Shown piece by piece: positions 1-46,353 of a stretch of DNA of 46,353 nucleotides; position 1 is the stretch's first letter; each line of letters begins with the position of its first letter. The translations under genes were made by a program, and so were the position numbers. Below the pieces are notes generated by a model. The model was given only the letters and a program-made list of their open reading frames with translations. It made no database searches and had not been told where the DNA came from. The stretch is from contig MOYE01000004.1 in assembly GCA_001899335.1 (NCBI GenBank), positions 77,862 to 124,214 of the forward strand, in the 5' to 3' direction. The DNA comes from Candidatus Gastranaerophilus phascolarcticola. GTDB lineage: Bacteria; Cyanobacteriota; Vampirovibrionia; Gastranaerophilales; Gastranaerophilaceae.

Positions 1-38
1 ACAACACAATACGCATTATGTTGTATGAAAGGGAAATG

Positions 39-1832
39 ATGGGACTTTCAGCATCGCAAGCAAGATTATTGAGCATAACTCAACGGATTAACAACAACGA
101 ATTACAATCCGAGATAATTGCTAATGCCAAAATCCAGCTCTCCGCTAGAAATACTTTGGCTAGCGAAAAATATATTAACTCGCTTGATGCTACTAAATTA
201 GAATATATCTCTTACAATGACACCGGTATTAAAGAAAATGTTGCTTTGACTTTCAATGCGGTTAACCAATACACACCGCTGAAAAATCAATATGCTCTTT
301 TCAACAACGAAAACCAAATTTACGTTAGCGAAACTGATGCAGCTAACTTTGAAGATTCTAAAAACCTTTATGAATTCTTAGACAAATACGGACTTTTTGA
401 CGAAGGCAGAAACGAATTCCAAGCACAATTAGATGCCTACAATAAACAAATGGAAGAGTTTGACAAAAAACAAGATGAGTACGACAAAGCCCTTGCGGAA
501 TTCAACAAACAATTTGACGACTACTCCGCTGCGCTTGAAGAATACAATAAAAAACTTGCAGAATACACTGAAAAACAACTTCAATACGAAGAAGACTACC
601 AAAAATATCTTGAGCTTTCTAGCTTACCTAAATTATATGACAACTTTATAACAGCAGCAACGACTGGTAGCGAAGCATATCACTATTCCGCAGCAAAAGG
701 TGGAGACTCTGGATGTTTATTACACGTATTAAATAACTTACTAAAAGATAGCAGCGGAACTGCGCATCCACCATACACAACAAGTGCTGATTCACAAATA
801 AGCGCGTTATGGGAAGATAGTTCTTATCATATACCAGCCCTTTATACTGTCGGAGAAAACATGAATGCCCATCAAGATGCGTATGTTTGTGACGGTATAG
901 ACGTGGGAACAGACGGAACACAAAATTTATATGAAAAAGCAAGACAAAATGGTGAACCTATTACAGATTTAATTAAATTAGCCAGCGACTATATTGAAAT
1001 AGATAACGGAGGCGGAAACTACTCCTACGAGAAAAAATCATTATATCAAAAAACTATTGATATGTACTATCTTATCTTAAACAGTACCGAAATGCGTAGT
1101 GGCGCGGGTTCATTAAATCTGTGGTCACTAAGTGATGTTGGTGCCAGCGTTGGAACAGTTGTCGAAAACTTTGTCGAAGGTGATATGAAAGGCTTAGACC
1201 CTAAGGAACCTGAAGCCCCAACACCACCAGATGCATTTAATGAGGAAATGCCTTCCCTTAACGTTGCAGCACCGCAAAAACCGGAAAAACCTGAATATAC
1301 TGACAAAATTTACGACAAACCGCTCGCTCAATGGTACACTAACCTTTGGAACCTTATGGATGGCAACACTCTTTCTGACGAAATCTACTCCATCTATGAC
1401 GACCAAGCGGATTTCGACTACTTCACGGTAGGTAACAAACCTAAATCATCTACTAAAGATAATAACAATTACGTTGTCATGCCAAATGATCAAGCCGGTA
1501 ATGCAGAATGGCTTCAATTCGCTATCAACAACGGACTTGTTACACTATCTCAAGCCGCTCTTAGAAACAACACTAACGGTTCTGACATTACTTGGGAAAG
1601 AGTTGAGTCCTCCAGCACCAGTGACATCTATGAATCGCAAGATGAAACTAAAATCGCTAAAGCAGAAGCGGAATACAAAATGACTCTCGCAGAAATTCAA
1701 GCGGAAGATAAGCAATTCGATATTAAAATGAAAAAATTAGATACCGAACACAGCGCTCTTGAAAAAGAACTTGAATCCATTAAAGGAGTTATGGATAAAA
1801 ACGTCGAAAGATCTTACAGTGCTTTTAGCTAA
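39..1832 (+). CDS. Coiled-coil protein of unknown function (MGLSASQAR family)
   Basis: About 598 residues, function not recognised. The reading frame is open from position 18, but GAAAGGGA at 27-34 best serves the ATG at 39, giving a protein that begins MGLSASQARLLSIT; I recall this opening from uncharacterised Melainabacteria proteins but cannot name a domain. There is no signal peptide or membrane segment. Residues about 130-205 are a heptad-like coiled coil rich in Tyr, Lys, Glu and Gln, with a recurring pattern of the type YNKQMEEFDKKQDEYDKALAEF cut into 7-9 residue units. A Pro/Glu/Ala-rich linker lies near residues 390-430, and the last 60 residues (KAEAEYKMTLAEIQAE onward) are again helical. 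It is convergent with the flagellar operon and its last 4 bases overlap yidD. A structural or surface-assembly role is possible but only inferred. Confidence 0.6.
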   Translation: MGLSASQARLLSITQRINNNELQSEIIANAKIQLSARNTLASEKYINSLDATKLEYISYNDTGIKENVALTFNAVNQYTPLKNQYALFNNENQIYVSETDAANFEDSKNLYEFLDKYGLFDEGRNEFQAQLDAYNKQMEEFDKKQDEYDKALAEFNKQFDDYSAALEEYNKKLAEYTEKQLQYEEDYQKYLELSSLPKLYDNFITAATTGSEAYHYSAAKGGDSGCLLHVLNNLLKDSSGTAHPPYTTSADSQISALWEDSSYHIPALYTVGENMNAHQDAYVCDGIDVGTDGTQNLYEKARQNGEPITDLIKLASDYIEIDNGGGNYSYEKKSLYQKTIDMYYLILNSTEMRSGAGSLNLWSLSDVGASVGTVVENFVEGDMKGLDPKEPEAPTPPDAFNEEMPSLNVAAPQKPEKPEYTDKIYDKPLAQWYTNLWNLMDGNTLSDEIYSIYDDQADFDYFTVGNKPKSSTKDNNNYVVMPNDQAGNAEWLQFAINNGLVTLSQAALRNNTNGSDITWERVESSSTSDIYESQDETKIAKAEAEYKMTLAEIQAEDKQFDIKMKKLDTEHSALEKELESIKGVMDKNVERSYSAFS

Positions 1833-2038
1833 CGCAATGGGTCATAGCCGCCAGGATTGCCCGGGTGACAACGGCAAATTCTTTTCACACCAAGCCAGCA
1901 GCCTTTGAAAAACCCGTATTTTTCAATTGCTTGCCGGGTATATTCCGAACATGTCGGATAAAATCTGCAATGCGCAGGTGTAAAATGCGAAAACCATTGA
2001 TAAATCTTGATTAAGGTTAATGCCACACGCCTAAGCAT
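1829..2038 (-). CDS. yidD: Membrane protein insertion efficiency factor YidD
   Basis: Sixty-nine residues, the usual size of YidD. Family hallmarks are visible: an amphipathic N-terminus (LTLIKIYQWFSHFTPAHCRF), the segment CRFYPTCSEYTRQAIEKYG, and the C-terminal RICRCHPGNPGGYDPLR. YidD assists YidC-dependent insertion of inner-membrane proteins and lies on the cytoplasmic face of the membrane. It is the last gene of the minus-strand flagellar operon. Its ATG lies 8 bases inside the end of flhA, so the two are probably translationally coupled. In many bacteria yidD sits in the rnpA-yidC cluster, so its position behind flhA is unusual. Confidence 0.93.
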   Translation of the reverse strand: MLRRVALTLIKIYQWFSHFTPAHCRFYPTCSEYTRQAIEKYGFFKGCWLGVKRICRCHPGNPGGYDPLR

Positions 2039-4145
2039 AAGCCTCTCCGATAGTATCTACCGCTTCAACTTTAATATCGGTGATAAGTTCAGAGTAAGAA
2101 ATTACAACAACCGTTGGCATGTGGCGTTCAAGCAGCTGATAAAGTGGTAATCTTATCCGCGGAGAGCATAGGATTACAGGCTGCTGCCCGCATGCCTGGT
2201 GCGCTCTCATCATTGTCGTTGCCGTAGTTTCAATTAACTCCTGCACCTGCATTGGGTTTAACAAAAACATTGTTCCCAACTCTGTTCTTTGGCAGCTATC
2301 GTCAAGGATTTTTTCCCAATCTGCAGAAAGCGTCAGAGCATATAAAACCTTATCATCCTGAACATTATACAAACAAATTTGGCGACCCAGCGCAGCTCTC
2401 AAACGTTCGGACAAAATGTCTGGCTCTTTTGAAAACCTTGCGTAATCACAAAGTCTTTCAAATATAAATATAATATCTTTAATAGAAACTTTTTCACGTA
2501 TAAGGTTAACGAAAATTTTTCTCAAGTCACTTGTTGAAATAATCGTCGGAACAAGGTCGTTTACAAGCGTCGGGTCTTGAGAACGAACGAGTTCCATAAG
2601 TTTGAGAACATCGGTTTTTGTCATAACATCGTCAACGTAACGTCTTACACATTCTTGTAAGTGGGTTACGATTACGTCTGTTGCGTCAACCGCCTGAACC
2701 GCACGGGTAGTCTTTGCTGCCTCTGCTGAAATCCAGTACGCTTGAGTTTGGTATGTCGGGTCAATACCGATAATCGCGTCCGGCGGAACATCTTTTCTCA
2801 TACTATCCCACTGATCTGCAATTACCATGAACTTACCGGGATAAACGTAACCGGTCGCAACAGTGTTACCGCGGATTGAAATCATATATTCGTTCGCGTC
2901 AAGTGCTGATGAGTCCATAATTCTTATGTTAGGAATAATATAACCGAGTTCGTCCGTAATTCTTTGACGAAGAGCGGCGATTTTAGGCAGCAATTGACCC
3001 TCTTGGTCAGGGTCGGCGATTACAAGCAGGTTAGAACCAACTTGCAAACTCAATGTATCGACCCCTAAGCGTTCGTACATTCTGTTCGGGTTAACAAGGT
3101 CTTGCATGTTTTGGCGAACGTTTTCGAGTTGTCCGAGTTGTGATTGAACGTCAGCGTTAATCAATACAGAGAACCCGGCAACGCCCAAACCGATTGCAAC
3201 AACAGTAAACGGCAGCCAAGGAAGACCTGTTATAGGACCTGTTACAGCAAGTAATGCCAAGAACAATGCAGAGAAAAAGAGTGCATAAGGTTTTGACATA
3301 ATTTGACCCGCGACATCAGAACCCAAAGAAGAACTTTGAGCGGAAGAACGTGTCATAAATATACCTGCAGCGATTGACATCAAGAGCGACGGAACCTGTG
3401 AGGAAAGACCGTCACCGATTGTAAGGATTGTATATTTTGAAAGTGCGTCTGCAATAGGCATTTGGTTCATCAAACAGCCAATACTCAAACCACCGATAAT
3501 GTTAATTAACATAATAATGATACCGGCAATAGTATCCCCTTTAACGAACTTCATCGCACCGTCCATAGAACCGAAGAGGTTTGATTCTCTGGATAAGTCT
3601 TCACGTTTTTTAGTTGCCTCTTCCGGAGAAATCAACCCGGCGTTAAAGTCCGCGTCGATTGTCATTTGCTTACCGGGCATCGCGTCTAAGGCGAAACGTG
3701 CGGCAACTTCGGCGATACGTTCGGCACCTTTGGTGATAACCATAAACTGTACAACGGTAATAATTAAGAAGATTACACCCCCAACAATCATATTACCGCC
3801 GGTTACGAATTGCCCGAAAGCCTCAATAACTTCACCCGCCTCACCTTTCGCCAGAATTAAACGGGTTGAGGCAATAGAAAGTACCAGCCGGAACATCGTA
3901 CCAATCAAAATAATTGACGGGAAGGATGATAATTCCAAGGTTTTTTGTACATAGAGAGCGAACATCATAAGAACGATTCCGAGCGTGATGTTCAAACAAA
4001 TACAAACGTTAATGATAGCAGGAGGAAGTTCACAAAGCAGGATAACCAAAAGGAACAGTACGAAGACTGCCATAAAAATTTCACTTAATGGATTTGAGCT
4101 TGCGCCGCCCCCTCCTGCTTGTTGTGCCGGTTGCCCCTGTGCCAT
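2031..4145 (-). CDS. flhA: Flagellar biosynthesis protein FlhA (export gate)
   Basis: A 704-residue FlhA/SctV-family protein, close to the normal FlhA length. FlhA is the inner-membrane gate of the flagellar type III export apparatus and forms a cytoplasmic ring that docks substrates and chaperones. The N-terminal half holds about eight membrane segments, after a Gln/Gly-rich start. The conserved loop AARFALDAMPGKQMTIDADF near residues 145-165 is the family signature, with SPEEATKKREDLSRESNLFG following. The C-terminal 350 residues form the cytoplasmic domain (for example GIDPTYQTQAYWIS and RYVDDVMTKTDVLKLMELV). Neighbours fliE, fliF and fliH favour the flagellar rather than the injectisome assignment. 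It lies 3 bases after fliH and overlaps yidD. Confidence 0.93.
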   Translation of the reverse strand: MAQGQPAQQAGGGGASSNPLSEIFMAVFVLFLLVILLCELPPAIINVCICLNITLGIVLMMFALYVQKTLELSSFPSIILIGTMFRLVLSIASTRLILAKGEAGEVIEAFGQFVTGGNMIVGGVIFLIITVVQFMVITKGAERIAEVAARFALDAMPGKQMTIDADFNAGLISPEEATKKREDLSRESNLFGSMDGAMKFVKGDTIAGIIIMLINIIGGLSIGCLMNQMPIADALSKYTILTIGDGLSSQVPSLLMSIAAGIFMTRSSAQSSSLGSDVAGQIMSKPYALFFSALFLALLAVTGPITGLPWLPFTVVAIGLGVAGFSVLINADVQSQLGQLENVRQNMQDLVNPNRMYERLGVDTLSLQVGSNLLVIADPDQEGQLLPKIAALRQRITDELGYIIPNIRIMDSSALDANEYMISIRGNTVATGYVYPGKFMVIADQWDSMRKDVPPDAIIGIDPTYQTQAYWISAEAAKTTRAVQAVDATDVIVTHLQECVRRYVDDVMTKTDVLKLMELVRSQDPTLVNDLVPTIISTSDLRKIFVNLIREKVSIKDIIFIFERLCDYARFSKEPDILSERLRAALGRQICLYNVQDDKVLYALTLSADWEKILDDSCQRTELGTMFLLNPMQVQELIETTATTMMRAHQACGQQPVILCSPRIRLPLYQLLERHMPTVVVISYSELITDIKVEAVDTIGEAYA

Positions 4146-4148
4146 ACG

Positions 4149-4847
4149 TTAAATCTCTCTCAATGCTTTTGTTATTATATCGACCTGGGTGTCGATTGTC
4201 ACATCAATTATCCCGTTTGTTGTTTGAATAATTCCGCCGCCCTGCGTCAATGAAGGATCCGGAACTATCATTATTTTAACATCTAATCCCGCATTTTCCA
4301 ACATTGTAGGAATTTGTTGTTTTACATTTGCCACGTCCGCCGGATTTAATTTCAACATTACTTTTGTTTCTTCCTTGGAAAGCTCTTTAAGACACTGTTG
4401 AATATTGGCAATTATTAAATCAGGATTTTGCTGTACTTCTGTTTTAATGATTTTTTTAGCGATATCAATACTTATAGCAAGGATTTCGGGAGCAATAGCG
4501 TCGAAAACAGCCTGTTCAGCGCCCGCGAATTTCATAATTTGCGCTCTTAATTGCGCAATGTCATCGTCAGCCTGTGCAATTCCGTTGTCATAACCCTCTT
4601 TTGCGGCAGATTCGCGGATTGTCATTGCCTCTTCACGAGCACGGGAAATAAGGTTTCTGTCGTCAATACGTCGAAACCCTCTGCGTCTGTCACCACGGCG
4701 TCTTTCATAGCGCTGTTTGAAATCTATATTATCGAGGTCAAATAAATCAATCTTATAACTATCGCCCTCCTTAACCGGTTCCGGCTCGGATTGCGGTTGA
4801 TTAATTTCTTCAACTTCCGGTTTCTTGATATTCTTCTTGATAATCAT
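4149..4847 (-). CDS. fliH: FliH-like export apparatus stator protein
   Basis: A 232-residue FliH/SctL-type protein. FliH binds the export ATPase FliI and tethers it to the switch complex. The N-terminal 60 residues are charged and variable, including a basic patch RYERRRGDRRRGFRR near residues 46-60. A helical central part follows (SRAREEAMTIRESAAKEGYDNG). The C-terminal domain has the family pattern LNPADVANVKQQ, then IVPDPSLTQGGGIIQTTNGIID and a final helix. No fliI gene lies in this window, so its ATPase partner must be elsewhere. It lies 8 bases downstream of the fliG-like gene and 3 bases ahead of flhA. The assignment rests on the C-terminal motif plus operon position. Confidence 0.8.
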   Translation of the reverse strand: MIIKKNIKKPEVEEINQPQSEPEPVKEGDSYKIDLFDLDNIDFKQRYERRRGDRRRGFRRIDDRNLISRAREEAMTIRESAAKEGYDNGIAQADDDIAQLRAQIMKFAGAEQAVFDAIAPEILAISIDIAKKIIKTEVQQNPDLIIANIQQCLKELSKEETKVMLKLNPADVANVKQQIPTMLENAGLDVKIMIVPDPSLTQGGGIIQTTNGIIDVTIDTQVDIITKALREI

Positions 4848-4855
4848 AGCTTATA

Positions 4856-5890
4856 TTATACACTACTTTCAATATGTGAGGCAATAATACACGCAACTTT
4901 CGGCGGCATATCCACAACTTCCCCCTCCAATGCGCTGAATACAAACCGCCTTACACGCGCTCTTTCAGGCTTTAGAAGAAGTTCCAACTTCGGTCTGTCT
5001 ATAAAATCACCGAGTGCTTTAATTTTATTTACAATCTTTGTAGGTGAAAGATTGAGCGGCTGCGCAGGCAAGAAATCCCTAAACTCTCTTAAACACTGCA
5101 TAACCGTGCGCGGATCAATTTTTTGCGGCAAATCATTCATTCCCATGTAGCGGATAATATCATTTGCCTCGTCAGGATTAAATCTATCCAAAATAACCTG
5201 AACTTTATCCTGCTGCATACGTTGGAAAAGCATAGCAACAGTGACAAGACGCAACATTTTTGCGCTTTCACCGTCAAGCTGCTGTAAACCATTCGGAGCT
5301 TTTGGCAGGTTAACGTTTCCTTGCGGCACACCCTGTGGTTGAACTCCTTGCGGCGGAGGTGGAGCTTGTTGTCCGGCAGCTTCCGCCTGCATTTGTTCGT
5401 CAGCATTTTGTGCCATTGCGTCAATATTTGACTGGCTAACAGCTTTCTCCATTAACTCTTCGTCAATAAGATTACGTTTTTTCAACTCTTCAATCGCATT
5501 GACATAAGTATTTCTAACGTGGTGTTCAATTGCCTCAAGAGCCTGTTCTTGCGGAACATTCTGTCTGAATGCGTTTTTAGAAACCTCAAAAATTGTAAGC
5601 GCAATTTTTTGCATAATAGGATCCCAGTATTGTCTTGGAATCCCGGAATTAATAAGGTCAACGGACTTGTGGAAAGACCATTCGGCAATAATTTGGGTAA
5701 TCATCATTGCCTGATCGGCGTTAAATTCTCCGTCTTTATCGAGTGCTTCACCCGCAATCATAGAGAATTTCAAAAGGGTTGTGGCGACATATTCTTTTTG
5801 GTCGGGAGTAAATTGAGCCGGCACAAGTTCGGACGCCTGCGCGTGCATATTTTGTGCAAAACCCTTATAATCAAACCCTTGTATCGCCAT
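4856..5890 (-). CDS. Divergent FliG-like motor switch protein
   Basis: A 344-residue protein in the slot between fliF and fliH, where fliG normally sits. The N-terminal 150 residues do not look like a canonical FliG N-domain: they contain AEWSFHKSVDLINSGIPRQYW and a helical stretch ending EELKKRNLIDEELMEKA. A Gln/Pro/Ala/Gly-rich linker follows at about 165-200 (AAGQQAPPPPQGVQPQGVPQ). The C-terminal 135 residues have FliG-like features: alternating short helices, a segment DRFNPDEANDIIRYMGMNDL, then IDPRTVMQCLREFRDFLP. FliG links the MS ring to the C ring and transmits stator torque. The FliF partner upstream keeps a FliG-binding type tail, which supports the role. The identification relies on position and weak resemblance. 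Confidence 0.5.
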   Translation of the reverse strand: MAIQGFDYKGFAQNMHAQASELVPAQFTPDQKEYVATTLLKFSMIAGEALDKDGEFNADQAMMITQIIAEWSFHKSVDLINSGIPRQYWDPIMQKIALTIFEVSKNAFRQNVPQEQALEAIEHHVRNTYVNAIEELKKRNLIDEELMEKAVSQSNIDAMAQNADEQMQAEAAGQQAPPPPQGVQPQGVPQGNVNLPKAPNGLQQLDGESAKMLRLVTVAMLFQRMQQDKVQVILDRFNPDEANDIIRYMGMNDLPQKIDPRTVMQCLREFRDFLPAQPLNLSPTKIVNKIKALGDFIDRPKLELLLKPERARVRRFVFSALEGEVVDMPPKVACIIASHIESSV

Positions 5891-5900
5891 TATTTATTCC

Positions 5901-7598
5901 TTAACTCTTTTCTATCCAACTCTTAATTTTTTCTGCTGCATCTTCGTCAGATATATCTGAAATATCAGCGGAAATACCTGTAAGCGCTTCAACAAGCTGG
6001 TCAACAGAAGGCATTTGCGGTCCACCCTGGTCGGTAATAGCTCCGCGTTGTTGCGTTTCCATTAAACCTTGAGCAAGTTCGGATTGTTGAGCCGTCAATT
6101 GGTTTGCCCTCATATTGATTGCCTGCAATTGTTGTTCCTGCTGACTTGCAAGTTGACGTAAACTTTCAACTTCCGCTTGTTGTTCTTCTCTTGCACGTTT
6201 AATCTTGTTAGAAACATGACCGATAATAAAGAGAGCTGCAAGACCTGAAATCGCAACCGCAAGCCACCAAGGATTGCCTGTTTTATCAGGTTCGGCGAGT
6301 TTAACCGGTCTGTCAGAGGCAAGATATGGATCTTGTGAATCAGAGAATGCAATTGAAACATTTTGAGCTTTAGCCTTTGGACTTGCTGCTTTAGCGATTA
6401 AATCTTTCAATTCTTCAATAGTTGTATTAGACGGTAACGCACTTTTTTCAATAGTTACAGCTATTGAAATTTCTTCCATTACGCCTGGTTTAATATATTC
6501 GTTAACCTGTGTTTTTGTAACGCCGTATTGGGTTTCGGTTGCCTGACGTGAGTAATTTCTGTTTTGGCTGGAGCTCATATCGCCTTGCGCAAGACCGTTT
6601 GGAAGATATACGCTGACAGCGTTAATACCTTTGTTGCTGTCCGCGGTTTGGTCACCTAAACCCTCTTGGAAAGATTGTTCCGTTACTGCCGTTTTTTGTG
6701 TCGGGTCATAAATTATACTAAATTTTTCAATCGGGGATTGAACAAGATGAGTACTTACAGTTACAACATAATTGCCCTTGCCGTTAAGAAGTCTGTCCAA
6801 CTGTGCGGCAACTTTTTTCTGCATGTATCTGTCGTTTTCTTCGAGTTTCGCAAGCATTTCATCCTGCGCACCCATAAGGCTGTGATAAACATTTCCGTTC
6901 GTGTCGGTAATAGCAATATTGTCAGCCGTCAAACCTGAAACACTACCCAAAAGCAGGTTAGAAATAGCTTTAACCTTTGTTTGGTCAAGTTTTTCACCAA
7001 TCGGAATAGTAACCTGAACCGTTGCGGTTACAGGTTTTTGATTAGAAGTAAACATTGATTGCTCAGGTATTGAGATGAAAACAGATGCGTTTTCAATCGG
7101 ATTAATTTTTCTTATAAGACGTGATAACTCACCGTTAATTGCACGTGCAAGACGAATTTTTTTATCTTCTTTTGTAGAAGTAAAATCGCCTTTATCAAAG
7201 ATTTCCAAGCCTACGTTTTGGTCAAAAAGTCCGCTCTCAACGATTGCAATAATGGCTTTGTCGCGTTGTTCGGTCGTACATCTTTTTCTACCTGTCGTGC
7301 AATCACCTTTTTTAAGATAAATTCTGGATTTTGTACCGTCAACAGCTCTGCTTGCAGCAATATCCTGTTTCGCCAGCAGCGCCTGAATTTCAAGAGCTTT
7401 ACCTAAATTATCCGTTGTTAAAAGGTCAATATCTTCCTTAATCGGTTCCATACTGACTTCAACATCGCCTTTTTTGTTTCCTCCGCCGGCACTAACCGTA
7501 ATCGGAATAATAATTGCCAAAAGCACTACCAGCACAGTTCCGCCGATTAGTGCAAAAAATAAAGGTTTATTCTCTTGTAACTTTTGTAAAAATTCCAT
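5901..7598 (-). CDS. fliF: Flagellar MS-ring protein FliF
   Basis: A 565-residue YscJ/FliF-family protein that would form the MS ring in the inner membrane. A first membrane segment lies at about residues 14-33 (FFALIGGTVLVVLLAIIIPI). Ring-building domains follow, with the FliF signature region ARAINGELSRLIRKINPIEN then ASVFISIPEQSMFTSNQK at about 150-190, and VKAISNLLLGSVSGLTADNI. A second membrane segment is at about 442-460 (WWLAVAISGLAALFIIGHV). The tail is Gln-rich coiled coil and ends ISDEDAAEKIKSWIEKS, which matches the FliG-binding tail of known FliF proteins. An insert KKGDCTTGRKRCTTEQRD carries two cysteines in the first ring domain and is unusual. The fliG-like gene follows by 10 bases. 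Confidence 0.93.
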   Translation of the reverse strand: MEFLQKLQENKPLFFALIGGTVLVVLLAIIIPITVSAGGGNKKGDVEVSMEPIKEDIDLLTTDNLGKALEIQALLAKQDIAASRAVDGTKSRIYLKKGDCTTGRKRCTTEQRDKAIIAIVESGLFDQNVGLEIFDKGDFTSTKEDKKIRLARAINGELSRLIRKINPIENASVFISIPEQSMFTSNQKPVTATVQVTIPIGEKLDQTKVKAISNLLLGSVSGLTADNIAITDTNGNVYHSLMGAQDEMLAKLEENDRYMQKKVAAQLDRLLNGKGNYVVTVSTHLVQSPIEKFSIIYDPTQKTAVTEQSFQEGLGDQTADSNKGINAVSVYLPNGLAQGDMSSSQNRNYSRQATETQYGVTKTQVNEYIKPGVMEEISIAVTIEKSALPSNTTIEELKDLIAKAASPKAKAQNVSIAFSDSQDPYLASDRPVKLAEPDKTGNPWWLAVAISGLAALFIIGHVSNKIKRAREEQQAEVESLRQLASQQEQQLQAINMRANQLTAQQSELAQGLMETQQRGAITDQGGPQMPSVDQLVEALTGISADISDISDEDAAEKIKSWIEKS

Positions 7599-7619
7599 AG
7601 TCTGGTTTACTCTTTAGTC

Positions 7620-7961
7620 CTATACTTGAATTTGCATTACCCTGTCATAGGCGTTAATAACTTTACCAACCGCCTGGGTTGCGATGTTAACGGTAACTTC
7701 GGATTTTGCCATTGCAATCATTACATCATGAACATCTACGTTGTTGTTACCTGACATAACGTCTTTTAACATATTGTCAGGGGCATTAAGTTCCTGATTA
7801 AAGTTTTCCAATAAGCCCGAAAACACCTGTTTAAAATCCGGTGAATTGGTTGTCTCAACCCTGCTTGTTCTCATCGGCTGCATATCACCGATTCCTGTGT
7901 TAATCTTTGAGTGCTGAATTCTTCCCGCCAAGTCATATTGAGGATAAAAGCTGTTATACAT
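7620..7961 (-). CDS. fliE: Flagellar hook-basal body protein FliE
   Basis: A 113-residue FliE. The C-terminal half carries the family signature NVDVHDVMIAMAKSEVTVNI and ends AYDRVMQIQV, equivalent to the conserved rMQV terminus. FliE joins the MS ring to the proximal rod and is an early export substrate. It is the first gene of the minus-strand operon fliE-fliF-fliG-like-fliH-flhA-yidD, with 21 bases to fliF. The 157 bases upstream hold an AT-rich stretch with ATATAAA on the minus strand and probably the operon promoter, but I could not fix -35 and -10 boxes. No rod, hook or flagellin genes are in the window. Confidence 0.88.
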   Translation of the reverse strand: MYNSFYPQYDLAGRIQHSKINTGIGDMQPMRTSRVETTNSPDFKQVFSGLLENFNQELNAPDNMLKDVMSGNNNVDVHDVMIAMAKSEVTVNIATQAVGKVINAYDRVMQIQV

Positions 7962-8118
7962 AAGTCTTAGCCCTTTCTTCTAAATACCATATTACATGAT
8001 ATTTATATATTATGTACCCCTCTTTACTCAAAAATCCTCTTTTTAGTGGAGGAAATTTGAAAGATTTCGTACACTACTACTATTTTCCTCTTAATGAAAC
8101 TTGCGCAAAAGTCATGTA

Positions 8119-8685
8119 TTAAACTCTGCCTCTTGCTCGCCAGCCGTAAAGTTCATATACTTTATCAACATCTTCCTGCAAAATCGTTTGACTGTCTTCA
8201 ATTTTATCGTTCATAACACTCTGCGGATTGTCAGAAGACGGCAAGCCTAAAACCTTTCCGACTTCGTGCATCATAATACGATAAATTTCTTCATCATTTT
8301 TCGCCTTTTTAACAGGATCTTTTTCGATTTCTTCATCGTACAGGGTATTAATTACAACTGTACCGTGGCGGTAAGTGTTCGTCTGCCCGGTAAGCGTCGT
8401 ATTGCCTGAATTTTCAGCCCCCTCGCCAGTTACCTGCTTAAATTGAACTTCAATTTCTGCAAGTCTTATGTCGCGGTTAAAATTTGTGATAATAAACTGA
8501 ATTTTTCTTGAAAATTTGCCTTCCCATTCGCGAAACGCTTTCGCCATAGGAACTGAATACTCATTACCCTCTGGTATATAAACCAAAAGCATATTTTTAT
8601 TCCAATGCGTCGGTTCCTGCGCCAAAACCTGCGCCCCTAAACCGATAAGCAGAAAAAGTCCCAAAAGTATTTTTAAAACTTTCAT
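8119..8685 (-). CDS. Secreted matrixin-like protein with degenerate zinc site
   Basis: A 188-residue protein with a signal peptide (residues 1-22, ending VLAQ). It resembles M10/matrixin-type metallopeptidases: residues 137-150 read RIMMHEVGKVLGLPS, followed by SVM at 156-158, which matches the Met-turn. The family motif is HExxHxxGxxH, but here only His140, Glu141 and Gly147 fit; the second and third zinc ligands are Lys144 and Ser150. It is therefore predicted not to bind catalytic zinc normally, and may be a pseudoprotease with a binding role in the envelope. The open frame and intact signal peptide argue against simple gene decay. It lies upstream of fliE on the same strand, separated by 157 bases. 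Confidence 0.7.
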   Translation of the reverse strand: MKVLKILLGLFLLIGLGAQVLAQEPTHWNKNMLLVYIPEGNEYSVPMAKAFREWEGKFSRKIQFIITNFNRDIRLAEIEVQFKQVTGEGAENSGNTTLTGQTNTYRHGTVVINTLYDEEIEKDPVKKAKNDEEIYRIMMHEVGKVLGLPSSDNPQSVMNDKIEDSQTILQEDVDKVYELYGWRARGRV

Positions 8686-8786
8686 TACAAAATCCTCCTG
8701 AAATAAGAATAATTTAAGACCGTTAAAAAATCAAGAATATTAAGCCCTATTGCTAAATAGGATTAAATATATTAGTATTAATTAAG

Positions 8787-9116
8787 ATGAAAACATTGTT
8801 TATTGATTTGGACGGAGTTTTAAATACCTATACCGGCGATTTTGACGAGAATTATATTCCGCCAATGCGTGACGGTGCAAAAGAATTTTTAGAACAACTA
8901 CGTACTGAATATAAAATAAAAATTTTTACAACCCGTGATAAAGAGCGTGCAGAGAAATGGGTTGAAGAAAACGGACTTACGGATTTAGTTGAGGGTGTAA
9001 CCAATTATAAAGAGCCGTGCTATTTGATAATTGACGACAGATGCGTACGTTTTGGCGGCGACTATCAAAATACACTAGCCCAAATCCAAGCATACAAACC
9101 CTGGTACAGAGAATAA
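8787..9116 (+). CDS. Small HAD-like hydrolase
   Basis: A 109-residue single-domain protein of the HAD superfamily. Motif I is at residues 4-11 (LFIDLDGVLN, the nucleophile Asp being in DLDG). Motif II is the Thr of IFTTRD near residue 49. Motif IV is IIDDR near residues 86-90. There is no room for a cap domain, so the active site is open, as in small phosphatases of phosphoproteins, nucleotides or sugars; the substrate cannot be read from sequence. No clear Shine-Dalgarno sequence precedes the ATG. Its stop lies next to the stop of the convergent XRE regulator. Confidence 0.7.
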   Translation: MKTLFIDLDGVLNTYTGDFDENYIPPMRDGAKEFLEQLRTEYKIKIFTTRDKERAEKWVEENGLTDLVEGVTNYKEPCYLIIDDRCVRFGGDYQNTLAQIQAYKPWYRE

Positions 9117-9117
9117 T

Positions 9118-9405
9118 TTACTTGTAAAAATCAAAATCAGGTGGAAGTTCTGCCTCAATCATCTTGGCAAACTCCGAAAACTTCATTCCAAAAGCGTTTG
9201 CTAACTTCCACATCGTAGTAATTTTCGTATCGCTTACCCCTTTTTCCAAATACGACAACAACCCGTTGCCTATATCATATTCGTATGAAAACTTATTTAT
9301 CCCCGTTTGAGAACGCAGGCGTTCACGTTTCACGACACGTCCTATGGCTTTCAAAAGTATATCTTTGTTCTTCTCTAACAATTCTTTATCATCAACCACT
9401 TGCAT
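9118..9405 (-). CDS. XRE-family helix-turn-helix regulator
   Basis: A 95-residue protein with a helix-turn-helix of the XRE/Cro type: LLKAIGRVVKRERLRSQTGI then YDIGNGLLSYLEKGVSDTKI, followed by WKLANAFGMKFSEF, the usual final helix of the domain (residues about 17-83). There is no additional sensory domain. It is divergent from prepilin copy 1, and the 77 bases between the two genes contain a 32-bp imperfect dyad (9432-9463). A TATAAT box for this gene lies on the minus strand at 9435-9430, partly inside the dyad, so autoregulation together with control of copy 1 is plausible. That regulatory link is inference. Confidence 0.82.
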   Translation of the reverse strand: MQVVDDKELLEKNKDILLKAIGRVVKRERLRSQTGINKFSYEYDIGNGLLSYLEKGVSDTKITTMWKLANAFGMKFSEFAKMIEAELPPDFDFYK

Positions 9406-9431
9406 GTTTCATATTGTAATGTTATAATGAT

Positions 9432-9463
9432 TATATGGTATTGACTATACTCTATACCGTATA
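9432..9463. promoter_or_regulatory. Putative operator: 32-bp imperfect dyad
   Basis: The 32 bases are symmetric about position 447.5 of this block (9447/9448), with 13 of 16 base pairs matching. The core half-site is GGTATnGAnTA on each side, flanked by TATA. The dyad overlaps a TTGACT hexamer at 9441-9446 upstream of copy 1 and the TATAAT of the divergent XRE gene (9435-9430, minus). This position suits a repressor or activator site for the XRE protein. The pattern is seen directly; the binding protein is inferred. Confidence 0.6.
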
Positions 9464-9482
9464 TTAGAAAGGATAGATACAC

Positions 9483-10484
9483 ATGCAAAGAGCTTTTACT
9501 ATGGCAGGCGCGGGTCAACGCGCTTTCCTAACTGGCTTACGGGCTTGCGGTCACGCATTTACCATGGCAGAAATACTTCTGTCATTAACAATTATTGGTG
9601 TCGTCGCTGCCATTACTTTACCTAGTTTAACAGGCAACATTAACGAGAGAACTTGGAATACACAACGTAAAGCTCTTTATGCCCGTATGTCACAGGCTAT
9701 TTCACTCATGCCAGCATTAAATGGTTACGGGACTCTTGACGATGCAACTGACACGGCTGCTGAAACTTTTATTACAGCAGGGCTTGCTAAAGTCATGAAA
9801 ATCAACAATATTTGTGATAATGAGCATTTGCAGGATTGCGGCATTCCAACAAAAATTATTCCGACAATAGGCGATGACGGCTCTAATGCAGCATATATTA
9901 ATACGTCAGACATAAAAACTTTTTTTAGTTTAAATAGTTACTTTCACAAAATTCCATTTTTCCCGCAGGATACAAAAGTCGCGGCATTTGAAACACAAAA
10001 CGGCGAAAGTATAATTACATATTATAATCCGCAATGTTCGCACACTACCCAATATTATCAGAATAGTAATAATCATATTTGGTATGTTCCCGAAGTTTGT
10101 GTCAATTTTATCTATGATCTGAATGGCTCCAAAGGTCCAAATACTGTAAATAAGGATATTGGAATAATGACTGTTTTTTACCCGACGGATTCTATCGTTG
10201 CGGCGCCGGTTCTACCTTTAAGGTCTATCTCAAGCGGTAATAACGTTACGCAATACAATGCGGCAAAATTTTGTAGAGATTTCGATTCTGAATTTCGCGC
10301 ACCAAACATTTACGAAGCACAATCAATCGTTACTAACCATAAACTATTAAATCTTAGAAGTGTAATGCTATGGACGAGTGAAATTGAGTCTCCAACGAAG
10401 GGCTGGGTTGTACAGACAAATGAGCCTGTTAGAGGCGCTGTTGACCGTAATGGGGGACGTCGTTTACAATGTGTTAAACGATAA
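9483..10484 (+). CDS. Type IV prepilin-like protein, copy 1 (no G tract)
   Basis: A 333-residue prepilin-like secreted or surface protein. The cleavable leader is about 25 residues, ending in CGHA before FTMAEILLSLTIIGVVAAI; cleavage between Ala25 and Phe26 puts Glu at +5, as needed for prepilin peptidase and pilus assembly. The leader itself contains a second similar site (RAFTMAGAG). After the hydrophobic helix comes the family block PSLTGNINERTWNTQRKALY. The C-terminal part has ICDNEHLQDCG, NFIYDLNGSKGPNTVNKDIG and a final lectin-like region with RAPNIYEAQ, LWTSEI and terminal CVKR, resembling DUF1566. The SD is AAAGGA in the shared AGAAAGGAT leader. Unlike the other copies it has no poly-G tract. 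It abuts lepA tail to tail with no spacer. Confidence 0.85.
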   Translation: MQRAFTMAGAGQRAFLTGLRACGHAFTMAEILLSLTIIGVVAAITLPSLTGNINERTWNTQRKALYARMSQAISLMPALNGYGTLDDATDTAAETFITAGLAKVMKINNICDNEHLQDCGIPTKIIPTIGDDGSNAAYINTSDIKTFFSLNSYFHKIPFFPQDTKVAAFETQNGESIITYYNPQCSHTTQYYQNSNNHIWYVPEVCVNFIYDLNGSKGPNTVNKDIGIMTVFYPTDSIVAAPVLPLRSISSGNNVTQYNAAKFCRDFDSEFRAPNIYEAQSIVTNHKLLNLRSVMLWTSEIESPTKGWVVQTNEPVRGAVDRNGGRRLQCVKR

Positions 10485-12290
10485 CTATTCTTCGTCTAAA
10501 CTTAACACAGCCATGAATGCTTCTTGTGGAACTTCTACGCGACCGACTGATTTCATACGTTTTTTACCGCGTTTTTGTTTCTCAAGAAGTTTTCTCTTAC
10601 GTGTGATGTCACCGCCGTAGCATTTATCAAGTACGTTTTTACGCATCGCTTTAATTGTCGTCCTTGCGATTACACGACCGCCGATTGCTGCCTGAACAGG
10701 AACTTCAAAAAGCTGTTTCGGGATAATTTCTTTCAATTTTGCGGTCAATTTTTGTCCGATATAAAACGCATTATCTTCGTGACAGATTACAGAAAGCGCG
10801 TCAACGATTTCGCCCGCAAGAAGTACGTCAAGTTTAACAAGTTTTGAACGTTTGTAGTCGTGAAATTCATAATCCAAACTTGCATAACCTTTTGTACGTG
10901 ATTTCAACTGATCGTAAAAATCAGTAATTACTTCACTTAACGGGATATGGTATTCCAAGTTCGCACGAACTTTATCAATATATGTCATATTAATGAAAAT
11001 TCCGCGTTTCGTTTGGCATAAATCCATTAAAGTTCCAACGTAATCGTTTGGGGTAATAATTTGAACTTTAACGTATGGTTCTTCAATATAGTCGCGAACC
11101 TGTGCCGGCGGAAGGTTTGCAGGGTTGTCGATTTCAACCATTTTTCCGTCTGTTGTATAAACCTTATAAATTACGGACGGCGCTGTTGTTACTAGAGCAA
11201 GGTTGTATTCACGCTCCAAACGTTCCTGCGCGATTTCCATGTGAAGCATTCCCAAAAAACCGCAACGGAAACCAAAGCCCAAAGCGCTTGAGGTTTCTGG
11301 CTCAAATGTGATACTGCTATCGTTGAGTTTTAATTTTTCGAGTGCCTCTTTTAAATCGTGATAATCTTCGTTATCTACAGGGTACATGCCTGAAAATACC
11401 ATAGGAAGTGCTTCTTTGTATCCTGCGAGAGGTTCTTTTGCGGGGTTTTCGACGCTTGTCAGAGTATCGCCGACAAAACGGGTTAATTCTTTAATAGAAC
11501 CTGCAAAATAGCCTACGTCACCGCAGATTAATTCTTCTGTTTGAACACGCGCCGGCGTTTGATACCCGAGTTCAACGACTTCATACTCTTTGCCTGACGC
11601 CATAAACCGAACTTTTTCACCTAAGCGCATTTTGCCGTCCATAATTTTGAAACAGCAAACAGTACCTAAATACTGGTCATAAGCACTATCGAACACAAGT
11701 GCACGCAACGGCTTATCAGAGGTGTCTTCCGGCGGCGGAACAAATTCCACAACAGCCTCAAGTACATCTTCAATACCAATTCCGGCTTTTGCGCTGACAG
11801 GAATTGCCATTGAGGCATCAATCCCTAAAACTTCTTCAATTTCCGCCTTTACGCGTTCAACATCCGCGGACGGAAGGTCTATTTTATTAATAACCGGAAT
11901 AATTTCAAGGTTTTGTTCAATTGCAAGGTAGACATTGGCAAGCGTTTGAGCCTCAACACCCTGCGTTGCGTCAACGATTAAAAGCGCGCCTTCACACGCC
12001 GCTAACGAGCGTGAAACTTCATAAGAAAAATCCACGTGACCCGGTGTGTCAATAAGGTTTAGGATATAATCTTTTCCGGCTTTGGATTTGTAATTCATAC
12101 GCGCGGAGTTCAATTTAATAGTAATTCCGCGTTCGCGCTCAATGTCCATTGAGTCTAAAATCTGGTTTTGCATATCGCGTTGGGCTACAGTTCCGGTGTG
12201 CTCCAAAAGTCTGTCGGCAAGTGTTGATTTTCCATGGTCGATATGCGCTATTATACAAAAGTTTCTTACATTTTCTCTATATTTTTTCAT
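10485..12290 (-). CDS. lepA: Elongation factor 4 (LepA)
   Basis: A 601-residue LepA/EF4, the standard length. EF4 is a ribosome-associated translational GTPase that acts on the elongating or assembling ribosome. The GTPase motifs are all present near the N-terminus: G1 AHIDHGKST (residues 15-23), G2 region RERGITIK, G3 DTPGHVDF, G4 NKIDLPSAD and G5 SAKAG. The LepA-specific C-terminal end reads [21 protein letters not shown]. The promoter seems to be TTGTAC (12325-12320) and TATAAT (12303-12298) on the minus strand with a 16-base spacer, leaving only 7 bases before the ATG and no Shine-Dalgarno, so a leaderless mRNA is likely. Confidence 0.97.
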
Positions 12291-12297
12291 AACTATG

Positions 12298-12325
12298 ATT
12301 ATATTTGAAAAATTCCCGAGTACAA
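12298..12325 (-). promoter_or_regulatory. Predicted lepA promoter (leaderless)
   Basis: Minus-strand TTGTAC (12325-12320), 16-base spacer and TATAAT (12303-12298). Initiation about 7 bases downstream would start at or next to the lepA ATG. Confidence 0.5.
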
Positions 12326-12345
12326 GAGTTGCTTTATAAAAGTTT

Positions 12346-12363
12346 ACCGCCGGTCGGGGCGGT
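12346..12363. terminator. GC-rich hairpin between lepA and the MATE gene
   Basis: A perfect 6-bp stem ACCGCC (12346-12351) with GGCGGT (12358-12363), loop GGTCGG, followed by CTTTT on the plus strand. It lies between two divergent genes, so it would not end either of them; it could insulate or attenuate read-through or be a relic. Confidence 0.4.
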
Positions 12364-12383
12364 CTTTTAAATTAGACAATAGC

Positions 12384-12411
12384 TTGCGGTTATGATTGTT
12401 TCTAATATAAT
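12384..12411 (+). promoter_or_regulatory. Predicted promoter of the MATE gene
   Basis: TTGCGG (12384-12389), 16-base spacer and perfect TATAAT (12406-12411), only 9 bases before the ATG at 12421. This again predicts a leaderless or nearly leaderless mRNA. Confidence 0.5.
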
Positions 12412-12420
12412 AAGTATATT

Positions 12421-13728
12421 ATGTTTAAACGATACGTAAAAGATTTAATAAATATCGCATTGCCCATAATCATGGGAAACCTTGGTTTTATTTTGATAGG
12501 TGTGGGAGATGTGCTGATTGCCGGAAGACATTCGACTGACACGCTTGCCGCAATTAGTATCGCAACCGCAATAATCAACTGTATTGTAACTTTCGGTATA
12601 GGGATTTTAACCGGAATTTCTCCGATTTTATCAAACTACCGCGGTGAAAATCAAAACGCTAAAAGATATTTCTTTTCATCAATAAGATTTGCTATTATCC
12701 TTGCGGTTTTGATTTCACTCGTAATCCTCGGATGCATTCCGCTGATTGATTATTTAAAGTTTGAACCGCATCTTGTCCCGATGATTAAGGAATATATGTT
12801 GATTACTGCGTTTTCAACTTTCGGGGCGTACGTCCACTGTGCGGTAAAGGAATATTTGCAGGCATTTGAAATCGTTTTTATCCCGAATTTAGTCACGGTA
12901 TTATGTGTATTTTTAAACGTAGCATTGAATATTATACTTGTTTTCGGCTGCGGCCCTATTCCGTCACTCGGAGTTGCAGGTTTGGCAATCGCAAGTTTGA
13001 TTGTTAGATATGTAATGGGTTTAACACTTTATTTCTACGCGCTTTATAAAATGCGCCCGCGCGATTATCACCACACAGGTTTTTACAAAAGCCTTTTGAG
13101 AATAGGCTTGCCGATTTCGTGCGCTATCCTGGTAGAATTTGTTGCATTTAATATTATAGTTATTTTCCTGGGAAAAGTTTCCGGCGTCTATGCCGCGGCT
13201 CAAAACATCGTATGCACACTGACAACCGTATCATTTATGGTTCCGCTGGCGATTTCAAACGCTATTGCCGTTAAGGCAGGATTCGCAAACGGTGCGCATA
13301 ACACCGAAGACTTTAAAAGATATTCATTTATCGGAATGGCTCTTTGTACAGGATTTATGGCTTGTAGTGCGATTATCATAACTTTATTCCCGGCATTCTT
13401 AATCGGACTTTTCACAAATGATGCAGAACTTATCAAAATTACAGTTCCGGTTGTTGCATATCTTGGAATTTTTCAAGTCTTCGACGGCTTACAAATTGCA
13501 CTTGCAGGTGTGTTTAAGGGTTTGAAAAATACAAAGATTGTATTTATCGCAAACTTCACTGCATACTGGCTGATTTCAATCCCGCTCGGATATACGCTTG
13601 CGTTCAAATATGGGCTAACACTTCTCGGTTTTTGGATAAGTTTAATCGTAAGTGCTGTGGTTCTTTGTATAATTATGCTTTCTTATTTCGCAAGATGTTT
13701 GAAAAAAATGAACTTTATGGTATATTAA
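12421..13728 (+). CDS. MATE family cation-coupled exporter
   Basis: A 435-residue inner-membrane protein with about 12 hydrophobic segments in two halves, the normal layout of MATE transporters, which export drugs, metabolites or organic cations in exchange for Na+ or H+. The N-terminal segment IALPIIMGNLGFILIGVGDV and the matching second-half segment LRIGLPISCAILVEFVAFNI are the family repeats (residues about 12 and 220). The substrate cannot be deduced. No Shine-Dalgarno is visible; the -10 box ends 9 bases before the ATG. The gene is followed after 5 bases by the ndk ribosome-binding site region, so mate-ndk-tgt may be one transcript. Confidence 0.9.
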   Translation: MFKRYVKDLINIALPIIMGNLGFILIGVGDVLIAGRHSTDTLAAISIATAIINCIVTFGIGILTGISPILSNYRGENQNAKRYFFSSIRFAIILAVLISLVILGCIPLIDYLKFEPHLVPMIKEYMLITAFSTFGAYVHCAVKEYLQAFEIVFIPNLVTVLCVFLNVALNIILVFGCGPIPSLGVAGLAIASLIVRYVMGLTLYFYALYKMRPRDYHHTGFYKSLLRIGLPISCAILVEFVAFNIIVIFLGKVSGVYAAAQNIVCTLTTVSFMVPLAISNAIAVKAGFANGAHNTEDFKRYSFIGMALCTGFMACSAIIITLFPAFLIGLFTNDAELIKITVPVVAYLGIFQVFDGLQIALAGVFKGLKNTKIVFIANFTAYWLISIPLGYTLAFKYGLTLLGFWISLIVSAVVLCIIMLSYFARCLKKMNFMVY

Positions 13729-13745
13729 GATAAATGGAGGGAATT

Positions 13746-14219
13746 ATGCATACAGAAGAAAGAACTTTTATAGCCGTTAAACCTGACGGAGTAAGAAGAG
13801 GATTGATTGGGGAAGTTTTAAGACGTTTTGAGGCAAAAGGTTATAAGATTATCGGCTTAAAAATGTTACAAGTTACAAATGAACAGGCTGCCGCTCACTA
13901 CGCAGAGCACGAAGGCAAACCGTTCTACCCTCGTTTATTAAAATATATTCAAAGCGGTCCGGTTGTTGCGATTGCGCTTAAAGGTTACAACGTTGTTGCC
14001 GGTGCCCGTCACATGATGGGAGCAACTGACCCTGATAAAGCTGAAGTCGGCACAATGAGAGCGGATTTCGCACAAGTTAAAGAATATAATATTGTTCACG
14101 GTTCAGACAGTGTTGAAAGCGCTGAAAGAGAACTTGCAATTTATTTCCGTCCGGAAGAACTTCTTGAGGGCGCAAAATCTATGTCAGAATTAGTTGTAGA
14201 AAGTTTGGACGCAGATTAA
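13746..14219 (+). CDS. ndk: Nucleoside diphosphate kinase
   Basis: Ndk transfers the gamma phosphate of ATP to NDPs through a phospho-histidine and balances nucleotide pools. The protein begins MHTEERTFIAVKPDGVRRGL; I chose the ATG at 13746 because GGAGGG at 13736-13741 is an excellent Shine-Dalgarno at 4 bases, whereas the in-frame ATG at 13734 has none and lies on the SD. Motifs: KPDGVRRGLIGEV, ARHMMGATDP and the catalytic-His segment NIVHGSDSVESAERE. About 157 residues, slightly longer than the usual 140-150 because of a short C-terminal extension. It lies between mate and tgt. Confidence 0.97.
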   Translation: MHTEERTFIAVKPDGVRRGLIGEVLRRFEAKGYKIIGLKMLQVTNEQAAAHYAEHEGKPFYPRLLKYIQSGPVVAIALKGYNVVAGARHMMGATDPDKAEVGTMRADFAQVKEYNIVHGSDSVESAERELAIYFRPEELLEGAKSMSELVVESLDAD

Positions 14220-14227
14220 GGGTTAAG

Positions 14228-15352
14228 ATGAACGGCGAAGAAAAGTATTTTAATTACACACTTGTTCACAAATGTAAACAATCCGGCGCGCGAGCAGGAG
14301 TTTTTGAAACCCCGCACGGGATAATTGAAACACCTGTTTTTATGCCTGTCGGAACAAATTCCGCCGTTAAAACCTTAACGACCGACCAAATTTACGATAC
14401 CGGTGCGCAGATTATTCTGTCAAATTCATATCACCTGTACTTGCGTGCAGGTACAAAACGCATAAGAAATTTTGGCGGCATTCACGGCTGGATGAATTGG
14501 CATAAACCTGTTCTTACGGATTCGGGTGGTTTTCAGGTGTTTTCACTTTCAAATCTTAGAAAAATTACCGAGGACGGTGTCGAATTTCGTGACCCTAAAG
14601 ACGGAAGCAAACATTTTATCTCGCCTGAAAAATCAATGGAAATTCAGCAGGATATCGGCGCTGATATTATAATGGCGTTTGATGAATGCGCGCCATACCC
14701 TTGTGACCACCAGCACGCGAAAAAAGCAATGGAACGCACTCACCGCTGGTTAGAACGCTGCGTAAAAGCAAAAACTAATCCGCGTCAGGCATTGTTTCCG
14801 ATTGTTCAGGGCGCATTTTTTGATGATTTGAGAAAAGAAAGCGCACGGGTAATATCTCAATATGACGCCGTGGGTTACGCGATTGGCGGAGTAAGTGTCG
14901 GCGAACCGGCAGATGTTAAAAATTACTTTGTCAAACTCACAGCACCGCTTTTGCCGGAAAACAAACCGCGTTACCTTATGGGTGTCGGAACCCCTGAAGA
15001 TTTACTAGACGGGATTAAAAACGGCGTTGATATGTTTGATTGTGTTCTTCCTACGAGAAACGCACGTCACGGCTCGTTCTTTACATGGGAAGGCAAGAGA
15101 AATATTAAAAATAAAGCGTTTGAAGACGACGCAGGTCCACTTGACGAAAAGTGTGATTGTTATGCTTGTAGAAACCATTCCAAAGCCTACATTCGTCACC
15201 TGTTCCGTTGCCAGGAAAACACGGCGGCGACATTACTTTCAATCCATAACACGAAATTTTTAGTGGATTTTGCGAAGAAAGCCCGTCAGGCAATATTGGA
15301 AGACAGGTTTGAAGATTTCTACAACGAACATTATGAAAAGCTCGTAAAATAG
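14228..15352 (+). CDS. tgt: tRNA-guanine transglycosylase (Tgt)
   Basis: A 374-residue bacterial-type Tgt, which exchanges guanine 34 in the anticodon of GUN tRNAs for preQ1 on the way to queuosine. Seen: SNSYHLYLRAG, TDSGGFQVFSL with the catalytic-pocket Asp, MAFDECAPYP, VGYAIGGVSVGEP and the nucleophile region GVDMFDCVLPTRNARHG. The zinc site is CDCYACRNHSKAYIRHL near residues 310-330 with a distal His. It starts 8 bases after ndk. Confidence 0.97.
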   Translation: MNGEEKYFNYTLVHKCKQSGARAGVFETPHGIIETPVFMPVGTNSAVKTLTTDQIYDTGAQIILSNSYHLYLRAGTKRIRNFGGIHGWMNWHKPVLTDSGGFQVFSLSNLRKITEDGVEFRDPKDGSKHFISPEKSMEIQQDIGADIIMAFDECAPYPCDHQHAKKAMERTHRWLERCVKAKTNPRQALFPIVQGAFFDDLRKESARVISQYDAVGYAIGGVSVGEPADVKNYFVKLTAPLLPENKPRYLMGVGTPEDLLDGIKNGVDMFDCVLPTRNARHGSFFTWEGKRNIKNKAFEDDAGPLDEKCDCYACRNHSKAYIRHLFRCQENTAATLLSIHNTKFLVDFAKKARQAILEDRFEDFYNEHYEKLVK

Positions 15353-15393
15353 GATATGTTGCCAAACTTTTTACTTTATAATATTATATAAAA

Positions 15394-16911
15394 ATGAGTT
15401 TAGATAGCATAATTGACAGTTTGCTGTCACCGATAGCCGATAAAATTTCAAGCATAATCTTTTGCTCCGTAACTATTGGGGGAGTAAAGGTTGAGCTGCT
15501 TGTAGCCCTGCTTATTATTGCCGCACTTTACTTCACTTTTCGTTTAAGATTTGTAGGAATTTGGGGTTTTAAACACGCAGTACGATTAATCGCAAAACGT
15601 TATGAACACAATGACAATTTCAAACGCCAGAAAAAGGGAGAAGTTTCATCATTTCAGGCTCTAACGGCTACGATTTCAGCATCAGCCGGCATCGGAAACG
15701 TTGCAGGTTCTGCAGCTGCGGTTTCAATAGGCGGTCCGGGCGTAATCTTTTGGATGATTATTGCAGGCTTTTTCTCAATGGCGTTGAAATTCGCAGAAGT
15801 TCTACTCGGGCTTAAATTCAGAAAAATTAACAAAGACGGAACCGTTGCTGGCGGTCCTATGTATTATATTCTTGGCGGCTTGAAAGGGAAATATCTTGCA
15901 CCAATTGCCCCGCATCTTGCAAAAATTTATGCCCTATGCTGTATTTTCGCAATGATTGGCGGTTGGAATTTATTCCAAATTAACGCAATGACCGCACAGA
16001 TTACAGAGGTTACAGGCGGCGAAACCAGTTTCTTTGCAGGACAAAGCTGGCTGGTCGGTTTAATCGTTGCGATTATAACATTTGTCACAATCATAGGCGG
16101 AATAAAAGCTATCGGAAAATTTACTTCAAAAGTAACACCGGTTATGTGCTCATTGTATGTAACATCTGCATTAATAATTTGTTTGGTAAATATTCACCAT
16201 ATCCCGGAAACTATTGTCACAATTGTAAAAGAAGCATTCGAGCCAAAAGCCATTCAGGGCGGAATGTTTGCGTGCTTACTTTGGGGATTTAGACGCGCAA
16301 TGTTCGCTAACGAAGCAGGTTTAGGCACCGCGCCGATTGCTTTTTCTGCGGTTAAAACTTCAAAACCGGTTGCACAGGCTTTCATCGCAATGCTTCAGCC
16401 GTTCGTTGACACGGTAATCGTAGGTTCCGCAACAGCATTTATAATCGTCGTTTCTGGAGTTTACCTGCAAAATACCGGACTTGCCGGAATTGAATTGACC
16501 TCTAAAGCGTTCGGAAGTGTTTGCCCGTTCTTCCCTATTCTCTTAACATTTATGGCAAGCTGTTTTGTACTTTCCACAATGCTTTGCGGCTCATACTACG
16601 GGGTTAAAAGCTGGACATTTTTATTCGGTGATACAAAATTGACAACCCGAACTTTTCAGGTAATATATTGTTTATTCATAGTAATCGGTTCTGCTATGAA
16701 TTTTGAAAGTATCATCAATTTGTCTGATGCTTTTACACTATTTTTAGCAGTGCCTAATCTATTTGCAGTATTTTTGCTTTCAAACCTTGTAATTAAAGAA
16801 TTTAAGCGATATTGTAAGAAATATAATATAGGAATATATAGCAGTAAGGAGAGACTTAATGATGAAGAAAGAATGTTTGGAGATAGTAGAAAAGAAATGT
16901 CAAAGTTGTAA
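15394..16911 (+). CDS. AGCS family sodium:alanine/glycine symporter
   Basis: A 505-residue inner-membrane transporter of the alanine or glycine:cation symporter family, which imports Ala or Gly with Na+. About 11 membrane segments. Family motifs: SAGIGNVAGSAAAVSIGGPG, then FFSMALKFAEVLLGLKFR, GGPMYYILGG, and FRRAMFANEAGLGTAPIAFS in the centre. A good promoter TTGCCA, 17 bases, TATTAT ends about 9 bases before the ATG, and no Shine-Dalgarno is seen, so the message may be leaderless. The last 53 bases overlap the start of the uracil-DNA glycosylase gene in another frame. Confidence 0.9.
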   Translation: MSLDSIIDSLLSPIADKISSIIFCSVTIGGVKVELLVALLIIAALYFTFRLRFVGIWGFKHAVRLIAKRYEHNDNFKRQKKGEVSSFQALTATISASAGIGNVAGSAAAVSIGGPGVIFWMIIAGFFSMALKFAEVLLGLKFRKINKDGTVAGGPMYYILGGLKGKYLAPIAPHLAKIYALCCIFAMIGGWNLFQINAMTAQITEVTGGETSFFAGQSWLVGLIVAIITFVTIIGGIKAIGKFTSKVTPVMCSLYVTSALIICLVNIHHIPETIVTIVKEAFEPKAIQGGMFACLLWGFRRAMFANEAGLGTAPIAFSAVKTSKPVAQAFIAMLQPFVDTVIVGSATAFIIVVSGVYLQNTGLAGIELTSKAFGSVCPFFPILLTFMASCFVLSTMLCGSYYGVKSWTFLFGDTKLTTRTFQVIYCLFIVIGSAMNFESIINLSDAFTLFLAVPNLFAVFLLSNLVIKEFKRYCKKYNIGIYSSKERLNDEERMFGDSRKEMSKL

Positions 16912-17494
16912 GTCTTGTGCATTAGGCGCAACCCGTACAAACTTGGTATTTTCAGACGGTAATGCAGAAACAGCAAGAATCGTTCTGATAGGAGAAGCTC
17001 CGGGCGAAACAGAAGATTTGGAAGGCAGACCGTTTGTAGGTCGTGCAGGTCAGCTCTTAAATGAATTCTTAGCAGAAGCAGGGATTTCAAGAGAAGAAGA
17101 TTTATATATTATCAACACAGTAAAATGCAGACCGCCGGAAAACAGAGTTCCGACAGATTTGGAAAAGGCTTGCTGCAGCAAATTTTTAAAAGCACAAATT
17201 GACATCATTAAGCCTCAAGCAATAGTACTTTGCGGAGCAACAGCCTTGAAATCCTTTGTAGAACTTGACAAGAAAACAACGATTTCAAAAGTACGCGGTC
17301 AATGGATGACAGTAAGCGTAGACGGAGTAGACTATAGAGCAATGACAATATTCCACCCGTCATACTTGTTAAGAAACCACTCAATGGAAGAAGGTTCACC
17401 AAGAAGATTGATGCAGCAAGACCTTGCAGAAATCAAAAACCAAATTTTAGGCGACAAAGTTTGGTCAAACAATTCACAATGCGCTTGCGTGTAA
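16859..17494 (+). CDS. Family 4 (Fe-S) uracil-DNA glycosylase
   Basis: A 211-residue type 4 UDG, an iron-sulfur base-excision enzyme that removes uracil from DNA. Two of the cluster cysteines are in KCQSCKSCALG (residues 13-23). The catalytic motif is IGEAPGETEDLEGRPFVGRA near 43-62, with VKCRPPENRVPTDLE carrying a further cysteine, and the leucine-loop motif is FHPSYLLRN near the C-terminus. AAGGAG about 7 bases upstream supports the ATG at 16859 or the adjacent one at 16862, although both lie 50 or more bases inside the symporter gene. The last residues QCACV add two cysteines, an unusual tail. Confidence 0.92.
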   Translation: MMKKECLEIVEKKCQSCKSCALGATRTNLVFSDGNAETARIVLIGEAPGETEDLEGRPFVGRAGQLLNEFLAEAGISREEDLYIINTVKCRPPENRVPTDLEKACCSKFLKAQIDIIKPQAIVLCGATALKSFVELDKKTTISKVRGQWMTVSVDGVDYRAMTIFHPSYLLRNHSMEEGSPRRLMQQDLAEIKNQILGDKVWSNNSQCACV

Positions 17495-17512
17495 ACGAAA
17501 ATAAAAGTAGTA

Positions 17513-17543
17513 AACAGGCGGTTCTTTCAGAACCGCCTGTTTT
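17513..17543 (+). terminator. Rho-independent terminator after the UDG gene
   Basis: A perfect 13-bp stem (17513-17525 with 17529-17541), loop TTC, followed by TTTT overlapping the stem end. Only 4 bases separate it from the -35 box of prepilin copy 2. Confidence 0.9.
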
Positions 17544-17546
17544 GTA

Positions 17547-17575
17547 TTGACAACAATGCTATAATAATTTAAAAT
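17547..17575 (+). promoter_or_regulatory. Promoter of prepilin copy 2
   Basis: TTGACA (17547-17552), 17-base spacer, TAAAAT (17570-17575). The same boxes and spacing occur ahead of copies 4 and 5. The shared AGAAAGGAT ribosome-binding leader follows before the ATG at 17601. Confidence 0.75.
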
Positions 17576-17600
17576 AATTATAAAAGAAAGGATAGGATAT

Positions 17601-17666
17601 ATGAAAAACTTAAACTCTGAAAACCCTTGTAATAAGTCCCTGTTAAGACGGGGGGGGGGGGTATGA
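17601..17666 (+). other. Prepilin copy 2 leader ORF, interrupted at the G tract
   Basis: The expected start (ATG 17601, SD AAAGGA) encodes MKNLNSENPCNKSLLRR then Gly codons and reaches TGA at 17664-17666, a 21-residue dead end, because the G run is 12 long. With 11 (or 14, 8) G the frame continues through GYDYA into FTMAEILL. This is the OFF state of a presumed phase switch. Confidence 0.8.
17650..17661 (+). repeat. Poly-G tract (12 G) in prepilin leader
   Basis: Twelve consecutive G residues, preceded by C and followed by T. It is the only cause of the frame break between the leader and the prepilin body. Confidence 0.9.
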
Positions 17667-17679
17667 TTACGCTTTCACA

Positions 17680-18618
17680 ATGGCAGAGATTTTATTATCT
17701 CTCACAATTATAGGCGTAGTTGCCGCAATAACGTTACCAAGTTTGACGGGTAACATTAATGAGCGCACCTGGAATACGCAAAGAAAAGCACTTTATGCTC
17801 GTATGTCACAGGCTATCTCTCTTATGCCTGCACTAAATGGCTACGGAACACTAGTTGCGGGTAATGATTCAACTTCTGCCCAAGACACAGCAACCGAAAC
17901 ATTTTTAACTGACGGTCTTGCAAAAGTTTTAAAAATTAATAATATTTGTGACAACACTCACCTTGAAGATTGCGGTGTCGTCACATCGTTTACCAATATG
18001 GCTGGCTCGCAAACTTCTATGCCTACCACATTATATGAACTCAGCTCGTTCTTCAGAAGCGCAACGTTCTCCAACAGCTCTTATTCAACTATGGACACCA
18101 AAGCTGCGGCTTTTGAAACTCAAAACGGTGAAAGTATTGTTGCTTTCTACAACCAATCTTGCCCTACTGAATATCTGAATGAGGTATCATTAACACAAGA
18201 CGGATACGCATTTGGTTTCCCTCAATCAAATATGTGTGTAAACTTTATTTATGACCTAAACGGTAATAAAGGACCTAATACTGTGGGGAAAGACATCGGG
18301 ATTATGACTGTATTTAATGCTACTGACTCTAATGTTGTCGCACCAATGCCGTCATCTGCAAATAACGCCGGACAAACAACATGGTACAATGCTGCAAAAA
18401 TGTGCACAAGTGCCGACAGTGAAACACGCATACCAAACATTAATGAGCTTTCTGCAATGTTCATCAACCAGAACATTGTCAACTTAACAGCGTCTGCCCT
18501 CTTTTGGTCTGGCTCAGTCTCCACCTCATCCCATGCATGGGATGTCAGTACGTACTTCGGAGTGCGGGGCTCCTATGCCAAGACTCATACAGGCTACGTA
18601 CGTTGCGTTAAAAGATAA
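17680..18618 (+). CDS. Type IV prepilin-like protein, copy 2 (phase OFF)
   Basis: The open frame starts at the internal ATG of FTMAEILL and gives 312 residues, but translation from here would lack the positively charged leader and the cleavage site, so the real gene is probably 17601-18618 with a one-base G-tract shift. The body has LSLTIIGVVAAITLP, the shared PSLTGNINERTWNTQRK block, NICDNTHLEDCG, and NFIYDLNGNKGPNTVGKDIG. The C-terminal region has ETRIPNINELSAM, LFWSGSVS and YVRCVKR, resembling a DUF1566/lectin-like fold. In the mature form it would be a pseudopilin-anchored surface or secreted protein. Copies 1, 3 and 4 share the N-terminal sequence almost residue for residue, yet the codons differ widely. 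Confidence 0.8.
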   Translation: MAEILLSLTIIGVVAAITLPSLTGNINERTWNTQRKALYARMSQAISLMPALNGYGTLVAGNDSTSAQDTATETFLTDGLAKVLKINNICDNTHLEDCGVVTSFTNMAGSQTSMPTTLYELSSFFRSATFSNSSYSTMDTKAAAFETQNGESIVAFYNQSCPTEYLNEVSLTQDGYAFGFPQSNMCVNFIYDLNGNKGPNTVGKDIGIMTVFNATDSNVVAPMPSSANNAGQTTWYNAAKMCTSADSETRIPNINELSAMFINQNIVNLTASALFWSGSVSTSSHAWDVSTYFGVRGSYAKTHTGYVRCVKR

Positions 18619-18631
18619 TTTATCCTTTCAG

Positions 18632-18661
18632 GGCGCAAGCAGAGCTTGTGCCTTAATTTTT
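18632..18661 (+). terminator. Terminator of prepilin copy 2
   Basis: A 9-bp stem GGCGCAAGC (18632-18640) with GCTTGTGCC (18644-18652), one G-T pair, loop AGA, then TTAATTTTT. It closes the copy 2 module before murF. Confidence 0.8.
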
Positions 18662-18717
18662 CCTACACATTTCTTAAACAAATGCCCTTGCACATGTGTT
18701 AGCGGTATAATTAAGAT

Positions 18718-20031
18718 ATGAAGTTAGAAGAGATTATCAAGGCGTCAGGCGCACAAGTTATAAAAACAACTGAAACTATTTATAATATTGAGGTTTCGAC
18801 TGATACAAGAACCATTAAAAACGGTGATATTTATCTGCCTTTGAAAGGTGCGAATTTTGATGGCGAAAATTTTCTTGATAAAGCTGTCGAAAGCGGTGCC
18901 ATCGGATGTTTTATTACACGCGACAATTATCCGCAAAATGCACAAGTTGTACTTAAAGTAGAGAACACGCTTGAAACTTATCTGAAACTTGCTAATTTCT
19001 ACCGCCGCAAAGTTGCGCCAAAAGTCGTTGCAATAACAGGAAGTTCCGGTAAAACCACTACAAAAGAAATGGTTTTCGCGGTTCTAAAAGAAAAGTTCAA
19101 CACGGTCAAAACTCTTTCTAACCACAACAACGAAATCGGTTTGTGTCAGACAATTTTTTCAATGACGCCAGAAACTCAAGTTTTGATTGTCGAAATGGGA
19201 ATGCGTGGGCTTGGCGAAATAGAACTTCTTTCGCGCTATGCCGAACCTGACATTGCGATTATCACAAATGCCGGAACAGCTCACCTCGGACGCCTGGGTT
19301 CGCTTGACAATATTGCGATTGCAAAATGCGAAATTGCGCAACACCTGAACCCGCAGGGCATATTGATTTCACACGATAACGAGCGTCTGCGTAAATTTAA
19401 CAACTTTGCAGGCGAAAAATTATTTTATTCAATCAACAACGCGCAAGTTTTGGAGCGCAAAGCGGGTTATACAAAATTTATTTACAAAAATAACGAGTAT
19501 GAAATTTATACAGAGGGCGACTACAATGTTGAAAATGCTATTTCAGCGATAGAAGCGGGCTTAGCATTAAAAATGACGCCGGCTGAAATAAACCGCGGGC
19601 TTGCGTCATATAAACCGATTGAAAAACGCTGGGAGGCGGAAAATGTAGCGGGTTTGAACATTATAAACGACAGTTACAATGCGAATCCGGATTCAATGAA
19701 AGCGTCTGTCAGTGCGTTTTTAGGACTTTACCCGCAGCCGGTTGTAGTGCTTGGTGATATGGGCGAACTTGGCGAAAGCGAAGTTGAACTTCACGCGCAA
19801 GTCGGCGCTGAACTTGCCAAAATCGCGTCAAAAGGAACAAAATTCCTTACGGTCGGAAGATTAAGCCGTAATATTGCCGGTGCGCTGAAAGATTTTGATG
19901 TCACAAGCGTTGACTCGAACAAAGATGCTGCAGAAGTTTTGCGACATATGCCAGAAAATTCCAATGTATTTTTGAAAGCATCGCGTTCTATGAAGTTTGA
20001 AGAGATTATCAATTATTTAAAGGAGATATAA
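18718..20031 (+). CDS. murF: UDP-MurNAc-tripeptide D-Ala-D-Ala ligase MurF
   Basis: A 437-residue Mur ligase that adds D-Ala-D-Ala to UDP-MurNAc-tripeptide in the cytoplasm. Seen: N-terminal recognition domain with VSTDTRTIKNGDIYLPLKG; ATP-binding loop ITGSSGKTTTKEMV near residues 102-115; LSNHNNEIGLCQT; VEMGMRGLGEIELLS; and NDSYNANPDSM near 315. TATAAT at 18706-18711 ends 6 bases before the ATG and there is no Shine-Dalgarno, so the mRNA may be leaderless. First gene of a tightly packed wall operon; alr, which makes the D-Ala, is elsewhere in the window. Confidence 0.96.
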   Translation: MKLEEIIKASGAQVIKTTETIYNIEVSTDTRTIKNGDIYLPLKGANFDGENFLDKAVESGAIGCFITRDNYPQNAQVVLKVENTLETYLKLANFYRRKVAPKVVAITGSSGKTTTKEMVFAVLKEKFNTVKTLSNHNNEIGLCQTIFSMTPETQVLIVEMGMRGLGEIELLSRYAEPDIAIITNAGTAHLGRLGSLDNIAIAKCEIAQHLNPQGILISHDNERLRKFNNFAGEKLFYSINNAQVLERKAGYTKFIYKNNEYEIYTEGDYNVENAISAIEAGLALKMTPAEINRGLASYKPIEKRWEAENVAGLNIINDSYNANPDSMKASVSAFLGLYPQPVVVLGDMGELGESEVELHAQVGAELAKIASKGTKFLTVGRLSRNIAGALKDFDVTSVDSNKDAAEVLRHMPENSNVFLKASRSMKFEEIINYLKEI

Positions 20032-20034
20032 CCA

Positions 20035-21009
20035 ATGACAATGCTTTTTGTCGGATTTTTATTAAGTATGATTTTGTGTATCCTGTTCGGAGTTCCGTTC
20101 ATTGACTTTTTGAAAAAGAAAATGATTGGACAGTACGTCAAGGAACTTGCACCGGAGGCTCACGCCAAAAAACAGGGAACCCCGACAATGGGCGGCGTAT
20201 TTATTGTTGCGGCAATAATTATTGCGTCAGTTATCACTCTTTTGCTTGCCGAAAAATTCTCAACGACAAGTATCATAATCCTTATGACTTTGCTATTTTA
20301 CTTTTTTGCAGGGTTTCAGGATGACTATATTAAAATTAAGGGTCACGGAAATGATGGTTTAAGTGCGCGCGGAAAACTTTTGCGCCAGATTGCAATCGGA
20401 GTTTTGCCGGTTGCGTATATGATGATGATGAACCCGCACGCAACAGAACTTCAAATCGGACATTGGACTTTGGAACTCGGTTGGTTTTACCCGATTTTTG
20501 CGGTTTTCGTAATCACAGGCGCTTCTAATGCTTATAATCTTACGGACGGATTGGACGGATTGGCGTCTTTCACAGGTGTTTTTGCGTTTGCAGCGTGTGC
20601 AATAATCTGCTGGATTAAAGGTGCTTATCAGGAAGCAATTATTTCGGCAACTGTTGTCGGAGCGCTTGCGGGATTTTTGAAATACAACAAGCCAAAAGCA
20701 CAGGTATTCATGGGCGACACAGGCTCTTTAGCTCTTGGCGGATTACTCGGCGTAATCGCGGTTATGGGCAAATTTGAACTTCTTCTTGTTATTATCGGCG
20801 GAATTTTTGTTATCGAAACACTTTCTGTTATGATTCAGGTCGCAAGTTTCAAACTTACAGGCAAACGGGTTTTCAAAATGGCGCCAATACACCACCACTT
20901 TGAGCTTTGCGGATGGTCTGAAAAGAAAATCGTTCTCATTTTCGGACTTGTGAGCGCACTTTTGGCAATAACAGCATTTATCTTACACTGGAGTTTATAT
21001 GTTAAATAA
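20035..21009 (+). CDS. mraY: Phospho-MurNAc-pentapeptide transferase MraY
   Basis: A 324-residue integral membrane enzyme that transfers phospho-MurNAc-pentapeptide to undecaprenyl phosphate to form lipid I. About 10 membrane segments. Signature stretches: KKQGTPTMGGVFI (residues 43-55), FAGFQDDYIKIKG with the catalytic Asp pair, NAYNLTDGLDGLASF, FMGDTGSLALGG, and the MraY-specific PIHHHFELCGWSEKKI. An SD-like AAGGAGATA lies just before its ATG, inside the end of murF. The 3' end overlaps murD by 11 bases. Confidence 0.96.
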   Translation: MTMLFVGFLLSMILCILFGVPFIDFLKKKMIGQYVKELAPEAHAKKQGTPTMGGVFIVAAIIIASVITLLLAEKFSTTSIIILMTLLFYFFAGFQDDYIKIKGHGNDGLSARGKLLRQIAIGVLPVAYMMMMNPHATELQIGHWTLELGWFYPIFAVFVITGASNAYNLTDGLDGLASFTGVFAFAACAIICWIKGAYQEAIISATVVGALAGFLKYNKPKAQVFMGDTGSLALGGLLGVIAVMGKFELLLVIIGGIFVIETLSVMIQVASFKLTGKRVFKMAPIHHHFELCGWSEKKIVLIFGLVSALLAITAFILHWSLYVK

Positions 21010-22333
21010 TAAAAATGTACTTGTTTTAGGTTTATCAAAAAGTGGAATTGCGGCAGCAAAAGTCGCACAAAAACATGGAGCGAAAGTTTTCATCAGTGAA
21101 GGACGCGCTGTAAAACCGGAGTTTAAACCGATTGTTAAAAGTTTAGAGGCATTGGGAATAAAAATCGAATCCGAGGGACACAGCGAAGAATTTATTTCTT
21201 GTGCCGATTTGGCGGTTACAAGCCCCGGAATCCCGCCTCACAGCGAAGTTTTCACACGTTTAAAGGCTCGCGGGGTTGAGATAATTTCAGAAGTCGAACT
21301 TGCCTGGCGGCTGACGAAAGTTCCGTTTGCCGTAATAACAGGGACAAACGGGAAAACTACAACAACAGCTCTTACAGCGCATATTGTCAAAAGCCAATAT
21401 AAAGCAGAAGCGTGCGGAAACATTGGACTTCCGCCGTGCGATTTGTTAGAGGAAGATTTAGATTGGTTAATTTTAGAAGCAAGTTCATACCAGCTTGAAA
21501 CAAGCAGCACTTTCCAGCCGAAAATCGCGGTTTTCACAAACTTTACGCCTGATCACATCGACTGGCATCAGGGTTTGGAAAACTATTTCAATGCAAAAGC
21601 AAAGATTTTTAAAGACGTGAATTTTGCGATTTTGAACGCTTGTGACCCTAAACTTGTCGAGCTTGCACAAAGTTGCCATGGAAAAGTATTCTTCTTTGAC
21701 GGCGATAAGGGCGACAACTGTGCATTTATCCGCGACGGCGTGATGATTTACCGTGAAGACGGCAGAGAAGAAAGTATTATCTCTATTGCCGAATGTCCGC
21801 TAATCGGTCAGCATAATTACCAGAATATTATGTGTGCAATAATCGTTGCAAAACTAATCGGCGTTACAACAGAAAATATCCGCGCCAAAATAATGGATTT
21901 CAAAGCTCCGGAACACAGACTTGAAAAATGTGGAGAACTTTGCGGCACAACATTCTACAACGATTCAAAGGCAACAAACCCTGAAGCAGCAATCGTGGCA
22001 ATTGATTCTTTCAATGACTGTGACGTTGCACTAATAGCAGGCGGTCGTGACAAAAACACTGACCTTAAAGAATTTTGTAACTCTATCAACAACCACATCA
22101 AAACCGTTATCCTAATCGGTGAGGCTGCGCAAAGATTTGAAACAAATTTGCGCGAAAACGGGTTCAATAATATAATTAACGAAGAAACTTTTGAGGGCGC
22201 AATCGACAGAGCAATCAGTCTAAAACCTGATGTAGTCCTGTTATCGCCTGCGTGCGCAAGTTTCGATATGTTCTCAAGCTATGAAGAAAGAGGAAAGGTA
22301 TTCAAAGACTATGTCAGAAGCAAATTACAATAA
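20999..22333 (+). CDS. murD: UDP-MurNAc-L-Ala D-glutamate ligase MurD
   Basis: A 444-residue Mur ligase that adds D-Glu to UDP-MurNAc-L-Ala. Visible: the N-terminal Rossmann-like start VLVLGLSKSGIAAAKVA, the ATP loop ITGTNGKTTTTALTAHIV near residues 115-132, LEASSYQLE, FTNFTPDHIDWHQG, the carbamate-Lys region and NDSKATNPEAA, and LIAGGRDKNTDLKEF. The gene starts within mraY and its end overlaps ftsW, so coupled translation is likely. murC and murE are not in this window. Confidence 0.96.
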   Translation: MLNNKNVLVLGLSKSGIAAAKVAQKHGAKVFISEGRAVKPEFKPIVKSLEALGIKIESEGHSEEFISCADLAVTSPGIPPHSEVFTRLKARGVEIISEVELAWRLTKVPFAVITGTNGKTTTTALTAHIVKSQYKAEACGNIGLPPCDLLEEDLDWLILEASSYQLETSSTFQPKIAVFTNFTPDHIDWHQGLENYFNAKAKIFKDVNFAILNACDPKLVELAQSCHGKVFFFDGDKGDNCAFIRDGVMIYREDGREESIISIAECPLIGQHNYQNIMCAIIVAKLIGVTTENIRAKIMDFKAPEHRLEKCGELCGTTFYNDSKATNPEAAIVAIDSFNDCDVALIAGGRDKNTDLKEFCNSINNHIKTVILIGEAAQRFETNLRENGFNNIINEETFEGAIDRAISLKPDVVLLSPACASFDMFSSYEERGKVFKDYVRSKLQ

Positions 22334-23528
22334 ATCCCCGCTGAATGCCTCAAGAAGTAAAATTAAAAGTCTTATAGTTTCACCGCCCGACAAAACCCTG
22401 CTTGCTGCGGTGATGTTTCTAATTATAATCGGATTTATGGCAATTTTTTCTGCAACTGGTCCAAAATGTCTTTCTGACGGGCTTTCACCGTTTATCTTTT
22501 TGCAAAAACAAGTTGCGGCTTTTGTTGTCGGATTTTTTGCAATGCTTTTCTTCACCAATTTCAACTACAAAAACCTTGAAAAATATAACGGTATTGCGTT
22601 TGCAGTACTTATCGTAATGCTGATAATGGTTAAATTCACGCCGCTGGGTGTAAACGTAAACGGTGCAACAAGGTGGATTAACTTCTGCGGTCTGCAATTG
22701 CAGCCGTCAGAGTTTGCAAAACCTATTTTTGTAATGCTTCTTGCGTCAGCTTTCAAACGCAACGCAAGCATTCTTGATCCGAAAAAATGGACTTATACGT
22801 TTTTCCCGCTTATAATCGCGCTGCTTTTAATCCTTATCCAGCCAAACCTTAGTATGGTAATGCTTTTGTGCATAACAGCGTTTGTAATGTACATTTGCGC
22901 AGGCGGTGCTTTGCCTGTAATCTGGGGGGCTATAGGAGCTTTCGGAGCAGGCGTTATGGCAATAATTGTTAAACTCGCAAGCTCTGCAATAGCAGGCGGC
23001 GGCGCGATTAAAGCATACCAGCTTGGTCGTATCAAAACCTGGTTAAACCCTGAACTTGACCCACTCGGGAAAGGCTATAACATTATCCAATCCCTGATTG
23101 CATTTGCATCAGGCGGTTTTATGGGCTTAGGCTACGGCGCATCTGTTCAAAAACGCGCATACCTCCCTGAATGCCACACAGACTTTATTTTCGCCGTAAT
23201 CGCCGAAGAATGGGGATTTGTCGGATGCGTCTTTATCATAATCCTTTTCCTGACAATTATGTACCGCGGAATTTTAATCGCCTCAAGTTCTCAAGATATG
23301 TACGGAAAACTTCTTGCAATAGGTTTGACATTCTCAATTGGGATTCAAGGTTTTATTAACATGGGCGTAACAAGTTCATTTATTCCGGCAACAGGTGTTC
23401 CGCTTCCGTTCATCAGCTACGGCGGCTCCTCACTTGTTACCTCAATGATTATGATTGGAATTTTATTAAACATCTCAAAACGCAGAATTACTAAAATAGG
23501 TGGTGATGAAAATGTCCAAAGAGCATAA
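22281..23528 (+). CDS. ftsW: Lipid II polymerase FtsW (SEDS family)
   Basis: A 415-residue SEDS protein with about ten membrane segments; FtsW polymerises lipid II into septal glycan with its cognate class B PBP. Motifs: VKFTPLGVNVNGATRWINF then LQPSEFAKPIFVM in the first half, the loop QSLIAFASGGFMGLGYG, and GVPLPFISYGGSSLVTSM near the C-terminus. The frame begins inside murD; an alternative start is the ATG at 22311 (MSEANYNKSPL), and neither has a strong Shine-Dalgarno. Placement in a mur cluster before murG favours FtsW over RodA. The end overlaps the start region of murG. Confidence 0.93.
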   Translation: MKKEERYSKTMSEANYNKSPLNASRSKIKSLIVSPPDKTLLAAVMFLIIIGFMAIFSATGPKCLSDGLSPFIFLQKQVAAFVVGFFAMLFFTNFNYKNLEKYNGIAFAVLIVMLIMVKFTPLGVNVNGATRWINFCGLQLQPSEFAKPIFVMLLASAFKRNASILDPKKWTYTFFPLIIALLLILIQPNLSMVMLLCITAFVMYICAGGALPVIWGAIGAFGAGVMAIIVKLASSAIAGGGAIKAYQLGRIKTWLNPELDPLGKGYNIIQSLIAFASGGFMGLGYGASVQKRAYLPECHTDFIFAVIAEEWGFVGCVFIIILFLTIMYRGILIASSSQDMYGKLLAIGLTFSIGIQGFINMGVTSSFIPATGVPLPFISYGGSSLVTSMIMIGILLNISKRRITKIGGDENVQRA

Positions 23529-24630
23529 ATTAACGTATTTCATAACCGGCGGTGGAACCGGCGGGCATATTTACCCGGCTCTTGCAATTTTTGACGAATT
23601 ACTAAAACGCGAAACAACAGGCGATATATATTACGTTGGAAACAAAAAAAATCTTGAATACGGAATAATCCGTTCAAAAAACTATAAATTTCTTGATGTT
23701 GATGTAGAGGGAATGCCAAGAAAAGCCGACCCGCACTTTTTTATGTGGGGCATAAAACTTTTCTTTGCAGTCATAAAATCTTGTTTTTATATTCTTAAAT
23801 ACAAACCGGATGCAATCTTTGGAACCGGCGGATATGTTTCCGCGCCAACAGTTATGGCTGGCTGGCTTTTGCATGTTCCATACGTTCTGCACGATTGTGA
23901 CGCAAGACCCGGACTGGTGACAAGAAAACTTGCACCGGGCGCGAAAAGCATTTCGCTTGCCTTTGACGCAGCTAAAAATCATTTAAAAAACAAAAAAATG
24001 TACGTCAACGGCAATCCTATTAGAAAAGAATTTAAAACAATGACACGCGAAGATGCCGTGAAAAATTTAGGGATTCAAAACAAACTTACAATCTGCATTA
24101 TGGGCGGCTCACAGGGCGCAAAATCTATTAACAATGCAGCTGTAAAAATTCTTGAACTACTCTCAAAAGAGGGATTTCAGGTTATTTTTCAAACCGGCAA
24201 GCGTCATTTTTCAGAAGTTAATGAAGAATTGCTAAAAATTTATCCAAATTATAAAAAGGATAAAAACTTAATTGTACGTCCATATTTTGAGGATATGGTT
24301 TCAGTGCTGAAAGCCTCTGATATCGCGGTTGCGCGTTCCGGCTCTTTGAGTTTGTCAGAAATTTGTGCCTGTGGAGTTGCGTCAATACTTATTCCGTACC
24401 CGCACGCTGCAAATGACCACCAACGTCATAACGCAAAATATTTAAAAGACCATAACGCTGCGCTCTATCTTGAAGACGCCCAAACAACGCCTGAAAAACT
24501 TTATGAACTTCTTTCAGAACTCACACATCATCAAGAGCAGCTTGATGAAATCAAAAAGAATGCCTCAAGGCTTGCGCGTCTTAACGGAGTTGATAAAATA
24601 GTACAACAGCTTAATGAGGGGCTGGTTTAA
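23512..24630 (+). CDS. murG: UDP-GlcNAc:lipid I GlcNAc transferase MurG
   Basis: A 372-residue GT-B glycosyltransferase on the inner face of the membrane that converts lipid I to lipid II. Motifs: the glycine loop ITGGGTGGHIYPALAI near residues 11-26, FGTGGYVSAPTVMAG, the UDP-binding domain MGGSQGAKSINNAA, and RSGSLSLSEICACGVASILIP. I chose the ATG at 23512 because AGGTGGTG at 23498-23505 sits 6 bases before it; an upstream GTG at 23500 is in frame but lies on that SD. It overlaps ftsW by 17 bases, and its TAA shares a base with the ATG of folC. Confidence 0.96.
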   Translation: MSKEHKLTYFITGGGTGGHIYPALAIFDELLKRETTGDIYYVGNKKNLEYGIIRSKNYKFLDVDVEGMPRKADPHFFMWGIKLFFAVIKSCFYILKYKPDAIFGTGGYVSAPTVMAGWLLHVPYVLHDCDARPGLVTRKLAPGAKSISLAFDAAKNHLKNKKMYVNGNPIRKEFKTMTREDAVKNLGIQNKLTICIMGGSQGAKSINNAAVKILELLSKEGFQVIFQTGKRHFSEVNEELLKIYPNYKKDKNLIVRPYFEDMVSVLKASDIAVARSGSLSLSEICACGVASILIPYPHAANDHQRHNAKYLKDHNAALYLEDAQTTPEKLYELLSELTHHQEQLDEIKKNASRLARLNGVDKIVQQLNEGLV

Positions 24631-25775
24631 TGGAATATACAGACGCCATAAAACTTTTAACTTCGCAGGGCAAATTCAAAATTAACCTTGGGCTGGAAAG
24701 AATTAGTGCCGTTTTGGAACGTCTCGGAAACCCGCAAGACAAACTCAAATGCATTCACGTTGCCGGCACAAACGGAAAAGGTTCTGTCTGTGCTATTCTT
24801 GCAGCTATTTTACAAGAGGCTGGTTTTAAAACCGGACTTTATACAAGCCCGCATATATTTGACTATACAGAACGTATAAAAATTAACGGGATTGACATCC
24901 CGCGTGAAACTTTTGCACAGCTTGTAGAAAAAGTTGTAAGCCTCGGCGCAGACCTAACCGAGTTTGAAATCCTAACGGCAGTAATGTTTGAGTATTTTGC
25001 GCAGGAAAAAGTTGACTATGTGGTTCTTGAAACCGGGCTTGGCGGACGGTTTGACGCAACAAACGTTATCAAATCAAATCTTTGCGCGATTATCACGCAT
25101 ATTGACCTAGACCACACAGAACGCCTAGGCAACACACGTTCAAAAATTGCGTTTGAAAAAGCAGGGATAATTAAACCGGACTGTCCTGTTATCACTAGCG
25201 AGGGCTACGAAGAAATTAAGGACGCTGCAGACGCTAACAACTCTCTATTTCTTCTTGTAACGCCGTTTTCAGATACAACAGATTTGGCGCTAAAAGGAAC
25301 ATATCAGGGCGCAAACCTTGCGTTAGCACTCAACTGTATTCAGCTTCTTTTCCCGCAAATTCCACCATCCGTTGTCAAATCCGCGCTTAGAAAGGTTCAA
25401 CACCCATGCCGGTTTGAATTTCACCCCGACGCAAACCTAATCATCGACGGCGCGCACAACCCAAACGGCGCACTGGCTCTTCGTGAAAGCCTTGATACTT
25501 ATTTCCCAGCCGAACCACGGCGTTTTATCTTTGGCTGTCTACGTAATAAAGATTTTGAAACAATGATGAATACACTTTTCACCCCGAACGATGAAATTTA
25601 CTTCTATCATTTCAACAACCCGAATTCCATGCCGGTCGCGGAACTCGCACAAGTTTGTCCCTACCCGTCAAAACCTTACACAGCGGGTGTCATCATGCCG
25701 GACAAGCTCAACATAATCTGCGGCTCTTTCTATATGCTCAACGAATTAATTACTGAACATCATTGTATACGCTGA
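24630..25775 (+). CDS. folC: Folylpolyglutamate/dihydrofolate synthase FolC
   Basis: A 381-residue Mur-ligase-like enzyme that makes dihydrofolate from dihydropteroate plus Glu and/or extends folate polyglutamate. ATP loop VAGTNGKGSVCAILA near residues 44-58, then LYTSPHIFDYTERIKING, the segment LETGLGGRFDATNV, THIDLDHTERLGNT and IDGAHNPNGALALRESL. It is shorter than typical FolC (about 420-430), mainly in the C-terminal domain. It is the last gene of the mur operon, in the place where murC is often found. Its final 26 bases overlap the convergent glycosyltransferase gene. Confidence 0.93.
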   Translation: MEYTDAIKLLTSQGKFKINLGLERISAVLERLGNPQDKLKCIHVAGTNGKGSVCAILAAILQEAGFKTGLYTSPHIFDYTERIKINGIDIPRETFAQLVEKVVSLGADLTEFEILTAVMFEYFAQEKVDYVVLETGLGGRFDATNVIKSNLCAIITHIDLDHTERLGNTRSKIAFEKAGIIKPDCPVITSEGYEEIKDAADANNSLFLLVTPFSDTTDLALKGTYQGANLALALNCIQLLFPQIPPSVVKSALRKVQHPCRFEFHPDANLIIDGAHNPNGALALRESLDTYFPAEPRRFIFGCLRNKDFETMMNTLFTPNDEIYFYHFNNPNSMPVAELAQVCPYPSKPYTAGVIMPDKLNIICGSFYMLNELITEHHCIR

Positions 25776-27291
25776 CTTTTTTGCTGGCAGAAAATTCAGA
25801 ACAAGAATTCCATACGAGCGTTTCTTTTATAGGTTGCAATGTAATACTAGGTTTTGTACAATTGCAGCAACCTTTGAGCATATTTTTTGTTCCGTCATTG
25901 GTGGATTGGAAATATTCACAAGCACCGCAAATCTTTAAAATATAACCGTATTCATTAAGTTTAATTCTTAATTCTTGCAAAGCATCAATCATACGAATAT
26001 GCTTTTCTGTCACAAAAGATTTTCTTTTATAAATAAATTTAACTTTTGCAAAATCATTTTCAGAGATAAATTCAAGTTTGCAAGGTAATTCCGTTTGCCC
26101 GACTTGAACCATAACGTCAATTGTGAACTTTTCAACATCAACGATTCCGTGAATTTTATTGAAAACAAGTTCAGTCAAATATTTTACAGGCGGAAAATGT
26201 TTTACAACGTGTGCAATTGAATAGAACGGATACATCGCAAGGTAAACAGTTTCCTTGAAGTTCAATTTTGAATTCAAAAGGCTTAGTAAAAATCCTACAA
26301 TAAATACCATTAAAGTAAGGATTACGCCTTTAAAGCCTACAAAGAAGTAGTATTTAGACGCAAAGCCCAGAAGCATCAAATAAATTAAGCCTGTCAGGCA
26401 AATATTTGGCTGCAGCAATGAAAAGACGTGTTCCACAAACACCAAATTTTTGGTAAAAATTTGTGTAAAACATTTTGCGAAAAGCGCAAGTCTAGCGTAT
26501 AAGCTAGGGCGTTTGAACTCATATTCGTAAGTTTCCACGCAAGATTGAATGTTCGGATTATAAATACAAGGCGTCTTAACTTTTGACAAAAGAAGACTGT
26601 ATTTAAGTTCCTCATCAATGTTTTTAAAATCAATCTGTCTGATTTGGTCGAGGAGCGGTTTCCTGATAACCAAAACCCCACTGTCAGCAAGGCTTGCCAG
26701 TCCAAAAAGCCCGCGAGCTTTTTGGATAAAGTTCATATTATATTTTTGGAATGCAGATTTAATTTTTTCAGCGAAAAGAAGATTTTCAAATAAGACAATG
26801 GTTTCGCCGCAAACAACGCTTGAAGATTTAATAGCGCTGTTAACAGAAGCCAAGAAGTCAGCCGGAATACTTCTGTCGCCATCAATAAATACGTAAGCAT
26901 CAACTTCACGGTTAGAAGAAAAACGTTTAATAAATTGCGAAATCGCCTCATCTTTTCCGATAGTACCGATTTCTTTGATATTAATTACGCTGATATATCT
27001 TTCATTTTCAAAAAGTTCTTCGGAACCGTCTATGCAATTATCAAGAATTACATACATTTTAAACCTGTCAATCGGATAACTTTGCAGCTTTAATTGATTG
27101 ATAAGTTTGCCAAGTGTAAGTTTATTATTATGCGAATAAATAACAACAGCAAGGTTTTCCTCTTCAATGCCTGTAGAAATTCTCTTTTCAATTTTATACT
27201 TTCTGTCAAATAAATTTCTTACAGAAAGGGCAAAAAAGTAGGCCGTGTAAATTGCTACGTATACATATAATAAATTCAAAATAATTTGCAT
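25750..27291 (-). CDS. Family 2-like membrane glycosyltransferase with Cys-rich tail
   Basis: About 513 residues from the ATG at 27291 (SD AAAGGTGG upstream; the open frame extends to a GTG at 27306 that overlaps the SD). A membrane helix at the start (IILNLLYVYVAIYTAYFF) precedes a GT2-like domain: VVIYSHNNKLTLGKLINQL near 50, YVFIDGDRSIPADFLASVNS with a DxD-like motif near 135, and two or three membrane segments at about 300-360. The last 150 residues are unusual, with ICGACEYF, then GCCNC and a final SCSEF, suggesting a metal-binding appendage. The acceptor is unknown. A cell-surface glycan role is inferred. Confidence 0.72.
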   Translation of the reverse strand: MQIILNLLYVYVAIYTAYFFALSVRNLFDRKYKIEKRISTGIEEENLAVVIYSHNNKLTLGKLINQLKLQSYPIDRFKMYVILDNCIDGSEELFENERYISVINIKEIGTIGKDEAISQFIKRFSSNREVDAYVFIDGDRSIPADFLASVNSAIKSSSVVCGETIVLFENLLFAEKIKSAFQKYNMNFIQKARGLFGLASLADSGVLVIRKPLLDQIRQIDFKNIDEELKYSLLLSKVKTPCIYNPNIQSCVETYEYEFKRPSLYARLALFAKCFTQIFTKNLVFVEHVFSLLQPNICLTGLIYLMLLGFASKYYFFVGFKGVILTLMVFIVGFLLSLLNSKLNFKETVYLAMYPFYSIAHVVKHFPPVKYLTELVFNKIHGIVDVEKFTIDVMVQVGQTELPCKLEFISENDFAKVKFIYKRKSFVTEKHIRMIDALQELRIKLNEYGYILKICGACEYFQSTNDGTKNMLKGCCNCTKPSITLQPIKETLVWNSCSEFSASKKVSVYNDVQ

Positions 27292-27398
27292 AATTTTATC
27301 TTCCACCTTTATATAAATAATTGTAGTAAAAAGGAAAAAATATTTCTACAAAAAATCAAACATGGCGGGCAAATATTTCACAATTATTAACAAAGTCG

Positions 27399-27423
27399 GG
27401 CGCAGGGGAAACCCTGCGCCTTT
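27399..27423. terminator. Hairpin after prepilin copy 3
   Basis: A perfect 9-bp stem GGCGCAGGG (27399-27407) with CCCTGCGCC (27412-27420), loop GAAA, with TTTATTT next to it on the plus strand. For minus-strand copy 3 the U-tract after it is poor, but the hairpin sits directly behind that gene. Confidence 0.6.
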
Positions 27424-27428
27424 ATTTC

Positions 27429-28376
27429 CTAGTCATATCTATGTACACACATAGCAGCACGCGTAGCAGTCCTTGATACCCAGGAATACACTCGTCCAAG
27501 GGTGGTGTGAACTACATAACCGTTACTGGAATTTGATATTTTACTTGTCCAAAATTCCTCTTGGGTCGTATGCCCGTTAAGCCCTAATAAATAGTAGTTT
27601 ATAGAAATAGACATAAATTCTTCCAAACTTGGCAACCTGGAATCATCATCCAATTCTCTACACTTTTGCCCTGCTTCCTGCTGGGTAACGGCAGAAAACA
27701 TATTTGTATAAACACTTGGAGCAACTACAATTGAGTCACTCGGATAGAAAACAGACATAATTCCCATGTCTTTTCCCATAGTATTAGGACCTTTATTACC
27801 ATTCAAATCATAGACAAAGTTAACACATATTTTTTGTTGCGCAAAATCCGTCAAACCGCCTCGTCCAAGCTCCGGAATACAACTTGGATTATAATATGCC
27901 AGTATACTTTCACCATTAGCGGTTTCAAATGCTGCAACTTTTGAGTTTACAACATATACAGACCTTGAAGTCACACCGTCAGTTTCAGTAAAGTTATATT
28001 GAAATCTGGAATGTAATCCCAGTAAATCTAACGGAACATCTCTTTTACTTGCAAACATATCTGTATATTGGCTTGCAAAGCCACAGTCTTCAATATTTTC
28101 GCTGTCACAGATGTTGTTAATTTTCAGGACTTTTGAAAGCCCGGCTGTGACGAATGTTTCGGCTGCGGTGTCTTGGGTCACACTGTGACTTGCGTCTTCT
28201 GTGAGGGTACCGTATCCATTTAACGCCGGCATAAGGGCAATTGCCTGGCTCATCCTCGCATAAAGCGCTTTTCGCTGCGTGTTCCAGGTTCGCTCATTAA
28301 TGTTGCCCGTCAAACTTGGCAATGTTATCGCGGCTACTACGCCAATAATTGTTAGGGATAACAGGATTTCCGCCAT
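27429..28376 (-). CDS. Type IV prepilin-like protein, copy 3 (phase OFF)
   Basis: 315 residues from the internal ATG of FTMAEILLSL; the true start is probably the ATG at 28480, interrupted by an 11-base G tract. With 12 G the leader would run 33 residues to NRA before FTMAEIL. The body has the shared PSLTGNINERTWNTQRK block, ICDSENIEDCG, NFVYDLNGNKGPNTMGKDMG, and a C-terminal lectin-like region with SRLPSLEEFMSI, EEFWTSKIS and final MCVHRYD. The extreme C-terminus differs from copies 1, 2 and 4, which end in CVKR. The role is a surface or secreted pseudopilin-like adhesin, inferred. Confidence 0.8.
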   Translation of the reverse strand: MAEILLSLTIIGVVAAITLPSLTGNINERTWNTQRKALYARMSQAIALMPALNGYGTLTEDASHSVTQDTAAETFVTAGLSKVLKINNICDSENIEDCGFASQYTDMFASKRDVPLDLLGLHSRFQYNFTETDGVTSRSVYVVNSKVAAFETANGESILAYYNPSCIPELGRGGLTDFAQQKICVNFVYDLNGNKGPNTMGKDMGIMSVFYPSDSIVVAPSVYTNMFSAVTQQEAGQKCRELDDDSRLPSLEEFMSISINYYLLGLNGHTTQEEFWTSKISNSSNGYVVHTTLGRVYSWVSRTATRAAMCVHRYD

Positions 28377-28407
28377 AGTGAACGCCCGGTTCGTGGTCCA
28401 GGCGCCC

Positions 28408-28439
28408 GGCTCTAAGTTAGAGGTCCGGCTCAGCCGGCT
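28408..28439. repeat. GC-rich palindromic insert in copy 3 leader
   Basis: Two small perfect inverted repeats: CTCTAA-G-TTAGAG (28410-28422) and CCGGCT-C-AGCCGG (28425-28437), far richer in GC than the surroundings. They lie between the G tract and the cleavage-site codons and are absent from the other copies. Confidence 0.55.
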
Positions 28440-28450
28440 CCCCCCCCCCC
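28440..28450 (-). repeat. Poly-G tract (11 G, minus strand) in copy 3 leader
   Basis: Eleven C on the plus strand, read as G in the gene. From the ATG at 28480 the frame gives MKRRNVLTCT, glycines, then AG and TGA, 16 residues in all. One added G (12) or two lost (9) restores the prepilin frame. Confidence 0.9.
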
Positions 28451-28505
28451 TGTGCAGGTTAATACGTTTCTTCGTTTCATATTTCCATCCTTTCTTTCTT
28501 TAATT

Positions 28506-28534
28506 ATTATGCAGCATGTTTTGACTTTAGTCAA
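28506..28534 (-). promoter_or_regulatory. Promoter of prepilin copy 3
   Basis: Minus-strand TTGACT (28534-28529), 17-base spacer, CATAAT (28511-28506). Its -35 box forms an inverted repeat with the plus-strand -35 of the M48 gene. Confidence 0.7.
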
Positions 28535-28549
28535 TAGTTATTGTATTAT
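28521..28549 (+). promoter_or_regulatory. Promoter of the M48 protease gene
   Basis: Plus-strand TTGACT (28521-28526), 17-base spacer and TATTAT (28544-28549), with the SD-rich AGGGGGAAG before the ATG at 28572. The two divergent promoters overlap, so polymerase occupancy on one should hinder the other. Confidence 0.65.
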
Positions 28550-28571
28550 AAATTTTGGATAGGGGGAAGTT

Positions 28572-29279
28572 ATGAAAAAGAGCATCGCATTATTAGCATT
28601 GAGTTTATTATTAGGAACAGGCGCGTTCGCCGAAGACGCATACGTAATTACAGATTTAACACTGGATAACTTTTGGTCTAAAACAGGTAAAGCACAGGAA
28701 AAAGTTGCTTCTGTTGCAACAAGAATAATGGAACAAAACAAACTTAATAAACGTGTTCCTGTCTTTGTTGTGAACAAAAATAACGAACCTAATGCTGTGA
28801 CCAATCCAATGTCCAAAGTTATAGAAGTTTATTCCGGTTTACTCGTTTGCATAGACAACGACGATGAACTTGCATTCGTACTCGGACACGAAATGGCTCA
28901 TGCTGTAGAAGCATACAGAGGACCCTGGAGCATATTCTCAACATTCTACAACTCCAAATCTTATGAATACAAATCAGACTTAAAATCTATTGATTACATG
29001 GTTGGAGCAGGATACGACCCGATTTCTGCGATTATTATCGGCAACAAAATCTTTAGTGAACCCTACTGGGATTGGGGAAGCACTCACCCGAAAGGCTCCA
29101 AAAGATTACTCGAAATGTACAAATACATCTACAAAAAATATCCGCAATATTTGACAAGTTCAAAGACCAACAACCCGTATTACAAAAACTTTGAATATCT
29201 GTTTGCAGATGAATTAAAAGGATTCCGCCATAAAGAATCTGTTCGCAGACAAAAACAGCTTCAACGTGAGGCAATATAA
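28572..29279 (+). CDS. Secreted M48-type metalloprotease
   Basis: A 235-residue protein with a signal peptide (residues 1-20, ending GAFA). The zinc motif is HEMAH at residues 106-110, followed by YEYKSDLKSIDYMVGAGYDP, which has the usual third-ligand Glu and AGYDP signature of M48 peptidases. There is no membrane segment other than the signal, so it should act in the periplasm, as BepA-like proteases do. Its TAA overlaps the ATG of the next gene by one base. With two following secreted paralogues it forms a three-gene unit. Confidence 0.85.
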   Translation: MKKSIALLALSLLLGTGAFAEDAYVITDLTLDNFWSKTGKAQEKVASVATRIMEQNKLNKRVPVFVVNKNNEPNAVTNPMSKVIEVYSGLLVCIDNDDELAFVLGHEMAHAVEAYRGPWSIFSTFYNSKSYEYKSDLKSIDYMVGAGYDPISAIIIGNKIFSEPYWDWGSTHPKGSKRLLEMYKYIYKKYPQYLTSSKTNNPYYKNFEYLFADELKGFRHKESVRRQKQLQREAI

Positions 29280-29692
29280 TGAAAAAGCCACTATTGATTA
29301 TATTATTGTCAATATTAGCATTTCAGCCGGCATTAGCAGAAAAGACAGCCGTTGAAATCACACCTGTTAAAAAAATTACGACCTCAAACGACAAATTCCT
29401 TGAGGGTGATTATGTTGACTTCAAAATCATCGGAAGTGACAAACTTGTCCGCGGACTTATCGTAAAATATGAAGAAAACGGATTTGGCGGCAAAGAAGCC
29501 GTACTTGTAATAGACCAGTTTCGCGCATTAGACTCTAACGATAAATACAGCGGAACACTTTCAATAACCGGTAACCAGCATAACGGAGCGGGAGCAGTTT
29601 TAGATTTTGAAGAAATCGCTTTTTATATTCGCGGCGGAGAGGTCAAAATCATTCCTGACAAAGATATTTTTACTATATGGAGAGAAGAATGA
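29279..29692 (+). CDS. Small secreted protein, unknown function
   Basis: A 137-residue protein with a signal peptide (1-20, ending ALA). The mature part looks beta-rich: VEITPVKKITTSNDKFLEGD, a central KYEENGFGGKEAVLVIDQFR, and IYIRGGEV-like ending. It shares a pattern with the next protein (I-P-I-x-T, a GD followed by V, then NGF/W-FG and F-R), so the two are probably paralogues. They are coupled to the M48 protease (1-base overlap) and to each other (4-base overlap). No known domain recognised; a periplasmic partner or substrate of the protease is a guess. Confidence 0.7.
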   Translation: MKKPLLIILLSILAFQPALAEKTAVEITPVKKITTSNDKFLEGDYVDFKIIGSDKLVRGLIVKYEENGFGGKEAVLVIDQFRALDSNDKYSGTLSITGNQHNGAGAVLDFEEIAFYIRGGEVKIIPDKDIFTIWREE

Positions 29693-30162
29693 AAAAATTA
29701 GTTTTAACATTTTTAATATTACTTGTTAGCGCCGGAATGAGTTTTGCAATTGAGGAAAAAATTCCTATTAAAATTGCTCCTCTGGAACCGATTTCAACAG
29801 CGTTTGACGAAACTGAAGTTGGAGATCGCGTACCGTTTTTGGTTGTTGAAGATGTTTATAAGAATGATAAAATTTTCATTAAAAAAGGTACTACTATGTA
29901 CGGAACAGTTGATTTTGTGAAAGAAAACGGCTGGTTTGGCGACAACGCAGAAGTTGAATTTAAAACATTCCGTGTAAGAAACACTTCCGGCAAATTGACA
30001 ACCTTTAACTCTGAATTATTATTGACAGGTTTCAACACCTTGAAATGGTACAACCCTGCGTGGAAAAGATTTTTTAACTATTGTTCACTAATATTCCGCG
30101 GCAACGAAGTTGATATTAACCCAAACATTTCAGATCCGGTGTTCAATATTTGGTATAATTAA
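29689..30162 (+). CDS. Small secreted protein, paralogue of upstream gene
   Basis: A 157-residue protein starting at the ATG at 29689, chosen because GGAGAGAAG ends just before it; the open frame reaches back to 29677. Signal peptide 1-21 (ending SFA). The mature part has KIAPLEPISTAF, GDRVPFLVVEDVY, KKGTTMYGTVDFVKENGWFG and FKTFRVRNTSGK, the same layout as its upstream neighbour. The middle resembles small beta-barrel domains in envelope proteins, but this is only a visual impression. It ends with WYN at the stop, 4 bases before a hairpin. Confidence 0.7.
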   Translation: MKKLVLTFLILLVSAGMSFAIEEKIPIKIAPLEPISTAFDETEVGDRVPFLVVEDVYKNDKIFIKKGTTMYGTVDFVKENGWFGDNAEVEFKTFRVRNTSGKLTTFNSELLLTGFNTLKWYNPAWKRFFNYCSLIFRGNEVDINPNISDPVFNIWYN

Positions 30163-30165
30163 AAC

Positions 30166-30191
30166 CCACGGGCGGGCATACCCGCCTGTGG
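30166..30191 (+). terminator. Hairpin ending the M48 operon
   Basis: An 11-bp stem with one G-T pair: CCACGGGCGGG, loop CATA, CCCGCCTGTGG. The T-tract afterward is weak (AATATTTC), so efficiency is uncertain. Confidence 0.6.
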
Positions 30192-30302
30192 AATATTTCA
30201 ATCCCTCAATTTCATCCTATAGGTTGACGCTTATAGACCTATTGATTGATGTCTCTTTTCTTAAAAACAAGTATGATTGACGAGTAAGAAAAGAGGGATA
30301 CA

Positions 30303-30893
30303 TTGTTCAGATTAGTTTTAACAGCATTAATAGTCTTAGGGACATTTGCACCGATGAGTTTCGCGGCGCAAAACTTTTTGAACTCTGTTGTCTTTGAACA
30401 AAGCGAGGGACAATATAACATAGTACTTCGTTCTGACACACCTGCAAAGGTTAGAAAAAGCACTCAAGGCAATGACAAAATTACGCTTACTTTAAAAGGA
30501 ATTACATCCGCGAATAATATTAATACAATCTATAAAAACGTAAACGGTGTAAATCCGCTTGTAGTTGAAAACATTGGTGAAAACGAATTAAGATTACAAA
30601 TTCAGGCGCCTGATGTTGCAAACGCAAATATTATTTTTAATACCCCAGATTCCGCACCTATTTTTGTAGGTGAAAGATTCGGACAAGAAAAAATGACCTG
30701 GACGCTTACAGTTCTTACACTCGCAGGCATTGTTCTTTATTCAACAAGCAGAAGAACAAGAAAAGTTTGCCAAAGAAGAGAACTGCGCGATAGAGAAATA
30801 GAATTCTACAAAGCTAAATTACCTAGTATGAATTACAAACCGACATATAAATATGCGATGAATACAATTAAAAAAGAAACAATACTTAGATAA
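30303..30893 (+). CDS. AMIN-like membrane protein
   Basis: A 196-residue protein that starts at TTG (30303) after AGAGGGA. A signal peptide (1-21, ending SFA) precedes a beta-rich domain with VVFEQSEGQYNIVLRSDTPA and KITLTLKGITS, resembling AMIN domains of envelope proteins such as PilQ and AmiC, which bind peptidoglycan. A membrane helix lies near residues 136-152 (WTLTVLTLAGIVLYS), followed by a short basic cytoplasmic tail with RRTRKVCQRRELRDRE. Order of signal-AMIN-membrane-basic tail is unusual. A link to the pilus or secretin system is possible but not shown. Confidence 0.6.
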   Translation: MFRLVLTALIVLGTFAPMSFAAQNFLNSVVFEQSEGQYNIVLRSDTPAKVRKSTQGNDKITLTLKGITSANNINTIYKNVNGVNPLVVENIGENELRLQIQAPDVANANIIFNTPDSAPIFVGERFGQEKMTWTLTVLTLAGIVLYSTSRRTRKVCQRRELRDREIEFYKAKLPSMNYKPTYKYAMNTIKKETILR

Positions 30894-30918
30894 GTATTTT
30901 AAAAGCCAACACTAAAAC

Positions 30919-32031
30919 TTAAATCCTTTCACGAATAATCTGCTCGATAACTTGGGCAGATTTTCCATTTCCATAAGGGTTTTGTGCTTTCAAGCGAGAT
31001 GCTGAACGCTCAACGGAAAGGACTTTTTCGCTTTCTGTCAGAATTTTGTCATAATCTGCGCCGACAAGAATTGAAACACCGGCGTCAATGCCTTCTTTGC
31101 GTTCGGTTTCGTATCGTAAAACTATTGTCGGACAAGCGAACGACGGCGCTTCTTCCTGAATACCGCCCGAATCCGTAAGGATTAGTTTTGCGTTTTTCAT
31201 TAAATAAACAAGGTTCGGATAATCAAGCGGGGTTAGAAGTTTAACGTTCTTATACTTTTCAAGCCGCGCATGAATTTTATCCTTAACGTTAGGGTTCGGA
31301 TGAACCGGAATAACAAATGTATGGTCAGCATATTTTTGCACTAAAACTTCAATAGCAGATAAAATTCTATCTAAACGCTCACCGTGGTTTTCACGTCTGT
31401 GCGCCGTAATTAAAACTAATTTATCATCAACTTTCACACCTTGAGCGGCGAAAAATTCTCCCGCACGGTTTAAAGTTTCTTCTGTAAGACAGAAAAGCGC
31501 ATCAATTACAGTATTTCCGGTCACAAAAATCTTATCCGCAGAAATATCTTCTTTTAAAAGCGCATTTTTGTTGGTCTCGGTAGGACAAAAGTTCAACGCC
31601 GCAATACGTGATGTCATCTGACGCATAGCCTCTTCGGGATATGGTTCAAATAAATCGTAAGAGCGTAGACCCGCCTCAACGTGAAGAACCGGAATTTTGT
31701 TATAAAAACTTGCCAACGCACCGCTCAAAACTGTTATTGTATCGCCCTGAACAATAGTTGCATCAAAAGTTTCGGACTTATATACTTCATCCAATGCTTT
31801 TAATAAACGCGCCTGAACCTCTAAAAGAGTTTGATTTGGTTTCATACAATCCAAGTTGTAATCAGCTTTCAAGCCGAAATACGCGAGAGTCTGGTTAGAC
31901 AACTCTTTTTGCTGCTCGGTATTACAAATCCTTACATCATAAAGCTCCGGGAACTTGCGCAATTCAAGGATTAACGGCGCTAATTTAATTACCTCGGGAC
32001 GCGTCCCGAATACAAACAAAATTCTCTTCAT
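30919..32031 (-). CDS. wecB: Non-hydrolysing UDP-GlcNAc 2-epimerase
   Basis: A 370-residue GT-B-like enzyme that interconverts UDP-GlcNAc and UDP-ManNAc for surface polysaccharide. Motifs: FVFGTRPEVIKLAPLI near residues 5-20, VQGDTITVLSGALASF, HVEAGLRSYDLFEPYPEEA with catalytic Asp/Glu, TAHRRENHGERL, and LTDSGGIQEEAPSF. TAGAAT on the minus strand ends 6 bases before the ATG and there is no Shine-Dalgarno, so a leaderless mRNA is likely. It lies after lipA with a short gap but different function, and no glycan gene cluster surrounds it. Confidence 0.95.
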   Translation of the reverse strand: MKRILFVFGTRPEVIKLAPLILELRKFPELYDVRICNTEQQKELSNQTLAYFGLKADYNLDCMKPNQTLLEVQARLLKALDEVYKSETFDATIVQGDTITVLSGALASFYNKIPVLHVEAGLRSYDLFEPYPEEAMRQMTSRIAALNFCPTETNKNALLKEDISADKIFVTGNTVIDALFCLTEETLNRAGEFFAAQGVKVDDKLVLITAHRRENHGERLDRILSAIEVLVQKYADHTFVIPVHPNPNVKDKIHARLEKYKNVKLLTPLDYPNLVYLMKNAKLILTDSGGIQEEAPSFACPTIVLRYETERKEGIDAGVSILVGADYDKILTESEKVLSVERSASRLKAQNPYGNGKSAQVIEQIIRERI

Positions 32032-32057
32032 AAAATTATTCTAACACAAAAAATAAA

Positions 32058-32906
32058 TTATGTACCTGAACACTCGGACGCATTGTACGAACTTCTTACA
32101 AGTGGTCCGATTTGAAAATTCTTAAACCCGCATTTACGCGCTAAGGATTTCAAATCTTCATATTCTTCAAGTGAATAATATTTCGCCACTTCAAGATGCG
32201 CTTTTGACGGCTGAATATACTGACCAACGGTCAAAATATCACAGCCAACAGCACGTAAATCGTTAAATGTTGCCTCTATTTGTTCAAATGTTTCGCCCAA
32301 ACCTATCATCAATCCTGATTTTGTTTTGATGTCAGAATTGTCTTTTATATATTTCAGAACCTCTAGAGAAGTTTTGTAATTTCCTTGCGGGCGTGCGGTC
32401 TTGAAAACAGCCTCAACGGTTTCAATATTGTGGTTGAAAACATCAGGACGTGAGGCAATAATAATATCCAAAGCCTCTTTTTTACCCTTAAAGTCAGGCG
32501 TTAGGATTTCAACGCGGGTTGCGGGTGAAAGTTTTCTGATTTCTTCAATGCAGCGAGCGAAGTGTTCTGCACCGCCGTCAGGCAAATCGTCACGGGTAAC
32601 AGAAGTTATCACGGAATATTTTAAACCCAAATCAGCAACCGCTTTTGCAACGTGTAAAGGTTCTTGCGGGTCAAGCGGTTCGGGGCGTTCACAGGAAATA
32701 TTACAGTAACGGCAATTGCGCGTACAAACATTTCCCATAATCAAAAATGTCGCAGTATTTTTTGTGTAACATTCGTTTTTATTTGGACAACGTGCGTTTT
32801 CGCAAACAGTATTCAAACAGTTGGTACGCAAGACTCTACGAACATTTCGTGTAGTTTCTGTATCAATAATTGGTCGTTTTAAAAATTCCGGTAATCTTTC
32901 TCTCAT
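32058..32906 (-). CDS. lipA: Lipoyl synthase LipA
   Basis: A 282-residue radical SAM enzyme that inserts two sulfurs into octanoyl groups of lipoyl domains. The auxiliary cluster motif CENARCPNKNEC (residues 35-46) and the radical SAM motif CTRNCRYC (61-68) are intact, and SVTRDDLPDGGAEHF is the family stretch. The C-terminal conserved Ser is in VRSSYNASE. TATAAT lies about 9 bases before the ATG on the minus strand with no Shine-Dalgarno. The lipoylated complex includes the lpdA product encoded nearby. Confidence 0.96.
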   Translation of the reverse strand: MRERLPEFLKRPIIDTETTRNVRRVLRTNCLNTVCENARCPNKNECYTKNTATFLIMGNVCTRNCRYCNISCERPEPLDPQEPLHVAKAVADLGLKYSVITSVTRDDLPDGGAEHFARCIEEIRKLSPATRVEILTPDFKGKKEALDIIIASRPDVFNHNIETVEAVFKTARPQGNYKTSLEVLKYIKDNSDIKTKSGLMIGLGETFEQIEATFNDLRAVGCDILTVGQYIQPSKAHLEVAKYYSLEEYEDLKSLARKCGFKNFQIGPLVRSSYNASECSGT

Positions 32907-32992
32907 ATATTACGAATTATATATCAATGTTTGAAAAAAGTTGATTTTTTTAATAAAAAGTAATATAAATATATATAACAGGAGATAAAATT

Positions 32993-33307
32993 ATGAAAAA
33001 ATTCTTAATGATTATATGTGCATTGTGCGTAGCTCAAACAGCGTTTGCGGCATTGGATAGAGATTATTTTGATTATACGCAGTCCCCTGAATATCAAGCA
33101 ATTCCTGTTGACACAAGCGCAGCATTAAAAAATACAACCGGCACTACAGCAACCGGCGGTGAAACGCAAACTGTAACCACAACAAAGGTGGTTAAAAAGA
33201 CAGTAAAAGGCAAAAAAAGATTAAGATTTGGCAACGAGGGTTCAAGCTGGATTAACACATATTGGAACTTTGGTCAGCCAAATTACGGTGAAACCGGAAG
33301 ATTTTAA
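32993..33307 (+). CDS. Small secreted protein, unknown function
   Basis: A 104-residue protein with a signal peptide (1-19, ending FAA) and an AGGAGATA ribosome-binding site. The mature part starts LDRDYFDYTQSPEYQ, has a Thr/Gly-rich stretch with ALKNTTGTTATGG, a basic block VKKTVKGKKRLRFG, and an aromatic end WINTYWNFGQPNYGE. No domain is recognised. Lies between two minus-strand metabolic genes. Confidence 0.68.
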   Translation: MKKFLMIICALCVAQTAFAALDRDYFDYTQSPEYQAIPVDTSAALKNTTGTTATGGETQTVTTTKVVKKTVKGKKRLRFGNEGSSWINTYWNFGQPNYGETGRF

Positions 33308-33323
33308 CAAGCCGGGCGGAGCC

Positions 33324-34550
33324 TTATAAACATTCAAAAATACCTTCTGAATAAGTTGGATGCGCAAAGCAAACTTCTTTCAACTTTTCGGCAGGTATTT
33401 TGTTTTGTATAGCGATTAAAACCTGATGGATTAGTGAAGATGCTTCTTTTGAGACAATATGCGCACCAATAATCAGTCCGTCTTTGGAAAGGATTTTTAT
33501 AAACCCGTCAGTACAGTTATCACAGTGTGATTTACCCAACGCAGAGATTAAAAGTATTGATTTTTCAAATGTTCCCGGCTCTAAATCCTGTTCGCGAGCA
33601 CCAACCCAGGCAATTTCAGGGGTTCCGTAGATTACTGACGGAACAAGTGTTTCATCAAACGAAATTCCCTCTATTGAGCGCAGAGCCTGTTTTATTGCAC
33701 AGTGCGCAAGTTGTATGCCACCGGAAACATCGCCCAAATACTCTACACCTTCAATTTTTTCACGGGTTGCAGGCACACGCCCGACAGACATCAAAACTTT
33801 TTCGGGACACAGGATTTCACCGTTTGAAAGCGTAACTTCACCTGCAGCGATTTTATCAACCGAGGTTTCGGTGTAAAATTTTATCTTTTTGGCTTTAAAA
33901 AGGCGTTCAACACGTTTTGAGACTTCAATATCCGCTATTGGAAGAAGATTTTTGCCTACTTCAACGATTTCGACTTCCGTGCCGAGTGCGGAAAAAATTC
34001 TCGCCCATTCAAGCCCTATTGCCCCGGAACCGATTATGAGAATACTTTTTGGAAGTTCGGTGAGCGACAAAACATCATCCGAACTCAAAATAAATCGGTG
34101 GTCAAATTTAATGTTCGGTAGCTCGCGTGGTGAAGAACCCGTTGCGACAATAATTTTTGCACAGTCGTAGGTTTCGCCGTCCGCCTCGATATGATTGCGG
34201 TCTTTAAGGTTTGCGTGAGCATTTACAACATCAATTTTTGCATTTTTAACAGAAAGCTCTAAATTCTTGCGAAGTTTTTCGACAACGGCATCTTTGTGCG
34301 CCATTATCGCAGGGAAATCAACTTTTGCGTTTTCGACAACAACGCCCAGGTCTGCGGCACGAGAGAGATCAGAAAAAAGTTCTGCACTGTGAAGAATTGT
34401 TTTTGTCGGAATACAACCGCGATTTAAACAAACCCCGCCAAGTTTATTTTCTTCAAACAGAACGACACTAAGCCCGCATTTTTTTGCACGCAACGCCGCT
34501 GTATATCCTGCCGGTCCGCCGCCGATAATCCCTAAATCATAAACACCCAT
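33324..34550 (-). CDS. lpdA: Dihydrolipoyl dehydrogenase (E3), short form
   Basis: A 408-residue FAD enzyme that reoxidises dihydrolipoamide using NAD+. Present: LGIIGGGPAGYTAALRA, the redox motif GGVCLNRGCIPTKT (two Cys), the NAD loop LIIGSGAIGLEWARIF, and the active-site His in CFAHPTYSEG near the end. It is about 55 residues shorter than usual; between GRVPATREK and LAHCAIKQA only about 20 residues remain where the family has about 45, yet YLGDVSG keeps the FAD-binding Gly-Asp. The alanine racemase gene lies 9 bases upstream on the same strand. Confidence 0.9.
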   Translation of the reverse strand: MGVYDLGIIGGGPAGYTAALRAKKCGLSVVLFEENKLGGVCLNRGCIPTKTILHSAELFSDLSRAADLGVVVENAKVDFPAIMAHKDAVVEKLRKNLELSVKNAKIDVVNAHANLKDRNHIEADGETYDCAKIIVATGSSPRELPNIKFDHRFILSSDDVLSLTELPKSILIIGSGAIGLEWARIFSALGTEVEIVEVGKNLLPIADIEVSKRVERLFKAKKIKFYTETSVDKIAAGEVTLSNGEILCPEKVLMSVGRVPATREKIEGVEYLGDVSGGIQLAHCAIKQALRSIEGISFDETLVPSVIYGTPEIAWVGAREQDLEPGTFEKSILLISALGKSHCDNCTDGFIKILSKDGLIIGAHIVSKEASSLIHQVLIAIQNKIPAEKLKEVCFAHPTYSEGIFECL

Positions 34551-34559
34551 TTAGCCCCC

Positions 34560-35684
34560 TTATCTTGTATAAACCCTTGGAAGACGAACTTTCAGCCGGC
34601 AAGTCAGTTCGTAATTAATTGTTCCCAAAATTTTTGCCCATTCATCCATTGTCATTGCGCCGTTGCCAATAAGGGTAATCACGTCTCCTACGGCGGCATT
34701 AACGCCTGTTATATCAAACATCATCTGATCCATAGTAATATTTCCAATCTGACGAATTTTTTTGCCGTTAAGTTCAGCCGTAATCTTATTGGAAAGAAGT
34801 CTTGAAACACCGTCTGCGTAGCCGACAGGAATTGTCGCGACTTTTATCGGCTTTTCGGTTTTAAAGGTGTGGCAATAACTTACGCCTGCCGGCGCTCCGG
34901 TTTCGTGAATGTGCACAACTCTGCCCTTGAGTGACATCACCGGTTTCAAATCCGGCTTTTTAAACTCTTTGTCAGGATAGTCAGGCGCCAGCCCGTAAAG
35001 TCCTATACCAATACGCAGCATATTTGAGGTCGGAACATCATAACAAAGGGTTCCGGCGGTGTTTTGAATATGTAAAAGCAGACCGGTGGTATCAATTTGA
35101 GAAATAATTTTGTTCCAAACATCAATTTGTTTTTGTGCTTCGCTAACGGTTTCTGCCTCATAAAGGTGTGTAAAAATCCCTTGGAACAACAAATAATCTG
35201 CTTTTCTAACTTCATTGATAAATTCAACGGCAACCCGGGGTTGAACGCCTATTCTGTTCATGCCGGTATCAATTTTCACATGAACCTTTGGTTTCTTACC
35301 GGTTCTTTCATAAGCCTGTTTGCAGGCATTAAGGTGTTCTTTTGAAAAAATTGAAATTGAGATATCAGAGTTAACTGCGTTTTCAACTGCCCAAACCGGA
35401 ACCGCACCGAGAACAAGGATTTCGCAGCCGATTTTGGCGTTTCTAAGGTCAATTCCCTCGTCAATTGAGGCAACGCCGAGCATATCACAACCACTGGCAA
35501 GAATTGTCGGAGCAAGCATTACTGCTCCATGTCCGTAAGCGTCAGCTTTTACTACCGCAAGAAGTTTCTTTCCCTGCGGAACACTGCGGCGGATTTCTTT
35601 AATATTATGCGCGAGATTTTCGAGATTTATCTCAACCCAAGAATCTCTATGTATACTTATATTTGACTGCCTGATATTTTTCAT
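34560..35684 (-). CDS. alr: Alanine racemase
   Basis: A 374-residue PLP enzyme that makes D-alanine for peptidoglycan. The PLP-lysine motif is AVVKADAYGHGA near residues 43-54; the catalytic Tyr is in AGVSYCHTFK near residue 266. Fold motifs include KIDTGMNRIG and VGYADGVSR. The N-terminus includes a short extra segment MKNIRQSNISIHRDSW. It precedes lpdA with 9 bases between them. Its product feeds the D-Ala-D-Ala ligase step that precedes MurF. Confidence 0.96.
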   Translation of the reverse strand: MKNIRQSNISIHRDSWVEINLENLAHNIKEIRRSVPQGKKLLAVVKADAYGHGAVMLAPTILASGCDMLGVASIDEGIDLRNAKIGCEILVLGAVPVWAVENAVNSDISISIFSKEHLNACKQAYERTGKKPKVHVKIDTGMNRIGVQPRVAVEFINEVRKADYLLFQGIFTHLYEAETVSEAQKQIDVWNKIISQIDTTGLLLHIQNTAGTLCYDVPTSNMLRIGIGLYGLAPDYPDKEFKKPDLKPVMSLKGRVVHIHETGAPAGVSYCHTFKTEKPIKVATIPVGYADGVSRLLSNKITAELNGKKIRQIGNITMDQMMFDITGVNAAVGDVITLIGNGAMTMDEWAKILGTINYELTCRLKVRLPRVYTR

Positions 35685-35693
35685 TGCCCTGCC

Positions 35694-36356
35694 TTAGAAC
35701 GGATTTACTTTAATAAACAGGTTTCTAAACTCCGGTGCCGGATGATGAAACTCTATCGTACCCATTTTGTTAACTTCCAAAAGCCCAAAAAGGTTATAAG
35801 TTTCAAAATTATCACCGTGGAAATGGTATTTATAGAAATATTCCGGTGTATCGTTGATAAGAAGAAGTTTCATTGTTCGAAACGGCATCTTGTGTACGTG
35901 AATTTCGTTATCTTTAAATTCTGAAACTTTAATTATTTTCACATCGTGAAAAATTTCTTCAAGCATACTATCCGGCAAATCTTTTTTGTAGAAAGTTTTG
36001 TTTTCAGCATCATAACGCACGAGATAAAACTTAAGCGAATATTTATCAAAAGCGATTAATTTATCATTGTAAAGGAATTCAAAGCCTGAACCAAAAGAAA
36101 ATGCCGGTTCGTTATTGCTGTAAAAGAATTCAGAATAGCTGCCGGAACCTGCCGAAATCTTTTTAGTCAAAACGATTTTATCGTTTGATATACTATTGAA
36201 CGACCATAAGCCTGTTGATGGCGTGTAAACTACCTGATTATTTTCATAAACAGTATCAGTCGGATAGGCTGTGTCAAAATTTTTCTGTGCAAAGGCTCCG
36301 AGTGCCATAACAGAGAACAAAACTGAAACAGCTAATTTTATTCCAAAATTTTTCAT
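35694..36356 (-). CDS. Secreted protein, unknown function
   Basis: A 220-residue protein with a signal peptide (1-23, ending GAFA) and no membrane segment. The mature part is rich in Phe, Tyr and Asn, with repeated beta-like strands: TDTVYENNQVVYTPSTGLWS, SGSYSEFFYSNNEPAF, YNDKLIAFDKYSLKFY and FKDNEIHVHKMPFRTM. No domain recognised. It lies 9 bases upstream of alr on the same strand, so it may be co-transcribed with it. Confidence 0.65.
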   Translation of the reverse strand: MKNFGIKLAVSVLFSVMALGAFAQKNFDTAYPTDTVYENNQVVYTPSTGLWSFNSISNDKIVLTKKISAGSGSYSEFFYSNNEPAFSFGSGFEFLYNDKLIAFDKYSLKFYLVRYDAENKTFYKKDLPDSMLEEIFHDVKIIKVSEFKDNEIHVHKMPFRTMKLLLINDTPEYFYKYHFHGDNFETYNLFGLLEVNKMGTIEFHHPAPEFRNLFIKVNPF

Positions 36357-36403
36357 AAATCACCTCACTAATGCCTTAATTAGAGCATATTTTTTACAAT
36401 AAG

Positions 36404-37015
36404 TCAACAATAATGCCTATATTCACACAACCCGCAATCTTCAGCCGGCGGGAATTTCTCACTTTCAATTTGGCGGCAGATGTGTTCGATAATTTCAGTA
36501 TGCGCGAGCGTGCTGTCAATAATATGGTTTTTATTATTTTTCAAGTCAATGTAGACAAATTTCAAACTTTTAAACTCTCCCTTTAAATGCGCTTCAAGCG
36601 CCGCAAGGTAGACAAGAGTTTGTAAATCTTCTTCAGGATTCTTCGGAACCGCACCGGTTTTGTAATCCAATATATAATAATTGCCTGCCGCGTCCGTAAC
36701 AACAGCATCCAAACGACCGCCTACCCAAAATCTGTCGATTTTGACGTTCAGGTCAAATTCCGCGCGGTACGTTTGCATATTAAAAAATTCGTTTTCTTTC
36801 AGCCGTGCCCAAACCGCACTCTCATCAGGCGTCAGCGCGGTCTCAAAGCGTGAAACATCATCACCCTTTAAATAATAATATGCAAGCGCGTGAATTTTCT
36901 TCCCTTTTTCAAAAACCTCAAACTTTTGCGGGAGCGAAAACCGCTCTACATATTTCAATTTGTATTTAAGCGGGCAGGTTTTGTAAGTTTTCAACATATT
37001 TGCAGAATAAATCAT
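36404..37015 (-). CDS. PD-(D/E)XK nuclease with Fe-S motif (AddB-like nuclease domain)
   Basis: A 203-residue stand-alone nuclease. Metal site: GGRLDAVVTDAAG then YYILDYKTG near residues 97-120, the D-(D/E)XK core of RecB-type nucleases. Four cysteines fit an Fe-S staple as in AddB: Cys14 (KTCPLKY) and Cys194, Cys197 and Cys203 in CGLCEYRHYC at the end. Its ATG overlaps the stop of the helicase gene upstream by 4 bases, so the pair should be made together and likely form one recombination or repair complex. It could also be read as a Cas4-like nuclease, but no CRISPR genes are near. Confidence 0.85.
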   Translation of the reverse strand: MIYSANMLKTYKTCPLKYKLKYVERFSLPQKFEVFEKGKKIHALAYYYLKGDDVSRFETALTPDESAVWARLKENEFFNMQTYRAEFDLNVKIDRFWVGGRLDAVVTDAAGNYYILDYKTGAVPKNPEEDLQTLVYLAALEAHLKGEFKSLKFVYIDLKNNKNHIIDSTLAHTEIIEHICRQIESEKFPPAEDCGLCEYRHYC

Positions 37016-40000
37016 TCTTCACGCACCCCCAATAATTCTCTAAAGATAACGTTAACCTTTGTATACTTATCGTTCGGGCGCGATTTTTCGTATGTTGAAA
37101 TGCACAAATGCCGGCGCGCACGTGTAATCGCAACGTATAAAAGTTTCAGGTTTTCCGTCAAAATCCCTCTCATAATATCTTTTTGTGTTTTTGGATGGTA
37201 CGCAGGGCTTAGGCGGCGAAGATTTTCGTTGAAATTATCTGACGGTTTTAGTTTTAATTCACCGATTTCAAAAGTCAAATTGCGTTCCGTGAGTTCAGGA
37301 ATAAACACATAATCAAACTCATCGCCTTTTGACTTGTGCATTGTCATAATCTGAATTTTACCCTCAAAAAATCCTTTGTCGTTTTCGTCCTCTTCAGAGA
37401 AGAAATTGAACCCGCTCACACGATTTTTGCGCGATAGCTCTTCAAGCTGTCCGACAATTCCCCTCAAACCACCCGGGGTGTTGAGCGAAAGACGTTTAAC
37501 AAGCGTCGCGATTAAGTAAACATTGGATTTTTCAATTTCTGTGTTGAAATAGTAAAGCCCGATTTTCATTGCAAGTTGTTCAGGACTAAGAGAGGTTTGC
37601 GAAATCCAGTATAAAACTTCCCAGTAATAGCGAGAAAACTCACTATCCAAAATTTCATCAGGGTTAAGCTGCACAAACGGCAAGGCATTTTCGCGGATAA
37701 AATTTGTGTTTTTGAGTTTGAAAACGCCAAGTTCAGCAAGAACTTCATAAGCATTTGCGGCGGTTTCGTTGTCAAACGGGTTCAGTGCAAGTTTCAAAAT
37801 CGCAAAAATTACACGGAAAATAAGTTTTTGAGCAAGGCATTCCGTCCGCGTAATCGTTTTTAACCCGCAATTTTCAATATGTGATGCCCACGCGTTAACC
37901 TGATAATTACTGCGCAAAAGTATGCCGATAGTGGCTTTAGGCTCGTGCTTTATGATGTTACGGATTTCTTTGACAATAAAATCTTTTTCCTCTTTCGGTG
38001 TCGGAAAAACTTTACCCTCAACCGCGTTTTTAGCAACGGGGTTCCGCCCCTCAACAGGACGCATAAACATCGGGTAAAAAGAACTTTTCAAAAATTCCTT
38101 TGTTTCAGACCACGAAATAAGATTATTTGCAAGCGTCCAAACATCTTTTGTACAACGCTGCGAGCAATCCATTGAAACACGTGCGCTTTCCTCAATAAAT
38201 TTCCAAAATCCCGCAACATCTGCGTTAGAAAAAGTCGTCGTAATCGCCTGATTAATATCGCCGCAACGGATAAGGTTTCCGTGCTTTGCGCTCAAAAGAT
38301 TAATAAGCCGCTGCTGCAAAGAAGAAGAATCCTGCGCCTCATCCTCAATAATAAAATGGCAGATATTTTGATAATACTCTCTCACGTCCTCAAACCGTTC
38401 AAGCAGCTGCACGGAGAAAAGCAAAATATCATCATAATCAATCAGGTTTTGGCTTAAAAGTGCCTGCCTGTAAAACGCAAAGAATTTGAGAAATTTATTA
38501 ATTTTCGCGTCCGTCGACTGCGGGTTTTGAACTTGTGCAAACTTAAAAATTGAAACCGCACGGTCAAAATCTGCAAGCTCGTCCTCTGCAACGCCCGTTT
38601 TTGCCGCAACTTGTCTTATCAAACGCCCACGAACCGTATCATCGCAGATTTCAAAATCACCCGAAAGCCCGAGGCGTTCAAAATTATTATTTTCTTTCAA
38701 AATCCTTAAAGCCAGCCCGTGAATTGTACTGATATTCGGCAGCTGCGTAGAATCAGGAAAAATATTCTTAATCCTGTCGCGGAAGTTCCTCGCCGCAGAT
38801 TCCATATAAGTCATTACGAAAATGTTTTCAGCCGGAACTTTAGCCTCTAAAAGTTTAACAATCAGCGCAAGCAAAATCGTAGTTTTACCCGCCCCCGGAA
38901 CCGCTGAAATCGCCATTCTGCCCGAACGATATTCCAAAACAGGTTTCTGATCCTCACGCGGCGTAATCCTAAACCCGCCCTCTGACGGTTTCGCGCTTTC
39001 GGTTTGAGCGGTTTTAATATATTCCTCAATTCCGCCGAAATTCTCCAGCCCGTTTCCGTCAAAAAGGCTTGAATACGCGCTGACACGTTCGCCGGCAAGC
39101 AATGTGAGTTTGCGTAAAATCCGCGCTGTCTTGTCTTTTGAAAGCCGCAAGTTGTCCTCAACCGTAAAATCTTCTTTTTCCCAGCCCTTTTGATAAACCC
39201 ACGCGTTATAAAGCGGTCCGATATCGGATTTTACCCACTCCTGACTTGAAATATCCAGCCAAAACTGGTATTTCGTGCGGATTTGGTTATCAATAATCTT
39301 TTGCGGCGTCGAAAGGATGAGGTCATTTTCGCCCACCTCTAACGTCGAATACGGGTTTTCTGATATAATAGAATTTTCAATCTGCAACAAAATTTCTGCC
39401 TCATGCCCGCCAATTTCTTTGTCAAAGACATCCTCAAAATCTTTCAGTTCCTTGAGGAAAAAGTTAAACTTGCCGATTTCTTCGCGCGTACACGCAGACA
39501 AAAATGCGAACTTATCAAACACCTCAAACGCCTGCTGTGAAAGTTTTTTCCCGTCAAGTCCTCCTAAAAATTCCAAAAATGCACGGTATTTTTCAGTGTG
39601 TTCCGGGTTCGGGAACTCAAAATCAATCAACCGCTTTTCATTCTCAAACGCTGCCAGAATTTTATCGCAATACTTGAGAGGAATATTCAAAAAGTCGTTA
39701 AAAATCGGGCGTAAATTAAGCTCGGTGAGCGCACTGCGCAGGTCAGTGGAGAGTTTCAAAATATTCAACACCGACAGCACCAGTCTGTTTTGAACAAGTT
39801 TTTCGCTTCCGGAAAGCGGTTTAAGTCTAACCTTGTCGCCAAGTTTCTCACCCAGCGTAAACCGCAGCATTTCATCAACGCACGGGGTAATAAGCGAAAT
39901 TTCACAAGGCAAAACGCCGTTACCCAAAAGCTCCTTAATCTCCTTAACCGCCAAATCAATCATGCCGGAACGCTTTGAAAGCGAAAGATGCGAAAATCCC

Positions 40001-40872
40001 GATAAAATATTCGCTTTATCATAAAGCACATTATCAAAAAGTTTCTCCGCCTCAATCCACATTTTGCCCTGCGGTTCAAATTCGGTAGTCTTTTCCTTAA
40101 ACAGTCGTTCAAACTCCCAAACCGCCGGCTTATCCGCGCTCAAATACCCGACCCGAGAAGAGCCTTTAAAGTCATACGCCAGCCACCAGTCTTTCAGCCG
40201 TGACGCCAGATGCTCAATAAAATCAAAGCATACAGGCGTAATTTCATCCCCGTCGTCAAGCAGAAGATATTCTATATCTTTAAAATAATCCGTATTTTTA
40301 TATATATAATTAAATACGAGGCACTGACGCAAATAATCAAAACTGCGAAGTTTCAAAGTCTTTTGCAAGAATAGTTTCAGGGTTAAATCAATGTCCTCCT
40401 TAAACGGCTCTTTGAGAATTTTCGCCCGTTCCTCAACTTCAGAGGCAGAAAGATTATTTTGAACAATAAGCGAATAGCGTCTAAAAATTTGATGCAGCAA
40501 GGATTTTCGCGAATTATACCCCCGAAACTTCACATCCTTAATGATGTTTTTCAAAATAAATTGCGAAACCTCTAATCCGACAAGGTTCGGAATAATAACA
40601 GAACGGTTTTTGTCAGGATTAACCCCCTCAAGCACTGCCCAGTTATCTGAAACCGAATTATACACAAGAGAGAAAAACGAATGCACATTAAGTTTTTCAA
40701 AACCATTAATTTCAAGGCGTTCTAACACACTATTTATAAAATTTTGTTTAAGAGTAGAATTCTGCACAAGCACAAGGATTTTTGATGCCGAAACCCCGCT
40801 GTTCAAAAGTTCTACATACTTTTCTATCAAAAATTCCGTCTTATTAGCCGCAAGGCTACCCTGAATTAACAA
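37012..40872 (-). CDS. Two-part UvrD-like helicase (AddAB-like fusion)
   Basis: A 1286-residue protein with a TTG start (GGGAG 8 bases upstream). The C-terminal half (from about residue 640) is a full UvrD/AddA-like SF1 helicase: Walker A SAVPGAGKTT near 655-665, TYMESAARNF, motif II IIEDEAQDSS near 840, CGDINQAITTTF, SQRCTKDVW, IMTMHKSKGDEFD and LLYVAITRARRHL near 1240. The N-terminal 600 residues resemble AddB-type inactivated helicase folds: IQGSLAANKTEFLIEKYVE occupies the Walker A position without a clean P-loop, and ILVLVQNSTLKQNF matches the next strand. With the downstream Fe-S nuclease it suggests a rearranged AddAB system for double-strand break resection. Confidence 0.75.
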   Translation of the reverse strand: MLIQGSLAANKTEFLIEKYVELLNSGVSASKILVLVQNSTLKQNFINSVLERLEINGFEKLNVHSFFSLVYNSVSDNWAVLEGVNPDKNRSVIIPNLVGLEVSQFILKNIIKDVKFRGYNSRKSLLHQIFRRYSLIVQNNLSASEVEERAKILKEPFKEDIDLTLKLFLQKTLKLRSFDYLRQCLVFNYIYKNTDYFKDIEYLLLDDGDEITPVCFDFIEHLASRLKDWWLAYDFKGSSRVGYLSADKPAVWEFERLFKEKTTEFEPQGKMWIEAEKLFDNVLYDKANILSGFSHLSLSKRSGMIDLAVKEIKELLGNGVLPCEISLITPCVDEMLRFTLGEKLGDKVRLKPLSGSEKLVQNRLVLSVLNILKLSTDLRSALTELNLRPIFNDFLNIPLKYCDKILAAFENEKRLIDFEFPNPEHTEKYRAFLEFLGGLDGKKLSQQAFEVFDKFAFLSACTREEIGKFNFFLKELKDFEDVFDKEIGGHEAEILLQIENSIISENPYSTLEVGENDLILSTPQKIIDNQIRTKYQFWLDISSQEWVKSDIGPLYNAWVYQKGWEKEDFTVEDNLRLSKDKTARILRKLTLLAGERVSAYSSLFDGNGLENFGGIEEYIKTAQTESAKPSEGGFRITPREDQKPVLEYRSGRMAISAVPGAGKTTILLALIVKLLEAKVPAENIFVMTYMESAARNFRDRIKNIFPDSTQLPNISTIHGLALRILKENNNFERLGLSGDFEICDDTVRGRLIRQVAAKTGVAEDELADFDRAVSIFKFAQVQNPQSTDAKINKFLKFFAFYRQALLSQNLIDYDDILLFSVQLLERFEDVREYYQNICHFIIEDEAQDSSSLQQRLINLLSAKHGNLIRCGDINQAITTTFSNADVAGFWKFIEESARVSMDCSQRCTKDVWTLANNLISWSETKEFLKSSFYPMFMRPVEGRNPVAKNAVEGKVFPTPKEEKDFIVKEIRNIIKHEPKATIGILLRSNYQVNAWASHIENCGLKTITRTECLAQKLIFRVIFAILKLALNPFDNETAANAYEVLAELGVFKLKNTNFIRENALPFVQLNPDEILDSEFSRYYWEVLYWISQTSLSPEQLAMKIGLYYFNTEIEKSNVYLIATLVKRLSLNTPGGLRGIVGQLEELSRKNRVSGFNFFSEEDENDKGFFEGKIQIMTMHKSKGDEFDYVFIPELTERNLTFEIGELKLKPSDNFNENLRRLSPAYHPKTQKDIMRGILTENLKLLYVAITRARRHLCISTYEKSRPNDKYTKVNVIFRELLGVREE

Positions 40873-40936
40873 AGTAAATACTCCCTTTAATGTAAATTAT
40901 AGCAAAAAAATAGTTCAAATATTATATATTAAGCTA

Positions 40937-40965
40937 TTGCATTTTTGAAAAAAGTAATATATCAT
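40937..40965 (+). promoter_or_regulatory. Promoter of the winged-helix gene
   Basis: TTGCAT (40937-40942), 17-base spacer, TATCAT (40960-40965). The ribosome-binding site ACGGAGGT precedes the ATG at 41017. Confidence 0.6.
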
Positions 40966-41016
40966 ACCATTATGCAAGATATGCAAAAGTTTTATATTAA
41001 CGGAGGTTTTAAAATT

Positions 41017-41241
41017 ATGGCAACAAAACAACAAGATGTACAATTACAAGAAATGATTGGTTCTTCAGCTGGTGAAATCTACAACTACTTAAACGTAAAC
41101 GGTGAATCTAGCTTTTCAAAAATGAAAAAAGAATTAGACTTGAAAGGCAACTTTGCAGACTTAGGTCTTGGCTGGTTAGCTAGAGAAGACAAAGTTGAAA
41201 TTTCTAAAAAAGGTACTTCTGTAAACGTAAGACTTAAATAA
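41017..41241 (+). CDS. Winged-helix domain protein (DUF2582-like)
   Basis: Seventy-four residues from the ATG at 41017, chosen for GGAGG about 10 bases upstream; the open frame runs back to 40945. It resembles small DUF2582-type winged-helix proteins: EMIGSSAGEIYNYLNVNGES, then KMKKELDL and LGWLAREDKVEISKKG, the wing. Such proteins are thought to bind DNA or other proteins, but the role is unknown. It is a single-gene unit with its own promoter and terminator. Confidence 0.75.
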   Translation: MATKQQDVQLQEMIGSSAGEIYNYLNVNGESSFSKMKKELDLKGNFADLGLGWLAREDKVEISKKGTSVNVRLK

Positions 41242-41261
41242 GTTTACGTAATTGAAATTTT

Positions 41262-41290
41262 AAAGAGCCGCATAATAAGCGGCTCTTTTT
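41262..41290 (+). terminator. Terminator after the winged-helix gene
   Basis: A 10-bp stem AAAGAGCCGC (41262-41271) with GCGGCTCTTT (41279-41288), loop 7, then TTTTT. It sits 4 bases before the -35 of prepilin copy 4. Confidence 0.88.
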
Positions 41291-41294
41291 TAAT

Positions 41295-41323
41295 ATTGAC
41301 AGCACGCGAAACATAGTTTAAAA
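41295..41323 (+). promoter_or_regulatory. Promoter of prepilin copy 4
   Basis: TTGACA (41295-41300), 17-base spacer, TAAAAT (41318-41323). The spacer segment GAAACATAGTT is identical in copy 5. Confidence 0.78.
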
Positions 41324-41348
41324 TATAGAAAAAAGAAAGGATAGAATA

Positions 41349-42305
41349 ATGAAAAATTTAAAAGCTGAAAACCCTTGTAATAAGCCCCTGTTCAGATGGG
41401 GGGGGGGGTATGCCTTCACTATGGCGGAGATACTTTTATCTCTTACAATTATCGGTGTCGTTGCTGCGATTACTTTGCCTAGTTTAACAGGCAACATTAA
41501 CGAGAGAACCTGGAATACTCAAAGAAAAGCGTTATATGCGCGCTTTAGTCAAGCAATAGCACTAATGCCGGCGCTTAACGGTTACGGAACGCTTACAGAA
41601 GATGAAAGCGGTAGTGTTACTGAAGACACTGCGGCTGAAACTTTCGTCACAGCCGGACTTTCAAAAGTTCTAAAGATTAACAACATCTGTGATGCAAATA
41701 ATATGGATGATTGTGGTCTCCCAACACAATATATACGTCAAGACAATGCGGAAAAAATAGACTGGCCGACAACAATGGATTCATTAGTTGAGCTTAGCGG
41801 TTGTGGCTTTGGTAGTATCCAAAATACAAAGGCTGCGGCTTTTGAAACAGCTAACGGAGAAGCTATTGCACTATACTACAATCCAACCTGTATAAGCGAC
41901 CTGGTTCAACTTAGCGGCACCAACTGGGTACAAACGCAAAGACGTGTATGCGCTAATCTTATTTACGATTTAAATGGGAATAAGGGACCTAATACCATTG
42001 GCAAAGACATCGGGGTTATAACAATTTTGGACCCTATAGACCCACAGGTAGTTGCCCCAGTGTTTGCAACAAGGGATTCACAAATAAGTAGTGCTTCAGT
42101 TGGCGCAACATGTACAGCTTTCGACACAGAGTATCGGGCTCCAAATTTTAATGAACTTATTTCTTTATATTTTAACAAACACTTATTTGGTTTTGCAGAA
42201 AATAGTTACTACTACCAAGCGGGCGATGGTTGGTATATGGCATTTAATACCGGTTCCGCACTCAAAGGAATGGATGGCTCTAGAACCCGTTGCGTTAAAC
42301 GATAA
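41349..42305 (+). CDS. Type IV prepilin-like protein, copy 4 (phase ON)
   Basis: A complete 318-residue member with the frame open through the G tract. Leader: MKNLKAENPCNKPLFRW, three Gly, then YA; cleavage A|F would leave FTMAEILLSLTIIGVVAAI with Glu at +5. The shared block PSLTGNINERTWNTQRKALY and NICDANNMDDCG, NLIYDLNGNKGPNTIGKDIG follow. The C-terminal part has EYRAPNFNELISLYF and ends RTRCVKR, a lectin-like DUF1566 pattern. The mature protein is predicted to be exported and processed by prepilin peptidase; a surface adhesin or secreted pseudopilin role is inferred. Confidence 0.87.
   Translation: MKNLKAENPCNKPLFRWGGGYAFTMAEILLSLTIIGVVAAITLPSLTGNINERTWNTQRKALYARFSQAIALMPALNGYGTLTEDESGSVTEDTAAETFVTAGLSKVLKINNICDANNMDDCGLPTQYIRQDNAEKIDWPTTMDSLVELSGCGFGSIQNTKAAAFETANGEAIALYYNPTCISDLVQLSGTNWVQTQRRVCANLIYDLNGNKGPNTIGKDIGVITILDPIDPQVVAPVFATRDSQISSASVGATCTAFDTEYRAPNFNELISLYFNKHLFGFAENSYYYQAGDGWYMAFNTGSALKGMDGSRTRCVKR
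41398..41408 (+). repeat. Poly-G tract (11 G), copy 4, in frame
   Basis: Eleven G between an AGAT and TAT context. The codons are TGG then three GGG, giving Trp-Gly-Gly-Gly, in frame with the prepilin body. Confidence 0.9.
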
Positions 42306-42327
42306 ATAATCATTTTTTAATATTCCG

Positions 42328-42353
42328 GCGCGGGAGAATACCCGCGCTTTTTT
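42328..42353 (+). terminator. Terminator of prepilin copy 4
   Basis: A 7-bp stem GCGCGGG (42328-42334) with CCCGCGC (42341-42347), loop AGAATA, then TTTTTT. Confidence 0.9.
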
Positions 42354-42383
42354 GTGTTATAATTCAGAAAAAAGGGAAAATCA

Positions 42384-42860
42384 ATGAAAATAGCAATATA
42401 TCCGGGTAGTTTTGACCCTATTACAAAAGGACACCTTGACGTTTTAGAAACAGGCGCTGAAATTTTCGACAAAGTTATCATCGCCGTCGCAAAAAACAGC
42501 GAAAAACATGGGTTCCTCACAATCGAAGAGCGCGTTGAACTTATTCGTCAATCTTGTGCACATCTAAATAATGTTGAAGTTGACAGCTTTGACGGTCTCA
42601 CAATCGACTATGCGGCAAAAAAAGGCGCAACAATTCTTTTGCGAGGCTTACGCGCCGTGTCCGACTTTGAATACGAAATGCAATTGTCACAAAACAACAG
42701 CGCTCTTAACCACAAAATAAAAACTGTTTTCCTCATCACAAAACCAAAATACAACTTTATTTCATCAAGTTCCGTGAGAGAAATCTTGCTTAACAAAGGT
42801 GACATAACAAAATTCGTTCCCGAAGTCGTCAACGACTATTTAGTCAAAAAGTATTGTTAA
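42384..42860 (+). CDS. coaD: Phosphopantetheine adenylyltransferase CoaD
   Basis: A 158-residue CoaD, which adenylates 4'-phosphopantetheine in coenzyme A synthesis. The motif YPGSFDPITKGHLDVLE holds the nucleotide-binding T/HxGH-type site (TKGH), and FISSSSVREI near the C-terminus is the matching phosphate-binding motif. SD AAAAAGGGA precedes the ATG, and TATAAT lies about 22 bases before it. Confidence 0.97.
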   Translation: MKIAIYPGSFDPITKGHLDVLETGAEIFDKVIIAVAKNSEKHGFLTIEERVELIRQSCAHLNNVEVDSFDGLTIDYAAKKGATILLRGLRAVSDFEYEMQLSQNNSALNHKIKTVFLITKPKYNFISSSSVREILLNKGDITKFVPEVVNDYLVKKYC

Positions 42861-42864
42861 TTAT

Positions 42865-42893
42865 TTGACATTTTACTATTACTCTTGTAAAAT
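42865..42893 (+). promoter_or_regulatory. Promoter of the DivIVA-like gene
   Basis: TTGACA (42865-42870), 17-base spacer, TAAAAT (42888-42893), the same boxes as the prepilin promoters. Confidence 0.72.
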
Positions 42894-42911
42894 ATTGATT
42901 GTGAAAGGTAT

Positions 42912-43529
42912 ATGTGTATGCAGCAAAACGGAGTATATGATTTATTAAGAGCATTGGAAGTATCATTGGAAGAAGGATTTCCGATTATCCCGGGTGCTTT
43001 CACAGTAGTAAAATCAAAAGAAATCGGCTCTTTAATCGAAAAAATTTATGCCTCAATTCCGACTGAAATTCAAGAAGCACGTGCATTTTTGAGACGTCGC
43101 GATGAATTACAAACGGAAGCAAGACAAAAAGCAGAAAAAATTATCTCTGACGCTCAAGAAGAAGCTGAAAAACGTTTGAGCGAAGCAGATTTTATAAAAG
43201 CATTGGAACGCGAAGGTAACAGAATTAGAACCCAAGTTCAACAAGAATGCGAAGAAATTAAACGCAAAGCTCTTGATGATGCCGAAAACATAAGAATTCA
43301 GGCAACAGAAGATGCAATGAAGACCCGGGAGGGCGCAGAAATTTATGCAGAACAAGTTTTGACTAACTTGGAACGCGATTTAGGACAACTTCAACAAGTT
43401 GTGAAAAACGGACAAATTTATATGGAGAAACTTCGCTCTGAATCAACAACCGGCGGCTACGACCTGACTTACCGCGACAGAAACCGCGATAATAATAAAC
43501 CGGCAGTAGATACAAGTTTCACTCTATAA
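42912..43529 (+). CDS. DivIVA-like coiled-coil protein
   Basis: 205 residues, mostly one coiled coil with charged heptads (EARQKAEKIISDAQEEAEKR, then EECEEIKRKALDDAENIRIQ). The N-terminal 45 residues have LLRALEVSLEEGFPIIPGAF, and the C-terminal 25 are disordered and rich in Arg, Asn and Asp. The pattern resembles DivIVA/cyanobacterial Cdv3-like or ATP-synthase b-like coiled coils; a role in cell pole or division is a guess. An alternative start at 42918 (MQQNG) has a better SD spacing. Next to coaD but with its own promoter. Confidence 0.6.
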   Translation: MCMQQNGVYDLLRALEVSLEEGFPIIPGAFTVVKSKEIGSLIEKIYASIPTEIQEARAFLRRRDELQTEARQKAEKIISDAQEEAEKRLSEADFIKALEREGNRIRTQVQQECEEIKRKALDDAENIRIQATEDAMKTREGAEIYAEQVLTNLERDLGQLQQVVKNGQIYMEKLRSESTTGGYDLTYRDRNRDNNKPAVDTSFTL

Positions 43530-43553
43530 ATACAATATACAAACGAACACAAT

Positions 43554-43582
43554 AAGCTCCGACATCCAAGCCGGAGTTTTTT
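43554..43582 (+). terminator. Terminator of the DivIVA-like gene
   Basis: An 8-bp stem AAGCTCCG (43554-43561) with CGGAGTTT (43572-43579), one G-T pair, 10-base loop, then TTTTTT. Confidence 0.82.
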
Positions 43583-43615
43583 GTTGTCAAATACTTATCA
43601 AATATTTACAATTGT

Positions 43616-43643
43616 TTGCATTTTATTTTGTTTGTTTTAAAAT
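43616..43643 (+). promoter_or_regulatory. Promoter of rpmG operon
   Basis: TTGCAT (43616-43621), 16-base spacer, TAAAAT (43638-43643), about 90 bases before the rpmG ATG. Confidence 0.5.
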
Positions 43644-43733
43644 GTTATCATAAGCCGAAAAGTCAGGATGTGTTTTTTAAATACGTCCAACTTAAATAGA
43701 AAAGAATTATTAAAACTAAAAAGGAATAAAACA

Positions 43734-43901
43734 ATGGGTATCAAAGGAAAAAATGACAGAATGGTAGTTCTTGCATGTGAAGATTGCAAAGAAAGAAACT
43801 ACACAACAGTTAAAAACAAAAAAAATATTAAAGAACGCTTAGAGTTGAGCAAATATTGCCCAACTTGCAAAAAACACACTAACCACAAAGAAACTAAGTA
43901 G
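43734..43901 (+). CDS. rpmG: 50S ribosomal protein L33
   Basis: Fifty-five residues from the ATG at 43734 (SD AAAAGGA upstream). The zinc-ribbon form is kept: [20 protein letters not shown] with two Cys and [15 protein letters not shown] with two more. It begins the block rpmG, tRNA-Trp, secE, nusG, rplK, rplA, a layout common in bacteria. The open frame extends upstream to 43668 without a plausible SD. Confidence 0.95.
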
Positions 43902-43986
43902 TGTATTTTGCGCAAATGTTACTCTGTTGGTGAATATGAATTTGCTATTGAGTAACGACAATAATGGGGGACAAGTTCCCCTACAG

Positions 43987-44059
43987 GCGTCCTTAGTTCA
44001 GTTGGTAGAACGTCGGTCTCCAAAACCGGATGTCGAGGGTTCGAGTCCTTCAGGGCGCG
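43987..44059 (+). tRNA. trnW: tRNA-Trp (anticodon CCA)
   Basis: A 73-base cloverleaf: acceptor GCGTCCT paired with AGGGCGC (one G-T pair), D arm TTAGTTCAGTTGGTAGAA, anticodon stem-loop TCGGT-CTCCAAA-ACCGG with anticodon CCA at 44020-44022, and T arm GAGGGTTCGAGTCCTTC. The CCA tail is not encoded. It sits between rpmG and secE as in many bacteria and shows UGG decoded as Trp. Confidence 0.93.
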
Positions 44060-44086
44060 ATTTTAACAAATAAAAAGGAAAACAAA

Positions 44087-44278
44087 ATGGCACAAATTAC
44101 AGACGAAATCAAAACATATTTCAAAGGTGTTAAACAGGAATGGGGTAAAATTACCTGGCCTGAAAGACGTCAAGTCTTTGTTGAAACCTGTTTTGTCGTT
44201 GCAATCGTATTTGTGTTTACCGTAGCAATCTATCTTATGGACTTAATTTACAAAGGATTATTCGGTCTTATAAAATAA
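44087..44278 (+). CDS. secE: Preprotein translocase subunit SecE
   Basis: Sixty-three residues from the ATG at 44087 (AAAAGGA upstream). The single-membrane-segment form of SecE: an amphipathic start with VKQEWGKITWPERRQV, then FVVAIVFVFTVAIYLM as the membrane helix. It clamps SecY in the translocon. The upstream part of the open frame would overlap the tRNA and is not translated. Confidence 0.95.
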   Translation: MAQITDEIKTYFKGVKQEWGKITWPERRQVFVETCFVVAIVFVFTVAIYLMDLIYKGLFGLIK

Positions 44279-44297
44279 CTAACTTAAAAGGTGGCTT

Positions 44298-44924
44298 ATG
44301 ACAAAAGATGAAAAAACAATGGAAGAACAATTGAACGAAGATAAACTTCAAGAATTAGCTGAAGAAGAAGCAAAAGCGCAAGCTAAAAGAGAAAAAGCTA
44401 ATCAAAAACGCTGGTATATCGTTCACACTTATTCCGGTTATGAAAACAAGGTTAAAGTAAACCTTGAAAAAATGATTGAAAACCAAAACCTTGGCGATAG
44501 AATTTTCCGTATAGAAGTTCCGCAAAAAACAGTCACCCAAATTAAAGGCGGCAAAAAGACTGAAAAAGAAGAAAAAGTATTTCCGGGCTATGTTTTAGTC
44601 GAAATGATTATGGACGAAGAAACCTGGTATGTAGTAAGACATACAACCGGTGTTGCAAAATTCGTTGGTTCAGCGAAAAAACCTATTCCGGCAAAAGATA
44701 GCGAAATCAAAAAGATTATTAACCGCTCATCTTCTCAAACACAAAAAATTGAACTCGACGTTAAAGTCGGCGACAAAGTTAGAATTACTTCAGGTCCGTT
44801 CGCAGAATTTGTTGCGGATATTATTGAAGTATACCCTGACAAAGCAAAACTTAGAGCAAATGTTTCAATCTTCGGCCGCGAAACGCCTGTGGAATTGGAA
44901 TATAAACAAATTAATAAATTATAA
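44298..44924 (+). CDS. nusG: Transcription elongation/termination factor NusG
   Basis: A 208-residue NusG. After a charged N-terminal extension of about 35 residues rich in Glu and Lys comes the NGN domain KRWYIVHTYSGYENKVKVN, with FPGYVLVEMIMDEETWYVVR, and the C-terminal KOW domain KVGDKVRITSGPFAEFVADI. It joins RNA polymerase to ribosomal protein S10 or Rho. It follows secE by 19 bases. Confidence 0.97.
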   Translation: MTKDEKTMEEQLNEDKLQELAEEEAKAQAKREKANQKRWYIVHTYSGYENKVKVNLEKMIENQNLGDRIFRIEVPQKTVTQIKGGKKTEKEEKVFPGYVLVEMIMDEETWYVVRHTTGVAKFVGSAKKPIPAKDSEIKKIINRSSSQTQKIELDVKVGDKVRITSGPFAEFVADIIEVYPDKAKLRANVSIFGRETPVELEYKQINKL

Positions 44925-44935
44925 TTATCAGTAAA

Positions 44936-44965
44936 TGTGGAAGGGACGCCCCCGCTATTACCACA
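44936..44965 (+). promoter_or_regulatory. L1-binding-type RNA hairpin before rplK
   Basis: An outer stem TGTGG/CCACA (44936-44940 with 44961-44965) and inner stem GGG/CCC (44943-44945 with 44951-44953), separated by an asymmetric loop, AA on the 5' side and GCTATTA on the 3' side. It lies between the nusG stop and the rplK SD. The loop form matches the partner upstream of rplA. Confidence 0.65.
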
Positions 44966-44978
44966 AAAGGAGAAAACA

Positions 44979-45407
44979 ATGGCAAAAAAAGTAACAGGAA
45001 AAATTAAGCTTCAAATCGAAGCTGGTAAAGCAAATCCATCACCTCCGGTTGGTCCAGCTTTAGGTCAACACGGTGTTAACATTATGGATTTCTGCAAACA
45101 GTTCAACGCTAGAACTGAATCACAAGCAGGATACATCATCCCGGTTGTTATTGATGTTTACGAAGACAGAAGTTTCACATTCGTAACAAAATCACCTCCA
45201 GCTCCAGTTTTAATCAAAAAAGCATTAGGCTTAACCAGAGGTTCAGCTGCTCCAAACAAAGATAAAGTTGGTGAAATCACTCAAGCTCAACTTGAAGAAA
45301 TCGCTAAAACTAAAATGGCAGACTTGAACGCTACAACATTAGAAGCTGCTGTAGAAATGATTAAAGGTTCTTGCAGAGCTATGGGCGTAACTGTAAAAGC
45401 AGAATAA
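44979..45407 (+). CDS. rplK: 50S ribosomal protein L11
   Basis: 142 residues from the ATG at 44979, chosen for AAAGGAGA just before it; the frame extends to 44937 across the leader hairpin. L11 binds 23S rRNA in the GTPase-associated centre. Motifs: [36 protein letters not shown] and [14 protein letters not shown]. Confidence 0.97.
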
Positions 45408-45413
45408 TATAAT

Positions 45414-45444
45414 ATGGAAGGATGTAACAATCCGCTAATACCAT
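45414..45444 (+). promoter_or_regulatory. Second L1-type RNA hairpin before rplA
   Basis: Outer stem ATGG/CCAT (45414-45417 with 45441-45444) and inner stem GGAT/ATCC (45420-45423 with 45430-45433), with the same internal loop AA on the left and GCTAATA on the right. The stems differ from the first hairpin at paired positions while the loop is kept, which supports a real RNA structure. Confidence 0.65.
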
Positions 45445-45460
45445 GAAAGGAATTTAAACA

Positions 45461-46183
45461 ATGAGTAAATTAACTAAAAAACAAAAGAAAATGCAAGAGA
45501 TGCTTGTAGGTTTTGAACAACCATCAAGCGCTGTTGAAACAATAAAAAAACTTAAAGAAATTTCAAAAGAAGTTTCAAAATTCAACGAAACAGTAGAATG
45601 CCACATGAGATTAGGTATCGACGTTCGTCAAGCAGACCAACAAATCCGTTCAACAATCGTGTTGCCGGCAGGTTTGGGTAAAGAAGTAAGAGTTTGCGTT
45701 ATTGCTAAAGGACCGAAAGCGACAGAAGCAACAGCAGCAGGCGCTGAATATGCAGGTGCTGAAGAAATCGTTGATAAAATTGCAGGCGGCTGGTTCGAAT
45801 TCGATACATTAATCGCAACACCTGATTGTATGGGTATGTTGGGTAAATTGGGTCGTGTTTTGGGTCCTAAAGGCTTGATGCCAAACCCTAAAACAGGCAC
45901 AGTTACAATGGATATCGCTAAAGCAGTTAAAGATGCAAAAGCTGGTAAAGTTGAATTCAGAGCAGACAAACAAGGTATGATTCACTGCCCAATCGGTAAA
46001 GTTGAATTCAGTGAAGAAGATTTGACTAAAAACTTTGCAACATTGGTAGATGCTATTTTGAGAGCAAAACCTTCAGCTGCAAAAGGAACATTTGTTAAAT
46101 CAATTTACCTTTCAACAACAATGGGACCTGGTTTGAAACTTGATCCTAAAAACATTGCTGGTGAAGTTAAAGAACTTGTTTAG
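45461..46183 (+). CDS. rplA: 50S ribosomal protein L1
   Basis: A 240-residue L1, which binds the L1 stalk of 23S rRNA and in many bacteria represses its own operon by binding a mimic in mRNA. Motifs: [40 protein letters not shown] and [20 protein letters not shown]. It has an N-terminal Lys-rich extension (about 15 residues). SD is AAAGGAA. A terminator follows, so rplJ and rplL are not directly co-transcribed here. Confidence 0.97.
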
Positions 46184-46202
46184 TCAAATAAACAAATATC
46201 CT

Positions 46203-46233
46203 AAAGCTCCTGTGGAAACACGGGGGCTTTTTT
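46203..46233 (+). terminator. Terminator after rplA
   Basis: A 12-bp stem AAAGCTCCTGTG (46203-46214) with CACGGGGGCTTT (46219-46230), loop GAAA, two G-T pairs, then TTT. The next -35 box begins at 46237. Confidence 0.87.
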
Positions 46234-46236
46234 ATA

Positions 46237-46265
46237 TTGACAATGCACGAAACATAGTTTAAAAT
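46237..46265 (+). promoter_or_regulatory. Promoter of prepilin copy 5
   Basis: TTGACA (46237-46242), 17-base spacer and TAAAAT (46260-46265), nearly identical to copy 4. Confidence 0.72.
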
Positions 46266-46297
46266 TATCATGTAAAAACATAAGAAAGGATTGAACC

Positions 46298-46353
46298 ATG
46301 AGAAATTTAAAGTCTGAAAACCCTTGTAATAAGCCCCTGATGAGACGGGGGGG
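46298..46353 (+). CDS. Prepilin copy 5, 5' end only (cut by window edge)
   Basis: Only the leader is present: ATG at 46298 after AGAAAGGAT, then RNLKSENPCNKPLMRR, the same leader as copies 2 and 4, ending inside a G run. The prepilin body is outside the window, so its state cannot be told. Same promoter as copy 4. Confidence 0.75.
   Translation, partial: MRNLKSENPCNKPLMRRG
46347..46353 (+). repeat. Poly-G tract of copy 5, truncated
   Basis: At least 7 G at the very end of the window; the true length is unknown. Coincidence of sequence end and homopolymer may mark an assembly break. Confidence 0.7.

What the first reader, a model, noticed from the sequence alone, without database searches (positions are those of the whole stretch)
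17601..18618. Prepilin copy 2 carries a 12-G tract and is switched OFF by one base
The annotated start, promoter and ribosome-binding site lead into a 21-residue dead end, and a single-base deletion (11 G) would rejoin leader and prepilin body. Long homopolymeric G tracts at gene 5' ends are classic slipped-strand contingency loci in Neisseria, Campylobacter and Helicobacter. This looks like translational phase variation of a pilin-like surface protein in a gut bacterium of an unusual lineage. I am not aware of a description of this system.
Basis: partly seen in the sequence, partly recalled or inferred. Interest (0 to 1): 0.93.

Follow-up and report, generated by a model that had tools for sequence, protein, structure and literature searches.

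The report
Switchable lectin-pilin gene repertoire
A gut bacterium related to cyanobacteria carries nearly ninety scattered genes for predicted pilus-like proteins with a long run of Gs near the start whose length sets whether the rest is in frame, so cells likely switch these predicted sugar-binding surface proteins on and off at random; the copy examined here is out of frame.

Summary
Window 17650-17661 is 12 G; the start at 17601 gives a 21-residue dead end, and an intact prepilin-like body (17674-18618) lies in another frame. It is one of 106 paralogues kept from a search of a 1.8 Mb Gastranaerophilales genome; 87 have the G run, or an assembly gap at its place, in the leader. In 85 gap-free copies from six species 26 are in frame, 50 at +1, 9 at +2. 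Between run and body the body frame has 0 stops against 163 and 142 in the others. Another window copy (27429-28376, OFF here) exists in frame in a public assembly. Bodies end in a C-type-lectin-like domain; two run-bearing copies also carry a diversity-generating retroelement's adenine-specific signature there. Best reading: a very large poly-G contingency repertoire of predicted lectin-tipped prepilins. The mechanism is of a known kind (Opa, poly-G loci); its scale, target, lineage and tie to a retroelement were not found in the papers searched. Not shown: switching in reads, expression, an ON allele of this copy.

The parts
17547..17575 (+). promoter-like site TTGACA-17-TAAAAT
   Evidence: 11 of 12 consensus bases; 21 of 22 OFF and 9 of 12 ON copies of this genome score at least 10 of 12 within 120 nt of the start, against 36 of 680 shuffles
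17588..17592 (+). AAGGA, likely ribosome-binding site
   Evidence: sequence
17601..17666 (+). leader reading frame as assembled: 21 residues and TGA
17639..17647 (-). CTTAACAGG, motif found beside many of the G runs; role unknown
17650..17661 (+). 12-G run
17674..18618 (+). prepilin-like body (FTMAEILLSLTIIGVVAA...), 314 codons and stop, out of frame with the leader
18304..18615 (+). C-type-lectin-like (Lcl C-terminal-like) domain
18630..18654 (+). terminator-like hairpin
41349..42305 (+). paralogue, G11 at 41398-41408, in frame (318 residues)
27429..28480 (-). paralogue, G11 at 28440-28450, out of frame here (16-residue product); in frame in P0240
46298..46353 (+). leader of a further paralogue, cut by the window end inside its G run
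9483..10484 (+). paralogue without a G run (leader MQRAFTMAGAGQRAFLTGLRACGHA)

Best explanation
The 12-G run lies inside the leader-coding part of a predicted type IV prepilin gene and leaves its start codon out of frame with an intact body, so the gene is likely an ON/OFF contingency locus that would switch by slipped-strand changes in run length. Shown by sequence: 87 of 106 paralogues kept from this genome have the run, or an assembly gap at its place, in the leader; gap-free copies with 10-14 G stand in all three frames; OFF copies keep promoter-like site, SD and open body; the segment after the run is open only in the body frame. Inferred: the prepilin peptidase removes the leader, so length changes there leave the mature protein unchanged; copies switch independently; cells therefore show changing subsets of lectin-tipped pilins. 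Also shown by sequence: a retroelement (Avd-like protein, template repeat, reverse transcriptase) has adenine-specific variable repeats in the lectin-coding end of two run-bearing copies, so display and binding-site sequence are likely varied by two separate mechanisms.
For: Frames 26/50/9 in 85 gap-free copies of six species. Between run and body, 7,515 nt: 0 stops in the body frame, 163 and 142 in the others; of 40 distinct stretches of at least 57 nt, 0, 40 and 38 hold a stop. Bodies: of 156 body starts in the fetched run and prepilin loci, 2 are broken by a stop before 260 residues, both in sister species, none in this genome. Promoter-like sites and SDs kept in OFF copies. Both states of a locus in public proteins: P0240 (350 residues, leader MKRRNVLTCTGGGGSRLSRTSNLEPGAWTTNRA) against the OFF window copy 27429-28376, 2 of 315 residues different; P0011 (starts at the internal ATG, 30 contigs) and P0012 (with leader, 2 contigs) share one 312-residue body. 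Natural control: sister species G005 has no run of 10 G and short ordinary leaders; 13 run-less copies with short or other leaders stand in this genome. Prepilin peptidase domain in 6 of 7 genus genomes. Lectin-like fold. Retroelement.
Against: No reads, no expression data. No ON allele of the copy at 17601 was seen. 35 of 71 run-bearing copies found in this genome have N gaps near the run and were dropped, so lengths are uncertain there. Frames are not evenly spread: +1 prevails over +2 (50 to 9), and single genomes are lopsided (G001 1/12/0, G002 2/12/0, G003 9/0/4), which could be a length preference (55 of 85 leaders need a multiple of three G) or a bias of assembly. MutS1, which would damp slippage, is present in 7 of 7 genus genomes. 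The start was chosen partly by its SD, so the SD count is not independent. The TIGR02532 prepilin model scores 15.3 against a cut-off of 16.3. An internal-ATG start in a protein set may also come from a contig edge or a gene caller's choice.
Confidence: 0.82

Rival explanations
1. Run lengths are sequencing or assembly errors and the genes are in fact all in frame.
For: The assembly has N gaps inside many runs; frames are lopsided in single genomes; homopolymers are error-prone.
Against: Runs of 9-14 G at the same place in scores of copies and in six species; the same window copy is OFF here and ON in another assembly; run-less copies in the same genome assembled normally. Even if single lengths are wrong, a run of about 12 G in the frame-critical place remains.
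Confidence: 0.08
2. The run is a programmed frameshift or transcriptional slippage site, so 'OFF' copies are made at a set fraction without any change in DNA.
For: +1 copies prevail (50 of 85), and the bodies stay open in them.
Against: All three frames occur among close paralogues, 26 of 85 being plainly in frame; a fixed frameshift signal would keep one length class. It is not excluded as an addition.
Confidence: 0.12
3. OFF copies are a silent archive (pilS-like) whose bodies are moved by recombination into a few expressed copies.
For: Identical bodies under different leaders (P0041/P0042, P0289/P0294, P0298/P0300); leader and post-run similarity is only weakly tied to body similarity (Mantel r 0.03-0.14, the two leader-body values nominally significant).
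Against: OFF copies have their own promoter-like sites, SDs and leaders, and a post-run segment kept open in the body frame; no special expression locus was found. Recombination and switching can coexist.
Confidence: 0.15
4. The OFF copies are decaying pseudogenes.
For: Most gap-free copies are out of frame (59 of 85); two sister-species bodies do hold a stop (L258, L275).
Against: Only 2 of 156 body starts are broken and 0 stops lie between run and body in the body frame; decay would scatter stops.
Confidence: 0.03

Closest known systems
Neisseria gonorrhoeae opa genes (PMC3745409, passages)
   Same: Dispersed paralogues of a surface protein, each with a repeat in the leader-coding part whose length sets the frame, each with its own promoter
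   Different: About 11 genes with CTCTT repeats and an outer-membrane barrel (barrel recalled); here 87 copies with G runs and a predicted lectin-tipped prepilin
Poly-G contingency loci of Neisseria and Campylobacter (PMC5953494 and PMC11868660, passages)
   Same: G runs in coding sequence switching frame
   Different: 15.4-19.4 poly-G tracts a genome in the named Neisseria species and 23 SSR phase-variable genes in C. jejuni NCTC11168, spread over gene families; here 105 runs of 9 or more G, 73 of 97 examined units in one gene family
Gonococcal pilE/pilS antigenic variation (PMC5953494, passage; otherwise recalled)
   Same: Many pilin variants in one genome with conserved N-terminus and variable C-terminus
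   Different: There silent partial copies feed one expressed gene; here each copy has its own promoter-like site and start
Diversity-generating retroelements acting on Bacteroides tip pilins (PMC12632263, passage)
   Same: A retroelement varies the binding domain of a pilus protein in gut bacteria
   Different: Those are type V pili; here a prepilin-like protein whose leader also carries a G-run switch
Legionella Lcl C-terminal domain (PDB 8q4e)
   Same: Fold of the C-terminal domain
   Different: Lcl is a collagen-like adhesin, not a prepilin

Membership tests
Translational simple-repeat contingency locus | Repeat long enough to slip, in the 5' coding part | tested here: met
   G12 in the leader; 105 runs of 9 or more G in the genome
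Translational simple-repeat contingency locus | Intact gene reachable in one of the three frames | tested here: met
Translational simple-repeat contingency locus | Length differs between strains of a species | tested here: inconclusive
   Both states seen as proteins for two other loci (P0240; P0011/P0012); not seen for this copy; DNA lengths and species of those assemblies not inspected
Translational simple-repeat contingency locus | Reversible switching within a clone | not testable with these tools
   needs reads or culture
Type IV prepilin | Class III signal: short leader, cleavage before F, E at mature position 5, long hydrophobic helix (recalled) | tested here: met
   A/FTMAEILLSLTIIGVVAAITLP; N-terminal helix 2-48 in the model, at low confidence
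Type IV prepilin | Passes the prepilin N-terminal model TIGR02532 | tested here: inconclusive
   Copy 41349 scores 15.3 against 16.3
Type IV prepilin | Prepilin peptidase encoded | tested here: met
   PF06750 in G000 and in 6 of 7 genus genomes
Type IV prepilin | Assembles into a pilus | not testable with these tools
   other pilus assembly genes were not searched
Lcl_C / C-type-lectin-like domain | Sequence model and fold | tested here: inconclusive
Diversity-generating retroelement (L382, outside the window) | Reverse transcriptase, accessory Avd, template and variable repeats differing at template adenines | tested here: met
   RVT_1 64.7 bits and bAvd 47.5 bits, over cut-offs; L019 9 of 9 and L027 3 of 3 differences at A; G005 19 of 20. 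NCBIfam Avd model 47.1 against cut-off 80
Diversity-generating retroelement (L382, outside the window) | Active mutagenesis | not testable with these tools
   needs strain or time series
pilE/pilS silent-cassette system | Donor copies lack promoter and start (recalled) | tested here: not met
   OFF copies have promoter-like sites, SDs and starts

The most novel reading that the evidence does not exclude
A two-layer repertoire machine in a gut relative of cyanobacteria: a retroelement rewrites the lectin tip of prepilins, duplication stores about a hundred variants round the genome, and a poly-G switch in each discarded leader draws a random subset for display. Display and recognition are varied independently in the same genes.
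Probability: 0.42. Interest if true: 0.94.

Novelty: new variant of a known kind. Interest (0 to 1): 0.86.

Why it matters
With 87 copies that could switch one by one, a single strain could present a vast number of surface combinations, far beyond the roughly 11-copy Opa set. It sits in an uncultured animal-gut lineage for which my searches found no account of phase variation. It joins slipped-strand switching and retroelement hypermutation in single genes. It predicts something testable on existing metagenomes: lengths at these runs should vary within hosts. It also warns that gene callers may cut OFF copies at the internal ATG: 60 of 318 relatives with the motif, out of 324 listed, start at MAE.

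Tried and rejected
Mobile-element origin of the run: in an AAA-ATPase gene, sister G004 has G13 in frame where G002 reads GGCGGTG, so there the run probably grew in place; not pursued. Loss of mismatch repair as the driver: MutS1 present in 7 of 7; MutL not searched. Comparing the copy at 17601 with an orthologue: no success. After the upstream gene, L118 has an opposite-strand copy before the same downstream gene; L117, L119 and L120 have an opposite-strand copy; L116 has another gene. Recent retroelement rewriting of the window copies: the copy at 17601 aligns with the template over only 19 nt. PDB sequence match for the Avd-like protein: none. Orthologues of the run-bearing gene L114: fetched, but my anchor pattern found it in only 1 of 6 loci, so no comparison. 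Papers: searches gave 0, 1, 1 and 1 papers, none on this; others gave other systems; two listed 6 papers each with pili mentioned, of which I saw passages of PMC5877343 only (pilus genes listed; no phase variation). PMC5084427: abstract and outline only.

Full report
WHAT IS THERE. ATG 17601 follows a TTGACA-17-TAAAAT promoter-like site (17547-17575) and an AAGGA element. The leader runs 49 nt to a G12 run (17650-17661) and stops at TGA 17664-17666 after 21 residues. The body reads openly from 17674 to 18618, and a terminator-like hairpin follows. The window holds four more members: 41349 (G11, in frame), 27429-28480 on the minus strand (G11, out of frame), one starting at 46298 and cut by the window end, and 9483 without a run.

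HOW MANY. The window's genome (G000, 1.82 Mb, 14 contigs) has 105 runs of at least 9 G counted by their first base. 100 of the 105 places were listed and I fetched all 100. Runs split by a gap were merged, giving 97 units: 73 lead into a prepilin body (3 of these broken by N) and 24 lie elsewhere. A protein search with the in-frame copy 41349 found 115 matches; I set aside 9 short or weak ones and kept 106. Of these, 87 have the run or an assembly gap at its place: 70 by coordinate, 2 whose match includes the leader, 15 read. 13 have leaders without a run. 6 are unresolved: 3 lack the start motif and 3 were not looked at.

RELATIVES. Five sister species have 102-129 matches and 87-127 runs of at least 10 G; the sixth, G005, has 18 matches (6 of them strong), no such run, and mostly short leaders such as MKKFAFTMAE. 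In a sample of 146 genomes of the order (G000 among them) such runs reach 176 in this family and at most 3 in the other families; that call counts runs, not prepilins. Run-bearing prepilin leaders also occur in more distant relatives, for example L122, L126, L127, L132, L136 and L139.

FRAMES. I used gap-free copies with an assignable start. In this genome 74 bodies were found in the fetched loci, 71 with a run; 35 were dropped for N and 2 for lack of a start, leaving 34: 12 in frame, 19 at +1, 3 at +2. For five sister species I fetched 80 of their listed places, the best-scoring ones rather than a random draw (20, 20, 17, 20 and 3); 79 gave bodies, 27 of these had no run in reach (many at contig ends), 1 had no start, leaving 51. 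All together: 26 in frame, 50 at +1, 9 at +2. That script kept only bodies of at least 150 residues, so I repeated it without that filter: of 156 body starts, 2 are broken by a stop before 260 residues (L258 of G001, L275 of G002) and none in this genome. Between run and body, over 7,515 nt in 85 copies (75 distinct stretches), the body frame has 0 stops and the other two 163 and 142. So the segment is kept readable together with the body, which needs the right run length. In this genome 21 of 22 OFF and 9 of 12 ON copies score at least 10 of 12 for a promoter, against 36 of 680 shuffles; all 34 have an SD, but the start was chosen partly by it. Frames are uneven between genomes (G001 1/12/0, G002 2/12/0, G003 9/0/4, G004 2/5/2, G006 0/2/0). 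55 of 85 leaders need a multiple of three G, and common lengths are 12 and 13. I take this as a length preference; assembly bias is not excluded.

VARIATION ELSEWHERE. P0240, from a public assembly, has 350 residues, begins MKRRNVLTCTGGGGSRLSRTSNLEPGAWTTNRAFTMAE, and differs from the OFF window copy 27429-28376 at 2 of 315 residues, so that locus exists in frame. P0121 is an in-frame relative of the in-frame copy 41349 (5 of 318 different). P0011 (starts at the internal ATG, 30 contigs) and P0012 (with leader, 2 contigs) share one body. For the copy at 17601 only the OFF-type cluster P0001 (8 member sequences, 27 contigs) was seen; members inside a cluster could not be inspected. Identical bodies also occur under different leaders (P0041/P0042, P0289/P0294), and leader or post-run similarity is only weakly tied to body similarity in this genome (r 0.03-0.14; leader against the two body parts p 0.028 and 0.0075). 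Leaders are probably exchanged by recombination too.

THE RETROELEMENT. Retroelements often act on C-type lectin folds (recalled), so I searched for reverse transcriptases: 7 of 7 genus genomes have one. In this genome an Avd-like ORF, a 132-nt template repeat and the reverse transcriptase lie in a row in L382. Of 78 distinct prepilin 3' ends, L019 matches the whole template with 9 differences, all at template adenines (30 of 132 positions; about 2e-6 under a uniform model). L027, just upstream of the cassette, matches over 25 readable nt with 3 of 3 at adenines; the rest of its repeat is an assembly gap. Both genes have G runs: L027 is in frame at its run, L019 is gapped there. The other 76 ends, the copy at 17601 included, show no such full match. 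In G005 the prepilin beside its cassette has 19 of 20 differences at template adenines and no G run. So in this genus the retroelement occurs with and without the switch, and both act, by sequence, on at least two genes here.

KNOWN OR NOT. Leader-repeat switching of dispersed surface-protein genes is known from Opa (about 11 genes; PMC3745409, passages). Neisseria averages 15.4, 18.2 and 19.4 poly-G tracts a genome in three species (PMC5953494, passages). C. jejuni NCTC11168 is given 23 SSR phase-variable genes (PMC11868660, passages). Retroelement-varied tip pilins are mentioned for Bacteroides (PMC12632263, passages). A survey of retroelement targets has no occurrence of pilin, Melainabacteria or Gastranaerophilales in its main text (PMC8144416, term search). 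Gastranaerophilales or Melainabacteria with phase variation gave 0 papers and 1 flagellin paper. The library lacks most subscription journals and preprints, so absence there is weak evidence.

Noticed in passing
17639-17647, 28425-28433, 41387-41395, 46336-46344 (minus strand), and run loci genome-wide: A short motif CTNANCMG(G) sits beside many G runs: 53 of 73 prepilin units and 9 of 24 others, against 90 of 19,572 background spots (motif defined after seeing the data). It is read in all three frames, so it seems to act as DNA or RNA; role unknown.
   Followed up: partly
L009, L038, L049, L055, L058, L094, L105, L114: G runs also interrupt other genes, among them an AAA ATPase (L058), a PRTase-CE-like protein (L055) and several ORFs without a Pfam match.
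   Followed up: partly
L260-L299; proteins P0123, P0150, P0273: Many leaders of sister species carry long in-frame inserts that look like dispersed palindromic repeats (CHPELDSGS...RFRNKFGMT), up to about 120 residues, always open in the body frame.
   Followed up: no
9483-9570: The run-less copy has AFTMA twice around an AGAGQRAFLTGLRACGH insert, as if a module had been inserted into the cleavage-site region; similar in L117, L332 and P0004.
   Followed up: no
17494-18718: The interval between the flanking genes (UDG-like and murF-like by my reading, no family search) holds a copy on the opposite strand in L118, so copies come, go or turn between species.
   Followed up: partly
L116, L151, L181 (record titles): Records titled Fusobacterium, Clostridiaceae and Brachyspira carry close relatives of the upstream gene (96, 80 and 76% identity) and look like mislabelled Gastranaerophilales MAGs.
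   Followed up: no
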